IMG/VR virus record: IMGVR_UViG_3300037258_000186
Coordinates: 1 to 40,270 of that record
Strand: one strand, 5' to 3'
Length of the DNA stretch: 40,270 bases
Source: a virus
Of this stretch, positions 1 to 40,270 are shown piece by piece. A program made the position numbers and the translations under genes. Positions within the stretch are counted from its first letter, which is position 1; every line of letters starts with the position of its first letter. The notes under the pieces are model-generated. The model ran no database searches, was not told the DNA's origin, and worked only from the letters and a program-made list of their open reading frames with translations.

Positions 1-160
1 ATCGACCGCCCAGGGTGTCGGTGGTTACTTCCACGATGAATGGATGGATGCGACCGACCCCGAGGGCGGCAAATCTGACTTCGTCCCGATGTTCTTCCCG
101 TGGTTTTGGCACGACGAATACGAGATTGGCGACCATCACCTCACCTACGACAACCTCGAG
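1..160. repeat. Left copy of the redundant genome end
   Basis: These 160 bases recur at 40111-40270. The copies differ at two positions: T at 127 versus C at 40237, and G at 160 versus A at 40270. Both fall on third codon positions of the large terminase gene (Ile ATT/ATC and Glu GAG/GAA) and leave the protein unchanged. Reading from the end of the window into the start keeps the terminase frame open, so the molecule is circular or circularly permuted. The mismatches argue against simple k-mer overlap and suggest two closely related haplotypes in the sampled population. Confidence 0.95.
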
Positions 161-1186
161 CGCGAAGGTGACTTCGGCGACGAGCATGGGGTGCTCCGGT
201 TCCTCCTCAACGAGGGAGTCGACGCCGAGCAAGTGCTGGCTAAACTCGCATGGCGCCGGCGCAAGATCCGCAACGCGCCCAAGGGCCTTGACGGCTTCCA
301 TGAGGAGTACCCGTGTACACCCGAGGAGGCGTTTCTTTCCACCGGATCCAACGTGTTCCCGCTCCAAGAGCTCATGGAGTGCTACAAGCGCCACGTCGGG
401 AGCTCGAGGGGCTACCTCTACAACAACTCGGGGCAGATCGGGTTCCACGAAACCGAGCAGGGGCACTGGTCGATCTACAAACTGCCGGGGAAACGCCAGA
501 AGTACGTCGTCGCGTGCGACCCGACCAAGACGATCGAGGGGGATCCGGCCTGTATTCAGGTGCTCAACCGCGCCACGATGGAGCAGGTTGCCGTCTGGCA
601 CGGATCCGCGGTGGCATCCCAGGTCGGAGAGATCGCCCTGGCTGCGGCCTACTGGTACAACACCGCGATTCTGAACACCGAGGTCCAAGGCGGCGGGCGC
701 GACGTCATGCAGGTGTGGCGCGACGCCGGTTACTCGAACATTTGGCTGGACCGCCGCCCCGACAAGACGCGCCGATCGAATCAGGTGCTCGGGTGGAACA
801 CGACCTATGACACCAAGCAATGGCTCATCACCACGGTGCAGGGGTTCCTCAAGCGCAAAGACGTGATCATCCATCACCCCGCCACCTATTACGAGCTCAC
901 GCAGTTCACCGCGCTCGAGGACGGGACATTCGGGCCGGCGCGCCGCAGCGGCCACGACGACTGTGTGATGGCCTATGGCATCGCGGTCATGACGGCATCG
1001 ACGGAATGGTCAACGCTGGGCATGCAGGACATCTTGGGACAGGGCTACGGCGCCCCGGACCTGGGCGCGCATCGCATCGTCATCGAGAACGCTGGTCGCT
1101 CGGCCGGCGACGTCCTCGGGATGTCCAACCCACGGGCCGACGAGTCGCTCTATGCGTTGGCTGGGGAGATTGAAGAATGGCTGTGA
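1..1186 (+). CDS. terL: Terminase large subunit, C-terminal two thirds (partial at window start)
   Basis: This is the continuation of the gene that begins at 39551. Joined across the redundant ends the protein is about 581 residues, normal for a phage large terminase, the motor that pumps DNA into the procapsid through the portal and cuts it. The reading frame starts at base 2 (codon 188 of the full protein). It holds the coupling motif ESTAQG and then the RNase H-like nuclease domain. Candidate metal ligands are the Asp in VVACDPTK (about residue 360) and the HDD at about 505-507 (bases 953-961). The stop TGA at 1184-1186 overlaps the following HNH gene by 10 bp. The break inside the gene comes from linearising a circular assembly and is not a biological truncation. 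Confidence 0.95.
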   Translation, partial: STAQGVGGYFHDEWMDATDPEGGKSDFVPMFFPWFWHDEYEIGDHHLTYDNLEREGDFGDEHGVLRFLLNEGVDAEQVLAKLAWRRRKIRNAPKGLDGFHEEYPCTPEEAFLSTGSNVFPLQELMECYKRHVGSSRGYLYNNSGQIGFHETEQGHWSIYKLPGKRQKYVVACDPTKTIEGDPACIQVLNRATMEQVAVWHGSAVASQVGEIALAAAYWYNTAILNTEVQGGGRDVMQVWRDAGYSNIWLDRRPDKTRRSNQVLGWNTTYDTKQWLITTVQGFLKRKDVIIHHPATYYELTQFTALEDGTFGPARRSGHDDCVMAYGIAVMTASTEWSTLGMQDILGQGYGAPDLGAHRIVIENAGRSAGDVLGMSNPRADESLYALAGEIEEWL

Positions 1187-1590
1187 CTTTCGCCAAGGTC
1201 ATGAGTAGGGTCGATGTCCAACCGGGAGGGTGCTGGCTCTGGACCGGCGCCGTCCAGTCGGGGGGTTACGGAGTGACACAGTGGAAAGGAGCGAAGGTAT
1301 ATGTGCACCGACTCATTTATGAGGTACTCATTGGTCCTATCCCCGCTGGTTATCAGAACGACCATTTGTGCCGAGTGCGGCCTTGCTGTAACCCGTCCCA
1401 CCTTGAGCCAGTGACGCCTGGAGAGAACAGTCGCCGGGGGATCCGGGGCCGACTCACAACACACTGCCTCAGAGGACATGAGTATTCTGCGTCCAACACG
1501 CAATGGGTACGAAACCAATCCGGAGGCCAGAGCCGAGTGTGTGGGCAATGCAACAGAGAGCGGGCGGCTCGGAATAGGGCGCTGCGGTGA
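1177..1590 (+). CDS. HNH endonuclease downstream of terL
   Basis: A 137-residue protein with an HNH (His-Me finger) nuclease core: GCWLWTGA and GGYG near the N-terminus, a central HRLIYE, then DHLCRVRPCCNPSHLEPVT with Cys and His metal ligands, and a C-terminal GHEYSASNT plus CGQC zinc-knuckle-like segment. Such free-standing genes are common as mobile intruders beside phage terminase and capsid genes, and some HNH proteins take part in terminase-dependent packaging. It starts inside the end of terL. It is clearly homologous to the gene at 7412-7825 (same CCNP/T-HLE, EN and GH-Y order) and is visibly less GC-rich than its neighbours, which fits recent acquisition. Whether it homes or helps packaging cannot be told from sequence. 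Confidence 0.9.
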   Translation: MAVTFAKVMSRVDVQPGGCWLWTGAVQSGGYGVTQWKGAKVYVHRLIYEVLIGPIPAGYQNDHLCRVRPCCNPSHLEPVTPGENSRRGIRGRLTTHCLRGHEYSASNTQWVRNQSGGQSRVCGQCNRERAARNRALR

Positions 1591-2000
1591 AGTATTCGTA
1601 CAAATGCACGACCGAGAACCTGACGTTCGACGTCGAGGGCCCGCCGGCCGAGACGGCGCAGTGCCGGTGCGGATCCGTCGCCAGGCGCGTATACGGCTTC
1701 GCTGTAAACAAGGCGAGCCTCAAGAGCCAGGCTCGCTGGGATCCCGTCGTCGGCCAGTACGTCGAGAACGATCGACAGTTCCGTGACGTCCTGGCGGCAT
1801 CGCAAGAGCGCGAGGCCAAGGAGCTCAACATGGACGTCCCCCTCGTCCAGGTCGACGCCCGGGACCAGGAGGCGCTCGGCGAGCTCCACGGCACCGGCCT
1901 GGCGCATCGCCAGGAGGTCGCAGAGCAGTCGGCGAAGATCCACCACGATCAGGTGGCCGCGGCGAACAAGGAGTCCAAGCCGAAAGTGCTGATCACCTGA
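1587..2000 (+). CDS. Zinc-ribbon-like protein of unknown function
   Basis: A 137-residue protein. The GTG start overlaps the stop of the HNH gene (GTGA), implying translational coupling. The first 35 residues resemble an FmdB-type zinc ribbon: YKCTTENLTF, then AQCRCGSVARRVYGF, with three visible Cys (one short of a full four-Cys site). The rest is charged and probably helical, rich in Glu, Gln and Ala (REAKEL, HRQEVAEQSAKIHHDQ). Genes of this kind often sit between terminase and portal in actinobacterial phages, but I know no role for them. No membrane segment or signal peptide. Confidence 0.75.
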   Translation: MKYSYKCTTENLTFDVEGPPAETAQCRCGSVARRVYGFAVNKASLKSQARWDPVVGQYVENDRQFRDVLAASQEREAKELNMDVPLVQVDARDQEALGELHGTGLAHRQEVAEQSAKIHHDQVAAANKESKPKVLIT

Positions 2001-2326
2001 TGGCGCCAGGCGACATCACCATCGGCCGGCGGGTTGACTCCTTCTCGGACATCGACCGGCCCGGCGACTACTACGGCCCGAGCCGCGGCGACGGCGAGTA
2101 CGAGCACGTGTTCTTCCTCAAGCCGAACGCTCGAGATGCCGACGCGCCGGCGATCGCCCGCTCGGTCCAGCATGTCAGGATCCCGCCGCACACTTACCGG
2201 GAGTGCCCGGACGGTTCGCTCGAGATTCGGCAGTCGATCGGCGACACCCGCGCGGAGCAGCCGGACAGTGGGTCCGATGGCTGGCATGGTTTTCTTGACG
2301 AGGGCCACCAGTGGAGGCAGGTGTAA
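2000..2326 (+). CDS. Hypothetical protein upstream of portal
   Basis: A 108-residue acidic protein whose ATG overlaps the preceding TGA (TGATG at 1998-2002) and whose TAA overlaps the portal ATG. It is rich in Asp, Gly and Arg. The C-terminal half (CPDGSLEIRQSIG, then GWHGFLDEGHQW) has the layout of small one-domain beta-rich phage proteins such as those with DUF6527, but the Cys ligands of that family are missing, so I give no family. Tight packing between the zinc-ribbon gene and the portal places it in the late packaging operon. Confidence 0.7.
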   Translation: MAPGDITIGRRVDSFSDIDRPGDYYGPSRGDGEYEHVFFLKPNARDADAPAIARSVQHVRIPPHTYRECPDGSLEIRQSIGDTRAEQPDSGSDGWHGFLDEGHQWRQV

Positions 2327-4146
2327 TGGTCGTCGGCGCTTCAACAATGGTGCAGGTTGAACGCCCGTCTGACTACGACGCGACCGATTTCGTCCGCCGG
2401 CTCCAAGTCATCTATGACCAGGCCAAGAAGGCCAAGGGCCAGCTCCTCAACGAGTGGAAGCGCAACTACCGCCTGACGATGAACCGCTCGAGCTCGGCTC
2501 TGCCGGCCGCGGCGGGGATCCGGGCGAACGAGGTCTACCCGACGATCGACTCGCGCGTTGGGTGGATGACGGACCAGGAGATCACCTGTTCGATCACGCC
2601 GGCGGCCGACCCGTTCTCGCCGTACTTCGCGGTCCAAGACATGCAGGCCGAGCAGCTCGAGTGCCTGATCAACTCCGTCTACCAGACCGACCAGTGGTAC
2701 GCCGAGATCACCAAGATGCTGTGGAACGCGGCCATGTACGGATCCGGCTTCGTCAAGGTCGGATGGGACCAGGGCCTCGAGGACGGCCTCGGCCAGGTGG
2801 TGCTCAAGTCGACGTCGCCGTGGTGTCTTTACATCGACCCCTACGCCGAGTCGCTGGACGACGCGCAGTTCATCATCGAGGTCCACACGATGTCGGAAGG
2901 CGAGATCGAGCGCCGATTCCCCGACGCCGCACTGCACAAGATCCGCCGGGCCCTGAGCGCGGGCGACGTCTCCAAAGAGCACATCCCGCCGACCCAAGAG
3001 CAGAACACGCCCAAGCAGGGCTACCTGATTCCGGTTGACGCCGGCCAGGGACCGACGACGTGGGGCCCGCCTGGTGGTGTCGACCAGCCGTGGTCAGAGA
3101 TGACGTATCGCGCGGTGAACGTCTACGAGGTGTGGCTGCAGGAGAACTGCCTCGAGTGGGTAACGCCGGCCGATCCGTCGATGCCCGACGAGCCGGTGAT
3201 GGTGACCGAGTGGCGCGTCATCGTGCACGCCGGCGGGCAGATTCTGCTGGACGAGTACGCGTCGAACCTGTTCCACATGAACCGTCATCCCTACGTGCGT
3301 TATGTCGACGTCGAAACGGGCGAGCTGTGGGGATCGCCGATCGTGCGCGACATCGGCCCGTGCCAGGTCGCACTCAACCGGCTGCTCTCCCTCATGCAGA
3401 ACAACATCGAGTACACCGGCAATCCGATCTTCATTGGTGTCAAGAACAGTGGCATGGACCGCTCCAACTTCGTCAACCGTCCGGGCCGCATCTATGACGT
3501 GGACGGCGGTCCGAACAGCGCGAACAGCAAGCCGACGTGGCTCAACCCGCCCCAGCTCCCCGCGCTCCTCATGGAGTTCATCAACTGGTGGCGCGACGAG
3601 ATCGAACGCATCGCCGGCCTCCAAGGTGGACAGCGCGGTGAGATCCCAAGTGGTCGTGCGAGCGAAAAGCAGGTATCGGCGACCCAGGAGGCGGGGTTCA
3701 TCCGTGTCCGCTCGGCCCAGCGCAATCTTGAGCTCACACTCCGCAAGGCGTTCGAGCTCGTCGCCAACCTCATCATCATCAACTACGACGTGCCCCGAGT
3801 GGTGGCCATCGTTGGTGACGAGGGTCAGATGGCGTCGATCCGTCTGGCCACGCGGCACTTCTACACTCCGGGTCCGAATGGTCCTGACCCGATGCGGTTC
3901 TCGTTGCTGGTGAATGCTGGCTCGTCCAAGCCGACATCTCGAGCCGCTCGGATCAAGGAAGCCAACGATCTCTACGAGATGCACGCCGTCGATGCCCAAT
4001 ACGTCTTGCAGGCGTACCGAGTGTCCAGGTGGCAGAGCGTTTTGGCTCGGGTCAAGCAGGAGCAGCAGGAGGCCGCGGTAGCCGCCGCTCTGTCGGGTGG
4101 CGGCAAGGGCCAGGCCAAGGGTCCTGGCACGGGTCACGCCCACTAG
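2326..4146 (+). CDS. Portal protein
   Basis: A 606-residue protein that should form the dodecameric ring through which DNA enters and leaves the capsid. The N-terminus (DFVRRLQVIYDQAKKAKGQLLNEW) is helical. It is followed by the DNxxP-like wing region (INSVYQTDQWYAEITKMLWNAAMYGSGFVKVGWD), a stem region (IGPCQVALNRLLSLMQNNIEYTGNP) and an Ala/Gly-rich C-terminal tail. I prefer ATG 2326 over the GTG at 2311: GGAGG at 2313-2317 sits 8 bases before it, and TAATG couples it to the upstream stop. Size and position directly after terminase fit the podovirus/SU10-like portal group. Family assignment is from motif pattern and gene order. Confidence 0.9.
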   Translation: MVVGASTMVQVERPSDYDATDFVRRLQVIYDQAKKAKGQLLNEWKRNYRLTMNRSSSALPAAAGIRANEVYPTIDSRVGWMTDQEITCSITPAADPFSPYFAVQDMQAEQLECLINSVYQTDQWYAEITKMLWNAAMYGSGFVKVGWDQGLEDGLGQVVLKSTSPWCLYIDPYAESLDDAQFIIEVHTMSEGEIERRFPDAALHKIRRALSAGDVSKEHIPPTQEQNTPKQGYLIPVDAGQGPTTWGPPGGVDQPWSEMTYRAVNVYEVWLQENCLEWVTPADPSMPDEPVMVTEWRVIVHAGGQILLDEYASNLFHMNRHPYVRYVDVETGELWGSPIVRDIGPCQVALNRLLSLMQNNIEYTGNPIFIGVKNSGMDRSNFVNRPGRIYDVDGGPNSANSKPTWLNPPQLPALLMEFINWWRDEIERIAGLQGGQRGEIPSGRASEKQVSATQEAGFIRVRSAQRNLELTLRKAFELVANLIIINYDVPRVVAIVGDEGQMASIRLATRHFYTPGPNGPDPMRFSLLVNAGSSKPTSRAARIKEANDLYEMHAVDAQYVLQAYRVSRWQSVLARVKQEQQEAAVAAALSGGGKGQAKGPGTGHAH

Positions 4147-4153
4147 GTAGAGT
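4124..4153 (+). promoter_or_regulatory. Possible leaderless promoter (-35 CTGGCA, -10 TAGAGT)
   Basis: TAGAGT (4148-4153) fits the actinobacterial -10 pattern TAnnnT and lies exactly 7 bases before the ATG at 4161. CTGGCA (4124-4129) is 18 bases upstream and matches four of six positions of TTGACA. The gene has no good ribosome binding site. The -7 spacing is the same as in the three better promoters of the right half. It overlaps the end of the portal gene, so it would be an internal promoter. Confidence 0.35.
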
Positions 4154-4160
4154 GCGCGGC

Positions 4161-4388
4161 ATGGATCACGCGGTCAACCGAGCTCCCGTCTCCCATGAGA
4201 TGTCGACCGAGTCCCGCGGCTCCATCCTCCCGGCCGAGCGCGGCTCGATGATCGGCAAGCACGATGCCGAGGGAGTCCCGGGCCAGCCTGTCGGGCTCGA
4301 GGCCCGCAATGCGTTCGCTCTGCCGAGCGATTGCTACGACGATGCCGGGGGCGATGCCACGTCGCACCTCACCGAGGGACGGGCATAG
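4161..4388 (+). CDS. Small hypothetical protein
   Basis: A 75-residue protein with no recognisable domain. It is polar, with several Gly-Ser-Pro stretches and an acidic end (SDCYDDAGGDATSHLTEG). ATG 4161 is the first start after the portal stop. No clear Shine-Dalgarno is present, but a TAGAGT -10 element lies 7 bases upstream, compatible with leaderless translation. It stands between the portal and a conserved small basic protein. It could be a small virion or assembly factor, but nothing in the sequence shows this. Confidence 0.6.
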   Translation: MDHAVNRAPVSHEMSTESRGSILPAERGSMIGKHDAEGVPGQPVGLEARNAFALPSDCYDDAGGDATSHLTEGRA

Positions 4389-4398
4389 GCGGCCGGAA

Positions 4399-4587
4399 GT
4401 GCCCTTCCAATCCGAGAAGCAGCGGCGCTACCTGTGGGCAAACGAGCCGAGGATCGCCGAAGCGTGGAGTCACGGGAGGTCATCGGTCACTGGCAAGCGC
4501 GAATCCGCCAGCCAGCAGGGGAAACGCAAGTCGTCCAAGAGGAGCAAAGGTCGTTCCTCGCGGAAACGTTCACGCGGAGGGAGGTGA
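4399..4587 (+). CDS. Small basic phage protein of the PFQSEKQRRYLWANEP type
   Basis: A 62-residue protein starting at GTG 4399. The first residues, MPFQSEKQRRYLWANEPRIA, match a motif I know from many unrelated phages, usually next to the portal or capsid genes and always of unknown function. The C-terminal half is extremely basic (GKRKSSKRSKGRSSRKRSRGGR contains runs of Lys, Arg and Ser), which suggests nucleic acid binding or packaging into the head. The start is set by the conserved N-terminus, since longer in-frame reading to 4264 would run through the previous gene. Confidence 0.7.
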   Translation: MPFQSEKQRRYLWANEPRIAEAWSHGRSSVTGKRESASQQGKRKSSKRSKGRSSRKRSRGGR

Positions 4588-4593
4588 TTGCTG

Positions 4594-4659
4594 ATGGAGA
4601 GTCAGATCCGCTTCCGTGGCCGCAAGGGCCACAAGCGCCACGGGCGCAAGGGCCGCTGA
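4594..4659 (+). CDS. 21-residue basic peptide with near-perfect ribosome binding site
   Basis: ATG 4594 to TGA 4657-4659 encodes MESQIRFRGRKGHKRHGRKGR, about half Arg, Lys and His. The upstream GGAGGTGATT (4580-4589) is complementary over about ten bases to the 3' end of 16S rRNA and has normal spacing, one of the strongest ribosome binding sites in the window. It has only a 6-bp gap from the preceding basic gene and is followed by a strong hairpin. This supports a real, highly translated peptide even though it is very short. A role in DNA binding in the head is possible but is inference. Confidence 0.55.
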   Translation: MESQIRFRGRKGHKRHGRKGR

Positions 4660-4704
4660 GCCCTCTCGGCGGGCATCGCTGAGCCCGACCGGATTTGCGC
4701 GAGA

Positions 4705-4734
4705 GCACCCCCCGACCCACCAGCCGGGGGGTGC
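4705..4734 (+). terminator. GC-rich hairpin after the packaging genes
   Basis: GCACCCCCCG (4705-4714) pairs perfectly with CGGGGGGTGC (4725-4734) around a 10-base loop. Only two T follow, so it is not a classical T-tract terminator, but T-poor hairpins are usual in high-GC actinobacteria. It sits in the 147-base gap between the portal-linked genes and the capsid genes and could lower read-through or stabilise the upstream mRNA. Confidence 0.7.
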
Positions 4735-4806
4735 TTCGCGTCAGTAACCATGACAACGGAGCAAACGCGCGCTAATCTCCGCGAGCAACGACCCCGGAGG
4801 TTTGAG

Positions 4807-4965
4807 ATGGCGCAAGACCAGAATCAGGTTCGTCCGAGCTACGGCAGCCAGCCGAAGGGCAAGGCGAACATCATGCGGCAGGGCCAGACGGAGACGGCGG
4901 CGTGGGGCGAGGACCCGATGGCGATGGGCCACATCCCCGAGGTGCGCGACAACCCCGACCTGTAA
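4807..4965 (+). CDS. Small hypothetical protein upstream of scaffold
   Basis: A 52-residue polar protein rich in Gln, Asp and Gly (QDQNQVRPSYGSQPKGKANI, then EVRDNPDL). I choose ATG 4807 because GGAGG at 4796-4800 precedes it by 6 bases. An in-frame ATG at 4750 would add 19 residues but lacks a binding site and would bring the start nearer the terminator hairpin. The stop TAA is immediately followed by the next ATG (4966), so both are probably translated together. No family recognised. Confidence 0.65.
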   Translation: MAQDQNQVRPSYGSQPKGKANIMRQGQTETAAWGEDPMAMGHIPEVRDNPDL

Positions 4966-5385
4966 ATGGCAAAAGCATCAGGATCGGGAGCGCCGGCCTC
5001 TGTCGCCGAGGGTTTGGGGAACGTTCTCCGTGCCGTCTCCGACACGATGGCCGCGCCTGACGCCGCGCAGATGAAGGTGCCACTCATGCACCTCCAAGCG
5101 ACGGTTCTCGATTTGGTGCACGGTCAGATGAAGGGTCCACAACAGCCGGGCCAGCAGGGCCAGCCCGGTGCACAACCCGCAGGTGGTGGAGCAGCTCCCC
5201 CCGGTGCTCCACCCGGCGGTCCCCCCGGAGGTGGCGGCGCTCTCGGCGGTGGCCTCTCCGGTCTGATGGGTCAGAGCCAGGGCCCGTCGAATGCAACGTC
5301 AGGTGGTGGTCCGTCGCTCTCTGGCATGGACCCTGAGCAAATGCGCCAGATGGCTCTCGTCGGCGCGGATAGCGACCAGTCATGA
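4966..5385 (+). CDS. Gly/Pro-rich protein before scaffold
   Basis: A 139-residue protein. Residues 1-55 look helical (SVAEGLGNVLRAVSDTMAAP, then HLQATVLDLVHGQM). From about 57 it becomes a Gly, Pro and Gln-rich, presumably disordered segment, ending with SGMDPEQMRQMALVGAD. The start abuts the previous stop and the end overlaps the scaffold start by 4 bp (ATGA at 5382). Position just before a scaffold and capsid gene suggests a role in head assembly. I recognise no family. Confidence 0.7.
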   Translation: MAKASGSGAPASVAEGLGNVLRAVSDTMAAPDAAQMKVPLMHLQATVLDLVHGQMKGPQQPGQQGQPGAQPAGGGAAPPGAPPGGPPGGGGALGGGLSGLMGQSQGPSNATSGGGPSLSGMDPEQMRQMALVGADSDQS

Positions 5386-6443
5386 GTCCCTCGATCTTCG
5401 ATCTGATCACCGATGGTGCGGACGGAGAGCCCGTTTTCAGTGGTGAAGGAATCGACGCCGCGCTCGAGCGCGCTATTGCGGATCGGCCGGTTGCCGGCCG
5501 GCCCGTTGGCTTCGATCCCTCGAGTGATGGAGGGGCAACTCCTCCGGCGCCATCACCGGATGGGGAGGTCCACGGCGCCGAAGGTGGAGCACCACAGCCG
5601 CCGGCGACCGGCCCACCTGAGTCGCCAGCGGCTGCTCCACCCCCTGCAGCGCCTATTCCCGCGCAGCCAACAGGCGAAACCCCGCCGACCGACCCGCTCC
5701 TCGCCGATCTCACCGATCTCGAGCGGATGGAGCTCACGCAGCTTCGCCAGGCACTGCGCGACCCGGAACGCCAGATGGGCGTGCGCCGGGCCATGCTCGG
5801 AGTGGAGGCGCCGGCGCCAACGGCCGCCCTAACCCCTGCGGCGCCGGCGCCCCCGCCCGCCCCGACTTTGCCCGAGGAGTTCGAGCCCGGATCCGCCGAG
5901 GCCCAGCTCTGGCAGGACAACCAGGACATGCGGACCCAACTCGCCCAACTCGCCGCGGGTCAACAGCAGCAGAATGAGCAGTCTGAGCAGCAGATCATGA
6001 ATGGGGCCGCACAGCGTGCGACAGCCTCGTTCACCTCGCGCTACGGCGGGAAGCTCTCGGCTGAGGAGATCATGGCCGTGGCCCAGCACGCCGGCATGCA
6101 GAAGCTCCCCGAAGCGTTCCGCCCCGTCTCGAGCTCCTGGGATGAGGCGATGGAGAAATCCCTCGACTACGTCCTGCGCTCCAATGACGTCTTGCTGGGC
6201 AAGGTTCTCGGCAACGCCGGCGCCCCCGCGCCTGCACCCGGGACTCGCACACCGGAGGCGCAGCACCGCGGGCGCCAGCTCACTGCGCTATCGTCCGCCG
6301 CATCCCCATCTGGTGACAACGCAACCAGAGCGCCGATCGAGCATCGCCCGGACGGCAAGCTCACCGAGAAGTCAAGACTGCAACTCGTCCAAGAAATGAT
6401 GGGCGGGGGCGGTATTACAGGTTCACCAGGAGAAGGGATTTAG
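5382..6443 (+). CDS. Putative capsid scaffolding protein
   Basis: A 353-residue acidic protein immediately upstream of the major capsid gene. Residues about 40-175 are Pro, Ala and Gly-rich and probably disordered. A helical, Gln and Glu-rich stretch follows (about 165-210, QDNQDMRTQLAQLAAGQQQQ), then a helical C-terminal region with SAEEIMAVAQHAGMQ and WDEAMEKSLDYVLRSN. Disordered N-terminus plus coiled region plus C-terminal helices and the position before the coat gene are typical of phage scaffolds, which direct procapsid assembly and then leave. There is no sequence-level family match that I can name; no protease motif is seen. Confidence 0.7.
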   Translation: MSPSIFDLITDGADGEPVFSGEGIDAALERAIADRPVAGRPVGFDPSSDGGATPPAPSPDGEVHGAEGGAPQPPATGPPESPAAAPPPAAPIPAQPTGETPPTDPLLADLTDLERMELTQLRQALRDPERQMGVRRAMLGVEAPAPTAALTPAAPAPPPAPTLPEEFEPGSAEAQLWQDNQDMRTQLAQLAAGQQQQNEQSEQQIMNGAAQRATASFTSRYGGKLSAEEIMAVAQHAGMQKLPEAFRPVSSSWDEAMEKSLDYVLRSNDVLLGKVLGNAGAPAPAPGTRTPEAQHRGRQLTALSSAASPSGDNATRAPIEHRPDGKLTEKSRLQLVQEMMGGGGITGSPGEGI

Positions 6444-6446
6444 CCG

Positions 6447-7415
6447 ATGGCCGTCACCCCGACCGGCGTAGACATGATCACCTCCATCTCGCGGAGGATT
6501 CTGCGAGAGGAGGCAACGGACGTCTACTACCTCGGTTCGCCTTGGACATGGCGGCTGTGGGCCAAGAACAAGGTCGTCCGCCGAGGCGGCCTGCACATCG
6601 AGTCACGGTTCATCTACCAGCCGTGGTCGACGGGCGGGTTCTTCTACGGCCCCGAGGTGCTCAACGTTGAGCCGTCCGACCCCGAAATCTCCGGCGCCTG
6701 GGAGTGGAAGGAAGCCGAGACGAACGTCACGATCGACCAGCGCTCGCTCATCCGTGCCGACTCGGAGTACGCGGTGGCCAACTACGTCATCGAGCAGTGC
6801 GAGATCGCCAAGATGGACCTTCGCGACAAGCTCGCTTACGGCGTGTGGTCGGACGGGTCCAACTACAAGGTGTTCGACGGCATGTTCGAGGTGGTCGACA
6901 ACGGCACCATCGCGACGACCTACGGGGGCCTCGCCCGCACCTCGTACCCGTTCTTGAACGCGCAGGTCGACTCGACCACGACGACGCTCGGCATGGGTGC
7001 GATGAACAGCCTGTGGGATCTGTGCACCAAGGGTGCGCGTGCTCCCAAACTGTCCGTCTCCATCCGGTCGAATCTCACGCGGTTCGAGAACACGCTCCAA
7101 GCTCAGGTGCAGTACACGCAACCGACCGCCGTTGTGGACCAGACGTTCGCCAGCGGTGGGTTCTCCGGTGGGTGGTTCCGCAATCAGCCGTGGCTGGTGG
7201 ACGAGCACATCCCGCCGAACGGGACCGAGGGGAACCTGTTCTTCCTCAACGATGACTACTTCGAGTTGGTCATCAACGAGAATGGCGACTTCGTCGTCCA
7301 CCCATTCCAGATGCCGACCAACCAGTTCGTCATCACGTCCCTCACCTACGTAGCAGGAAACATCATCTGTACGAACCCCCAGGTCCAAGGAAAGTTCACC
7401 GCGCTGGCTGCATGA
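6447..7415 (+). CDS. Major capsid protein
   Basis: A 322-residue protein that fits an HK97-fold coat protein: a short N-arm without a long cleaved prodomain, an Arg/Trp-rich segment (WTWRLWAKNKVVRRGG), an E-loop region, a spine-helix-like stretch (SEYAVANYVIEQCEIAKMDL), a P-domain, and a C-terminal beta-rich part (NQFVITSLTYVAGNIICTNP). The start follows the scaffold stop by 3 bases. A binding site, GGAGAAGGG, lies at 6429-6437. The scaffold is separate and upstream, so no cleaved delta domain is expected. The stop overlaps an inserted HNH gene (ATGA at 7412). Identified by size, composition and gene order rather than a signature motif. Confidence 0.85.
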   Translation: MAVTPTGVDMITSISRRILREEATDVYYLGSPWTWRLWAKNKVVRRGGLHIESRFIYQPWSTGGFFYGPEVLNVEPSDPEISGAWEWKEAETNVTIDQRSLIRADSEYAVANYVIEQCEIAKMDLRDKLAYGVWSDGSNYKVFDGMFEVVDNGTIATTYGGLARTSYPFLNAQVDSTTTTLGMGAMNSLWDLCTKGARAPKLSVSIRSNLTRFENTLQAQVQYTQPTAVVDQTFASGGFSGGWFRNQPWLVDEHIPPNGTEGNLFFLNDDYFELVINENGDFVVHPFQMPTNQFVITSLTYVAGNIICTNPQVQGKFTALAA

Positions 7416-7825
7416 CGACCTTCATTGGACTCAAGCCCTCCGTGGAGGGTCGCTTCCTTGCGAAGTTCACTGTCAGCGATGGCTGCTGGGAGTGGACAGG
7501 TGCCCAACGGTTCGCGGGCTACGGCACCCTCAAGGTCAACGGTAAGAGCATGCTCGCCCACCGATACGCGTGGTACTGGTACTACGGCGAGATGGTTCCC
7601 AACGACATGGTTGTCGACCATCTGTGTCGTAACACCCTCTGCGTGAATCCCACGCATCTTGAGGTAGTCACTCATGCCGAGAACATCAAGCGCGGACTCA
7701 AGGGCGATCTATTTCCTGGGCACTGTCCAGCAGGCCACGACTACACCCCGGAGAACACCCTTATCAATCGAAAGGGTTCGCCTGTGTGTCGGACCTGCAA
7801 GCGCAGTCGAGAGAGGAAGGTCTGA
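7412..7825 (+). CDS. HNH endonuclease downstream of the capsid gene
   Basis: A 137-residue HNH nuclease. Motifs in order: GCWEWTGAQRFAGYG, AHRYAWYWYYGE, VDHLCRNTLCVNPTHLEVVT, AENIKRGLKGD, CPAGHDYTPENT and CRTCKRSRERK. It is the same length as, and clearly paralogous to, the gene at 1177-1590, so one family has inserted twice, after terL and after the capsid gene, each time overlapping the upstream stop by a few bases. GC content is lower than in the flanking structural genes. It probably acts as a free-standing homing-type nuclease; a packaging role is an alternative for HNH proteins near terminase but less likely here. Confidence 0.9.
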   Translation: MTTFIGLKPSVEGRFLAKFTVSDGCWEWTGAQRFAGYGTLKVNGKSMLAHRYAWYWYYGEMVPNDMVVDHLCRNTLCVNPTHLEVVTHAENIKRGLKGDLFPGHCPAGHDYTPENTLINRKGSPVCRTCKRSRERKV

Positions 7826-7826
7826 C

Positions 7827-8507
7827 ATGCGTCTCACCCGTTCCCGCCGTTTCCACGACCCCGACCTGCTTCGTGCGGCGCGCATCGCCGAGATGCTCGA
7901 CGCGTCGATGCACCCGCTGGGCAACTCGTACAACGCGCTGGGACTCAACAACCAGCAGCCGGAGTACCAGTGCCTATGGGCCCCGATGGGACTCAACAGC
8001 GCGACCACGTCGGCGATCATCACGCCCACGGCAGCGGGCGCCGGCGCGCTCGTCCCGGGCGCTGTCATGTCCCTCACGACTGCCGGCCTGGGCACCAACC
8101 CCGGGCCTGGCGGTGACGACGATGGCGCGACCAACTACACCGCGGGCATGGTGGACCTGGCGGCTGTGTCGGCGACGACGCTGCTTGCCGGCATCCTCCT
8201 CGGCTTCGGTGCTCCGGGCTCGTTCCTCCAAGCCCTGCCCTCCACGTTCGGCCCCTCGCAGGCTGGCCCGGCCGTGACGTGCATGATCGGCACCAAGGGC
8301 ATCGCGCAGGTGCTCTGCGACAACACGACCACGATCGGCCACACGCTGAACGTGAGTTCGACGTCGACCCACACCGGGCAGGCGTCGGACACCGGGGGTA
8401 CATCGTTCACCCTTGGCTCGACCATCGGTGTCGCGTTGCAGGCGGTGACCGTGTCCACCGGGCCCAAGCTTGTGTGGGCAAAGATCGACGTTCCGTTCTC
8501 CGTCTGA
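7827..8507 (+). CDS. Putative virion structural protein after capsid gene
   Basis: A 226-residue protein. ATG 7827 is chosen because AGGAAGG lies 7 bases upstream and it follows the HNH stop by one base. The N-terminal 50 residues are charged and helical (RRFHDPDLLRAARIAEMLDA). The remainder is Gly, Ala, Ser and Thr-rich with alternating hydrophobic residues, typical of beta-rich decoration or head-fibre proteins (GAGALVPGAVMSLTTAGLG, then HTLNVSSTSTHTGQ). No domain recognised. Without the HNH insertion it would directly follow the coat gene, the usual place for a capsid decoration protein. Confidence 0.65.
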   Translation: MRLTRSRRFHDPDLLRAARIAEMLDASMHPLGNSYNALGLNNQQPEYQCLWAPMGLNSATTSAIITPTAAGAGALVPGAVMSLTTAGLGTNPGPGGDDDGATNYTAGMVDLAAVSATTLLAGILLGFGAPGSFLQALPSTFGPSQAGPAVTCMIGTKGIAQVLCDNTTTIGHTLNVSSTSTHTGQASDTGGTSFTLGSTIGVALQAVTVSTGPKLVWAKIDVPFSV

Positions 8508-8517
8508 GAGGTAGCAA

Positions 8518-9561
8518 ATGGCCGCAAATGGGGTTCTGCCCTTCGCCAATCCGGTCACGACCGACGAGCTGTGGAAGAACCTGCTCTACGACTTGGGCCT
8601 CACGATCCCCGGGTCCAAGGGCGGGCCGATCGAGATGCGGTTCATTCTCAAGCTCCTCGATCAGGGACTGTCGGGCGTCGGCGCGGGCTCCTATGGCACC
8701 GGCGTTGACGGCGTCCAGACGTTCGATGGCACGGCGACCGTTCTCGGCTTGGCGCCGAGTACCGGGGTCTACACCCTGACCCGCGACATCTATCTCGCCG
8801 ATCAGTCCACCATCGCGGCGGCGGCGACCATCAAGACAGCCGGGTTCCGCATCTTCTGCGCGGGCCACCTCTACATCAACGGGACGATTCAGTCGAATGG
8901 GAACGCGTCGGTGGCCAACGCTGCTGGTGGTGCGCTGTCGTACTCAGGCACCATCTCGAACACGACCGTGGGCGAGGCTGGCGCGGCCGGCGGGACTGGC
9001 AACGGATCCGCAGGTACCGCGGCGGGCACCAACGCGCTTGGTGGCGCGGGTGGCGCGGGTGGCGCATCGACGGACACCGCGGGCGCGGGTGGCGCTGTCA
9101 CGGCGCCGGCAGCCACGGTGCAGAACCTGCAGTCACTTCCCAACGCCATCGCGGTGCGTGTCATCGGCACGACGGCGTTCGCTCTGTGTCTCGGTGGCGC
9201 GGGTGGCGGCGCTGGCGGTGGCGACACCACGAACAACAGCGGCGGCGGTGGCGGCGGTGGCGGAATCGTCGGCCTGTACGCGCAGAGCATCTCAGGCACG
9301 GGCAACGTGCAAGCGGTTGGTGGCGTCGGCGGCGCAGCCAACGCGACCGGGAACAGCGCCGGCGGCGGTGGCGGCGGTGGCGGTGCCATCATCTTGGTCT
9401 CGCGCTCGGTCACCAACGTGGCGCCGACAGTCACGGCCGGCGTTGTGGTGATCTCGGGCGTTACGTTCTCCGTGGCCGGCGGCCTCGGCGGCGCCAAGAC
9501 TGGCACCGGCGGTGTCGGTGTCGCAGGTTCCGCTGGCAATATGATCCTCCTCGCGGCATAA
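8518..9561 (+). CDS. Glycine-rich structural protein (fibre or adhesin type)
   Basis: A 347-residue protein. Residues 1-120 look like a folded attachment domain (NPVTTDELWKNLLYDLGLTI). From about 120 to the end it alternates poly-Gly runs of up to 8 residues with short beta strands (GGGGGGGGIVGLYAQ, GGGGGGGGAIILVSR). This resembles glycine-rich adhesin domains of phage fibres that fold as polyglycine II sheets and bind surfaces. It is encoded among head and tail-connector genes, so it may decorate the head or collar. Start ATG 8518 has GAGAGG upstream. The opposite strand shows a 350-codon open frame that is only a GC-rich shadow. Confidence 0.7.
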   Translation: MAANGVLPFANPVTTDELWKNLLYDLGLTIPGSKGGPIEMRFILKLLDQGLSGVGAGSYGTGVDGVQTFDGTATVLGLAPSTGVYTLTRDIYLADQSTIAAAATIKTAGFRIFCAGHLYINGTIQSNGNASVANAAGGALSYSGTISNTTVGEAGAAGGTGNGSAGTAAGTNALGGAGGAGGASTDTAGAGGAVTAPAATVQNLQSLPNAIAVRVIGTTAFALCLGGAGGGAGGGDTTNNSGGGGGGGGIVGLYAQSISGTGNVQAVGGVGGAANATGNSAGGGGGGGGAIILVSRSVTNVAPTVTAGVVVISGVTFSVAGGLGGAKTGTGGVGVAGSAGNMILLAA

Positions 9562-9570
9562 GGAGCTCCA

Positions 9571-10332
9571 ATGGCAGTCCCCACAGCAGCCCTGCAGGAT
9601 CCTCCCGGCGTCAAGTCTCGAGGTGTCGTCAAGGTCACGTCGATGAAGGCACGCGGCGCTGTCTCCCAGCCCGAGGGTCGTTGGCGCACCCGGCCGGCTG
9701 AGCGACCGTTCCTGCTCGAACACGACATCTTGAAGGTCACCAACGTCGACAGTGTCGATTGGGAGTTCAAATGGGACCGGCGCAAGTACCTGGTCCGCGT
9801 CGGTGAGACAGGGTTTATCCCCTTCCCCGCCGTCATGATCAAGATGGGCGACCCGCGCTCAGTCCCGGACATGGTCACGCGGTTCAACACCGACGACGGC
9901 CAGCGCGGCGTCATCGCCACACGCCACGACTCGTTCGTCACCTTGTTCGCCCACTACGGGATCGGCAACGAGGATCTCGAGGAGCTGGTCGACTTCGCAC
10001 CCAAGCTCGAGGTGCGGACGATGAGCGACGACATGGAGGTCCAGTTCCCCGCTCAGAATCCCGAGATGCTGCCGTGGCCGGTGCCCCAGGCGCCCCAGCC
10101 GGGCCGGGAGAACAGCGACACCCGGCGCATGTTGTCGGGCCTCGAGGACGAGAACCGCTCGATGCGCGAGGAGCTGGACGAACTGCGCTCGATGATCTCG
10201 GGCAAACTCAACCCGGGCGAGGCGCCCCCGCAGGGCCGCTCCGTGGTCCAAGGGGAGGACAACCCCGACGATCTCGCGGCTGCTCTTGCCGGCGCCACCA
10301 TCGACCAGGGCCCCGCTTCGCAAGTCAACTAG
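9571..10332 (+). CDS. Hypothetical virion-associated protein
   Basis: A 253-residue protein with AAGGAG 7 bases before ATG 9571. Residues 50-150 appear to form a compact mixed domain (DILKVTNVDSVDWEFKWDRR, then FIPFPAVMIKMGDPRSVPDM). Residues about 180-215 form a charged helix likely to be a coiled coil (LEDENRSMREELDELRSMI), and the end is polar and disordered. No family is recognised. The position between head and tail-hub genes suggests a head completion or internal protein. Confidence 0.65.
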   Translation: MAVPTAALQDPPGVKSRGVVKVTSMKARGAVSQPEGRWRTRPAERPFLLEHDILKVTNVDSVDWEFKWDRRKYLVRVGETGFIPFPAVMIKMGDPRSVPDMVTRFNTDDGQRGVIATRHDSFVTLFAHYGIGNEDLEELVDFAPKLEVRTMSDDMEVQFPAQNPEMLPWPVPQAPQPGRENSDTRRMLSGLEDENRSMREELDELRSMISGKLNPGEAPPQGRSVVQGEDNPDDLAAALAGATIDQGPASQVN

Positions 10333-10359
10333 CCCGTGCCCACCGAGGGGTGGGGCACC

Positions 10360-10638
10360 ATGCCCATCGAGGAGCTCATGGAGTTGCTCGAGTCCACGAC
10401 CGGCTCCCTCATCAAGCAGTACGAGGAACTGGCGCTGGACGAGGGTGCCTACCAGCGCCAGTTCTGGACCATTTGGCAGCAGCTCCCCGATGGCATGTCG
10501 GTGGCCGCCATGACCCGTGACTGCGAACTTGAGTGCCGCGTGCTCGATGAGGCCCGGATCTTGAGTCGATCGCTCCTCGAGGGCAAGCTAGCCAGAAGGG
10601 ATGCCCTGGTGGCCATCCTCGCCGCGAGAGCCAAATGA
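10360..10638 (+). CDS. Small helical hypothetical protein
   Basis: A 92-residue, all-helical, acidic protein (MPIEELMELLESTTGSLIKQ, then LDEARILSRSLLEGKLARRD). ATG 10360 is preferred because GAGGGG precedes it at normal spacing; a GTG at 10336 would add 8 residues but has no binding site. The end overlaps the next start by 4 bp (ATGA at 10635). Size and helix content fit a small head-tail joining or chaperone-like protein, but nothing specific supports this. Confidence 0.65.
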   Translation: MPIEELMELLESTTGSLIKQYEELALDEGAYQRQFWTIWQQLPDGMSVAAMTRDCELECRVLDEARILSRSLLEGKLARRDALVAILAARAK

Positions 10639-12341
10639 GCCCGGGCTCGAACGTCCCGCGTCAGGACGAGGAGGAGCGGTTCGAGTGGATCCATATTGAC
10701 GACTTCACGCCGGGCGTCTACGACAACTCGTTCATCTCCCTAGCCGAGCCGCACCTGTCCGCTCCCCTCGGATCCGCGGATGCGATCGAGACTTGGTGCT
10801 GTGCCGCGCTGGCCGCGGGCGACGGCCTGGGTCCGCTGCCCGCCCTGAGTCTTGAGGCGACCGACACGCCGGCGCTCCCGGGTACGGCGACATCCGCGTT
10901 CATCACCGGATTCATCGTCAACCCCGGGCTCGACTCCGCGGTAGACGAGCTCATCATCATCTTCGAGGCCGACGACGGGACCACCCACTACGTCAATGGT
11001 TACTCCGAGGTGCCCAACGGGCCGAGTCAGAACAGCATCCTCGCCATCACCGGCACGACACAGGTAGGCATCTTCGGATCTCCGTACCCGACATGGACGC
11101 GCATGACAGCGGATGGCACCGGTAACCCGCCCCCGGTGCTGGTGTTCCCCGTCTCCATTGACGATGGCTCAAGCCCGAACGGCCACCTCTACGTCTACCC
11201 CACACTGGCCGCGCCGACAACGTTCACCTGTCAGGACTTGATCGTGACCAAGAGTTCGATTACGGGCCAGGTCATCTGCTACGGCTCGAGGGTGATCGTG
11301 CTCGCCGGCATCGACTACCAGTGGCCTGTTGGCGGCGGCATCAACACGAACGAGAACATCAACTTCACCGACCCCCCCCTGTCAGCCGCATACGGCGACC
11401 AGATGGACGTGATCGCAGCCGAGTACCCGTGGGGCTACGGCGCATGGGGCACCATGTCGGTTGGTGAGCTGTTCTTGATCAAGAAGAACGGCGGCGGCCT
11501 GATCATCTACGGCGACATCGACGCGGTGACCAGTGCGATCCCCATGCCGGGTGTGCAGTCGACGGGCGACTTCGTCGGCAAGGCGGCGTCGACCCCCCTC
11601 GGGTTGGTGTACTGCTCGGAGGACCGCGGCGCGTGGACATGGAACGGTGGGAACACGGCGCAAAAGATCAGCGCGGCGCTCCGAGACAACTTCTATGACG
11701 CCACGACCCCGACCGGGATGGAAGGCAACAACTACGGGTTCTCGGTGGCGCACTGGCAGGACTGGCTGCTGTTCTCGAATAACTACCTCTACGACGCGGA
11801 CCGCAACGCGTGGTGGCAGCTCTACCCCGGCGATGGCAACGACGGGACGGGCACCACGGGAGTAACGATGTGGTGGTGGAACGAGGGACGGTTCGGCAAC
11901 ATCATGTGGGCCGCCCCCCTCCGCTTCGGCACGGCCGGCGGCCTCAAAGACGTCTGGTGGTATCAGTTCGACTCGCACGTCCCGGCGCCACACTGGCAGT
12001 GGCAGAGCCTCCCCATCCACGTCAACAAGAACGCGGATCGGGTTCTCAACCCGCGCCAGGTCATCGTGCGCCTGTCGGATCCCTCGGGATCGGGGAACGC
12101 GTCAGCAACCGTGACAGTCAACGGCAACGTGCTCGGCTCGGTGCCCAACCCCGACGAGGGAGCGTCCGTGATCGGCACTGAGCCCACGTCGTTCCGCCTG
12201 AACGCCGGCGACGGCGGCGCATGGGCCTATGACCTTGTGATCAAGGTGCAGGGCGACAATGACGTCAGCGGGAGCTCGCCGATCCTGCACTCGATCGACG
12301 TCGGCTACCAGATCCGCCAGGGTCTCGGTGTCAGCAACTGA
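10635..12341 (+). CDS. Large tail protein, possibly the tail hub or nozzle
   Basis: A 568-residue protein rich in Gly, Trp and aromatic residues with many short beta strands. Several segments read like blades of a beta-propeller (GLVYCSEDRGAWTWNGG, WQDWLLFSNNYLYDADRNAW, WWWNEGRFGNIMWAAP). The nozzle proteins of short-tailed phages (T7 gp12, P22 gp10) are of this size and propeller-like, and lie next to the adaptor gene, as here (13125). It is encoded before a fibre-like gene and the adaptor. The identification rests on composition and context only. No transmembrane or signal sequence. Confidence 0.55.
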   Translation: MSPGSNVPRQDEEERFEWIHIDDFTPGVYDNSFISLAEPHLSAPLGSADAIETWCCAALAAGDGLGPLPALSLEATDTPALPGTATSAFITGFIVNPGLDSAVDELIIIFEADDGTTHYVNGYSEVPNGPSQNSILAITGTTQVGIFGSPYPTWTRMTADGTGNPPPVLVFPVSIDDGSSPNGHLYVYPTLAAPTTFTCQDLIVTKSSITGQVICYGSRVIVLAGIDYQWPVGGGINTNENINFTDPPLSAAYGDQMDVIAAEYPWGYGAWGTMSVGELFLIKKNGGGLIIYGDIDAVTSAIPMPGVQSTGDFVGKAASTPLGLVYCSEDRGAWTWNGGNTAQKISAALRDNFYDATTPTGMEGNNYGFSVAHWQDWLLFSNNYLYDADRNAWWQLYPGDGNDGTGTTGVTMWWWNEGRFGNIMWAAPLRFGTAGGLKDVWWYQFDSHVPAPHWQWQSLPIHVNKNADRVLNPRQVIVRLSDPSGSGNASATVTVNGNVLGSVPNPDEGASVIGTEPTSFRLNAGDGGAWAYDLVIKVQGDNDVSGSSPILHSIDVGYQIRQGLGVSN

Positions 12342-13111
12342 TGGTCGTCGCCCCCAACCAGAAGAAACTCATCATCCCGGGCAAGGCGGACCCCTCGGCC
12401 CCCCTTTACTACGCGCGGGACATGCGCACGATCGAGGAGTGGGCCAACGCGCAGGCGAGCGGCGGCATCACCGAGATCACCACGGGTACACCCGGTGTCT
12501 TGACCATCACCAACGCCACGGGCCCGGTTGTCAACATCGACAGCACGGGAGGTGGCGGTGGTGGGGGCACTGCTGGCATGGGCGACCTCGACGCCGGCTC
12601 GGACACAGCCGACTATCCGTTCACGACCATCCACCTCGGGCCCAACGACGACAACAGCCCGCGCGGGCAGCAGGGTTCAGAGATATATCTGTTCGACAAC
12701 GCCACCGGGTTCGACCAGTTCTATTCCTTCGCCAAATCATGGTTCACCTTCGTCGGCGCTGGCCTCTCGATCAACTACCTGCCCATCGTCGGGGTGCCGG
12801 TGTTCACCGGGCCCGACCTTGGGATCGCTCTGGTCATGAGCGCGCAGTCGATCGACGCGACGAACATGGACGTCGAAGCCACAGAGGGGGCCCTTACGCA
12901 GTCGTCGGGCGCGATCGTGCGCTACCCCGCATCGGACTACACCAACGTGAATACCTTCGGATCGGACATCTTGTTCACGCAGGGGACCGGGACAAGCTCG
13001 GGATCGGGCCAAATCTCCCAGGGAGGCGGGAGCCCGGGCAGTCTCGGCGGGCTCTATCTGTGCAGCGTGCAGCTCAACATCACAGTCCAAGACGGAGTGA
13101 GCTTTTCATGA
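12341..13111 (+). CDS. Putative tail fibre or tail accessory protein
   Basis: A 256-residue protein. ATG 12341 overlaps the previous TGA (TGATG). The N-terminal 40 residues (QKKLIIPGKADPSAPLYYAR, then EWANAQ) look like a tail-attachment segment. Next comes the motif TGTPGVLTITNATGPVVNID, a beta-type linker often seen in phage fibres and echoed in the protein at 25425 (TVTVSNGTGPVVNLE). A run of seven Gly separates this from a C-terminal beta-rich domain of about 160 residues. Together these suggest a minor fibre or collar protein. Confidence 0.6.
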   Translation: MVVAPNQKKLIIPGKADPSAPLYYARDMRTIEEWANAQASGGITEITTGTPGVLTITNATGPVVNIDSTGGGGGGGTAGMGDLDAGSDTADYPFTTIHLGPNDDNSPRGQQGSEIYLFDNATGFDQFYSFAKSWFTFVGAGLSINYLPIVGVPVFTGPDLGIALVMSAQSIDATNMDVEATEGALTQSSGAIVRYPASDYTNVNTFGSDILFTQGTGTSSGSGQISQGGGSPGSLGGLYLCSVQLNITVQDGVSFS

Positions 13112-13124
13112 GAGAATCGGCGCT

Positions 13125-13829
13125 GTGACGGTCACACTCGAGTCGGCACGCACCGAGGTTCGGTCCCTTCTGGACGAACCCACGGCGCAGTTTTGGCTCG
13201 ACTCCGAGATCAACTCTTGGCTCAATCAGGGGGCCCAGGACATCGCCCGCCAAGCCCAAGCCCTGTGGATGCAGCTCGAGGTGTCAGCCGTTCCCGATCA
13301 GCAGTTCTACGCACTGCCCCAGGACTTCCTCGGTGTGCACCGGCTCGACTTCCAACTCGACAACGCCGACCAGACATACAACCTCGAGTTCCGAGGGATC
13401 AAGGCGATGGACGAGATTTGGGGGATCCTCCACCAGCTCCCGGCGGCCTTCCCGACAGCCTTCTACCTGTGGAACGACACCGGCCTGCCGGGCGGCCAGC
13501 CCTACTTCGCCACCTATCCCGTGGTGGGCTCGACCGGCACGTTCATCTGCTACTACTACCGCAACGCCATCCCCGCGACGGCTGACACGGCGCTGCTCGA
13601 CGTCACGCCGGCCTATGAGGACATCGCCTACGAGTACGCGGTCGCCAAGGCGAAGCGCAAGGACCGCGACCCGTCCTGGCAAGAGGCCATGAAGATGTAC
13701 CAGGACCAACTGCAGATGATGTTCAACAAGACGTCTCGGTTCTCGGACCAGGGGGACCAGTTCACGTCGGGGGCCGGGCCCAACTGGCCCATCTATATGT
13801 ACTCCGACGTCAATGACGGGGGTTGGTGA
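13125..13829 (+). CDS. Head-to-tail adaptor protein (SU10/T7 gp11-like)
   Basis: A 234-residue protein. The N-terminus, RTEVRSLLDEPTAQFWLDSEINSWLNQGAQDIARQAQ (described here in two parts: LLDEPTAQFWLDSEI and WLNQGAQDIARQA), has the layout of phage adaptor proteins that dock under the portal of short-tailed phages: an acidic loop, FW then D-E-I, then WLN and a helix. The C-terminal helices DIAYEYAVAKAKRKDRDPSW and MKMYQDQLQMMF match the helical bundle expected. The start is GTG 13125. There is no good binding site, and a GAGAAT element 7 bases upstream would suit a leaderless start. Strong evidence for podovirus-type architecture. Confidence 0.75.
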   Translation: MTVTLESARTEVRSLLDEPTAQFWLDSEINSWLNQGAQDIARQAQALWMQLEVSAVPDQQFYALPQDFLGVHRLDFQLDNADQTYNLEFRGIKAMDEIWGILHQLPAAFPTAFYLWNDTGLPGGQPYFATYPVVGSTGTFICYYYRNAIPATADTALLDVTPAYEDIAYEYAVAKAKRKDRDPSWQEAMKMYQDQLQMMFNKTSRFSDQGDQFTSGAGPNWPIYMYSDVNDGGW

Positions 13830-14701
13830 TGGCGAACACCGGCGCCCTCGGCACCCAGCAACAGCAACCCGCGCAGACGACGCAGCAGGGATCGGGCGCG
13901 GAGGCGCCCGCCCTCCAACCCTTCTCGAGCGCCGCCGCCGGCCTCCTCGGAAACTCGAACTGGCAGAACCAAGTCAGCGGTTACCTCGCGGGCCAGAGCG
14001 CGCCGGCCATCGCCCAGGCCGGCCTCTCGGGCGCCCTCGGTGGCGCGCAGCTCGGGATGGTGGGGCCCCAGCTCGGTGTTTCTCAGGCCGAGCTGGGCAA
14101 CCAGCAGGGCTACAGCCTGGCCAACGCGCTCTTGGGTTATGAGGGGACCGGACTGCAGTCCCAGGGCCTGGCCCAGCAGGCGTCAACCGAGGCGGCCCAA
14201 CAGGGCATCGAGCAGGCGCAATATGGCGTGTCACAGACGCAGTACCCCGAGCAGCAGCAAGAGGCGGCCCTGCAGAATCAAAACGCGGTCACCGCCAACC
14301 GGGACGCCGCGGCCATCGGCGGGGTGACGAACACGACGTCGGCGAAGCGCACCGCGTCGACCCAGGCGTCCGAGTACGGATGGCAGCAAGCCGACATCTT
14401 CCGCAACCAGCAGCTCGCCCAGCTCGGCCAGCAGTCCGAGGAGCAGGGCTACGCGGGCCAGGAGTCGGGCATCGCCAACCAGCGCCAGCAGCTCGCCCTC
14501 GCGGCCCAAGGTGAGGGGCTCTCGGCCCAACAGGCCCAGGCTCAGTATGGGTTCGGCCTACAGCAGCTCGGCATCAACGCCAGCCCCGAGCAGTACCTCT
14601 CAACAGTGGCGAACGCGCAAGGTGGAGAGGCCCAGCAGCTCGCAGCATTGGGATCCCAGGCCGGCCTGATCGGTGGCCTCGGCCCGAACTTCGGAGGTTG
14701 A
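13829..14701 (+). CDS. Gln/Ala-rich protein, probable internal or ejection protein
   Basis: A 290-residue protein starting at ATG 13829, which overlaps the preceding TGA. It is dominated by Gln, Ala, Gly and Ser in long helical repeats (GTGLQSQGLAQQASTEAAQQ, then QSEEQGYAGQESGIANQRQQ), with almost no charged or Cys residues. Gln/Ala-rich helical proteins placed just before a giant virion protein are typical of podovirus ejection proteins, such as T7 gp14-16 and P22 gp7/gp20, which pass into the cell envelope to form a DNA channel. Function inferred from context. Confidence 0.65.
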   Translation: MANTGALGTQQQQPAQTTQQGSGAEAPALQPFSSAAAGLLGNSNWQNQVSGYLAGQSAPAIAQAGLSGALGGAQLGMVGPQLGVSQAELGNQQGYSLANALLGYEGTGLQSQGLAQQASTEAAQQGIEQAQYGVSQTQYPEQQQEAALQNQNAVTANRDAAAIGGVTNTTSAKRTASTQASEYGWQQADIFRNQQLAQLGQQSEEQGYAGQESGIANQRQQLALAAQGEGLSAQQAQAQYGFGLQQLGINASPEQYLSTVANAQGGEAQQLAALGSQAGLIGGLGPNFGG

Positions 14702-14702
14702 G

Positions 14703-15599
14703 ATGGCAAGTCAGAGTCAGACCGACAGCAGTATCGAAACAATCAACCAGGACAACGAGGAGCTGTCGAGTGATCTGGCGCAGTCGGACAATGCAAAGCT
14801 GGCCAGCCTCCTCGCGCCGTCGACCACGACCACCACGGCTCCGGCCAAGGATCAGCGCGTCACCTTGACCCACCCCAAGGAGGAGGAGGCGGCCGCCAAG
14901 GGGGAGGAGCAAAAGAAGGCAGCGGCGGCCAAGTCGGCGGCCGCCCAGAAGGCCCTGCAGGCGCAGATCCAAGCGGTGCAGGACTCTCCGTGGACCCAGC
15001 TCTCGAATGGCCTCGTCAACCAGTACAAGACGGCCGAGACGCCGACCGCGGCGGCCATCTCTGGCACCGCGACCCCGACCGCGCAGGAAGGCGCGGCGAA
15101 CAGCGCCCTCTCGTCCCTCGGCTTGAGCTCGAGCTCGCCGGCGGGATCCTGGCTCACGGCGCAGACCCAGGCGGCTCAGCAGACCGCCGCGCCTGTGTCG
15201 CAGGCGATGGCCCAAGAAGGTGCTCAGTACCAGGCCGAGGAGCAGCCGATTGAGAATGCCCTGGCGGCCGGCGGGGAGGCCAATGCCCTCGCCGTGAACA
15301 CGGCGCCAGAGGCGTCTTGGGTGCAGGCCCTGGCCAGCCATGTCCAGTCGAACCTCTCCTTGTACGGCACGGTCCCCACGGCTGCCCTGAGTTCCCTGTC
15401 GCCCGCCGTGGCCGAGGCGCTCAAACTCTCTGGTGGCTACCCCGGATCGTCCGCTGCCGGGACCACGCAGATACAGAACATCGGCCCATCGGCCACCGGC
15501 GGATCCAAAGTCGACGTTCCCTCGAGCGCGAGCTCGGCATTGGCTAGCGCGGGGTCGACGGGCTCGGTTCCCGCACCCAGCCCCGCGCCCGGCGGCTAA
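14703..15599 (+). CDS. Ala/Gln-rich protein, probable internal or ejection protein
   Basis: A 298-residue protein. ATG 14703 has GGAGG at 14694-14698. An N-terminal polar segment is followed by a Lys/Glu/Ala-rich helix (LTHPKEEEAAAKGEEQKKAA, then AKSAAAQKALQAQIQAVQD), then Ala, Ser and Thr-rich helical and linker sequence. The stop overlaps the giant virion gene (TAATG at 15597-15601). With the previous gene and the next one it forms a three-gene set that resembles the internal-core or ejection module of short-tailed phages. No enzymatic motif seen. Confidence 0.65.
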   Translation: MASQSQTDSSIETINQDNEELSSDLAQSDNAKLASLLAPSTTTTTAPAKDQRVTLTHPKEEEAAAKGEEQKKAAAAKSAAAQKALQAQIQAVQDSPWTQLSNGLVNQYKTAETPTAAAISGTATPTAQEGAANSALSSLGLSSSSPAGSWLTAQTQAAQQTAAPVSQAMAQEGAQYQAEEQPIENALAAGGEANALAVNTAPEASWVQALASHVQSNLSLYGTVPTAALSSLSPAVAEALKLSGGYPGSSAAGTTQIQNIGPSATGGSKVDVPSSASSALASAGSTGSVPAPSPAPGG

Positions 15600-18500
15600 T
15601 GGCTCGAGCACCCAAGTCCGGGCAGCAGACGTTCGACTCGGAGTGGCAGAAGGCCGTCGCCTGGGCGCAGTCGAACGGAATCGGTGCCAACTCCTACCTC
15701 CCCGTGTACCAGCTCGACCTGACCCGCCTGCAGAATGGCGAGTACCCGATGGGGGCGGCCGAGCGGAACCTGGCGATCATGGCCGCGCACAATCCCAACC
15801 AGGTTGTCAGCGCCCCCCAGGACAACCCGACCGGATCCCTCAACCCGAAAAGCATCATGACGAACGCGGTGTCCGACGCCGGCAAGATCGCCACCGGCAT
15901 CGCCGGCATCTTCACGGGCTCCTTCGAGAAGCAAGTGTGGGACAGCGCCAAGGCGACGTACAAGGCGGTCGACCATCCTGCCACTCAGATGTTCCACGGC
16001 ACGGGATCCCAGGCCGGCATCAACTCGTTCATGGGGACGATCGGCAACTGGCTCAACAACACGCTGCTGGCCTACGCCCCGGGGGCGGCCGACATCGGCA
16101 CCGTCCTGCAGACCGACGCCGCGACCCACTATGGCAACGGTGTCAGCCCGCTCTCTGACCCGGGCACCAAGAAGCTCCTCGAACATCCTCTGGTGTCGGT
16201 GCTCGACCTGATTCCCGGTGAGGGTGGCGTGGCGACCAAGGTGGCCGATCGGGTGGGCGCCACAGGCGTCGCGGCATCCCTCGCAGCTCGAGGTGGTGAC
16301 AGGTCGGCCGCCGGTGAGATCGCGCACCAGATCGGTTCGGTGAGCACCGGAGGCAAGCCTGGCGTCACGCTGCACGGTGATCTGGTGGCCAAGCTGTCGG
16401 TCAAGGACCGCATTGAGAAGATGGCGGGCCGCCTGGGCCCGGGTGGTGCCGGCGTAGGCCCAGCGATGGGTAACCTCGCCGAGGCGATCGACCAGGCCGG
16501 CGCCATGACGTCGCAGATGTACACCTGGCTGCTCGACGCCCCCTCGACGGCGCTCCGTGCCCTCGGGCCCGAGGACGTCTCCGCGCTCAAGAAGGTGCTC
16601 GACACCCGGCGGACCACCGGGGGCGACTCGGTCCGCGAGGCCCTCAAGGATCCAACGTTTTCGCCGGCGGCTCGAGATGTCCTGCAGATGTGGGTGAACG
16701 GGCCCCTGCGCTTCGCCACCGAGGCCGAACTATTCGCTGGCAACCTCCGGCCGATCGTCAGCCTCAACGGAGACGTGGGCATGTGGGCCACAGCGGGCAA
16801 GGGTGTGCGCAAGGTGCTGGCAGCCTCCAACGCCCGCAGAGCGGCTCAGCGGGCGGCCGTGGAGAGCCTGGACGCCCTCGAGCCCCATGTGGACCGGCTC
16901 AAGGCCCTCGACGCCATGCGGACTCAGGCCAGCGGTGCGTTTCAGAGCCGGCTGCAGGCGGCCCGTCAGCAGGTGTTCCAAGACCCTGAGCTGCAGCGGC
17001 CCTTGACCCAGGAGGTGTCGGATCCGTCGCGCTTCCGCCAGGCCCGGTCGCTCTCGAGGACAGAGCAGCTCCATGCCGTCGTTGGCGAGGGTGGTATCGC
17101 CGACCAGTTCCTCGAGCAAATCGCTAAGAGCTCAGATCCCGACCTGATCGGCACCCTGGCCCAGGCGATGAAGGAACGTTTGCGGGCATGGGGCCCCAAG
17201 TCGGTGAACGCCGCGGAGCACCCGGCGCTCCAAGCCCTGTACTCGGCCGCCGACGATTTCGACCGCTGGGCGAAGCTGTACCACAAGGAGCAGCGCGAGA
17301 TCGACAAGGCCGTCTATGGCGAGGAGAAGGCCGCCGCGCATCACCTCGAGCTGCAGAAGCGGTTCCGGGCCCAGCGGGTGCAAGTGCTCAAGGACCGCCA
17401 GACTAAGGAACGTGACGAGCTCCTCTCTCGCTACCAGATGGGCAAGCGCCAGCGCACAGCGAAACTCGGCAAGATGATTCAGGACACGACCGAGCGGCGG
17501 ATCTGGCACACCGAGATGGTGCGCACCCAAGGTGACGCCGAGGCCCGCCGCGCCACCAAGCAGGTGCTCGAGGGGCAGATCATGCCGCGAGTACGCCAGA
17601 AAGAGCGCGATTTCAAGGACGCATCCGCCAAGTCGATCAAAGAGGCCACGCGCAAGCTGCAAGATGAGAACAAACTCGAGTACACCAAGTTCGAGCGCGA
17701 CCGATCCAAGATGTCACGCCGGCACGCCGACGAGCTCCGCAAGGAGCAGCGCGAACAGCGTGTCGTGACGAAGGGCATGGGCGAGGTGCTCGCCGACTCG
17801 GTCCGCTATGGCGATGCGATCCGCGCTTTCCACGACGCTGTGATGGACAACCCTGCCGACCAGTACCGAGACGTCTTTGTCGCCCTGATTCAAAAGCACA
17901 TCAAGGAGAGCGAGGAGACGGCCGCGCTCACGGTGGCCACCGATCGCTACCTCAAGACACTGCCGGGCATGACAGCGAAGCGGCTCGCCAAGATCCGTGA
18001 GAATCCTGACGTTGTCAACGAGCTCACAATGGCGCACTTCCACGAGATCATGAATCAGCCTGATCTCTCGCCACAGGTGGCCGAAGATGCCAAGGCCGAG
18101 ATGGAGGAGTACCGCACCACGGCCCATGAGGAGCTCAAGCTGCTTATCGGCCAGGGGCTCAAGGTGCCCTACATCCCGAGCGCCACCAGCTTTGACGAGA
18201 CGCTCGGGCGCGACTCAATGGCGCCCCTCATCGGCCACGGGATCCCCAAGCCCGACATGGCCAAAGAGAAGGTGTGGGAACTCACCCCGCACAAGGACGA
18301 TTTCGCCCTCGGCATCAACAAGGCAGTGGTGCAGGCACTGCAGCGCGACAGCACCATCTACCTCGCCGAGCACTACCTCAAGCCCATGACGCTCACCCAA
18401 GAGGCCGTGAACGGGTTCTTGTGGGTGTTCAAAGCACCAGAGATGCGCGAGGCCGGCGGCAACATCCCCCATGAGCTGCAGTCGCAGATGGCCAAGGATC

Positions 18501-20029
18501 TCGGCCTAGAGAAGTTCGACCCCAAGGGCATGTTCGGCTTCCAACTGCCGCGGTGGTCCCAGGCCGAGAACCTCTATCTGCCCAAGTCGATCGTCGGCGC
18601 GCTCAAGGAGTTCGAGAAGCAACGGCGCAAGAGTCTCCTGGGCAAGTCGAACAAGGTGTTCCGTTACAGCATCCTCGGCCTCTCGCCGCGCTACACCGCG
18701 CACATCATCTTCGGCGGTTCGATGATGTTGGCTCTGCGCTCGACGCCCTACGCGGTGACCATGATTGGAGACGCTGCTCGAGCTCTGCGCGACGGCACGC
18801 TGCCCCGGGACGTCTTTAGCGGGCGCGAGACAGAGCTCGGTTTCCAAGAGCCGATCAACCTGGTCAATCGTGAGATGGGCAAGGACATGATCAACGGCCT
18901 GGCTGTGCCCGAGCACATCGAGACACGCCAGCAAGTAAAGATGGCGGCCGCCAAGCCGATCCACGTTCTGCGCGCGCTGGCCGACATCAACTTTCGCTTC
19001 ACCCATTACATCCGCGACATGCAGGCTGCCGTGGCCTATCTCGACGGTGCCGGCAAGGTCGACCGCCGCGGGGGCCGGGTGACGGTGGAGGATCCCGAGA
19101 CGGGCAAGAACATCGACGTCAGCTCAGAGCGCGCGGTCAAAGAGGGAATCCATCACGTTCAAGAGGTGTTCGGCAACCTCAAGCGCATGTCGCCGGTGGA
19201 GCGCCAGATCGCGCAGACGGTCATGCCCTTCTACGGGTGGCAGAAACACATCTTGGGCTACGTGATGTCGTTCCCCTTCGACCACCCCTACCGGGCCCTG
19301 GTGCTCTCCCAGCTTGCGTTCCACAGCTCCCAGGACGTCCCCCTCGGTTGGCCCATCCGCATGCAACTCCTCATGTTCATGGGCTCACCCGATGGCCAGG
19401 GCAACGTCAACGCCATCGACATGCGATCCCTCGACCCGTTCCGAGACGTGGCCAACTACGCGACCTGGACCGGCGTGTTCGAGTCGCTCAACCCGGCCCT
19501 GTCGGCCCCCCTGGCAGCCGCGTTCGGGCCCCAGGCCATCTATGGCTCGAGCTCGCTGTACCCAGGCGTCACGTACAACGCGTTCTACGGCATCGAGACG
19601 TCGACCAGCGGGGGGTCATGGATCAACGCCCTCGAGCAGTGGGTGCCTCAGGCCGGCGCCGCGGTGTCAGCAGCCCAGGCGGCTGGCGGGATCCGCTCGG
19701 AGTGGCAGACCGACAAGAGCTCGGCCGTGAAGTCTCTCCTCGAGTCGCTCAACGTGCCATTCGTCACCCCGCCGGTGAACCTCAAACAGATCGCGGCCAA
19801 GGACGAGGACGCGCGGTTTGAGACAGCCAAGAATGTCGCCTATGACGCTTTCTCGTCGGGCAACTTCGCCACCCTCGCTGGATACAAGACGGTGCCCAAC
19901 CCGCTCAACACTGCATACGAGATCACCCCGCAGGCCCTCGAGGCGCTCTACAGGCAGTCTCAGCAGGCCAATCCCGGTGTGGCACCCATCGAGGCCCTTC
20001 TGCCACCTCAGACGCCCTACGGCTGGTGA
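15599..20029 (+). CDS. Giant virion protein, probable DNA ejection protein
   Basis: The largest gene: 1,476 residues. The N-terminal 250 residues are mixed. Residues about 540-740 form a long charged coiled coil with many Lys, Glu and Arg heptads (HHLELQKRFRAQRVQVLKDR, then KSIKEATRKLQDENKLEYTK). Residues about 1010-1070 and 1190-1300 are more hydrophobic, with candidate membrane-interacting helices (FRYSILGLSPRYTAHIIFGG, then TVMPFYGWQKHILGYVMSF). No lytic transglycosylase or peptidase motif was found by eye. A tape measure is unlikely because no tail-tube or chaperone genes are present. An ejection protein that spans the envelope is the best reading; alternatives remain open. Confidence 0.7.
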   Translation: MARAPKSGQQTFDSEWQKAVAWAQSNGIGANSYLPVYQLDLTRLQNGEYPMGAAERNLAIMAAHNPNQVVSAPQDNPTGSLNPKSIMTNAVSDAGKIATGIAGIFTGSFEKQVWDSAKATYKAVDHPATQMFHGTGSQAGINSFMGTIGNWLNNTLLAYAPGAADIGTVLQTDAATHYGNGVSPLSDPGTKKLLEHPLVSVLDLIPGEGGVATKVADRVGATGVAASLAARGGDRSAAGEIAHQIGSVSTGGKPGVTLHGDLVAKLSVKDRIEKMAGRLGPGGAGVGPAMGNLAEAIDQAGAMTSQMYTWLLDAPSTALRALGPEDVSALKKVLDTRRTTGGDSVREALKDPTFSPAARDVLQMWVNGPLRFATEAELFAGNLRPIVSLNGDVGMWATAGKGVRKVLAASNARRAAQRAAVESLDALEPHVDRLKALDAMRTQASGAFQSRLQAARQQVFQDPELQRPLTQEVSDPSRFRQARSLSRTEQLHAVVGEGGIADQFLEQIAKSSDPDLIGTLAQAMKERLRAWGPKSVNAAEHPALQALYSAADDFDRWAKLYHKEQREIDKAVYGEEKAAAHHLELQKRFRAQRVQVLKDRQTKERDELLSRYQMGKRQRTAKLGKMIQDTTERRIWHTEMVRTQGDAEARRATKQVLEGQIMPRVRQKERDFKDASAKSIKEATRKLQDENKLEYTKFERDRSKMSRRHADELRKEQREQRVVTKGMGEVLADSVRYGDAIRAFHDAVMDNPADQYRDVFVALIQKHIKESEETAALTVATDRYLKTLPGMTAKRLAKIRENPDVVNELTMAHFHEIMNQPDLSPQVAEDAKAEMEEYRTTAHEELKLLIGQGLKVPYIPSATSFDETLGRDSMAPLIGHGIPKPDMAKEKVWELTPHKDDFALGINKAVVQALQRDSTIYLAEHYLKPMTLTQEAVNGFLWVFKAPEMREAGGNIPHELQSQMAKDLGLEKFDPKGMFGFQLPRWSQAENLYLPKSIVGALKEFEKQRRKSLLGKSNKVFRYSILGLSPRYTAHIIFGGSMMLALRSTPYAVTMIGDAARALRDGTLPRDVFSGRETELGFQEPINLVNREMGKDMINGLAVPEHIETRQQVKMAAAKPIHVLRALADINFRFTHYIRDMQAAVAYLDGAGKVDRRGGRVTVEDPETGKNIDVSSERAVKEGIHHVQEVFGNLKRMSPVERQIAQTVMPFYGWQKHILGYVMSFPFDHPYRALVLSQLAFHSSQDVPLGWPIRMQLLMFMGSPDGQGNVNAIDMRSLDPFRDVANYATWTGVFESLNPALSAPLAAAFGPQAIYGSSSLYPGVTYNAFYGIETSTSGGSWINALEQWVPQAGAAVSAAQAAGGIRSEWQTDKSSAVKSLLESLNVPFVTPPVNLKQIAAKDEDARFETAKNVAYDAFSSGNFATLAGYKTVPNPLNTAYEITPQALEALYRQSQQANPGVAPIEALLPPQTPYGW

Positions 20030-20034
20030 GGCTT

Positions 20035-20050
20035 GCCCGCATACGCGGGC
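20035..20050 (+). terminator. Short GC hairpin after the giant virion gene
   Basis: GCCCGC (20035-20040) and GCGGGC (20045-20050) form a 6-bp perfect stem with the loop ATAC, starting 6 bases after the stop. No T run follows. It marks the boundary between the virion genes and the small-gene cluster at 20.1 kb and is a plausible weak terminator. Confidence 0.45.
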
Positions 20051-20093
20051 GGGCGTAGGGTTGCATACATGGGAACGAAGCGTGGATCTACCA

Positions 20094-20288
20094 ATGTATG
20101 ACCCAACCCCTACAGCGGGGGGCGAGGAGCGGGTGAACGAGGAAGTTTGCGCCCGGTGCGGCAAAAAGATCGAACGGATCGGGGACTACTGGTACAGCGA
20201 CAACGGCATGTTGCCGTACTGCCGAAAGAAGGCATCTCTCGGTGATCTGGCGGAACTGCACGCTCCACGGGTGGCTGCCGATGTCTGA
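20094..20288 (+). CDS. Small Cys-rich protein
   Basis: A 64-residue protein with VCARCGKKIERIGDYWYSDN near the N-terminus and PYCRKK later. The CxxC pair and third Cys resemble half of a zinc-ribbon or treble-clef site. An internal GTG at 20133 (giving 51 residues) follows GAGGAG closely and may be the true start. The stop overlaps the next start by 8 bases. It begins a cluster of six overlapping small genes. A TTGCAT element at 20061 could be part of a promoter, but no convincing -10 was found. Function unknown. Confidence 0.6.
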   Translation: MYDPTPTAGGEERVNEEVCARCGKKIERIGDYWYSDNGMLPYCRKKASLGDLAELHAPRVAADV

Positions 20289-20595
20289 ACATATGGGTCC
20301 CAATACGCCACCATCCGACCCCAGCGCTACAGCGGTGGAGCTGGACGCGGCGCGGCAATGGCTCGAACGCAACTCAACGTCAGCCGCAGCATTCAACGGC
20401 CAACACCACGTCGCCGCGCTTCTTGCGATCATCGACGCCGCCGCCCTCTCGGCTCAACCCCATAGACCCGAGACAGGCGAGCCGCTCGGCAGCTGCGACG
20501 TGACCGCGCAACCGCACCCGCTCAATGAGAACTTTTGCGTTCACTGGACGCCCGCGGCCCAACCCCATAGACGCCCCGAGAGCGAGGACAAATGA
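20281..20595 (+). CDS. Hypothetical protein
   Basis: A 104-residue protein. Residues 15-55 look helical (AVELDAARQWLERNSTSAAA, then HHVAALLAIIDAAAL). The C-terminus is Pro, His and Gln-rich and contains a repeated AQPHRP/AQPHPL/AQPHRRP element, a small internal repetition. ATG 20281 lies inside the end of the upstream gene; the stop overlaps the next start (ATGA at 20592). No family recognised. Confidence 0.6.
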   Translation: MSEHMGPNTPPSDPSATAVELDAARQWLERNSTSAAAFNGQHHVAALLAIIDAAALSAQPHRPETGEPLGSCDVTAQPHPLNENFCVHWTPAAQPHRRPESEDK

Positions 20596-20951
20596 CGATG
20601 AGTGCAGGCACGTGCCCGCTTCATGCGCGGTCATACCCGTGCCCCATGTGCATCAGCGGGCCGCATTTGCCGCCGACCATGATGGTCAATCCACTGCAAG
20701 CCGTTGTGGACTCGTACCAGGCGCAGCTCGCCGCGGCCATGTCCCGCATCGCTGAACTTGAATCCCGCGCCCCAGACAGCGAAGAACGGGTACGGCTGGC
20801 AGCACAAGCGGTGGTATCGGACCTCGTCAATCTCTATCGCTGCCGAGTGTGCGGCAAGAACGGCCAGGGCCATCTCCGAGGCTGCACCGTGTTTGCTCTG
20901 GCGGCGGCGCTCACCCGTCCCGACACCGACCAGGAGGGCAGCGATGGGTGA
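20592..20951 (+). CDS. Cys-rich hypothetical protein
   Basis: A 119-residue protein. The N-terminus carries CPLHARSYPCPMCISGPH, which could bind zinc with Cys and His. A helix follows (DSYQAQLAAAMSRIAELESR), then a second Cys cluster, YRCRVCGKNGQGHLRGC. Two zinc-binding ends joined by a coiled coil are typical of small phage DNA or RNA-binding proteins. A second ATG at 20598 would remove two residues. The end overlaps the next ATG by 8 bp. Confidence 0.65.
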   Translation: MTMSAGTCPLHARSYPCPMCISGPHLPPTMMVNPLQAVVDSYQAQLAAAMSRIAELESRAPDSEERVRLAAQAVVSDLVNLYRCRVCGKNGQGHLRGCTVFALAAALTRPDTDQEGSDG

Positions 20952-21288
20952 CCACGAGAACTTGACCAAGAAGCGGGACCCGCGGTTCCAGAAGGTGGAA
21001 GGCACCGCATGGACCGTGGACGTGGACGGCGAGATCCAGTGGCAGCTGCGCTATGGCGATCCTGCTTCGGTGCGGATGCTGGCGGCAAGTCTCGCGGAGC
21101 AGTTCGCCCGCCTGGCCGATCCATCGCGTCCGCTCAAGGACTGCCAGAACGCGCTTCGACGTGCCCGCCATGCCGTAGCCAACGCTCACGCAGAGGTGCA
21201 TTTGTATGACTACCCCCGCCCACCCTCTGACCGCCGACTAGCTGACGACACCGCCCCCTCTGAGCCTAAGAAAGGACGCGACGAGTGA
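20944..21288 (+). CDS. Hypothetical protein
   Basis: A 114-residue protein with AGGAGG 8 bases before ATG 20944. It has a beta-rich start (GTAWTVDVDGEIQWQLRYGD) and a helical middle (SVRMLAASLAEQFARLADPS, then ALRRARHAVANAHAEVHLYD), ending in a polar tail. I recognise no domain. It is part of the 20.1-22.0 kb overlapping set. The GTG of the next gene overlaps its stop (GTGA). Confidence 0.6.
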   Translation: MGDHENLTKKRDPRFQKVEGTAWTVDVDGEIQWQLRYGDPASVRMLAASLAEQFARLADPSRPLKDCQNALRRARHAVANAHAEVHLYDYPRPPSDRRLADDTAPSEPKKGRDE

Positions 21289-21512
21289 GCGGCCGGTACA
21301 ACTTCGATGACGTCCCCGGCCCGACCGTCACGATCAGCTTTCGGGTGCCTGAGACGGCATCCCTGATTCTCGATGAGATCCTGCGTGACCCCGAGGTCGA
21401 CGTGGAGAAGCGGACCCAGGCGATGCAGGACGCGTTCGTGAAGTGGATCATGCTCGAGGAGTGGGCCAAGGCCCAGCGCCACCCGGAGCCGGTCGATGTC
21501 CGAGGAGCCTGA
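21285..21512 (+). CDS. Possible ribbon-helix-helix DNA-binding protein
   Basis: A 75-residue protein starting at GTG 21285, with AAAGGA upstream. The segment GPTVTISFRVPETASLILDE has the strand pattern of the Arc/MetJ family (a beta strand with alternating polar residues), followed by two helices (LILDEILRDP, then RTQAMQDAFVKWIMLEEWA). Such dimers act as repressors. It is a candidate regulator for the palindromes found in the right half of the genome, but no direct link exists. Also possible: a small unrelated structural protein. Confidence 0.5.
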   Translation: MSGRYNFDDVPGPTVTISFRVPETASLILDEILRDPEVDVEKRTQAMQDAFVKWIMLEEWAKAQRHPEPVDVRGA

Positions 21513-22002
21513 CACAGGTCGGCTTGAGGAGCCCGAGTTCATTCGAGGGTTCGACCCCTTGGCGCACAAGTGGCGCCCACCGCCCAAGCCCTCGCCGTGG
21601 AAACGGCACTTCGAGCTCGGCCGTATGCACCCTGGCCAGTGGATGAAGGTGGGCGAGTACAAGAAGGGCGGGCCCCGGGCCAGGCGCGACTTAATCAACC
21701 GCGACCGTGGCACGATCGCTCGCTACATTGACCGCTACTGGCCGCTTGAGCGGTGGCAGCTCAGGAAGGTCACCCTCGACGGAACGTGGTGCGACCGCGA
21801 GCTCTACATGCGCTTCGTCGGCACCTTGACCCCCGAGGAGGACGCGATCGACCGCCAGCGCCGGGCCGTCGAGTATGAGGCCAGGATGAAGCGCGCCGTC
21901 GAGAACAAGGCCCGCCGAGCTGCTGCAGCACGCCAGAAGGCCCAAGAGGAGGAAGCGAACGCCCGGGTACGCATACGGGCACGCCGGCGTCCCGGGGGGT
22001 AA
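21496..22002 (+). CDS. Hypothetical basic helical protein
   Basis: A 168-residue protein. The N-terminus is acidic. The middle contains WMKVGEYKKGGPRARRDLIN and RGTIARYIDRYWPLERWQLR. The C-terminus from about 120 is a long basic coiled helix rich in Arg, Ala, Glu and Lys (RRAVEYEARMKRAVENKARR). It starts within the preceding gene and ends in RARRRPGG. DNA binding or head packaging are possible, but no family is recognised. Confidence 0.6.
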   Translation: MSEEPDTGRLEEPEFIRGFDPLAHKWRPPPKPSPWKRHFELGRMHPGQWMKVGEYKKGGPRARRDLINRDRGTIARYIDRYWPLERWQLRKVTLDGTWCDRELYMRFVGTLTPEEDAIDRQRRAVEYEARMKRAVENKARRAAAARQKAQEEEANARVRIRARRRPGG

Positions 22003-22011
22003 CCTCCACGC

Positions 22012-22353
22012 ATGGCGCAGAGTGACACCCCGGTATCGGTCGGAACTGGCGCGACGTCGCTGCTCTGGCAGACGTCGACCGGAGTGCCACCGGATCCCGA
22101 GACAACCCTCGCCGGCAATGCCACAGCGCAAATCTTCCGAGCGGGCACGGTCAATGACCCGGTGCCGATCATCATTCAGAACCTCGATGCCACCAACCCG
22201 GTGTTCCTCGGTGGATCCGGGGTGACGTCATCGACTGGAACCAAACTCGTCGCCGGCGCGTCGATCACCCGCAATGTGGTCGGTAACGACTCGGAGTACG
22301 CGATCTCCACGGGTGGGACCGTCTCGGTGTCGGTTGAAGTCGGACGTCAATAG
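22012..22353 (+). CDS. Beta-rich small structural protein
   Basis: A 113-residue protein with an immunoglobulin-like strand pattern: PVSVGTGATSLLW, PVPIIIQNLDATNPVFLGGS, GTKLVAGASITRNVVGNDS, GTVSVSVEVG. Phage head-fibre or decoration proteins show the same order (an equivalent of an IQN plus VxLGGSGV turn). A GGGGGGT purine run lies before the ATG, and a TAACCT element 6 bases upstream could alternatively be a -10 box. It begins the host-interaction region. Function as virion decoration is inferred. Confidence 0.6.
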   Translation: MAQSDTPVSVGTGATSLLWQTSTGVPPDPETTLAGNATAQIFRAGTVNDPVPIIIQNLDATNPVFLGGSGVTSSTGTKLVAGASITRNVVGNDSEYAISTGGTVSVSVEVGRQ

Positions 22354-22362
22354 GAGGTCCAA

Positions 22363-22566
22363 ATGGCCATCCACATTAAGGAGGCGAACCGAGGCAAGTT
22401 CACTGCGTCGGCCAACAAGGCCGGTGAATCGGTTCAGCAGCATGCTTCCTCCGTGCTCTCCAATCCTCGGGCGTCGGCCAAAGAGAAGAAGCGGGCCAAC
22501 TTCGCGCGCAACGCGCGCAAGTGGAACCATCGCGGTAAGCGTAAGTCCAGTCGCGGCCGTCGCTAA
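22363..22566 (+). CDS. Small basic phage protein (HIKEANRGKFTASA type)
   Basis: A 67-residue, very basic protein with an excellent binding site, AGGAGGT, 7 bases before ATG 22363. The sequence AIHIKEANRGKFTASANKAG and a later KEKKRANFARNARKWNHRGK match a widespread small phage protein usually found near structural genes, whose function is unknown. The C-terminus (KRKSSRGRR) suggests nucleic acid contact. The stop is followed directly by the next ATG. Confidence 0.7.
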   Translation: MAIHIKEANRGKFTASANKAGESVQQHASSVLSNPRASAKEKKRANFARNARKWNHRGKRKSSRGRR

Positions 22567-23799
22567 ATGGGTGTCGGTGGCGCTGAGGTAGGTCCCGGCG
22601 TCAGTCCGCCCGACACGGGCGGCGGTGGCGGCGGATCGGGCACGGTCACGTCTGTCTCGGTCAACAGTGCTAACGGCTTTGCGGGCACGGTCGCCAACTC
22701 GACCACGACCCCGGCCATCACGATCTCAACGACGATCACCGGGATCCTCAAGGGCAACGGCACAGCCATCTCCGCGGCGACACCTGGCACCGACTATCCG
22801 GCCACGGGCGTCATTACTGCCGGTGGTCCAACGGGCAGTGGCACGGCTGTGCCTGTCATCACGTACAACGCCAACGGACAGCTCACTGTCGTCACCACGA
22901 CGGCAACGGTCGGCACGGTGGCGGTGGGCGGTGGTGGTTCGCTCGTTCTCGGCGGAACGGCTACGGCACCATCGCTTACTCGGGCCGCTCTTACTGGTGA
23001 CGTCACAGCCTCCGCCGACTCGAACGCGACCACTCTTGTCGCCACGGCGGGTGTTGAGGCCATCATCAGAGCGCAGGGAGTTGGTGCTCCGGTTGTCTTT
23101 ACAGCAGGTGGTACATGGACCCCATCAACGTCGGGACTACAAATCTTTGCCGCCCTCGTTGTTGGTGGAGGCGGCGGAGGTGCGGCAGGGAACACAGGTG
23201 CGAGTAGTGGAGGAGGTGGAGGAGGTGGCGGTGAGGTGCTTCCGTTCTTCTATCTCGGCAACGTCACAACTCCCCAAACTGTCACCATCGGCGCTGGCGG
23301 TGCAGCGGGATCGGTCGGGAGTGCGACGTCCATAGGGTCTCTTGTCACTGCGGCTGGCGGTGGTGCTGGCTCTACTTTTTTTGGTATCGCCGGGAATGGT
23401 GGCGACGCAGGCCCTTCTCAATCAAACGGACAGGGACTTGGTAGTTCGGGTGGTGCGGGCAATAGCACTAGTAGCACGGGCGGGCGTGGGGGATCAGGCA
23501 TCGAACGTTACGGCGCTGGTGGTGGTGGTGGTGGTGGCCCGACTTCGGCAGCGGGAGGCGCAGGTGGTAGCTCAGGGGGGGGCGCAGGTGGGACTGGCGC
23601 ATCTCTTGGCGGCGGCGGCGGTGGTGCTGGTGGTATCGGTGCGAGCGCCGGTCAAAACGGTACGGCGGGCCAAGGTGGTCATGGTGGTGCTGCTGCGGCC
23701 AACACTGGTGGTGGTGGTGGTGGGGGTGGTTGCGGTACTGCGGCTGGTGCGGGTGCTGCAGGTGGTTCGGGATACGTCATCATCTTCCAACTGGCCTAA
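22567..23799 (+). CDS. Tail fibre with glycine-rich tip and shared N-terminal tag
   Basis: A 410-residue fibre. It begins MGVGGAEVGPGVSPP, a peptide shared with the proteins at 24996 and 25425. Residues about 27-80 hold a fibre repeat (GTVTSVSVNSANGFAGTVAN, then TTTPAITIS and ILKGNGTAISAATPGTDY). From about 165 the protein turns into a Gly-rich domain with a conserved core (FTAGGTWTPSTSGLQIFAAL, then VTTPQTVTIGAGG) and poly-Gly loops, ending in GSGYVIIFQLA. This is the glycine-rich adhesin type used by phages to bind hosts. It ends abutting the hydrolase gene. GC content is lower here than in the structural genes, a usual sign of exchanged host-range modules. Confidence 0.8.
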   Translation: MGVGGAEVGPGVSPPDTGGGGGGSGTVTSVSVNSANGFAGTVANSTTTPAITISTTITGILKGNGTAISAATPGTDYPATGVITAGGPTGSGTAVPVITYNANGQLTVVTTTATVGTVAVGGGGSLVLGGTATAPSLTRAALTGDVTASADSNATTLVATAGVEAIIRAQGVGAPVVFTAGGTWTPSTSGLQIFAALVVGGGGGGAAGNTGASSGGGGGGGGEVLPFFYLGNVTTPQTVTIGAGGAAGSVGSATSIGSLVTAAGGGAGSTFFGIAGNGGDAGPSQSNGQGLGSSGGAGNSTSSTGGRGGSGIERYGAGGGGGGGPTSAAGGAGGSSGGGAGGTGASLGGGGGGAGGIGASAGQNGTAGQGGHGGAAAANTGGGGGGGGCGTAAGAGAAGGSGYVIIFQLA

Positions 23800-24996
23800 A
23801 TGGCGGACCACTGCAATGACCCATCTTCACGGGGAGCGTGGCAACTCAGTAGTCCCCATATCCCGTCCATAGGTCAGTTGCTAGTTCCTACGGGTGGCTT
23901 TGGATCGTCCAACATTCGTGGCGTTGCGATACTCGGCCACGGCCTAAACGAGAGTTCATCGGCTCTCGGAGTCCTTGGCGGTCTTGCTACAAACCTCCAA
24001 GCTGACGGCTGGGTCGTTTACGGTTGGCCGTATCCGGAGGACAACTTCTTTCAGGCGGGACTGAACGGTGGCGCCATCCCCAACACGGGAATAGCGCAAG
24101 ACATCAATAACGACGCTGGGAACGGCGCGCGCTACCTAACCACAAATCTTGAATCGTGGGATCACATCAAGATATGGCTGCGCACCGTCATGCCGCAGTT
24201 GCATGGTGCATCGGGCCCGCTTCTCTCTTTGCCTCTCGCCGTGTTCGGGGAGTCATGGGGCGGCTGGCACTCGATCCAGGTTGCACTCAATCGGTCATCG
24301 GACCTTGTTGCATGGGGTGCGCACGTACCTGGCGTTGTTATGTCGGCGTTCATTCCGGCCCTGACAGAACCATACAGTTACGGTGCCCAACCGGCCTACA
24401 ACAGCGGCACTACCTACCTCGCATTCCAGACGGTTAGTTTCAATGGGTTCATCTACATTGCGACTGGCACCACGACCGGCAATGCGCCCACCGGCACTGC
24501 GACCTCTAATGCCTTCTGGACCTACCTGATTGGACCGATCAACACGACCGGAGCCGACGTCAGCACGCTTCAAGGTATCGGCAACGGCAGCGGTGGCGTT
24601 CTCCCGCTATGCGTCGTCGGCTGGGCAAATCCCGACATTATTGCGGAGTCCTACCTCGTTCAGCCGTGGGCCGATACGGCGGCGGGGGGGTACTACGCGG
24701 GCCTCATGACGGAGAACGGGCCCCTGACCGAGGGACACCAGTTCTCCGCTAGCGCCGACGTGCCTTACTACACGGCGTTCTTTACTGGCTCGCTCTCCAC
24801 CAGCTACTCGGCGGGCACAACCTATGGCGCGGGGACGATGGTTACCTACAATGGCTTCATGTACTCGTCAATCGCTGGGTCGACAGGCAATGCACCATCT
24901 GGCACGGCCACCTCCAATGCGTTTTGGACGTACTTCTCAACCCCTCCGTGGTCGTCAACGTATTGCGTCGACCATCTCTGTCCCAAGGCGTTCTAA
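23800..24996 (+). CDS. Alpha/beta-hydrolase fused to two sugar-binding-like modules (candidate depolymerase or esterase)
   Basis: A 398-residue protein. Residues 40-155 follow an alpha/beta-hydrolase: strand plus oxyanion turn GVAILGHGLNESS, a helix, WVVYGWPYP, then the nucleophile elbow LAVFGESWGGW (Ser about 152 in GESWGG). Possible triad partners are Asp279 (WANPDI) and His313 (TEGHQF). Two near-identical segments, about 198-243 and 334-379 (YNSGTTYLAFQTVSFNGFIY and YSAGTTYGAGTMVTYNGFMY, each then TGNAP-GTATSNAFWTY), resemble CBM5/12 carbohydrate-binding modules. One lies between Ser and the candidate Asp, the other near the C-terminus. Placed between two tail proteins, it may be a virion enzyme that trims host surface polymers. 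Substrate unknown; the first codons follow the fibre gene stop directly. Confidence 0.7.
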   Translation: MADHCNDPSSRGAWQLSSPHIPSIGQLLVPTGGFGSSNIRGVAILGHGLNESSSALGVLGGLATNLQADGWVVYGWPYPEDNFFQAGLNGGAIPNTGIAQDINNDAGNGARYLTTNLESWDHIKIWLRTVMPQLHGASGPLLSLPLAVFGESWGGWHSIQVALNRSSDLVAWGAHVPGVVMSAFIPALTEPYSYGAQPAYNSGTTYLAFQTVSFNGFIYIATGTTTGNAPTGTATSNAFWTYLIGPINTTGADVSTLQGIGNGSGGVLPLCVVGWANPDIIAESYLVQPWADTAAGGYYAGLMTENGPLTEGHQFSASADVPYYTAFFTGSLSTSYSAGTTYGAGTMVTYNGFMYSSIAGSTGNAPSGTATSNAFWTYFSTPPWSSTYCVDHLCPKAF

Positions 24997-25415
24997 TGGG
25001 TGTCGGAGGAGCAGAGGTGGGGCCCGGTGTCTCCTCGCCGACGAGTTCGTCACTGCCAGCGGGTGCGGTCACTCAACTCGCCAAGACACCGTCAACGGGC
25101 ACAGACTTCGGGGCAGCGCAGGCCAGTTTCCTCACTTGGACAGCGCCAGACGATGGTGAGATGCACCAAGTCACGATCGCGAGCACCATCGTTGCTGGAG
25201 CAGCCGGGACAACGGGTGGACCAGTTCGGGTTCTCTACACGTCGGGCGGCCAGGGTCTGAACGTCTCGGTCAGCAGCGGGACACTCTCGGCGAATCAAGT
25301 GGCCTCGTCAACCGAATCATTGGCGGTGGACCCGAACACTGTGGTTAATCTCCAACAGGCCAGCGGACTGGTGGCAGGCGCAGCAACGATCTTCTCGTCC
25401 ATCATGGGCGCGTAA
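24996..25415 (+). CDS. Small tail protein with the shared N-terminal tag
   Basis: A 139-residue protein starting at ATG 24996, which overlaps the hydrolase stop (TAATG). It opens MGVGGAEVGPGVSSP, the tag shared with 22567 and 25425. The rest is a compact beta-rich domain (GEMHQVTIASTIVAGAAGTT, then VRVLYTSGGQGLNVSVSSG), the look of a receptor-binding or trimeric knob domain. Like its neighbours it is Ser, Thr and Ala-rich with few charges. Probably a second fibre-type component attached through the tag. Confidence 0.7.
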   Translation: MGVGGAEVGPGVSSPTSSSLPAGAVTQLAKTPSTGTDFGAAQASFLTWTAPDDGEMHQVTIASTIVAGAAGTTGGPVRVLYTSGGQGLNVSVSSGTLSANQVASSTESLAVDPNTVVNLQQASGLVAGAATIFSSIMGA

Positions 25416-25424
25416 GGAGTTCCG

Positions 25425-25973
25425 ATGGGAGTTGGCGGGGCAGAAGTCGGACCAGGGATCTCGACGCCAGCCGGTGCGGGTTCGGGCACCCTCACCGATA
25501 TCACGTCGACGGGCGGCACGGTCACCGTCTCGAACGGGACCGGGCCGGTGGTGAACCTAGAGGTGCCATACCCGGCTTTGACGGACGCAGCGGGCAGCCT
25601 CGCTTTGGACTACGACATCACGACCGCTCTCGCGACATACCTCACAACGGCCTCGCTGGCCGCTGGTACTTGGCTCATCATGCATGGCGCTTATGTCAAC
25701 TACCTTGACGCGACGGCAGCTCTTGAGTTTCAAGCGAACGAGGGGACGGCAACGGCGACTTTCGATGGTCAGAACGCAACGGAAATCGCATCCGCTACAG
25801 CAACCCTGCTTGTACCGATGAGCTTGGCGTTCCGTGCCACAATCACTGTGGCCGGAACCATCGTGTTTCAGGCCAAGGCAAGCACCATAACTGGCACACC
25901 AGTGATCCGGGCGGCGACGTCGGCGTCATCGTTCCCCAACGTCACCGGCTATACGGCGGTGCGAATCAAGTGA
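25425..25973 (+). CDS. Tail protein with the shared N-terminal tag
   Basis: A 182-residue protein; AAGGAG lies 6 bases before ATG 25425. It opens MGVGGAEVGPGISTP, then carries GTLTDITSTGGTVTVSNGTG and PVVNLEVP, the beta linker also seen in the protein at 12341. A C-terminal beta domain (about residues 60-182) includes AGTWLIMHGAYVNYLDATAA and FRATITVAGTIVFQAKAST, resembling TNF-like or knob-type receptor-binding folds of phage tips. The stop overlaps the GTG of the endolysin (GTGA at 25970). Confidence 0.7.
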   Translation: MGVGGAEVGPGISTPAGAGSGTLTDITSTGGTVTVSNGTGPVVNLEVPYPALTDAAGSLALDYDITTALATYLTTASLAAGTWLIMHGAYVNYLDATAALEFQANEGTATATFDGQNATEIASATATLLVPMSLAFRATITVAGTIVFQAKASTITGTPVIRAATSASSFPNVTGYTAVRIK

Positions 25974-26842
25974 CCATCGGCCGCGTCATCGACGTCTCGA
26001 GCGCGCAGCACCCCGGAGGTAACCCCGGCGCCGGCAAGCCGATCGACTGGTCCGCCGTGGCCAAGGCCGGCGTCACGACCGCCATCATCAAAGCCACCCA
26101 AAGCACTACCTACACAAACCCGTGGTTCCATGAGGATCTCGCCGGCGCGCTCGGCGCGGGCCTCGACGTCATGGCGTACCACTTCGCATCGTTCGGCAAT
26201 GTCCAAGCCGAGGTGAATCACTTCGTCTCCGTCGCCGGCCGCCTGGCTCAGTGCCTCGACATCGAGACGTCAGAAAACGTCGTGTGGTCCCGAACCTTCC
26301 TCCAAGCGCTGGGCAAGCCGGCCGACGAGCTCCTCGTCTACGGGTCGGCCTCGAGCCTTCGCTCCGTGTATGCACAGCTCCCGGCGCTGCCGTGGGTGGC
26401 CGCATACCAATCGCACTCGCCCGGGTGGGGTGTGCTCTGGCAGTTCACCTCGACCGGACAGATCCCGGGGATTCCCGCGGCTGTCGACCTGAGCAACTGG
26501 CAGGGTTCAGAGATCCAATATGAGACGCTGTTCGCCACCACGGCGCCACCGATAGGAGAGCTCGAGATGCTTGCACCGACCCCGCAGGGCAAAGGTTTCT
26601 GGACTATCAACGCTGCTGGCGCCATCGTCACGCACGGTGACGCGCAGTACCTCGGCGGTCCAAACACCTCGAACACCGCGCCAGCCGGCCAGCCGCCGGT
26701 GTGGAACGGTCCGCCCAACCTCATCCCTGGCCATGTGGTCGCGTCGATCACCGCGCATCCGCTCGAGCAGGGCTATTGGGTGGAGGACAACGTCGGCAAC
26801 ATCTACGCATACGGTGCGGCCGAGGACTATCCCGTCAACTAA
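25970..26842 (+). CDS. Endolysin: GH25-type muramidase with GYW-type repeats
   Basis: A 290-residue protein starting at GTG 25970, overlapping the previous stop. Residues 5-195 match glycoside hydrolase family 25: GRVIDVSSAQ (Asp8), IDWSAVAKAGVTTAIIKATQ, AYHFASFGN and CLDIET (Asp97, Glu99), where the acidic residues are the expected catalytic set for cleaving the NAM-NAG bond. Residues about 199-229 and 255-287 contain two degenerate repeats (GKGFWTINAAGAIVTHGDAQ and GYWVEDNVGNIYAYGAAEDY). Repeats of this GYW-D-GG-I-A-GDA type are abundant in Acidimicrobiia-like surface proteins, so this part probably binds the wall. No signal peptide; a holin candidate follows. Confidence 0.8.
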   Translation: MTIGRVIDVSSAQHPGGNPGAGKPIDWSAVAKAGVTTAIIKATQSTTYTNPWFHEDLAGALGAGLDVMAYHFASFGNVQAEVNHFVSVAGRLAQCLDIETSENVVWSRTFLQALGKPADELLVYGSASSLRSVYAQLPALPWVAAYQSHSPGWGVLWQFTSTGQIPGIPAAVDLSNWQGSEIQYETLFATTAPPIGELEMLAPTPQGKGFWTINAAGAIVTHGDAQYLGGPNTSNTAPAGQPPVWNGPPNLIPGHVVASITAHPLEQGYWVEDNVGNIYAYGAAEDYPVN

Positions 26843-26851
26843 GGAGGCAAC

Positions 26852-27097
26852 ATGAACGTACTGACCACTCCCGGCGTGCAACACCTTGTCGCTGGCCTCG
26901 CCACCATCGGAGCTCTGGCTGCGCTGGCCGCCACGGGCGCGGTCCCCGGCAACGACGCACTGGTGCCGATCGTGGCCATCGGTAGCGCGCTTGTCGGTGG
27001 CGGCATCGCTACTTCCTCGGCGACTCAGGCATCCGCGGCGACCGCGGCGGCCATCCCGACTGTTGCCCCCGTGGCGGCTCCTCCTGTTGCCACGTAG
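26852..27097 (+). CDS. Putative holin
   Basis: An 81-residue protein with AAGGAGG 6 bases before ATG 26852. There are two predicted membrane segments, about residues 12-31 (LVAGLATIGALAALAATGAV) and 36-54 (ALVPIVAIGSALVGGGIAT), with a short Asp-containing turn, then an Ala/Pro-rich tail. Size, topology and position directly after the endolysin match a class II type holin, which would form the lethal membrane lesion that releases the endolysin. No holin family can be named from sequence. Confidence 0.65.
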   Translation: MNVLTTPGVQHLVAGLATIGALAALAATGAVPGNDALVPIVAIGSALVGGGIATSSATQASAATAAAIPTVAPVAAPPVAT

Positions 27098-27103
27098 GAC
27101 CGA

Positions 27104-27406
27104 GTGTTTGAGGGTGTTGGCGGGGTCATCGTTGGGGTATTGCTCACCTGGGCGGGCGCAGCGTTCGTCAGGAGGCGCAGGATGAGGGCAGCCGAGGTCG
27201 ACACAGAGCAAGCCAAGACCAAGACCGACCGCGAGCTGCTCGAAACGGTCTATTCCGTGCTCATCACCCCCGATCCGACCCCGCTGGTGCCCAACCCGCC
27301 ACCTGGCCTGGTCGAGCGGGTGACCAACCTCGAGAAGGATCGCAACTTCACCGGAGAAATCACGGACGGCCACCTCGAGGGGACGGTACACACGCCCGCG
27401 GACTAA
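27104..27406 (+). CDS. Small membrane-anchored protein of the lysis module
   Basis: A 100-residue protein from GTG 27104. An N-terminal hydrophobic segment (residues 5-22, GVIVGVLLTWAGAAFV) followed by RRRRMRA, a typical stop-transfer Arg cluster, precedes a soluble tail with a charged helix (TKTDRELLETVYSVL) and a short coiled segment. One N-terminal anchor with a cytoplasmic tail. It lies 6 bases after the holin candidate and is the last gene of the operon before the hairpin at 27449. It may be an antiholin or accessory lysis protein. No known family. Confidence 0.6.
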   Translation: MFEGVGGVIVGVLLTWAGAAFVRRRRMRAAEVDTEQAKTKTDRELLETVYSVLITPDPTPLVPNPPPGLVERVTNLEKDRNFTGEITDGHLEGTVHTPAD

Positions 27407-27448
27407 TCTTTCCGAGCGCGTCCGCTTCGTTCCCAACGACGGGCCGAT

Positions 27449-27484
27449 GAAGCGTGCCCGGGCCTCCGTCGCTCGGGCCGCTTC
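27449..27484 (+). terminator. Hairpin ending the late operon
   Basis: GAAGCG-T-GCCCG (27449-27460) pairs with CGGGC-CGCTTC (27474-27484), giving an 11-bp stem with one bulged T and a 13-base loop. A modest T-rich stretch (GGTTTCTTG) follows about 12 bases later. It lies 42 bases after the last lysis gene and before the palindrome and promoter of the recombination operon. Confidence 0.6.
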
Positions 27485-27505
27485 GCGTAGTTGGCGGTTT
27501 CTTGT

Positions 27506-27545
27506 GCAGGAAATCCTGCCCTTTGTCTCAACCCCGGTCTATAGT
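27506..27545 (+). promoter_or_regulatory. Palindromic operator and probable promoter of the recombination operon
   Basis: GCAGGAAATCCTGC (27506-27519) is one of five copies of the GCAGGATnYCCTGC palindrome. TATAGT at 27540-27545 is a good -10 element; no clear -35 was found at 17-18 bases, so the exact promoter is unsure. Expected transcription start is about 27552, giving a leader of some 25 bases before ATG 27578, which has a GAGG site (AGAGGCGAGCG). Unlike the other operator-linked genes this one seems to have a leader. Confidence 0.5.
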
Positions 27546-27577
27546 GGTCGCGGGAGCGAGGCGAAAAGAGGCGAGCG

Positions 27578-28342
27578 ATGACTCTCTACAAGGTGCTGGG
27601 TCAAAAGGCTGAGTCGATCCACGGGGGTAGTGGCCGGTGGCATCGACCGCACGGCAAGCGACCTGGCAAGTGGATGGACGAGATCAAGAATCCATCGTGT
27701 TGTAAGCGCGGGTATCACCTGGTCGAGCTGTATTCGCTCGCTGAGTGGCTTCAGGCCGATGCGACGATCTACATCGCCGAGGGCCGGGGTGCATCGAATG
27801 GAGACGGATCGGGCAAGACGGCTTTCGCCCAGGCTCGGCTGATCCGTCAGGTCCACATCTCCGAGTGTGATCTGCGCCTCTTTGCCGCGGACTGTGCTGA
27901 GCATGTCCTGCCCATCTTCTCCAAAGTTCGACCCAACGATGACCGCCCGGCCAAGGCCATCGAGGCAGCACGTAAGTTCGCCAGAGGCGAGATGGGGGCC
28001 GCCGCTCGGGCCGCCGCTCGGGCCGCCGCTTGGGACGCCGCTGGGGACGCCGCTGGGGCCGCCGCTGGGGCCGCCGCTTGGGCCGCCGCTCGGGCCGCCG
28101 CTTGGGACGCCGCTCGGGCCGCCGCTGGGGCCGCCGCTCGGGCCGCCGCTCGGGCCGCCGCTCGGGCCGCCGCTGGGGCCGCCGCTGGGGCCGCCGCTTG
28201 GGCCGCCGCTGGGGACGCCGCTCGGGACGCCGCTGGGGCCGCCGCTGGGGCCGCCGCTTGGGCCGCCGCTGGGGACGCCGCTCGGGACGCCGAAAAGCAG
28301 TGGCAGGCGAACACCCTCCTCGGCTATCTCAAGGAGGCTTGA
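27578..28342 (+). CDS. Ala-repeat protein with conserved N-terminal domain
   Basis: A 254-residue protein. Residues 1-140 form a conserved domain (KNPSCCKRGYHLVELYSLAE, then CDLRLFAADCAEHVLP and DDRPAKAIEAARKFARGE). Similar N-domains with long Ala-rich C-terminal helices are widespread in phages and bacteria and resemble DUF7666-type proteins; function unknown. Residues 140-240 consist of about 25 tetrapeptide repeats of the form X-A/D-A-A with X mostly Arg, Trp or Gly, encoded by the 12-bp repeat described separately. The C-terminus is KQWQANTLLGYLKEA. First gene of the recombination operon; its stop overlaps the YqaJ start (TGATG). Confidence 0.75.
   Translation: MTLYKVLGQKAESIHGGSGRWHRPHGKRPGKWMDEIKNPSCCKRGYHLVELYSLAEWLQADATIYIAEGRGASNGDGSGKTAFAQARLIRQVHISECDLRLFAADCAEHVLPIFSKVRPNDDRPAKAIEAARKFARGEMGAAARAAARAAAWDAAGDAAGAAAGAAAWAAARAAAWDAARAAAGAAARAAARAAARAAAGAAAGAAAWAAAGDAARDAAGAAAGAAAWAAAGDAARDAEKQWQANTLLGYLKEA
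27994..28292 (+). repeat. About 25 tandem 12-bp repeats (GCCGCCGCTNGG)
   Basis: Units read GSC-GCC-GCT-NGG where N is C, T or G (Arg, Trp or Gly) and the first codon GCC is sometimes GAC (Asp). All other bases are kept, including third positions, so expansion is recent. The stretch is inside the Ala-repeat gene, and because 12 is a multiple of 3, unit gain or loss would not shift its frame. Other frames and the opposite strand are also open across it, producing long Pro-Pro-Leu-Gly and Ala-rich shadow reading frames that I do not count as genes. Confidence 0.9.
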
Positions 28343-29304
28343 TGTCGATCGAAATAGTGGCGGACCTTGAGCAGATCGAGGTCCATTCCCCGGAGTGGCA
28401 TGAGCTTCGCAAGCTCGGTGTCGGTGGATCCGATGCCGGCGCCGTCTGCGGGTTCTCGAGGTTCCGCACGCCCTACCAGGTGTGGGCCGAGAAGGTCAGC
28501 CCGGTGGTCCCCGACGAGGACGACGAGAACGAGCCGCAGCTTTGGGGCAAGCTCCTCGAGCCCGTGGTCCGTGAGGAGTTCACCCGGCGCACCGGGATTC
28601 AGGTGCACCCGTTCCCCCGCATGGTGCGCAACTCAGAGCGCCCCTACATGCTGGCCAACGTGGACGGGCTCACCGGGCCCGCTCAGTCGCTCACGGGCGC
28701 CTATGAGGGTAAGACCACCCGCCGGTCCGATCTGTGGCCTGTGGCCGACGACGGGACCGTACAGGTGCCGTTCGACAACATGGTCCAGGGCATGCACTAC
28801 CTCGCCGTGCTCGAGCTCGAGCGGATCTACTTCGCCTGCCTCGTTGGTGGCCAGACGCTGCGCATCGCCGAGGTCGAGGTCAACCCCCAACTGGTCGAGG
28901 ATCTCATCGCCATCGAGGCCGCCTTCTGGCAGTCGGTGCTGGACCGCAACCCGCCCGAGGTCTCCGCGCAGGACGTCTCGGTGCTCCGCTCGAGGTGGGA
29001 TGCCGAGGCCGGCAAGCGCATCGAGCTCTCCGGCACGCACCACACCAATCTCAAGGTCCGGGCCAAGTACAAGACACAGATCAAGGACACGCAGGAGAAG
29101 ATCGACCAGATTGACGCCGAGATCATGGCGTTCATGGGTGACGCCGAGGAAGCCGTGTTCAACGGTCAGACCGTCGTGACCTGGCGCACGGACAAGCGCG
29201 GTCGGGTCGACGGCACCGCGCTCGCCGCGGCGCACCCCGAGATTGCCGACGAGTTCCGCAAGCCGCCGGGCCGGCGGTTCCTTCCCAAGGAGATCACCGA
29301 ATGA
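28342..29304 (+). CDS. YqaJ-family viral exonuclease
   Basis: A 320-residue recombination nuclease of the YqaJ/lambda-Exo (PD-(D/E)XK) type, which chews the 5' strand of double-stranded ends to give single strands for the annealing protein encoded next. Motifs in order: GVGGSDAGAVCGFSRF (28-32 GGSDA), WGKLLEPVVREEF (Glu73), MLANVDGL (Asp108), GAYEGKTTR (Glu122 and Lys124, the E-x-K motif). Residues 240-290 form a charged coiled coil. ATG 28342 is coupled to the previous stop (TGATG) with AAGGAGG nearby. The end overlaps the RecT gene by 4 bp, as in classic SynExo pairs. Confidence 0.9.
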   Translation: MSIEIVADLEQIEVHSPEWHELRKLGVGGSDAGAVCGFSRFRTPYQVWAEKVSPVVPDEDDENEPQLWGKLLEPVVREEFTRRTGIQVHPFPRMVRNSERPYMLANVDGLTGPAQSLTGAYEGKTTRRSDLWPVADDGTVQVPFDNMVQGMHYLAVLELERIYFACLVGGQTLRIAEVEVNPQLVEDLIAIEAAFWQSVLDRNPPEVSAQDVSVLRSRWDAEAGKRIELSGTHHTNLKVRAKYKTQIKDTQEKIDQIDAEIMAFMGDAEEAVFNGQTVVTWRTDKRGRVDGTALAAAHPEIADEFRKPPGRRFLPKEITE

Positions 29305-30845
29305 GCACCACCCAGACAACCGACCTGCAGGCAGCGCTCTCAGCGCGCCGCGCCACCGTCGAGGGCCAGCCGGCCGTCGCCGAGTACATCCCCGCGGCTA
29401 ATCCGGCCACGGGTGAGATCGTGTCGGCACCACAGCAGGGGCATTCGCCTGCCTCGCCAAGCCCGGAACCGCCTCCGGGTACTGCTGTGGTGTCGGCACT
29501 CCCTCCTGACTATTCGATGATTCCAGCCAAGGTGCTCGGCGGGATCCCCTATGCCAGCGAGTACGCCCGCCTGGCCAAGACGATCTGCAACACCGAGATG
29601 GTGCCGGCGCCGATGCGTGGCGCCTGGGACAAAGTCATGGCCGCGTTCATGCGTGGCTATGAGATGGGCCTCGGGCCGATGCAGGCGCTGGACTCGTTCA
29701 ACGTGATCGAGGGCAAGGTCGGGCTCGGTGCCGAGGCCATGCGCGCACTCATCATTCAGGCCGGCCACCAGATCCTCCTCGAGGACATCTACGACGCCGA
29801 TGGCACGACGTTCATGGGGACCAAGGCCGAGTGCCACCGCTCTGACTGGCCTGACGACCAGTGGCGCACCTACATCTTCTCGATGACCGACGCTCGCACG
29901 GCCGGCCTCTTGCGTGAGTCTCGGTCCGGAAAGCCGACCAACTGGCAGACATACCCCCGCGCTATGACTGACGCCCGCGCGACCAGTGGAGCCGGGCGGC
30001 GCTACTTCCCCGACGTGCTCGCGGGTATGTCCTACACACCCGAGGAGATCCGAGACTTCGGTGGCTCGGCCGAACAGGAGGCATTGCCATCACCAAGCGA
30101 CGTCGCAACATCGACCCCCGGCCCGTCATCGACGTCTCAGGAGAGCTCGCCCCCTGCCGATGCCCCCGTGGCATCTTCGGCTACCGCACCTCCGTCGACC
30201 GAGACTGCCGGATCCACGGACAGTGCTTCTGCGACATCACCGGCGGATACCGCCGCGCCTGCCCCCGCCACAGCTTCGAGCTCGACAGCGAAGAAAGCGA
30301 GCGCGCCGAAGAAAGCCGCAGCCAAGAAATCAGCCGCTGCCCCGAGTGCACCTCCACCGGAGGCCAGCACAGCGCCACCTGCACCCGCTCCTGGTAGTGG
30401 TGGTGTCCTGCGCGAGATGGCATCCGCTCTGGTCGAGATCGTCAAGGGTCAGCCAGCCGCGCAGCAGCCACTCCTCCGGGCCTTCCTCCGTGAGCACTTC
30501 CCGAACGGCATCGAGGCCATCACCGAGGAGGCCGACATGCAAAAGGCGATCGACATCGCGGTCGGCTGGCCTGACTCAGCGACTCAGCACCCCGCTCCAC
30601 TCCGCGGCAAGGAGATGTGGGGCGGATTCTCCACCAAGGTGCTCAAGGTCGCCGAGGACTACGTCATGACCTGCACGCTCTGTCCCTGGCAGCTCGAGGA
30701 GGCCGCTACGACCAAGAACCTTCCCGACTTCCGCCGGGCCGAGCTTGCCACACAGACGGCTCAGCAGCATGAGACGGGCGAGTACCAAGACGGCACCCCG
30801 TTCTGCCCAGGAAAGCCGGCTCAGGGCCGGCTCGAGACGGAGTGA
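29301..30845 (+). CDS. recT: RecT-type single-strand annealing protein with long C-terminal extension
   Basis: A 514-residue protein. The N-terminal 70 residues are polar. Residues about 82-260 match a RecT-like annealing core (YASEYARLAKTICNTEMVPA, then MRGYEMGLGPMQALDSFNVI and GKVGLGAEAMRALIIQAGHQ). From 260-385 the sequence is Ala, Pro, Ser and Thr-rich and probably disordered, with AAKKSAA-type runs. A C-terminal domain of about 130 residues contains TCTLCPWQLEEAA and a later Cys, and may bind zinc. RecT family members are normally about 300 residues, so the tail is unusual. Paired with the YqaJ nuclease, it completes a SynExo recombination pair. Confidence 0.85.
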   Translation: MSTTQTTDLQAALSARRATVEGQPAVAEYIPAANPATGEIVSAPQQGHSPASPSPEPPPGTAVVSALPPDYSMIPAKVLGGIPYASEYARLAKTICNTEMVPAPMRGAWDKVMAAFMRGYEMGLGPMQALDSFNVIEGKVGLGAEAMRALIIQAGHQILLEDIYDADGTTFMGTKAECHRSDWPDDQWRTYIFSMTDARTAGLLRESRSGKPTNWQTYPRAMTDARATSGAGRRYFPDVLAGMSYTPEEIRDFGGSAEQEALPSPSDVATSTPGPSSTSQESSPPADAPVASSATAPPSTETAGSTDSASATSPADTAAPAPATASSSTAKKASAPKKAAAKKSAAAPSAPPPEASTAPPAPAPGSGGVLREMASALVEIVKGQPAAQQPLLRAFLREHFPNGIEAITEEADMQKAIDIAVGWPDSATQHPAPLRGKEMWGGFSTKVLKVAEDYVMTCTLCPWQLEEAATTKNLPDFRRAELATQTAQQHETGEYQDGTPFCPGKPAQGRLETE

Positions 30846-30949
30846 GCTGGGGGGACAGGTGGCGTGCCTGGCGCCGCCGGCGCCGGGTGTACCGCCGAGC
30901 GAGACTGCAGCAACCGTGGCGGTCGTTTCGAGGGAGGACGTGGGAGTGA
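30842..30949 (+). CDS. 35-residue Arg/Trp-rich peptide, coupled at both ends
   Basis: GTG 30842 overlaps the RecT stop (GTGA), and its own TGA (30947-30949) overlaps the next gene start (GTGA at 30946). It therefore forms a perfect chain between two genes. The product has 13 Arg and 5 Trp among 35 residues: MSWGDRWRAWRRRRRVYRRA and then RLQQPWRSFRGRTWE, net charge about +11. That composition resembles cationic antimicrobial or nucleic-acid-binding peptides. No longer frame competes here, and the purine-rich binding site AGGGAGG for the downstream gene lies inside it. Strong spacing evidence, weak functional evidence. Confidence 0.6.
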   Translation: MSWGDRWRAWRRRRRVYRRARLQQPWRSFRGRTWE

Positions 30950-31122
30950 CGCCGGTTGTATACGAGACGACCACCCGAACCGTTCACGCTGTCGGCACTG
31001 TATGCAAGCTCGCCGAGTGGGTGCCGTTCGAGCTTGAGTCCCTTGATCGGGTCACCACAAAGGCATGTAAATGCCTGGTGGATGCCCTTGGTCCGTTCGC
31101 TGTGGTCACAAATCGGCGATGA
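30946..31122 (+). CDS. Small hypothetical protein
   Basis: A 58-residue protein from GTG 30946, with AGGGAGG 8 bases upstream and overlap (GTGA) with the previous peptide gene. It is beta-rich with VYETTTRTVHAVGTVCKLAE and then VTTKACKCLVDALGPFAVVT. Two closely spaced Cys (CKC) plus one more could bind metal. The stop overlaps the RusA start (ATGA at 31119). A longer in-frame reading from 30859 would add poorly protein-like Pro/Ala sequence, so I reject it. Confidence 0.6.
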   Translation: MTPVVYETTTRTVHAVGTVCKLAEWVPFELESLDRVTTKACKCLVDALGPFAVVTNRR

Positions 31123-31580
31123 CCGACCCCGAGCTTGAGCAGCTCGCCGATCACATCGAGGCCGAGTGGTACCGAGCTCCCAAGCCAGCGCCCTACGCAA
31201 AGGGTCCGGGCCGTATACAGATCGTGCTCGACGCTCCCGCGCAGCTCCTGACCATGAACGCGGCCAAGTCAATGCACCATCGGCCGTGGTCCGATCTGAC
31301 TCGAGCGTGGCGTCACGCGGCGTGCCAGCGGGCTCAGTTCCTCGAGATCCCGTCGTTGAGCGCTCGGGTGGGCATCGAGGCCCGTCCGCTGCAGTACGGG
31401 GGCATCCTGGCCGATCCTGGCGCCCATATGCCCTGTGTGAAAGCGATAATCGACGGGCTCCGCGACGCTGAGGTGCTAGTCGATGACACCGGGGAGCACA
31501 TCGCGTGGATTCAGATGCACGCGCCGATCAAGGCAGAAGGGGCAGGCATGGTCATCGAGATTGTCCGGGTGGAGCTGTGA
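31119..31580 (+). CDS. RusA-like Holliday junction resolvase
   Basis: A 153-residue protein. The C-terminal half has the layout of the RusA family in actinobacteriophages: GILADPGAHMPCVKAIIDGL then AEVLVDDTGEHIAWI, where the DP near the start and the later DD supply acidic residues and K lies in the helix. The classic E. coli D-x-D-N-x-x-K motif is altered, with Ala-His in place of the Asn seen in related phage versions, so activity is not certain. RusA dimers cut four-way junctions arising in recombination and replication. Position after RecT and YqaJ fits. ATG overlaps the previous stop; the end overlaps the next GTG. Confidence 0.75.
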   Translation: MTDPELEQLADHIEAEWYRAPKPAPYAKGPGRIQIVLDAPAQLLTMNAAKSMHHRPWSDLTRAWRHAACQRAQFLEIPSLSARVGIEARPLQYGGILADPGAHMPCVKAIIDGLRDAEVLVDDTGEHIAWIQMHAPIKAEGAGMVIEIVRVEL

Positions 31581-31939
31581 GGATTTGTATGCGCTGTGAT
31601 GCTGCACCTCGAGCTGGTGGCTCCGCTCTGTGCGAGGAGTGCCAAGACGATGTGAAGCACGGTCGACCGCTGGCAGTGACGTCCGAGGAGGTCGAAACCC
31701 TTGAGGCGCTGCACATCCGCCCACCTCGGCAGAAGGCGACCCGCTCGAGCTCAAGCGATCGACGTGGCCACGATCGGACGGCCCACGATCGCAAGCCGGC
31801 GGGGTGTTGGTTCTGTCAGGGTGGCCGACGCGAGGCGAACGTTTCGACCGGACCGCTCTGTTCGAAGTGTTTCGAGCTCCTGCACGGAGTCCGGGTGTAC
31901 CTGTGTACCATCTGCTCGACGCTCGAACCACTCGAATGA
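31577..31939 (+). CDS. Multi-zinc-ribbon protein
   Basis: A 120-residue protein from GTG 31577 (GTGA overlap). It has several CxxC pairs: ICMRCDAAPRAGGSALCEEC, then CWFCQGG, PLCSKC and LCTIC. Pairing gives two or three possible zinc-ribbon or treble-clef sites joined by a basic, polar linker (RSSSSDRRGHDRTAHDRK). Such proteins in phages often bind DNA or RNA or act as small transcription regulators. Part of the recombination operon; no closer family identified. Confidence 0.65.
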   Translation: MRICMRCDAAPRAGGSALCEECQDDVKHGRPLAVTSEEVETLEALHIRPPRQKATRSSSSDRRGHDRTAHDRKPAGCWFCQGGRREANVSTGPLCSKCFELLHGVRVYLCTICSTLEPLE

Positions 31940-32070
31940 TGGACGACGACGACCCGTTACGACCTGCCGCCGGCGTGTTCTTCGGGTGCCTACTCGCCAT
32001 TTTGGCGTGGGGCCTGATCGTCGGCGGGGTCGTGCTGCTCTGCGTGTGCGTGGTCCTGGCCTGGGGTTAA
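31936..32070 (+). CDS. Small membrane protein
   Basis: A 44-residue protein. ATG 31936 overlaps the previous TGA (ATGA). A short acidic head (MMDDDDPLRPAAG) is followed by a hydrophobic segment covering about residues 14-43 (VFFGCLLAILAWGLIVGGVV, then LLCVCVVLAWG), long enough for one or a hairpin of two membrane helices. Last gene of the rightward recombination operon. A membrane toxin, holin-like or exclusion protein are possibilities without evidence for any. Confidence 0.55.
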   Translation: MMDDDDPLRPAAGVFFGCLLAILAWGLIVGGVVLLCVCVVLAWG

Positions 32071-32098
32071 GCCGCAACGTTCAGTTGAACAACCCCGG
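32061..32098. terminator. Bidirectional hairpin between converging operons
   Basis: CTGGGGTT (32061-32068) pairs with AACCCCGG (32091-32098), with one G-T wobble, around a loop that itself contains GTTCA/TGAAC. It spans the 10-base gap where the rightward operon ends (TAA at 32068-32070) and the leftward gene ends (stop at 32081-32083). Such hairpins between converging genes usually serve both strands. Confidence 0.5.
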
Positions 32099-32341
32099 AT
32101 CCATCCCTCGATCAGAGTCGCGATAGCGCGGGCGTCCGGTCGGGCGGGGTGGTTCCTCGTCCAACAGCTTGCGTGTCTCCTCGTCGTCGCAGTTCTTCCC
32201 GTCGCAGTCGGGCCGGTGGTACGGCGGGTCACAGCGGAAAGAATCGGGTTCGGCGCGCTCTGCCACTGGCTCGAAATCCATCGGTGCCAGGGCCTGGGTG
32301 TGCGTCTCGGTCCATCCTGGGACCCATCGGCCGCCCCTCAT
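32081..32341 (-). CDS. Leftward hypothetical protein
   Basis: An 86-residue protein on the minus strand; ATG at 32341-32339 overlaps the stop of the upstream small gene (ATGA). It contains SFRCDPPYHRPDCDGKNC, with three Cys and a His that could bind a metal, followed by DDEETRKLLDEE, a charged helix. Otherwise polar with a Gly, Trp and Arg-rich start. No recognised family. Being in one of only two leftward genes in the phage makes a regulatory role worth considering. Confidence 0.6.
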   Translation of the reverse strand: MRGGRWVPGWTETHTQALAPMDFEPVAERAEPDSFRCDPPYHRPDCDGKNCDDEETRKLLDEEPPRPTGRPRYRDSDRGMDPGLFN

Positions 32342-32487
32342 GTTTCGTCGGCCAACGGCCCGTGGTATTCGATCGGCACCGCCGACGTCGCACCCGCTGT
32401 GATGAGGTGCTTACGCCGGGCGTGCTGTGCGTTGGCCAGGGCCTCACGGGCCGCCCGAGCTCTGATGTTCTCAAGTGCTGTTGTCAT
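32338..32487 (-). CDS. Leftward small protein directly behind an operator
   Basis: A 49-residue protein on the minus strand, from ATG at 32487-32485 to TGA at 32340-32338. It starts MTTALENIRARAAREALANA and continues QHARRKHLITAGATSAVPIE, a basic helical N-half. The stop overlaps the next gene start (ATGA). There is no Shine-Dalgarno. Instead, a -10 element CAGACT lies 7 bases before the ATG, with a -35-like TAGGCA 17 bases further and an operator palindrome between them, so it is probably leaderless. Function unknown; a small DNA-binding or inhibitory protein would suit its position. Confidence 0.6.
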   Translation of the reverse strand: MTTALENIRARAAREALANAQHARRKHLITAGATSAVPIEYHGPLADET

Positions 32488-32494
32488 GTCAGCA

Positions 32495-32523
32495 AGTCTG
32501 ACGGGTGCAGGGTATCCTGCCTA
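32495..32523 (-). promoter_or_regulatory. Leftward leaderless promoter with operator
   Basis: Read on the minus strand: TAGGCA (32523-32518), 17-base spacer, CAGACT (32500-32495), then 7 bases and ATG at 32487. The palindrome GCAGGATACCCTGC (32520-32507) sits over the -35 and spacer, in the same register as the first palindrome of the promoter at 35031, where the last two -35 bases begin CAGGAT. A repressor bound here would block polymerase. The spacing to the ATG implies a leaderless message. Confidence 0.6.
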
Positions 32524-32608
32524 GCCCTGGCGATGGGGATTGTCGATCCGTTGGCCGATCGCCGGCTCTGGTAACCAAAGAGCAACCATTGTCCAAACGT
32601 CAGCAGCT

Positions 32609-32650
32609 CTGACACGCTGGCCGGCGTCAGGGTCACTGACAGCGTGTCAG
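32609..32650. repeat. Perfect 10-bp inverted repeat in the origin candidate
   Basis: CTGACACGCT (32609-32618) and AGCGTGTCAG (32641-32650) are exact reverse complements separated by 22 bases that themselves contain GTCAG and CTGAC repeats. The element could form a hairpin, bind a dimeric replication initiator or be iteron-like. It lies in non-coding DNA. Confidence 0.75.
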
Positions 32651-32726
32651 GCACGATTGGTGGGTGGGTGGAGAACTTAGGTTCCACAGCCCCTCATCTA
32701 TGCTCAATAGGCATGCTTGCTGCCTA

Positions 32727-32989
32727 GCTAGCGCGCTTGCTGATGGCTAGCAGAGCTGCTCCCTCCCTCCTGTTTGTCCAGCTCAGGGCGGGGGGGTGCA
32801 CAGTTGCAAGCAGTGGTGCAGTGCTAGCCCGGTGCTAACTGGTGTCGGTTTCTGCGAGCCGTTTGGCCCAGCCACCACAGCCGGACAGAGGAAGAATCCA
32901 CACACTCTCCCCCTCACTTTTGAACCGATTTTTCATACAAGATTTCGGGGAACACGCAGGTCAAAGGCCCGTGCTAGCTGAGAGCTAGC
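32727..32989. repeat. Cluster of GCTAGC palindromes
   Basis: Exact copies at 32727-32732, 32746-32751, 32823-32828, 32973-32978 and 32984-32989, plus a near copy GCTAAC at 32834-32839. The last two exact copies form the arms of GCTAGCT-GAG-AGCTAGC (32973-32989). Only isolated copies (about 10586 and 15543) were noticed elsewhere. Clustering in one non-coding stretch suggests repeated binding sites for a DNA-binding protein. Confidence 0.75.
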
Positions 32990-33047
32990 AGATCAGAGGC
33001 GCAGGCCCGAAGGGTCGAGCACGCTTTTGCACAGGTGGGGAGAACCT

Positions 33048-33398
33048 GTGAGTGCACGGACCGGCTGCGCCGCGATGACAGCTTGCCCCAGCCTCACCAG
33101 CACCGGCCGAACCGGGCGTGGCTGCATCGTCACCGCAAGATGTCCGGGCTCAGCGGACGCGAGAGGTCGGTGGCATCTCTGCCGTTCGTGTGTCGCTCCC
33201 GGTGCACGGGTCCGATTCGACGCCTATGTGGCACTGACACTCACCGGCGGCCGTGGGGAGGGGGTCGGGCCGAGATCCCGCGCGAGGTGCTTGAGGTTGT
33301 ACTCCTTTTCGGCTACGATGTCTAGTGCCGATTCGACGCGGCAGGCTTGGAAGTGGCCCCCCTGGGTCGGGGGGTCGCTTCGCGTCCGGGGCACTTGA
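33048..33398 (+). CDS. Possible small Cys-rich protein
   Basis: A 116-residue frame from GTG 33048 with GGGGAG 6 bases upstream. The N-terminal half has zinc-finger-like spacing (CPSLTSTGRTGRGCIVTARC, then WHLCRSC), similar to small phage zinc-finger proteins. The second half is weaker, Arg and Ser-rich, and may be read-through of sequence used otherwise. A competing minus-strand frame at 33224-33466 also has protein-like stretches, so the real gene here is not certain. The stop codon overlaps the -35 box of the promoter at 33395. Confidence 0.4.
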   Translation: MSARTGCAAMTACPSLTSTGRTGRGCIVTARCPGSADARGRWHLCRSCVAPGARVRFDAYVALTLTGGRGEGVGPRSRARCLRLYSFSATMSSADSTRQAWKWPPWVGGSLRVRGT

Positions 33399-33430
33399 CG
33401 AGCGCGGCCGGGGTCAGCAGGATGTCCTGC
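33395..33430 (+). promoter_or_regulatory. Leaderless promoter with operator abutting the ATG
   Basis: TTGACG (33395-33400), 17-base spacer, CAGGAT (33418-33423), 7 bases, ATG 33431. The palindrome GCAGGATGTCCTGC (33417-33430) covers the -10 box and the expected start point and ends exactly at the start codon. The same -10/palindrome/ATG arrangement occurs at 35054-35067, where only the two central bases of the palindrome differ. Confidence 0.75.
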
Positions 33431-33607
33431 ATGGCTTTTGAACTGACCACCCGGTTCATCGCGCAAAGCGCATCGAGCGAGGAGGAGGCCCGGGCCGAGC
33501 TCGCCCTGTTCTTGGTCAACACGCCGGCGAACCTCATGGCCGACGCCGCACAGTGCGATGAGCTCGAAATGGCCGGGCCCGATCTCGAGTGGCCCGACTT
33601 TCGATGA
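33431..33607 (+). CDS. Small acidic protein, leaderless
   Basis: A 58-residue protein starting MAFELTTRFIAQSASSEEEA and ending in DELEMAGPDLEWPDFR. A short beta strand and helix pattern with many Glu and Ala, similar in outline to the next gene product, so the two may be related. The start is fixed by the promoter geometry at 33395-33430: an in-frame start at 33347 would put the promoter and palindrome inside the gene. The stop overlaps the next ATG (ATGA at 33604). No family known. Confidence 0.65.
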   Translation: MAFELTTRFIAQSASSEEEARAELALFLVNTPANLMADAAQCDELEMAGPDLEWPDFR

Positions 33608-33813
33608 CGACCTACCTCGTTGACATCGGCCTCCTCGTTGAAGCCGACAGCACCGACCACGCTCGGGCCAAGGCCGCTGAGTACCTCGGGTCCCTCGGCG
33701 ACGTCGAGAGCGACGAGCGGGTTGGCGCCATCGTGTCCACCGCCAACGTCATGTTCGCCCGCGACCTGTTGGGGCACCGCACCGAAATCGGCGCCGTCGA
33801 CACGACGACATGA
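33604..33813 (+). CDS. Small hypothetical protein
   Basis: A 69-residue acidic protein: MTTYLVDIGLLVEADSTDHA, then RAKAAEYLGSLGDVESDE and a second strand (GAIVSTANVMFARDLLGH). A strand-helix-strand outline close to the upstream gene product. ATG 33604 is coupled to the previous stop and its stop overlaps the next ATG (33810). Unknown function; co-transcribed from the 33395 promoter. Confidence 0.65.
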   Translation: MTTYLVDIGLLVEADSTDHARAKAAEYLGSLGDVESDERVGAIVSTANVMFARDLLGHRTEIGAVDTTT

Positions 33814-33968
33814 GGCCGCCCGCCCGGTGCGCATGCGCGCTGTCGCGCTCTGCGTGCCCGCTGCACGCCGCGATCTTGCCGGCGCCACCGTCGTTGATTC
33901 ATCCCAAGGCACCGACTACCCTCTCGCCCTATCCGAACTTGGAAGCACCAACCGACCGAACCAACTGA
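33810..33968 (+). CDS. Small Cys-rich peptide gene
   Basis: A 52-residue frame from ATG 33810, overlapping the previous TGA (ATGA), to TGA 33966-33968. The start MRPPARCACALSRSACPLHA has C-x-C-x7-C-x2-H, a plausible half zinc site, and the rest is Pro and Thr-rich. The stop is 8 bases before the ribosome binding site of the next gene. Coupling and exact packing support it, but its length and composition leave real doubt. Confidence 0.45.
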   Translation: MRPPARCACALSRSACPLHAAILPAPPSLIHPKAPTTLSPYPNLEAPTDRTN

Positions 33969-33987
33969 GCTCCTCGAGGAGATAATG

Positions 33988-34437
33988 ATGACCGTTGCCG
34001 ATCTTGAAACTGCCGTCGCCGAGGTCCAGGCGGCGCAGGCCGCACTCGCCACCGAGGTCACGACCGCCATCACCGATTTCCAGGCCGAGATCGCCGCTCT
34101 CCAAGCCGCCATCGCTTCGGGCGACAGCACCGCCATCGCGGCGTCGATCGACAACCTGAACACCGTCGCCACCGGCCTTGGTGCGAGCGCCGCCGCCCTG
34201 GCCGCGGCAGACCCGGGGCCACAGCCCGCCGACGAAGGAATCGTGGACGCACCGACCGCCGGGACGCCCAACGTGGATCCGACCGACCCAAACTCCCCCT
34301 CGGCGGCCCCAACATCGCCGCCAGTCACAACCGAGCCGACCACGACCGACGACACTGCGAGCTCTGCATCCGATACGGCCTCAACGTCGGACGAGACGAG
34401 CGCGGACGAGTCATCGACTGAGCCGCCGGCGTCCTGA
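33988..34437 (+). CDS. Helical protein with disordered Thr/Ser tail
   Basis: About 149 residues. GAGGAG (33976-33981) is 6 bases before ATG 33988; the adjacent ATG 33985 is an alternative start. Residues 1-75 form an Ala-rich amphipathic helix or coiled coil (LETAVAEVQAAQAALATEVT, then FQAEIAALQAAIAS). From about 80 the chain is Pro, Thr, Ser and Asp-rich (PTDPNSPSAAPTSPPVTTEP) and probably disordered. Similar two-part proteins occur among phage virion accessories. The stop overlaps the next start (TGATG). Confidence 0.6.
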   Translation: MTVADLETAVAEVQAAQAALATEVTTAITDFQAEIAALQAAIASGDSTAIAASIDNLNTVATGLGASAAALAAADPGPQPADEGIVDAPTAGTPNVDPTDPNSPSAAPTSPPVTTEPTTTDDTASSASDTASTSDETSADESSTEPPAS

Positions 34438-34661
34438 TGGGCCCCCTCTCGGGGTTTTCCATCATCGCCCTGTTTCTGTTCTTGGCCGGGGTATCTGACG
34501 ACTGGTGGACAACACGGCCGAGCGTGATCGCCGCGGTCTACATCATCGTGGCCATCCTCATCTTCATCGACTTGGTGTTCGTGCACTCAGGCGGATTCTG
34601 GTCGGGCTGGTGGGAACGTCGACGTCATCCTCTGGTGGTGCAGAATCGCCCGCCGCAGTGA
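34437..34661 (+). CDS. Two-helix membrane protein
   Basis: A 74-residue protein with two hydrophobic segments, about residues 6-19 (GFSIIALFLFLAGV) and 29-50 (VIAAVYIIVAILIFIDLVFV), and a basic Trp-rich end (WSGWWERRRHPLVVQN). Topology matches a small holin or membrane toxin, so it competes with the gene at 26852 for a lysis role, but it stands far from the endolysin. Coupled to both neighbours (TGATG before, GTGA after). Confidence 0.6.
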   Translation: MGPLSGFSIIALFLFLAGVSDDWWTTRPSVIAAVYIIVAILIFIDLVFVHSGGFWSGWWERRRHPLVVQNRPPQ

Positions 34662-35026
34662 CCAACGGCTACTTCTCCATCCAGGGGTACCAGACCGAGA
34701 CGGCCTCGGTTGGGCGCTCCAACCTCGGCCCGTTCAACGTCCCATTCGGGCCCGTCACCGAGGTACTCACTGAAACCTTGAGCGCTGGGACTGCGACCAT
34801 CCCCGTGCCCGCAGGCAGTTTCGGCGTGGCGATCATCCCCCCGCTCGGAGCTCCACCGGCCGGGGTGACCCTCAAGGTCAAGACGGTGTCAGGCGACTCG
34901 GGCACGTTCATCTCGACCGAGCAGCCGACCATCTTCGAGTGGGACACGGAGAACAGCGAGGTGCCGACCGATCTCTACTTGGTCGTTGCCGGTGGCGACA
35001 TCACCCTTGGCCTGCAGTTTCTCTGA
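34658..35026 (+). CDS. Beta-rich small structural protein
   Basis: A 122-residue protein from GTG 34658 overlapping the previous stop (GTGA). Strand-rich, with GPVTEVLTETLSAGTATIPV, then AGVTLKVKTVSGDSGTFIST and DLYLVVAGGDITLGLQFL, a jelly-roll or immunoglobulin-like outline similar in style to the gene at 22012. It could be a decoration or head-fibre protein encoded outside the main structural block. No family found. Its stop lies 4 bases before the -35 box of the next promoter. Confidence 0.6.
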   Translation: MTNGYFSIQGYQTETASVGRSNLGPFNVPFGPVTEVLTETLSAGTATIPVPAGSFGVAIIPPLGAPPAGVTLKVKTVSGDSGTFISTEQPTIFEWDTENSEVPTDLYLVVAGGDITLGLQFL

Positions 35027-35030
35027 CCGG

Positions 35031-35066
35031 TTGACAGGATTTCCTGCATAGGGCAGGATACCCTGC
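35031..35066 (+). promoter_or_regulatory. Leaderless promoter with two operators
   Basis: TTGACA (35031-35036, consensus), 17-base spacer, CAGGAT (35054-35059), 7 bases, ATG 35067. Two palindromes overlap it: CAGGATTTCCTG (35035-35046), covering the end of -35, and GCAGGATACCCTGC (35053-35066), covering -10 and the start point. Their centres are 19 bp apart, about two helical turns, so two dimers could bind side by side. This is the clearest promoter in the window. Confidence 0.8.
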
Positions 35067-35678
35067 ATGGATCCCATCATCACTCGCATCGACCCCGACG
35101 ATCCCAAGACGTTTTTCCCCGAACTCCGGCTCCGGTACATCCCCGACGACAAGATCCACGTCATCACGGCCCGCAAGGACGATGACTCCGGCTGGTGGAT
35201 GACCGACGAGGATGGCAACGACTCCGGCGGCCTCTCCGACGTGGTCTACCGCGCCACCCCCGATTGGACCGTGGCCGCCGCGGTGCCGATGGACGAGGAC
35301 GACGAGATCGAATCGGTCGGGCTCGACATCGAGAACCTCTCGGCCGAGGACATTGACGAGATGGTCGGGCTCATGCACGCTTCGAACGAGTCGCGTGTTG
35401 AGGCGCTCGAGGAGAAGGCCGGGCCCAACAACGCGGGATCGCTCGAGAACGCGTTCGACGCACTGCGCATGATGGTGTTCCTCGAGCAGATCGCAGCCAA
35501 GCTCGACATCAGTGCCGTGGCCCATCTCGACTTCGAAGGCCGCCGCGCCGCCATGCTCACCAAGATCGAGGCCACCTACGCCAAGATGCTCGCGACGCGT
35601 CAGGCGGCCGACCGGGCACAGAGGATGGGCGCCGGCCCGCAGCTTCGTCCAGTTCCCGGCCGCCCCCCCTCGCACTGA
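35067..35678 (+). CDS. Acidic hypothetical protein, first gene of the right-hand accessory operon
   Basis: A 203-residue acidic protein. Residues 1-65 are beta-rich (FPELRLRYIPDDKIHVITAR, then DSGWWMTDEDGN). Residues about 90-180 are helical (NLSAEDIDEMVGLMHASNES, then DALRMMVFLEQIAAKLDISA). The N-domain may bind a small ligand or protein and the C-domain may dimerise. The message is probably leaderless: no Shine-Dalgarno, and the operator ends right at the ATG. It leads a run of accessory genes that reaches the terminase. No family recognised. Confidence 0.7.
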   Translation: MDPIITRIDPDDPKTFFPELRLRYIPDDKIHVITARKDDDSGWWMTDEDGNDSGGLSDVVYRATPDWTVAAAVPMDEDDEIESVGLDIENLSAEDIDEMVGLMHASNESRVEALEEKAGPNNAGSLENAFDALRMMVFLEQIAAKLDISAVAHLDFEGRRAAMLTKIEATYAKMLATRQAADRAQRMGAGPQLRPVPGRPPSH

Positions 35679-35839
35679 TGGCCAACCTCCTCCGCACGTT
35701 TTGGGGCACAGTCGACGCGGCCGGCGGTGGCCTGGTGACGATTGTGGTCACTACGCCGGAGTGGTTGGACTCGATTGCTGAGGGCGACAAGGTCCACGTC
35801 ACGTACCTGCACGACGACGAACACAGCAGTGAGGACTGA
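35678..35839 (+). CDS. Small beta-rich protein
   Basis: A 53-residue protein: ATG 35678 overlaps the previous TGA (TGATG) and its TGA (35837-35839) overlaps the next ATG. Sequence MANLLRTFWGTVDAAGGGLV, then TIVVTTPEWLDSIAEGDK and VHVTYLHDDE, an SH3-like or OB-like small barrel outline with an acidic tail. Function unknown. Perfect coupling at both ends makes it likely to be real. Confidence 0.6.
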   Translation: MANLLRTFWGTVDAAGGGLVTIVVTTPEWLDSIAEGDKVHVTYLHDDEHSSED

Positions 35840-36066
35840 TGGCTCGATCGACCCTCACGGACCACGTCGCGCAGCACGAACGCATGATCCGCGACGCGAA
35901 CGAGAAGGTGCTCGCCGCGACCGCTCTGCTCGAGGTCCGCGTCATCGCTGCTCGCGAAGATGGCGTGTCGTGGGGCCGCATCGCTGGCGCGGTAGGCATC
36001 GCACGCCAGTCCGCCACCGAGCGGTTCGCCAAGCTGCCCGAGATCGCCGCGCTCGAGGAACGATGA
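35839..36066 (+). CDS. Helix-turn-helix protein
   Basis: A 75-residue protein with an N-terminal helix and a central helix-turn-helix: AREDGVSWGRIAGAVGIARQ then SATERF. The pattern (W-x-x-I-A-x-x-x-G-I-x-R-Q-x-x-x-x-R) is like small phage and actinobacterial DNA-binding proteins. It lies in the operon behind the double operator at 35031, so it is a good candidate for the repressor or activator of that palindrome, i.e. autoregulation. That link is a hypothesis. It overlaps its neighbours by 1 and 4 bases. Confidence 0.65.
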   Translation: MARSTLTDHVAQHERMIRDANEKVLAATALLEVRVIAAREDGVSWGRIAGAVGIARQSATERFAKLPEIAALEER

Positions 36067-36320
36067 ACCGCCGTCAGATGCTCGCCGGCATGGGAGTCAC
36101 GGGAGCGGTGTGGGTCGTTCCTGAGATCACCACCTATCGCCCGGCCGCCGGCGCAACGCTGTCAATGCCCGAGGGCCGTCCCGTTGCAGCACAGGGAAAG
36201 CCGTTGGCCTACACCGGCGAGGACAACGAGCGCGACGTCGCTCTCGGGCTGGCGTTGATCACCGCCGGCTGGGTCATCAAGCATTGGGCACCTCGGACCT
36301 TTGAGTCGAGACCCTGGTGA
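36063..36320 (+). CDS. Small protein with Tat-like leader and LAxTG sortase motif
   Basis: An 85-residue protein. The N-terminus MNRRQMLAGMGVTGAVWVVP has twin Arg, a hydrophobic core and a later AGA possible cleavage site (about residue 31), as in Tat leaders of Acidimicrobiia and other actinobacteria. Near the C-terminus lies KPLAYTGEDNERD (LAYTG, residues 48-52), then a hydrophobic stretch VALGLALITAGWVI and a basic KHWAPR tail: the three-part sorting signal used by class E sortases. If both signals work, only about 20 residues would remain displayed on the wall. Such a surface peptide in a phage is unusual and could block superinfection. Charged residues just after LAYTG are atypical. Confidence 0.6.
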   Translation: MNRRQMLAGMGVTGAVWVVPEITTYRPAAGATLSMPEGRPVAAQGKPLAYTGEDNERDVALGLALITAGWVIKHWAPRTFESRPW

Positions 36321-36511
36321 GCGCCGTGGACGAGCACGTCGTCTCGAGCCTTCCCGACGTGCGGCGCGTCGGCGTCGACCGCACCATTACCCGCTACCGC
36401 GGGCGCTGCTCCTGTGGCGAGGTGACGTTCATGCACTATGCGACCCCGGACTCGGCCAAGACGGCGATCCGACGCACCCATATCGCACGACTCGCACTCA
36501 ACGAAAGGTAG
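36317..36511 (+). CDS. Small hypothetical protein with CxC
   Basis: A 64-residue protein from GTG 36317 overlapping the previous stop (GTGA). It has VGVDRTITRYRGRCSCGEVT and then THIARLALNER. RCSCGE is a partial zinc-ribbon signature, with only two Cys visible. It resembles the many small Cys-containing proteins of this phage. Function unknown. Confidence 0.55.
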   Translation: MSAVDEHVVSSLPDVRRVGVDRTITRYRGRCSCGEVTFMHYATPDSAKTAIRRTHIARLALNER

Positions 36512-36517
36512 GGAAGC

Positions 36518-36943
36518 ATGGTAGGTGGACCGATGAAGCTGGCTGTCAACCAGTTCATACTCAGCAACCCGACAACAGCGCTGCACGTCGCCGAGGGATT
36601 GGTGGCAGTCGGTGCTGGATTGACACTTCGCCACATCATGAAGTCAATCGGGGTGCAAGAGGCCGACCTTCCCGAGCGCGGGATGGCCGAGGTGGAGCTG
36701 CTGGACGAGAACAAGCCCGATGGGTTCTTCCACGACGGAGTGGTCAGCATCCACGCATCGCTCATTGAGCACAAGATGCGCGGCGACATTGCACTGCCCC
36801 AACTCGGATGGCGCCACGGCCTGTGGCGGGTGACGCATCGCATCGCCGGATTCCGCGAGGTGGCATCGACCGAGCAGGCCAGCGGATTTGTCGTCACCGA
36901 CATCGCCACCCCGGTGATGAACGAGAATGGAGTGCTGGTATGA
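36518..36943 (+). CDS. Hypothetical protein
   Basis: A 141-residue protein from ATG 36518, with AAAGGTAGGGAAG upstream. Residues 1-45 are largely helical and partly hydrophobic (LAVNQFILSNPTTALHVAEG, then LVAVGAGLTLRHIM). The middle has VELLDENKPDGFFHDGVVSI and the C-terminal third RVTHRIAGFREVASTEQASG, a mixed alpha/beta outline. I recognise no domain. Next gene overlaps by 4 bp. Confidence 0.6.
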   Translation: MVGGPMKLAVNQFILSNPTTALHVAEGLVAVGAGLTLRHIMKSIGVQEADLPERGMAEVELLDENKPDGFFHDGVVSIHASLIEHKMRGDIALPQLGWRHGLWRVTHRIAGFREVASTEQASGFVVTDIATPVMNENGVLV

Positions 36944-37467
36944 CCGAAGCATCAGAGCAGCAGACGCTTGACCTGGGCGAGTACCGCGGCAAGCAGATCA
37001 CCGACACCGCGGTCAAGATCCTCAACCAGACCGGCGGCTTCCATCCCGAGACAGAGATGGCCGAGCCGCGGATCTTCGAGATGGACGAGGAGTTCACCAT
37101 CGCGGCCCGCGTCGTGGTCACCGACCACAACATCAAGCGGATCCTGTCGCGCAAGGACGACGACCCCGATCGCCTGCAGCTCTTGCAGACGTGGCTCATG
37201 GGCACCATCGCCGTCATCCCCGACACCGGCAATGTCAAGAAGGAGCTCGACAAGGTCGCCGCGGCCAACGCGCGCCGCGAGGCAGCAGCCGAGGAGGCCA
37301 AGGCCGCTAAGAGGGGCAAGAGCGTGCGCCGTGGTCACCTGCGCTCTGTCGGTTCGAGCATCGAGGAGGCGCTGCAGGGCGCCACACCCGAGGGCGTTGT
37401 TGATACCGACCCAGCCGGAGTCGGCCGGCCCGCACCAGATGGCGTCGACACGGAAGTGTCTGAGTAA
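36940..37467 (+). CDS. Hypothetical protein upstream of Acb2
   Basis: A 175-residue protein; ATG 36940 overlaps the previous TGA. Residues 1-110 look like a compact domain (DLGEYRGKQITDTAVKILNQ, then FTIAARVVVTDHNIKRILSR and LQTWLMGTIAVIPDTG). Residues 110-135 form a Lys/Ala/Glu helix (KKELDKVAAANARREAAAEE) and the end is acidic and disordered. No family recognised. Its stop overlaps the Acb2 start (TAATG), so co-translation is likely. Confidence 0.6.
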   Translation: MTEASEQQTLDLGEYRGKQITDTAVKILNQTGGFHPETEMAEPRIFEMDEEFTIAARVVVTDHNIKRILSRKDDDPDRLQLLQTWLMGTIAVIPDTGNVKKELDKVAAANARREAAAEEAKAAKRGKSVRRGHLRSVGSSIEEALQGATPEGVVDTDPAGVGRPAPDGVDTEVSE

Positions 37468-37694
37468 TGGACACGGATGAGCTGACTCGCCGGTTCGCCT
37501 ATCACAAACCGCCCGACGATCGGACGATGGTGGCGCACGACACCGTCCGGTTGTCGTGCGTTGAGCTGGCCCACAACCTCAATGTGCTGCTCCCCGAGGG
37601 CCGTGAGAAGTCACTCGCGATCACCCATCTCGAGGAGGTCATGTTTTGGTCCAACGCGTCGATCGCTCGGGATCCGTTGCCCCGTAGTGGATGA
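37467..37694 (+). CDS. acb2: Acb2-family anti-CBASS protein
   Basis: A 75-residue protein with the Acb2/Tad1-hairpin signature: RRFAYHKPPDDRT near the N-terminus, an Arg/Leu-rich helix (TVRLSCVELAHNLNVLLP), and the highly conserved REKSLAITHLEEVMFWSNAS followed by IAR. Known Acb2 proteins are hexameric sponges that bind cyclic di- and trinucleotides and so prevent CBASS effectors from being activated. Length fits the family (about 70-95 residues). It lies in the accessory operon between the gene at 36940 and a coiled-coil protein. Conservation supports function, but signal specificity is not determined. Confidence 0.8.
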   Translation: MDTDELTRRFAYHKPPDDRTMVAHDTVRLSCVELAHNLNVLLPEGREKSLAITHLEEVMFWSNASIARDPLPRSG

Positions 37695-38212
37695 CGTTGC
37701 GCCAGAGCCTGCAGAGGTACGTCCGCGGCCTGTTGGAGGAGCCCCCGACCCCTCTCGACTCGCCCCCCCCGACGCCGAGCCAGGAGTCGACCCCGCCGAC
37801 TACGACAGCGAGTTCGATGACGATGGGCGCGGCCTCGGAGGCGGGGCTACTGGCGGTGGTCCTGCAGACGATGCGCGAGATGCAGAGCGAGCAGCTCCGC
37901 GAGACGAGGGAGATGGTGCTGTCGATCCTGCAGGGTCGCCCGATGGAGACGTCATCGGGGCAGACGAATGGGTCGGGGGAGGACCGGCCACCCTTGAAGG
38001 AGCCCTACGATCCGCCGGATTACGACTCGGACGACCTGACGGACCTGCCCGAGGGGATTCAGTCGATATTCGACCGGGAGCGCCAGGAAGTGACCGATCT
38101 TCGACACTTGAGGACGGAGCGCGAAGTATTGGCCGCGCAGTTGGACGAGGCGAGAGCGATGCTGATGGACCCGCAGGGGCCCGTTTCCGATCCCTCCTAC
38201 TCGACGGACTGA
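37691..38212 (+). CDS. Coiled-coil hypothetical protein
   Basis: A 173-residue protein from ATG 37691 overlapping the Acb2 stop (ATGA). A basic helical start (LRQSLQRYVRGLLEEPPTPL) and a Pro/Thr/Ser-rich linker lead into helices (VVLQTMREMQSEQLRETREM, then FDRERQEVTDLRHLRTEREV), with an acidic segment PDYDSDDLTDLPEG between. Likely a dimeric coiled-coil factor, perhaps linked to the terminase genes nearby. A 277-codon frame from 37561 in another frame is a Pro/Gly/Asp-rich shadow, apart from its last 57 codons, which I call as the next gene. Confidence 0.6.
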   Translation: MTLRQSLQRYVRGLLEEPPTPLDSPPPTPSQESTPPTTTASSMTMGAASEAGLLAVVLQTMREMQSEQLRETREMVLSILQGRPMETSSGQTNGSGEDRPPLKEPYDPPDYDSDDLTDLPEGIQSIFDRERQEVTDLRHLRTEREVLAAQLDEARAMLMDPQGPVSDPSYSTD

Positions 38213-38220
38213 ACCGTCCG

Positions 38221-38394
38221 ATGGGAGATGATCTCTCCCAGGACCACGTCACTGGCCGGGTCTACAAAGTGAGTTCGATTCAAGGTGGCGGGGTGTCGCT
38301 GGTGTTCCACGTCGACCCCGACGACGCGGACATGGCTCTCGGCTACATGCACTTGCGCGGTCAGACCGTCGAACTGCGGCTCTCGTTCCCATGA
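38221..38394 (+). CDS. Small beta-rich protein
   Basis: A 57-residue protein from ATG 38221: MGDDLSQDHVTGRVYKVSSI, then GVSLVFHVDPDDADMALGYM and GQTVELRLSFP, a small barrel-like pattern similar to the gene at 35678. There is no Shine-Dalgarno; translation may depend on coupling to the upstream gene, whose stop is 8 bases away. The stop overlaps the next start (ATGA at 38391). Unknown function. Confidence 0.55.
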   Translation: MGDDLSQDHVTGRVYKVSSIQGGGVSLVFHVDPDDADMALGYMHLRGQTVELRLSFP

Positions 38395-38612
38395 CCGCGG
38401 GTAGTTGGGTCAGCGTGTGTCCGAGCGAGATGGAGATTGGTGATGTGTGGGCCGAGCGCGGCCGGCTGGTGCTCAAGGAGCAGAATGTCCATTCGATGAC
38501 CTGGTGTCTGATCTTCTGTCCCCACCCCGATAACCACTGTGGCGAGGATGGGGACTTAACCGAGGAGGCGTGGCCCGAGCTCGCGCCACTGAGACTGTTT
38601 CGGCCGGCATGA
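38391..38612 (+). CDS. Small Cys-containing protein
   Basis: A 73-residue protein from ATG 38391 overlapping the previous TGA. It contains SWVSVCPSEMEIGDVWAERG, then LKEQNVHSMTWCLIFCPHPD and HCGED. The CLIFCPHPDNHC pattern with nearby His could bind zinc. Ends in LAPLRLFRPA. Overlaps the putative small terminase by 4 bp. No family identified. Confidence 0.55.
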   Translation: MTAGSWVSVCPSEMEIGDVWAERGRLVLKEQNVHSMTWCLIFCPHPDNHCGEDGDLTEEAWPELAPLRLFRPA

Positions 38613-39064
38613 CCGACTATCTCGAGGTGTACCAGGCACTGCTGAAACGATCGCTCGAGCGCGGCGTGCCGTCCGACGCCCTGGCCGACATCTTCGAGCT
38701 GCCGGTGGACGTCGTGAAGGAGATGGCCAAGGAGGTCAAGATCGAGCGGTTCGGCACCCATGACCAGGCCGAATACCTCGAGAACCTGCAATGGATCACG
38801 CTCGAGCGCACCGAGCAGATTATCCGCCACGGCTCGCCCGACCAGGTGGCGCGCATCGCCACGACCGTGTTCGGCCGGCAGATCGCGGTGGCCAGCAAGC
38901 GCCCGAGCTCGGCACTCGAGGAGCAGCGCGCCGACATCCTCGAGATGTTCCGCGGCGTGCGCGAGTCCGCCCCGCGCGCGACAGGCCCAGGTAGGTTTGT
39001 CATGGGCAACGTGGCGATCGACCGCAAGGCCAACCGCCCGGACGAGGACGACGACGATGGATAA
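38609..39064 (+). CDS. Putative terminase small subunit
   Basis: A 151-residue helical protein just before the HNH and large terminase genes. The N-terminal part (SLERGVPSDALADIFELPVD, then VVKEMAKEVKIERF) reads as a helix-turn-helix. The centre is a helix pair (EYLENLQWITLERTEQIIRH) that could form the oligomerisation bundle, and the tail is acidic (DEDDDDG), as in other small terminases. Small terminases recognise the packaging site on concatemeric DNA and stimulate the large subunit. Assigned by position, size and helix layout, not by a named family. Confidence 0.6.
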   Translation: MTDYLEVYQALLKRSLERGVPSDALADIFELPVDVVKEMAKEVKIERFGTHDQAEYLENLQWITLERTEQIIRHGSPDQVARIATTVFGRQIAVASKRPSSALEEQRADILEMFRGVRESAPRATGPGRFVMGNVAIDRKANRPDEDDDDG

Positions 39065-39248
39065 GCCCAAGACGACCAAGAAGCTCGCCATGTACCGCGC
39101 GGTGGCTCACCATGAGGAGCACACCTGTGGAAACTGCGACTCGATGAATCCGAACGGGTCATGCGAGAAGGTGCGCGGGCAGGTGGACCGCCGCCACGTC
39201 TGCGATCTCTGGACGCCAGAGACTGAGGCCGAGGACGATGCCACGTAG
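39057..39248 (+). CDS. Small four-Cys protein
   Basis: A 63-residue protein from ATG 39057, overlapping the upstream gene by 8 bp. Basic N-terminus, then HTCGNCDSMNPNGSCEKVRG and RRHVCDLWTPE: four Cys in a C-x2-C-x8-C-x11-C arrangement typical of a zinc ribbon or a small Cys-rich phage protein (as in CgnCrxf-type products). Overlaps the following HNH gene. Function unknown; it may act with the terminase or HNH protein. Confidence 0.6.
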   Translation: MDKPKTTKKLAMYRAVAHHEEHTCGNCDSMNPNGSCEKVRGQVDRRHVCDLWTPETEAEDDAT

Positions 39249-39558
39249 TTGCGAGGAGTGCGACGAACCTGTCACAGCGCGGGCCCGAATGTGCTCAAAC
39301 AAGTGTCGCAACCGCAAGTGGCGCAGAACGGCCAAGTCGTTCGAGACTTATCGTCGGTATCGAGAGCGCCACCCAGAGCGCGAGAAGGCGCGGAAGGCCG
39401 TGAATAACGCCGTCCGATCGGGTCGTCTGATCAAACCATCTCACTGTGGATGCGGATCACTGTCCGTCGAGGCACACCACCACTTGGGGTACGAGCCAGA
39501 GCATTGGTTCGATATCGAGTGGTTATGCAAACAGTGCCACTGGGATCGCCATGCCTAA
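39238..39558 (+). CDS. HNH-type endonuclease upstream of terL
   Basis: A 106-residue protein. N-terminal CEECDEPVTARARMCSNKCR is a zinc finger with basic residues (KWRRTAKSFETYRRYRERHP); the C-terminal core CGCGSLSVEAHHHLGYEPEH followed by WLCKQCHWDRHA is an HNH/treble-clef site with Cys and His ligands. It differs from the family of the two other HNH genes. HNH proteins directly next to terminase are known cofactors in some phages. Its end overlaps the terL start by 8 bp. GC content is slightly lower than in neighbours. Confidence 0.75.
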   Translation: MPRSCEECDEPVTARARMCSNKCRNRKWRRTAKSFETYRRYRERHPEREKARKAVNNAVRSGRLIKPSHCGCGSLSVEAHHHLGYEPEHWFDIEWLCKQCHWDRHA

Positions 39559-40270
39559 CTTGGACCTGTGGCCAATGTTGGAAAAACTAGAGATCCGCAC
39601 GAAAAAAGGGAAACGTCTCAAGCTCGACAGGAACTCCGCCTTTGCTTGGGCACAGAGAGAGTTCGTCGCGGAAGTCGAGAGGCAGTACAACGCGGGTCAA
39701 CCTGTACGGGTGATCGTGCTCAAGGGACGCCAGCTCGGGATCTCCACGGTGACCGAGGCGATCCTGTTCTTGTGGGCGTTCATCCACCCCGGCGCGTTCT
39801 CGTTGGTGCTCTCCAAGGAGAAGGACGACAGCACCTACTTGTTCTCGATGACCAAGCGGTATTGGACACACGGCCCGTTCCACGACCTGTTCTCGCTCAA
39901 GTACGACACCAAAGAGGAGATGGAGTGGGATGCTCCGCTCGAGTCGCGCGTGCGCGTGGCCACGGCCAAGAAAGAGGAAGTCGGCCGTGGGATGACCATT
40001 CAGGCGTGTCACTGCTCGGAGGTGGCGTTTTGGGGCGACAACGTCGACACCATCGTTCCGGGCCTTGAGAACGCGATCCCCGACGAGCACGGCACCATCT
40101 GGATCCACGAATCGACCGCCCAGGGTGTCGGTGGTTACTTCCACGATGAATGGATGGATGCGACCGACCCCGAGGGCGGCAAATCTGACTTCGTCCCGAT
40201 GTTCTTCCCGTGGTTTTGGCACGACGAATACGAGATCGGCGACCATCACCTCACCTACGACAACCTCGAA
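39551..40270 (+). CDS. terL: Terminase large subunit, N-terminal part (continues at window start)
   Basis: ATG 39551 opens a frame that stays open to the end of the window (240 codons) and continues at base 161 of the window start in the same frame, total about 581 residues. The ATPase motor motifs are present: a variant Walker A, VIVLKGRQLGIST (residues about 55-66, Lys58 at the variant position), Walker B-like ACHCSEVAFW (about 152-161), and coupling motif HESTAQG (186-192). This is the KARQLGIST-like family. The first 12 residues overlap the HNH gene end. Nuclease motifs are on the other piece at 1-1186. Confidence 0.95.
   Translation, partial: MPNLDLWPMLEKLEIRTKKGKRLKLDRNSAFAWAQREFVAEVERQYNAGQPVRVIVLKGRQLGISTVTEAILFLWAFIHPGAFSLVLSKEKDDSTYLFSMTKRYWTHGPFHDLFSLKYDTKEEMEWDAPLESRVRVATAKKEEVGRGMTIQACHCSEVAFWGDNVDTIVPGLENAIPDEHGTIWIHESTAQGVGGYFHDEWMDATDPEGGKSDFVPMFFPWFWHDEYEIGDHHLTYDNLE
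40111..40270. repeat. Right copy of the redundant genome end
   Basis: A 160-base copy of window bases 1-160, differing only at 40237 and 40270, both synonymous in terL. See the left copy. It shows that the assembly closes on itself and that the sampled population contained at least two terL alleles. Confidence 0.95.

Follow-up and report, generated by a model that had tools for sequence, protein, structure and literature searches.

A short N-terminal peptide on three fibre-like proteins of an uncultured phage as a putative docking tag

Why should three otherwise dissimilar phage proteins begin with the same short peptide? The question arises from a 40.3 kb IMG/VR record, here called the window and analysed over its full 40,270 nucleotides, in which MGVGGAEVGPG[V/I]S opens the proteins encoded from positions 22567, 24996 and 25425. 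A sequence-only reading had proposed a docking tag with exchangeable C-terminal domains behind it. Comparison with related phages supports the selected N-terminal anchor and reveals heads that recur behind different anchors, but not the docking partners that had been named. With a probability of about 0.8, we read the 11-13-residue N-terminus as having a docking or anchor function.

Matches in the window include a portal (PHROG 156/332), a major head protein (PHROG 9953) and a terminase. Protein 13125 has similarity to structural proteins known from podophage structures (PHROG 399; PDB 26fb, E = 8.7e-4; PDB 8jov, E = 0.018, which we take to be the podophage GP4 portal-tail complex), and from this likeness the uncultured phage is probably short-tailed. 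Relatives, all of them distant, were collected by portal and 15599 queries (about 50 loci in IMG/VR). One relative is located on a metagenome bin of the Acidimicrobiaceae, which is no more than a hint at the host.

Three copies of the peptide in the fibre cassette

A long gene (15599, 1476 aa) and several small genes are followed by 22012, 22363, 22567, 23800, 24996, 25425 and 25970 (Table 1). The small conserved protein encoded by 22012 is referred to below as the base. Homologues of 22363 in L027/G023 adjoin the homologue of 10635 instead. The common peptide covers 11-13 residues on the three window proteins, and behind it their similarity is no greater than that of shuffled sequence, in agreement with the earlier statement that they begin alike and then become unrelated. 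The hydrolase encoded between them starts with MADHCNDPSS and, as had also been stated, lacks the tag. A six-frame scan of the window allowing three substitutions found no fourth copy. Calculated from amino-acid frequencies, the 10-mer would arise by chance at a specified start with a probability of ~3e-11.

Table 1. Features of the fibre cassette, tag copies in the window and tags of related records.
Feature	Position	Strand	Remarks
Base, small conserved protein, 113 aa	22012..22353	+	Predicted single jelly roll; candidate socket for tags
Small basic protein, 67 aa	22363..22566	+	Insertion that separates the base gene from the first tagged gene
Tagged fibre 1, 410 aa	22567..23799	+	Begins MGVGGAEVGPGVSPP; tag, Gly linker, GTVTSVSV-type beta stalk, C-terminal Gly-rich domain
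Alpha/beta-hydrolase-like protein	23800..24996	+	Contains two CBM5/12-like stretches; untagged; its own N-terminal motif ends in HC
Tagged protein 2, 139 aa	24996..25415	+	Begins MGVGGAEVGPGVSSP; no family match beyond tag
Tagged fibre 3, 182 aa	25425..25973	+	Begins MGVGGAEVGPGISTP; tag, one beta-stalk unit, possible TNF/C1q-like head (about residues 52-181)
GH25 endolysin	25970..26842	+	Pfam Glyco_hydro_25, E = 2.7e-22; downstream end of fibre cassette
Fibre-like protein	8518..9561	+	Start resembles second, helical N-terminal module
Tag copy 1	22567..22605	+	MGVGGAEVGPGVS; position matches diverged tags of relatives
Tag copy 2	24996..25034	+	MGVGGAEVGPGVS; start overlaps hydrolase stop
Tag copy 3	25425..25463	+	MGVGGAEVGPGIS; GGAG ribosome-binding-like sequence upstream
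Relative tag, L065			MPIGGEVVGPGISG
Relative tag, L063			MGFGAGEVGGIS
Relative tag, L064			MSVGPGAFGPGN
Relative tag, L066			MPLGTTWGELGTP
Relative tag, L068			MATGGGAGFGPVLG
Relative tag, L070			MPIGLGVELFGTI
Relative tag, L073			MPIGSGGAGFAVGG
Relative tag, L078			MAFGGGAAGFGGVS
Three tagged proteins, G033			MPIPGTTIGIVAG, MPIGGTTTGWAGG, MPIGGTTGGMAGA
Four tagged proteins, G032			MPLPSASIGLASG, MPIGGTTGGMAGG, MPLNGTTIGWAGG, MPIAGTTGGLAGG
One tagged protein, G037			MAPFGATGPFAGG

The protein encoded from 22567 matches the Pfam family Gly_rich_2 with E = 5.6e-5, just short of that family's cut-off, and its C-terminal domain is common to tagged genes of two relatives (L063:15486 and L078:15286). 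As a direct query the 25425 protein found no relatives in IMG/VR or among GenBank phages, and its head gave no Pfam match. Its AF2 model has a mean pLDDT of 52, with residues 1-69 below 50. Most of the top Foldseek matches of the head against the PDB belong to the TNF/C1q family, at weak E-values of 0.03-0.12, and the head may be TNF/C1q-like, with low confidence in the model.

The window tag is conserved at the protein level only. Genes 22567 and 25425 share none of the 11 codons that follow the ATG; 10 of the differences are silent and the remaining one is a V-to-I change. This recount agrees with the sequence-only reading; over codons 2-13 there are 12 differing codons, 11 of them silent. 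The pair 24996 and 25425 has 11 differing codons, 10 silent, whereas 22567 and 24996 differ at only 7 of 13, all silently, so the earlier description of nearly every codon as different is right for two of the three pairs. Identical codons per pair (of 10) number 4, 0 and 1, against 3.9 expected for independent synonymous draws from the phage's own codon usage. Silent sites are saturated while the residues are fixed, and the peptide is therefore under selection.

These counts bear on two explanations in which the peptide would dock nothing. A recent copying of the gene start, by homologous recombination of 5' ends and with a peptide that has no function itself, is largely refuted for the window, where silent codons diverge as far as independent draws would and the residues are kept. 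Such a copy is seen in the relative L073, in which the tag stands on two genes with 60 identical bases and nearly identical upstream bases. Copying may be how tags originate but leaves their persistence unexplained, and we give it very little credence as the whole explanation. Selection rather than recent duplication had been inferred before; selection stands, but the contrast was too sharp. Because the L073 tag and the bases preceding it are visibly copied, tags probably spread by copying of gene 5' ends, after which selection would have maintained the peptide and the silent sites would have drifted. The second explanation is that a conserved N-terminus serves translation or folding (a codon or RNA constraint, a signal or a leader), for which the placement at the very N-terminus and the Gly-rich, low-complexity composition would be suitable. 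However, residues and not bases are conserved, inspection reveals no signal peptide (no charged plus hydrophobic stretch), and the peptide is genome-specific and found on fibres only, the hydrolase, GH25 and the base being without it. A role of this kind seems improbable to us.

Diverged tags in related phages

A search of phage proteins for N-terminal GVGGAEVGPG had been suggested as a check. The exact tag has no occurrence in IMG/VR by an exact DNA pattern search, but about 17 records of related phages carry diverged tags, which open the fibre gene following the base homologue. With a relaxed DNA pattern over IMG/VR, the sole real gene start was that of L065, the remaining matches being short or out of context. 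The closest diverged tag is MPIGGEVVGPGIS; together with MGFGAGEVGGIS, MSVGPGAFGPGN and MPIGSGGAGFAVG it is among those lying directly 3' of the base gene. In every relative with a readable region, a short Gly-rich peptide opens the next fibre gene after the 22012 homologue, and in most cases bulky hydrophobic residues stand near position 3 and again near position 8-10. Of 13 genes following the base, 9 have the pattern M-x-[VILFM]-G, versus 7 of 197 other called genes. The strict motif M-x-hydrophobic-G was rejected as a family definition, being too narrow (9 of 17 first genes). Three records (L077, L081 and L082) match the tag pattern only loosely. Behind the relatives' tags are beta-stalk repeats, collagen-like repeats (Pfam PF01391) or other domains.

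In a later test, the base was located in three further records, away from 15599, and the genes behind it were then examined. Tagged genes were found in all three (three, four and one tagged proteins; G033, G032 and G037 in Table 1). A first supposition, for L071 and L072, that genomes without the base would be without tagged fibres too proved wrong, as the base lies elsewhere in these records and tagged genes follow it.

Tags of one genome resemble each other, with a distance of 0.41 compared to 0.76 with shuffled labels (26 tags; none of 5000 shuffles was as low). On this comparison each genome tends to own its own tag, as would be expected of plugs for one socket. The fit is poorer for L078, which has a second, diverged tag not very like its first (distance 0.60), and for the first genes of G032 and G033. 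In L094 and L095 the first tagged gene is unlike the other tagged genes.

The candidate socket

The most likely socket would be the small jelly-roll protein encoded just upstream of the tagged genes, and we put about even odds on the base as the docking partner. It precedes the tagged gene in every relative with a readable region. Tag distance tracks base distance (Mantel r = 0.61, p = 2e-4, n = 13), a correlation that survives leave-one-out, remains at a partial r of about 0.58 given 15599, 10635 or 13125, and also holds given the gene upstream of the base. Once the base is accounted for, no tag signal remains for any of these four genes. The record with the most similar tag (L065) also has the most similar base (73%), yet its 15599 homologue has only 45% identity. 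In L067 no stop codon ends the base, whose reading frame continues into a Gly-rich stretch, possibly a natural base-fibre fusion cut by the contig end.

The specificity for the base weakens in a larger sample. Later segments of the tagged protein correlate with the base at r = 0.21-0.31 at n = 13; with 16-17 genomes they reach 0.24-0.50 while the tag-base r falls to 0.44-0.50, and linkage of neighbouring genes may therefore contribute to the correlation. As the base and the first tagged gene are adjacent, shared inheritance alone can give such a correlation. The first 8 tag residues alone correlate with the base more weakly (r = 0.27).

This adjacency also favours a docking tag whose socket is another virion protein, for example 10635 (568 aa, conserved) or the adaptor-like 13125, with the base a mere neighbour or a small fibre. 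The likeness of 13125 to podophage structural proteins would make it a natural place for fibres, and the relative G001 has two copies of the base. However, tag distance follows neither 10635 (r = 0.11, not significant) nor 13125 (r = 0.19), nor does it follow 21496 (r = 0.17; all n = 13), and we regard a socket elsewhere as possible but somewhat doubtful. The sequence-only reading had named 10635 and 12341 as hubs. The correlation lends the former no support, and the latter carries the same beta-stalk unit as the tagged protein 25425 and so looks like another fibre and not a hub.

The AF2 model of the base (pLDDT 79, pTM 0.73) predicts a single jelly roll. Its fold matches are unspecific, with ENA and BxpB/ExsF among the first at Z about 7 but tied with unrelated jelly rolls and cupins; a specific kinship with ENA/ExsF was dropped because many of these score alike. 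None of 15 base members has a meaningful Pfam match.

Exchangeable cargo and known docking systems

The C-terminal 130 residues of the 25425 protein share 48% identity with the end of L073:17330 (E = 3e-18), which has a different, helical N-terminal module and a collagen stalk. The 25425 head is also 47% identical to the end of L089:2269-3450, where the N-terminus is of an unrelated minor-tail type. The internal domain of the 8518 protein is found behind tag and collagen in L094 and L095 (52-54% identity; E = 8e-14 at 52%). The presence of the same heads on different anchors supports a docking peptide with exchangeable cargo. As compared across these genes, the diverged tags are family-wide, with up to four tagged proteins per genome, and the cargo is exchangeable.

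The helical second N-terminal module is found on cassette fibres and also on a gene that follows the capsid (8518 type; copies in L064 and L068), as might be expected if the tagged proteins were head fibres or decoration proteins on the capsid and not part of the tail. The tagged genes, however, follow the other structural genes and precede the endolysin, the usual place of receptor-binding protein genes in podophages, and a location on the capsid is unlikely in our view.

Most probably the 11-13-residue N-terminus acts as a docking peptide, or plug, carried by three different fibre or adhesin proteins, each of which could then be attached to one virion socket. Behind the plug would come a flexible Gly-rich linker or a beta- or collagen-like stalk, and then an exchangeable head. 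We infer that the tag attaches to some part of the virion, that the base is the part in question, and that the fibres are trimeric and bind host receptors.

A parallel is known from adenovirus, in which trimeric fibres attach to the penton base by a short motif conserved at their N-terminus, and adenoviruses with two fibre types keep the docking motif on both; virus and proteins are unrelated to those described here. Among phages, 7- or 11-residue N-terminal peptides dock the receptor-binding proteins of K1-5, SP6 and KP34-type phages (Latka et al. 2019, PMC6872550). In K1-5, K1E, SP6 and KP34, a brief conserved N-terminus with hydrophobic residues (KP34: MALxxLV) stands in for an entire anchor domain, as would be the case here (PMC6872550). 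In both cases, too, each phage group has its own peptide and synteny breaks down near the fibre genes. Their virions have more than one receptor-binding protein, to be compared with three tagged genes here and 3 and 4 in two relatives. The hallmark of those peptides, a short conserved N-terminus with the rest diverged on the fibres of one phage group, is found in our phages. In contrast, theirs are capsule-degrading enzymes mounted on an adaptor or anchor protein that contains a T4 gp10-like domain. In the window one peptide is common to three proteins of a single genome, with up to four tagged in relatives, the cargo is Gly-rich, collagen-like or possibly TNF/C1q-like, and the candidate socket is a small jelly roll. 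No T4 gp10-like domain was matched in the base, 10635 or 12341 (Pfam, PHROGs), nor in the base or 10635 by PDB profile searches, although sequence methods could miss such a domain.

In the ENA/ExsF system of Bacillus, a collagen-like fibre docks by a short N-terminal peptide that fits between the subunits of a trimeric beta-sandwich (PMC11952670). The likeness of ENA and ExsF-BclA lies in an N-terminal hook in the inter-subunit cleft, a collagen stalk, a C1q/TNF-like head and the use of one docking principle by several fibres (PMC11952670). These are bacterial spore proteins with a weak and unspecific fold similarity, and the comparison is an analogy only. We tentatively suggest, at a little less than even odds, that one jelly-roll base takes up to four fibres via an ExsF/ENA-like N-terminal hook, that plug and socket co-evolve within each phage, and that free exchange of stalks and heads takes place among anchors and among phage families.

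A minimal docking peptide, known from a few enterobacterial podophages, would recur in a distant group with more copies and other cargo. The finding gives a sequence rule for receptor-binding proteins, namely to look directly after the base gene and then for repeats of its neighbour's first 13 residues, which may be useful in a large group of uncultured phages where ordinary family searches find little. It also puts forward a socket that can be tested; should the base have this role, tag and base would form a compact peptide-and-receptor pair for multi-fibre display.

Codon choice in the tag copies

Between the copies of the N-terminal tag carried by three fibre proteins of the window (22567-25463), only 5 of 30 pairwise comparisons show identical codons, against about 12 from independent draws, as if identical DNA were avoided.

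The base protein and its neighbour

The base, a small protein of predicted jelly-roll fold and candidate socket for the tags, is present twice in the relative L066 (G001), at 4336-4692 and 5085-5375; identity to the window base is 66-69% for one copy and about 41% for the other. The tagged gene of L066 follows the divergent copy and its tag is very different. In the window, a small basic protein (22363-22566) lies between the base and the first tagged gene. Since its homologues in other phages (L027, G023) adjoin the homologue of the conserved 568-aa protein 10635, this gene has moved.

Other N-terminal modules and glycosyltransferase genes

A helical N-terminal module of about 40 residues (LxEIYxxII..G.P...LGELL.A..AAI) is common to up to three fibre proteins per genome, other than the tagged ones, and is likewise borne by a gene after the capsid gene. 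It would form a second anchor class besides the tag. The hydrolases of the fibre cassette have in common an N-terminal motif of a different kind, M-x(1-2)-H-C, which may be a further signal for attachment or modification. In several relatives, glycosyltransferases, or genes resembling them, are located within or next to the fibre cassettes; L064:17962, the one gene of these six that was checked in Pfam, matches glycosyltransferase plus methyltransferase. Products of these genes might modify the collagen-like fibres.

Positions of the helical-module, hydrolase and glycosyltransferase(-like) genes
Feature	Record	Position	Strand
Helical module	L063	16670	
Helical module	L064	16426, 17045	
Helical module	L073	17330, 18672	
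Helical module	L094	3503, 5198, 5538	
Helical module	L095	4782, 7837, 8181	reverse
Helical module	L096	1741, 2277	
Module-like N-terminus	window	8518	
M-x(1-2)-H-C hydrolase	window	23800-24996	
M-x(1-2)-H-C hydrolase	L065	10313	
M-x(1-2)-H-C hydrolase	L066	8352	
M-x(1-2)-H-C hydrolase	L078	17933	
Glycosyltransferase(-like)	L064	17962	
Glycosyltransferase(-like)	L069	18963	
Glycosyltransferase(-like)	L065	11432	
Glycosyltransferase(-like)	L078	21946	
Glycosyltransferase(-like)	L094	5874	
Glycosyltransferase(-like)	L095	6613	reverse

Follow-up and report, generated by a model that had tools for sequence, protein, structure and literature searches.

The locus studied here raises the question of what kind of enzyme would carry carbohydrate-binding modules inside its own catalytic chain, and on what such an enzyme would act. 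The window, i.e., the whole stretch of DNA analysed, is a virus record of 40,270 bases with terminase, portal and major head protein, and it also encodes a RecE-like exonuclease and a RecT-like protein. From the letters alone, an earlier note had described one of its ORFs as a serine alpha/beta-hydrolase with two sugar-binding modules, flanked by fibre-type genes. The following features were located in and around this ORF (L036 and L040 are related phage contigs treated below):

22567..23799, plus strand: upstream Gly-rich fibre-like ORF of 410 aa, N-terminal MGVGGAEVGPGVS, Gly_rich_2 just below cut-off
23800..24996, plus strand: module-bearing alpha/beta-hydrolase ORF of 398 aa, ATG start at 23800, stop ending at 24996
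23938..23949, plus strand: HGLN, aa 47-50, candidate oxyanion turn after predicted strand 41-46
24247..24264, plus strand: GESWGG, aa 150-155, putative nucleophile elbow between predicted strand 146-150 and helix 153-163
24253-24255, plus strand: codon of Ser152, within GESWGG
24394..24525, plus strand: module 1, CBM5/12-like, aa 199-242, inserted after predicted beta6 and ahead of the Asp strand, in the place of the cap
24634..24636, plus strand: Asp279, candidate catalytic residue (GWANPD), matching GTSD in L036 and VETGD in L040 when the inserts are omitted
24736..24738, plus strand: His313, candidate catalytic residue (EGHQF), aligned to QGHVF and GEHEF
24802..24933, plus strand: module 2, CBM5/12-like, aa 335-378, inserted after the final helix of the core, ahead of the conserved C-terminal tail
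24964..24993, plus strand: conserved C-terminal tail CVDHLCPKAF, aa 389-398 (VDPLCPAVY in L040, LDPSYPVSF in L036)
24996..25415, plus strand: downstream ORF of 139 aa, with the N-terminal peptide MGVGGAEVGPGVS as in the upstream ORF
25425..25973, plus strand: downstream ORF of 182 aa, N-terminal MGVGGAEVGPGIS
25970..26842, plus strand: GH25 endolysin (PF01183), the next recognisable gene downstream

The hydrolase gene and its two modules

The ATG at 23800 directly abuts the stop codon of the upstream ORF. The GC3 of the hydrolase ORF (23800-24996) is 0.68, compared with 0.88 for the head protein, 0.82 for the endolysin gene and 0.55 for the upstream Gly-rich ORF; its lower GC3 may reflect a later acquisition.

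In a six-frame search, the Pfam family CBM_5_12 (PF02839) matched twice, with E values of 3.7e-5 (24805-24921) and 1.2e-4 (24394-24519). The single stretches score below the curated cut-off (20 and 18.3 bits vs 26.2) and the whole hydrolase protein scores above it (27.9 bits vs 26.2, E 2.5e-6). The two modules are identical at 27 of 44 residues (shuffle z 15.9), and 13 of these 27 residues are encoded by different codons. By the NG86 method dN is 0.34 and dS 1.44 between them, and therefore both copies look selectively kept. Two copies of one CBM5/12-like module, as described in the earlier note, are thus borne out, as are their positions, module 1 lying between Ser152 and Asp279 and module 2 after His313. 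As to their being sugar-binding, the family resemblance to CBM5/12 stands, and binding itself would be expected from that resemblance. When module 2 alone was compared with phage records, 14 matched at E <= 1 (best 0.01); they are annotated as lectin/glucanase-like, carbohydrate-binding, minor tail or hypothetical proteins, and a hydrolase is annotated in none of them. Chitin-binding members of CBM5/12 have an exposed aromatic pair on the binding face. The window modules seemingly lack this pair, and their ligand may therefore differ.

Homologues in related phages

Relatives of the protein were not recovered by direct searches. The window protein gave no match to PDB sequences (phmmer), NCBIfam or plasmids (tblastn), and no relative in an exact-pattern scan of IMG/VR; tblastn against phages gave no match for the window, L040 or L036 proteins. 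A DNA pattern for GESWGGW found 23 loci in IMG/VR, none of which was homologous by blastp and phmmer beyond the window's own (L001/L002), and two pattern scans of genome contigs yielded 41 and 84 pattern matches, none of them a relative.

The homologues were reached through the major head protein, which as bait led to seven related records. One of the seven, the sibling phage record G002, which shares with the window many stretches at about 66-86% DNA identity, encodes a hydrolase homologue (E 8.2e-12, 32%); the identical protein is found on a short contig, L037. Further scans using the G002 homologue added L040/L043 and L044. The homologues (L036:8352-9386, L040:5211-6317 and L044:7989-8390) represent three further phage contig lineages and are 28-32% identical over the full length. 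With the window there are four distinct sequences, three of them complete; in L044 the contig end cuts the protein before the nucleophile. The earlier note had proposed a search for homologues, and with these lineages the architecture of the protein could be settled. A profile of the three cores matched four of the 11 related records, but two of these had served to build it and a third encodes a protein identical to one of those used, which leaves L044 as the sole independent match. The non-matching records are mostly short fragments, and G010 (38,132 bases, L041) is also without a match. Other baits contributed little. The 1,476-aa ORF (15599-20029), which has no PHROG match at E <= 0.1 although this region is conserved in the sibling phage, gained no relative; a putative structural ORF (568 aa) searched in phages gave nothing useful; and the conserved ORF 21496 recovered only the already known sibling.

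Fold of the core and catalytic residues

None of the hydrolase cut-offs in Pfam and NCBIfam was reached by the window protein (Hydrolase_4, 15.5 bits vs 27), and the L040 protein matched seven hydrolase-type Pfam models, every one under its cut-off. A profile of the three N-terminal cores gave ten matches among PDB sequences at E <= 10, the best at 0.0067. By name, nine of these are proteins that we take to be alpha/beta-hydrolases (Ayg1-type, monoacylglycerol lipase, D14L, S-formylglutathione hydrolase, dienelactone hydrolase, BioH-type and thioesterases) and the tenth is a fimbrial fusion (E 0.0077). Eight of the nine span the elbow, and D14L covers profile positions 24-56 only.

The AF2 models of the window protein (mean pLDDT 31.9, 3 sequences) and of L040 (mean pLDDT 43.9, 5 rows) are of low confidence. 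Both appear to have the strand and helix order of alpha/beta-hydrolases, for which beta3-alphaA-beta4-alphaB-beta5-Ser-alphaC-beta6-beta7-Asp-beta8-His-alphaF was used in the comparison, and both place the nucleophile between a strand and a helix. The predicted elements of the L040 model are E33-38, H64-78, E81-84, H111-131, E138-142, H145-157, E161-166 and, further on, E304-309, E333-338 and H347-360. Against the PDB, Foldseek returned what are presumably alpha/beta-hydrolases, judging by their names, in 50 of the 50 matches listed for the window model (best 6.5e-4) and in 47 of the 50 listed for the L040 model (best 2.3e-3), the remaining three being CBASS Cap5. In VIA-align the best Z of the L040 model was 10.9 (131 residues, 2.9 A), and the matches mostly cover model residues 14-183 and barely compare the C-terminal half containing Asp and His; the second half of the fold therefore rests on the alignment and on low-confidence secondary structure. 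Foldseek against BFVD gave no match at E <= 0.001, and the names in the 50 matches listed include hydrolases on the one hand and chitin-binding or tail proteins on the other, with no name combining both.

The PDB profile matches, Foldseek and the order of secondary structure agree, and they support at low resolution the proposal that the core is a serine alpha/beta-hydrolase. Ser152, which the earlier note expected at a nucleophile elbow, lies in a G-x-S-x-G motif and is predicted at a strand-turn-helix in the low-confidence model.

GESWGG, HGLN, Asp279 and His313 all occur at the residues named in that note, and Ser, Asp and His follow one another along the sequence in the order usual for alpha/beta-hydrolases. 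The counterpart of the oxyanion turn is HG in L036 and SG (not HG) in L040. In the insert-free pairwise alignments, each of the three pairs of complete proteins matches at Ser and at His; Asp aligns directly between L040 and L036, and the Asp of the window protein stands in a corresponding GxxxD site that follows the equivalent predicted strand. All three positions are thus kept in three of three complete proteins (window included) at an identity of 28-32%, and because of this conservation the candidate triad is more than a chance arrangement. The residues around the nucleophile are variable (GESWGG, GGSDGG and GISLGG). This variability, together with the loops filled by modules and the lack of a close known esterase in the NCBIfam, PDB and phage searches, would suit a glycan binder of the fibre cluster which has no catalysis and keeps the hydrolase fold as a scaffold for displaying modules. 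The retention of Ser, Asp and His in all complete proteins despite so low an identity argues against this explanation, which is considered quite improbable.

Insertion of modules into the catalytic chain

In two multiple alignments (A6 and A8) the segments near Asp are out of register, since L036 and L040 carry their inserts at different core positions, and insert-free pairwise alignments (300 shuffles per pair) and a block-deletion scan were therefore relied on. When the inserts were omitted, the core alignments improved in all three pairs, with z rising from 12.0 to 15.1, from 13.5 to 16.4 and from 18.1 to 20.1. In the scan, blocks of several lengths were removed at every second position; its results are partly dependent on the preceding step, as the partners' inserts and the other window module were already out and the block lengths were near the module lengths. 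For the first insert of the window the best row was 191-234 (top eight rows, 181-242) and for the second 279-334 in module-1-free numbering, i.e., 331-386 in the protein (top eight, 331-392). For L040 and L036 the best rows were 189-276 (top eight, 177-288) and 223-302 (top eight, 221-306), respectively. In a MAFFT alignment of the full sequences, the gap that accommodates module 2 follows the final helix of the core and precedes the conserved tail. The best rows coincide with the modules, and by these sequence comparisons the modules are inserted into the catalytic chain rather than appended to it, as the earlier note had supposed. Alpha/beta-hydrolases carry a cap between beta6 and beta7, and the block-deletion and alignment positions put module 1 and the L040 insert at this common place.

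In L040 and L036 there are no CBM5/12 modules; instead, another all-beta insert of about 85 residues is present, in L040 at the same cap place as module 1 and in L036 between Asp and His. Compared with one another the two inserts give z 7.0 and are thus related, but neither is related to the CBM modules (z 2.0 and -0.9). PF02839 was found in none of the 11 related records. The candidate occurrence of the CBM module in the relatives' fibre-like ORFs was rejected, since among 1,946 ORFs only the window's own passes. For the other insert, a two-sequence profile searched against the same number of ORFs (1,946) found no fibre-like ORF with the default hmmsearch filters; with HMMER --max it matched the upstream fibre-like ORFs of L044 (1.1e-4) and L036 (1.5e-3), on sequence that is prone to low complexity. 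In pairwise comparisons of the inserts with three fibre-like ORFs, which had been picked by eye for shared motifs, z was 7.1 to 8.2 in four of six cases and 4.0 and 4.3 in the rest. There is thus moderate evidence that modules travel between the fibre gene and the hydrolase gene.

Genomic neighbourhood

The ORFs next to the hydrolase gene, called fibre-type in the earlier note, are Gly-rich or repeat-like, and the PHROGs search gave no tail annotation for any of them; this part of the earlier note is less well supported than the rest. An N-terminal peptide (MGVGGAEVGPGxS and similar) opens three otherwise different window ORFs (22567, 24996 and 25425), and a similar peptide is present on fibre-like ORFs of two relatives (L040 at about 3304 and L041 at about 4090). 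It may be a tag for virion attachment or assembly; the hydrolase itself is without the GVGGAEVGPG-type N-terminus common to its three neighbours.

Several other ORFs were noted in the cluster. In L036 the hydrolase and the fibre-like ORF are separated by a methyltransferase-like ORF (L036:7878-8351; Methyltransf_24, E 1.8e-4, under cut-off). Between hydrolase and endolysin in L040, an ORF (L040:6321-7001) with a DSD block appears glycosyltransferase-like by eye; it matches phrog_28746, a family annotated without a function, at E 0.0047 and has no Pfam match at E <= 1. In L041, a relative without the hydrolase, a 451-aa ORF (L041:5270-6622) lies between the Gly-rich fibre-like and endolysin genes; its assignment as a beta-helix tailspike was rejected as unproven, with no family matched in Pfam and PHROGs. 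At 27924-28343 of the window, a 12-base tandem repeat (24 overlapping 144-nt windows) encodes an Ala-rich four-residue repeat in ORF 27578-28342 and also opens other frames.

The proximity of the endolysin gene brings up a role in lysis, in which the esterase would be produced late, released with the GH25 endolysin and, like LysB of mycobacteriophages, cleave esters in the outer layer of the wall from within. The GH25 gene follows immediately on the hydrolase in the L036/L037 phage (L037: 28-1065, then 1067), and only one ORF in L040 and two small ORFs in the window separate the two genes. Phage D29 has LysB two genes after the endolysin. In D29 LysB, Asp and His are separated by a domain of 83 residues (PMC7022511), in a position that corresponds to that of the L036 insert. 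However, phrog_102, which D29 LysB matches at 1.2e-76, was not matched at E <= 0.1 by the window protein or its three relatives; hhalign with LysB gave a probability of 0.2%; and the inserts resemble minor-tail and fibre-like modules, which points outward. LysB is not among the PDB structure matches listed by Foldseek and VIA-align, which excludes nothing. On balance a lysis esterase is unlikely, though it deserves some weight.

The methyltransferase-like ORF of L036 and the possible glycosyltransferase recognised by eye in L040 would also be in keeping with an auxiliary gene, whose product would be an intracellular or metabolite-directed enzyme with modules of no role in adsorption. Elsewhere in phages, however, CBM5/12-like modules sit in minor tail or lectin-like proteins, and the relatives' insert is common to fibre-like ORFs; this explanation appears very improbable.

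Proposed function

The explanation preferred here, to which we would give about an even chance, is that the gene encodes a serine esterase with loop-borne recognition modules, acting on an ester-linked substituent of a host surface glycan. Ester hydrolysis is suggested by the conservation of the triad, and a surface glycan as substrate by the CBM-like and fibre-like inserts. Ser152, Asp279 and His313 would hydrolyse the substituent, most simply an O-acyl group. Cleavage of the glycan chain, as the word depolymerase in the earlier note would imply, is less to be expected of such an enzyme than removal of an ester-linked group. Module 1 in the cap loop (beta6-beta7) and module 2 before the C-terminal tail would hold the glycan over or beside the active site. 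The relatives have a fibre-related all-beta module instead, either in the cap loop or in the interval from Asp to His, and the core would accordingly behave as a scaffold with loops open to interchangeable modules for recognition. The protein would form part of the virion, probably next to the fibre proteins, and act at adsorption.

A broader and more tentative proposal, possible but doubtful at present, is that of a phage enzyme chassis with open slots, in which the core accepts glycan-binding or fibre modules at three loops (the cap loop, the Asp-His interval and the loop preceding the C-terminal tail) and exchanges them with the adjacent fibre genes, altering the specificity of a virion-borne esterase. 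If this is true, the specificity of the chassis changes by insertion into the catalytic domain and not by a swap of fibre tips.

Comparison with known systems

Cap-bearing alpha/beta-hydrolases such as monoglyceride lipase and the feruloyl/cinnamoyl esterases Est1E and LJ0536 share the predicted core fold of the window protein, and their cap has the place of module 1. These caps are small subdomains and not stand-alone binding modules. The CBM5/12 (PF02839) modules of Streptomyces and Rhizobium phage tail proteins are similar to module 2, but they occur in minor tail, lectin-like or hypothetical proteins with no annotated hydrolase.

Among phage receptor-binding enzymes, the tail-borne SGNH esterase gp63.1 of E. 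coli phage G7C takes acetyl esters off the surface polysaccharide, and the Klebsiella prophage RBPs 164_08 and 174_38 cleave p-nitrophenyl acetate in vitro, as reported in PMC13123978. The window protein would resemble them in its presumed position on the virion. They have the SGNH fold, whereas the window protein sequence is without the N-terminal GDS nucleophile block of SGNH/GDSL enzymes and has a mid-chain GxSxG elbow, and inserted CBM5/12-like modules are not mentioned for them in the portion of that source available (PMC13123978). LysB (D29 gp12) is likewise a phage alpha/beta-hydrolase esterase near the endolysin, with an in-chain domain between Asp and His, but it has no sequence family match with the window protein, and its linker domain is described as forming an acyl binding site (PMC7022511), with no CBM-like module. 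The CE20 esterases Fl8CE20_II and PpCE20_II are cellular glycan-degrading enzymes of the SGNH fold with a single kind of inserted domain, a beta-sandwich which holds the chain over the active site (PMC12313940). By analogy with CE20, the glycan chain could be kept over the active site of the window protein by module 1 in its cap loop.

Precedents exist for alpha/beta-hydrolase depolymerases as a class, for tail proteins that bear CBM5/12-like modules and for esterases into which ancillary domains are inserted. In the open literature searched, in which terms with Greek letters are poorly searchable, no phage protein of this architecture was described; by that measure, what is new is the combination, in which related phages place unlike modules in separate loops of a common core. 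Phage enzymes that modify surfaces have mainly been sought as beta-helices, propellers and SGNH esterases. The DepoScope screen included the alpha/beta-hydrolase fold, but all of its 984 fold hits belonged to four other folds, and four of the 26 benchmark depolymerases that it missed were alpha/beta-hydrolases (PMC11326577). Fold searches of this sort would overlook a family whose modules lie within the catalytic chain, and such a family would offer a tractable system for following how inserted domains change specificity in evolution.
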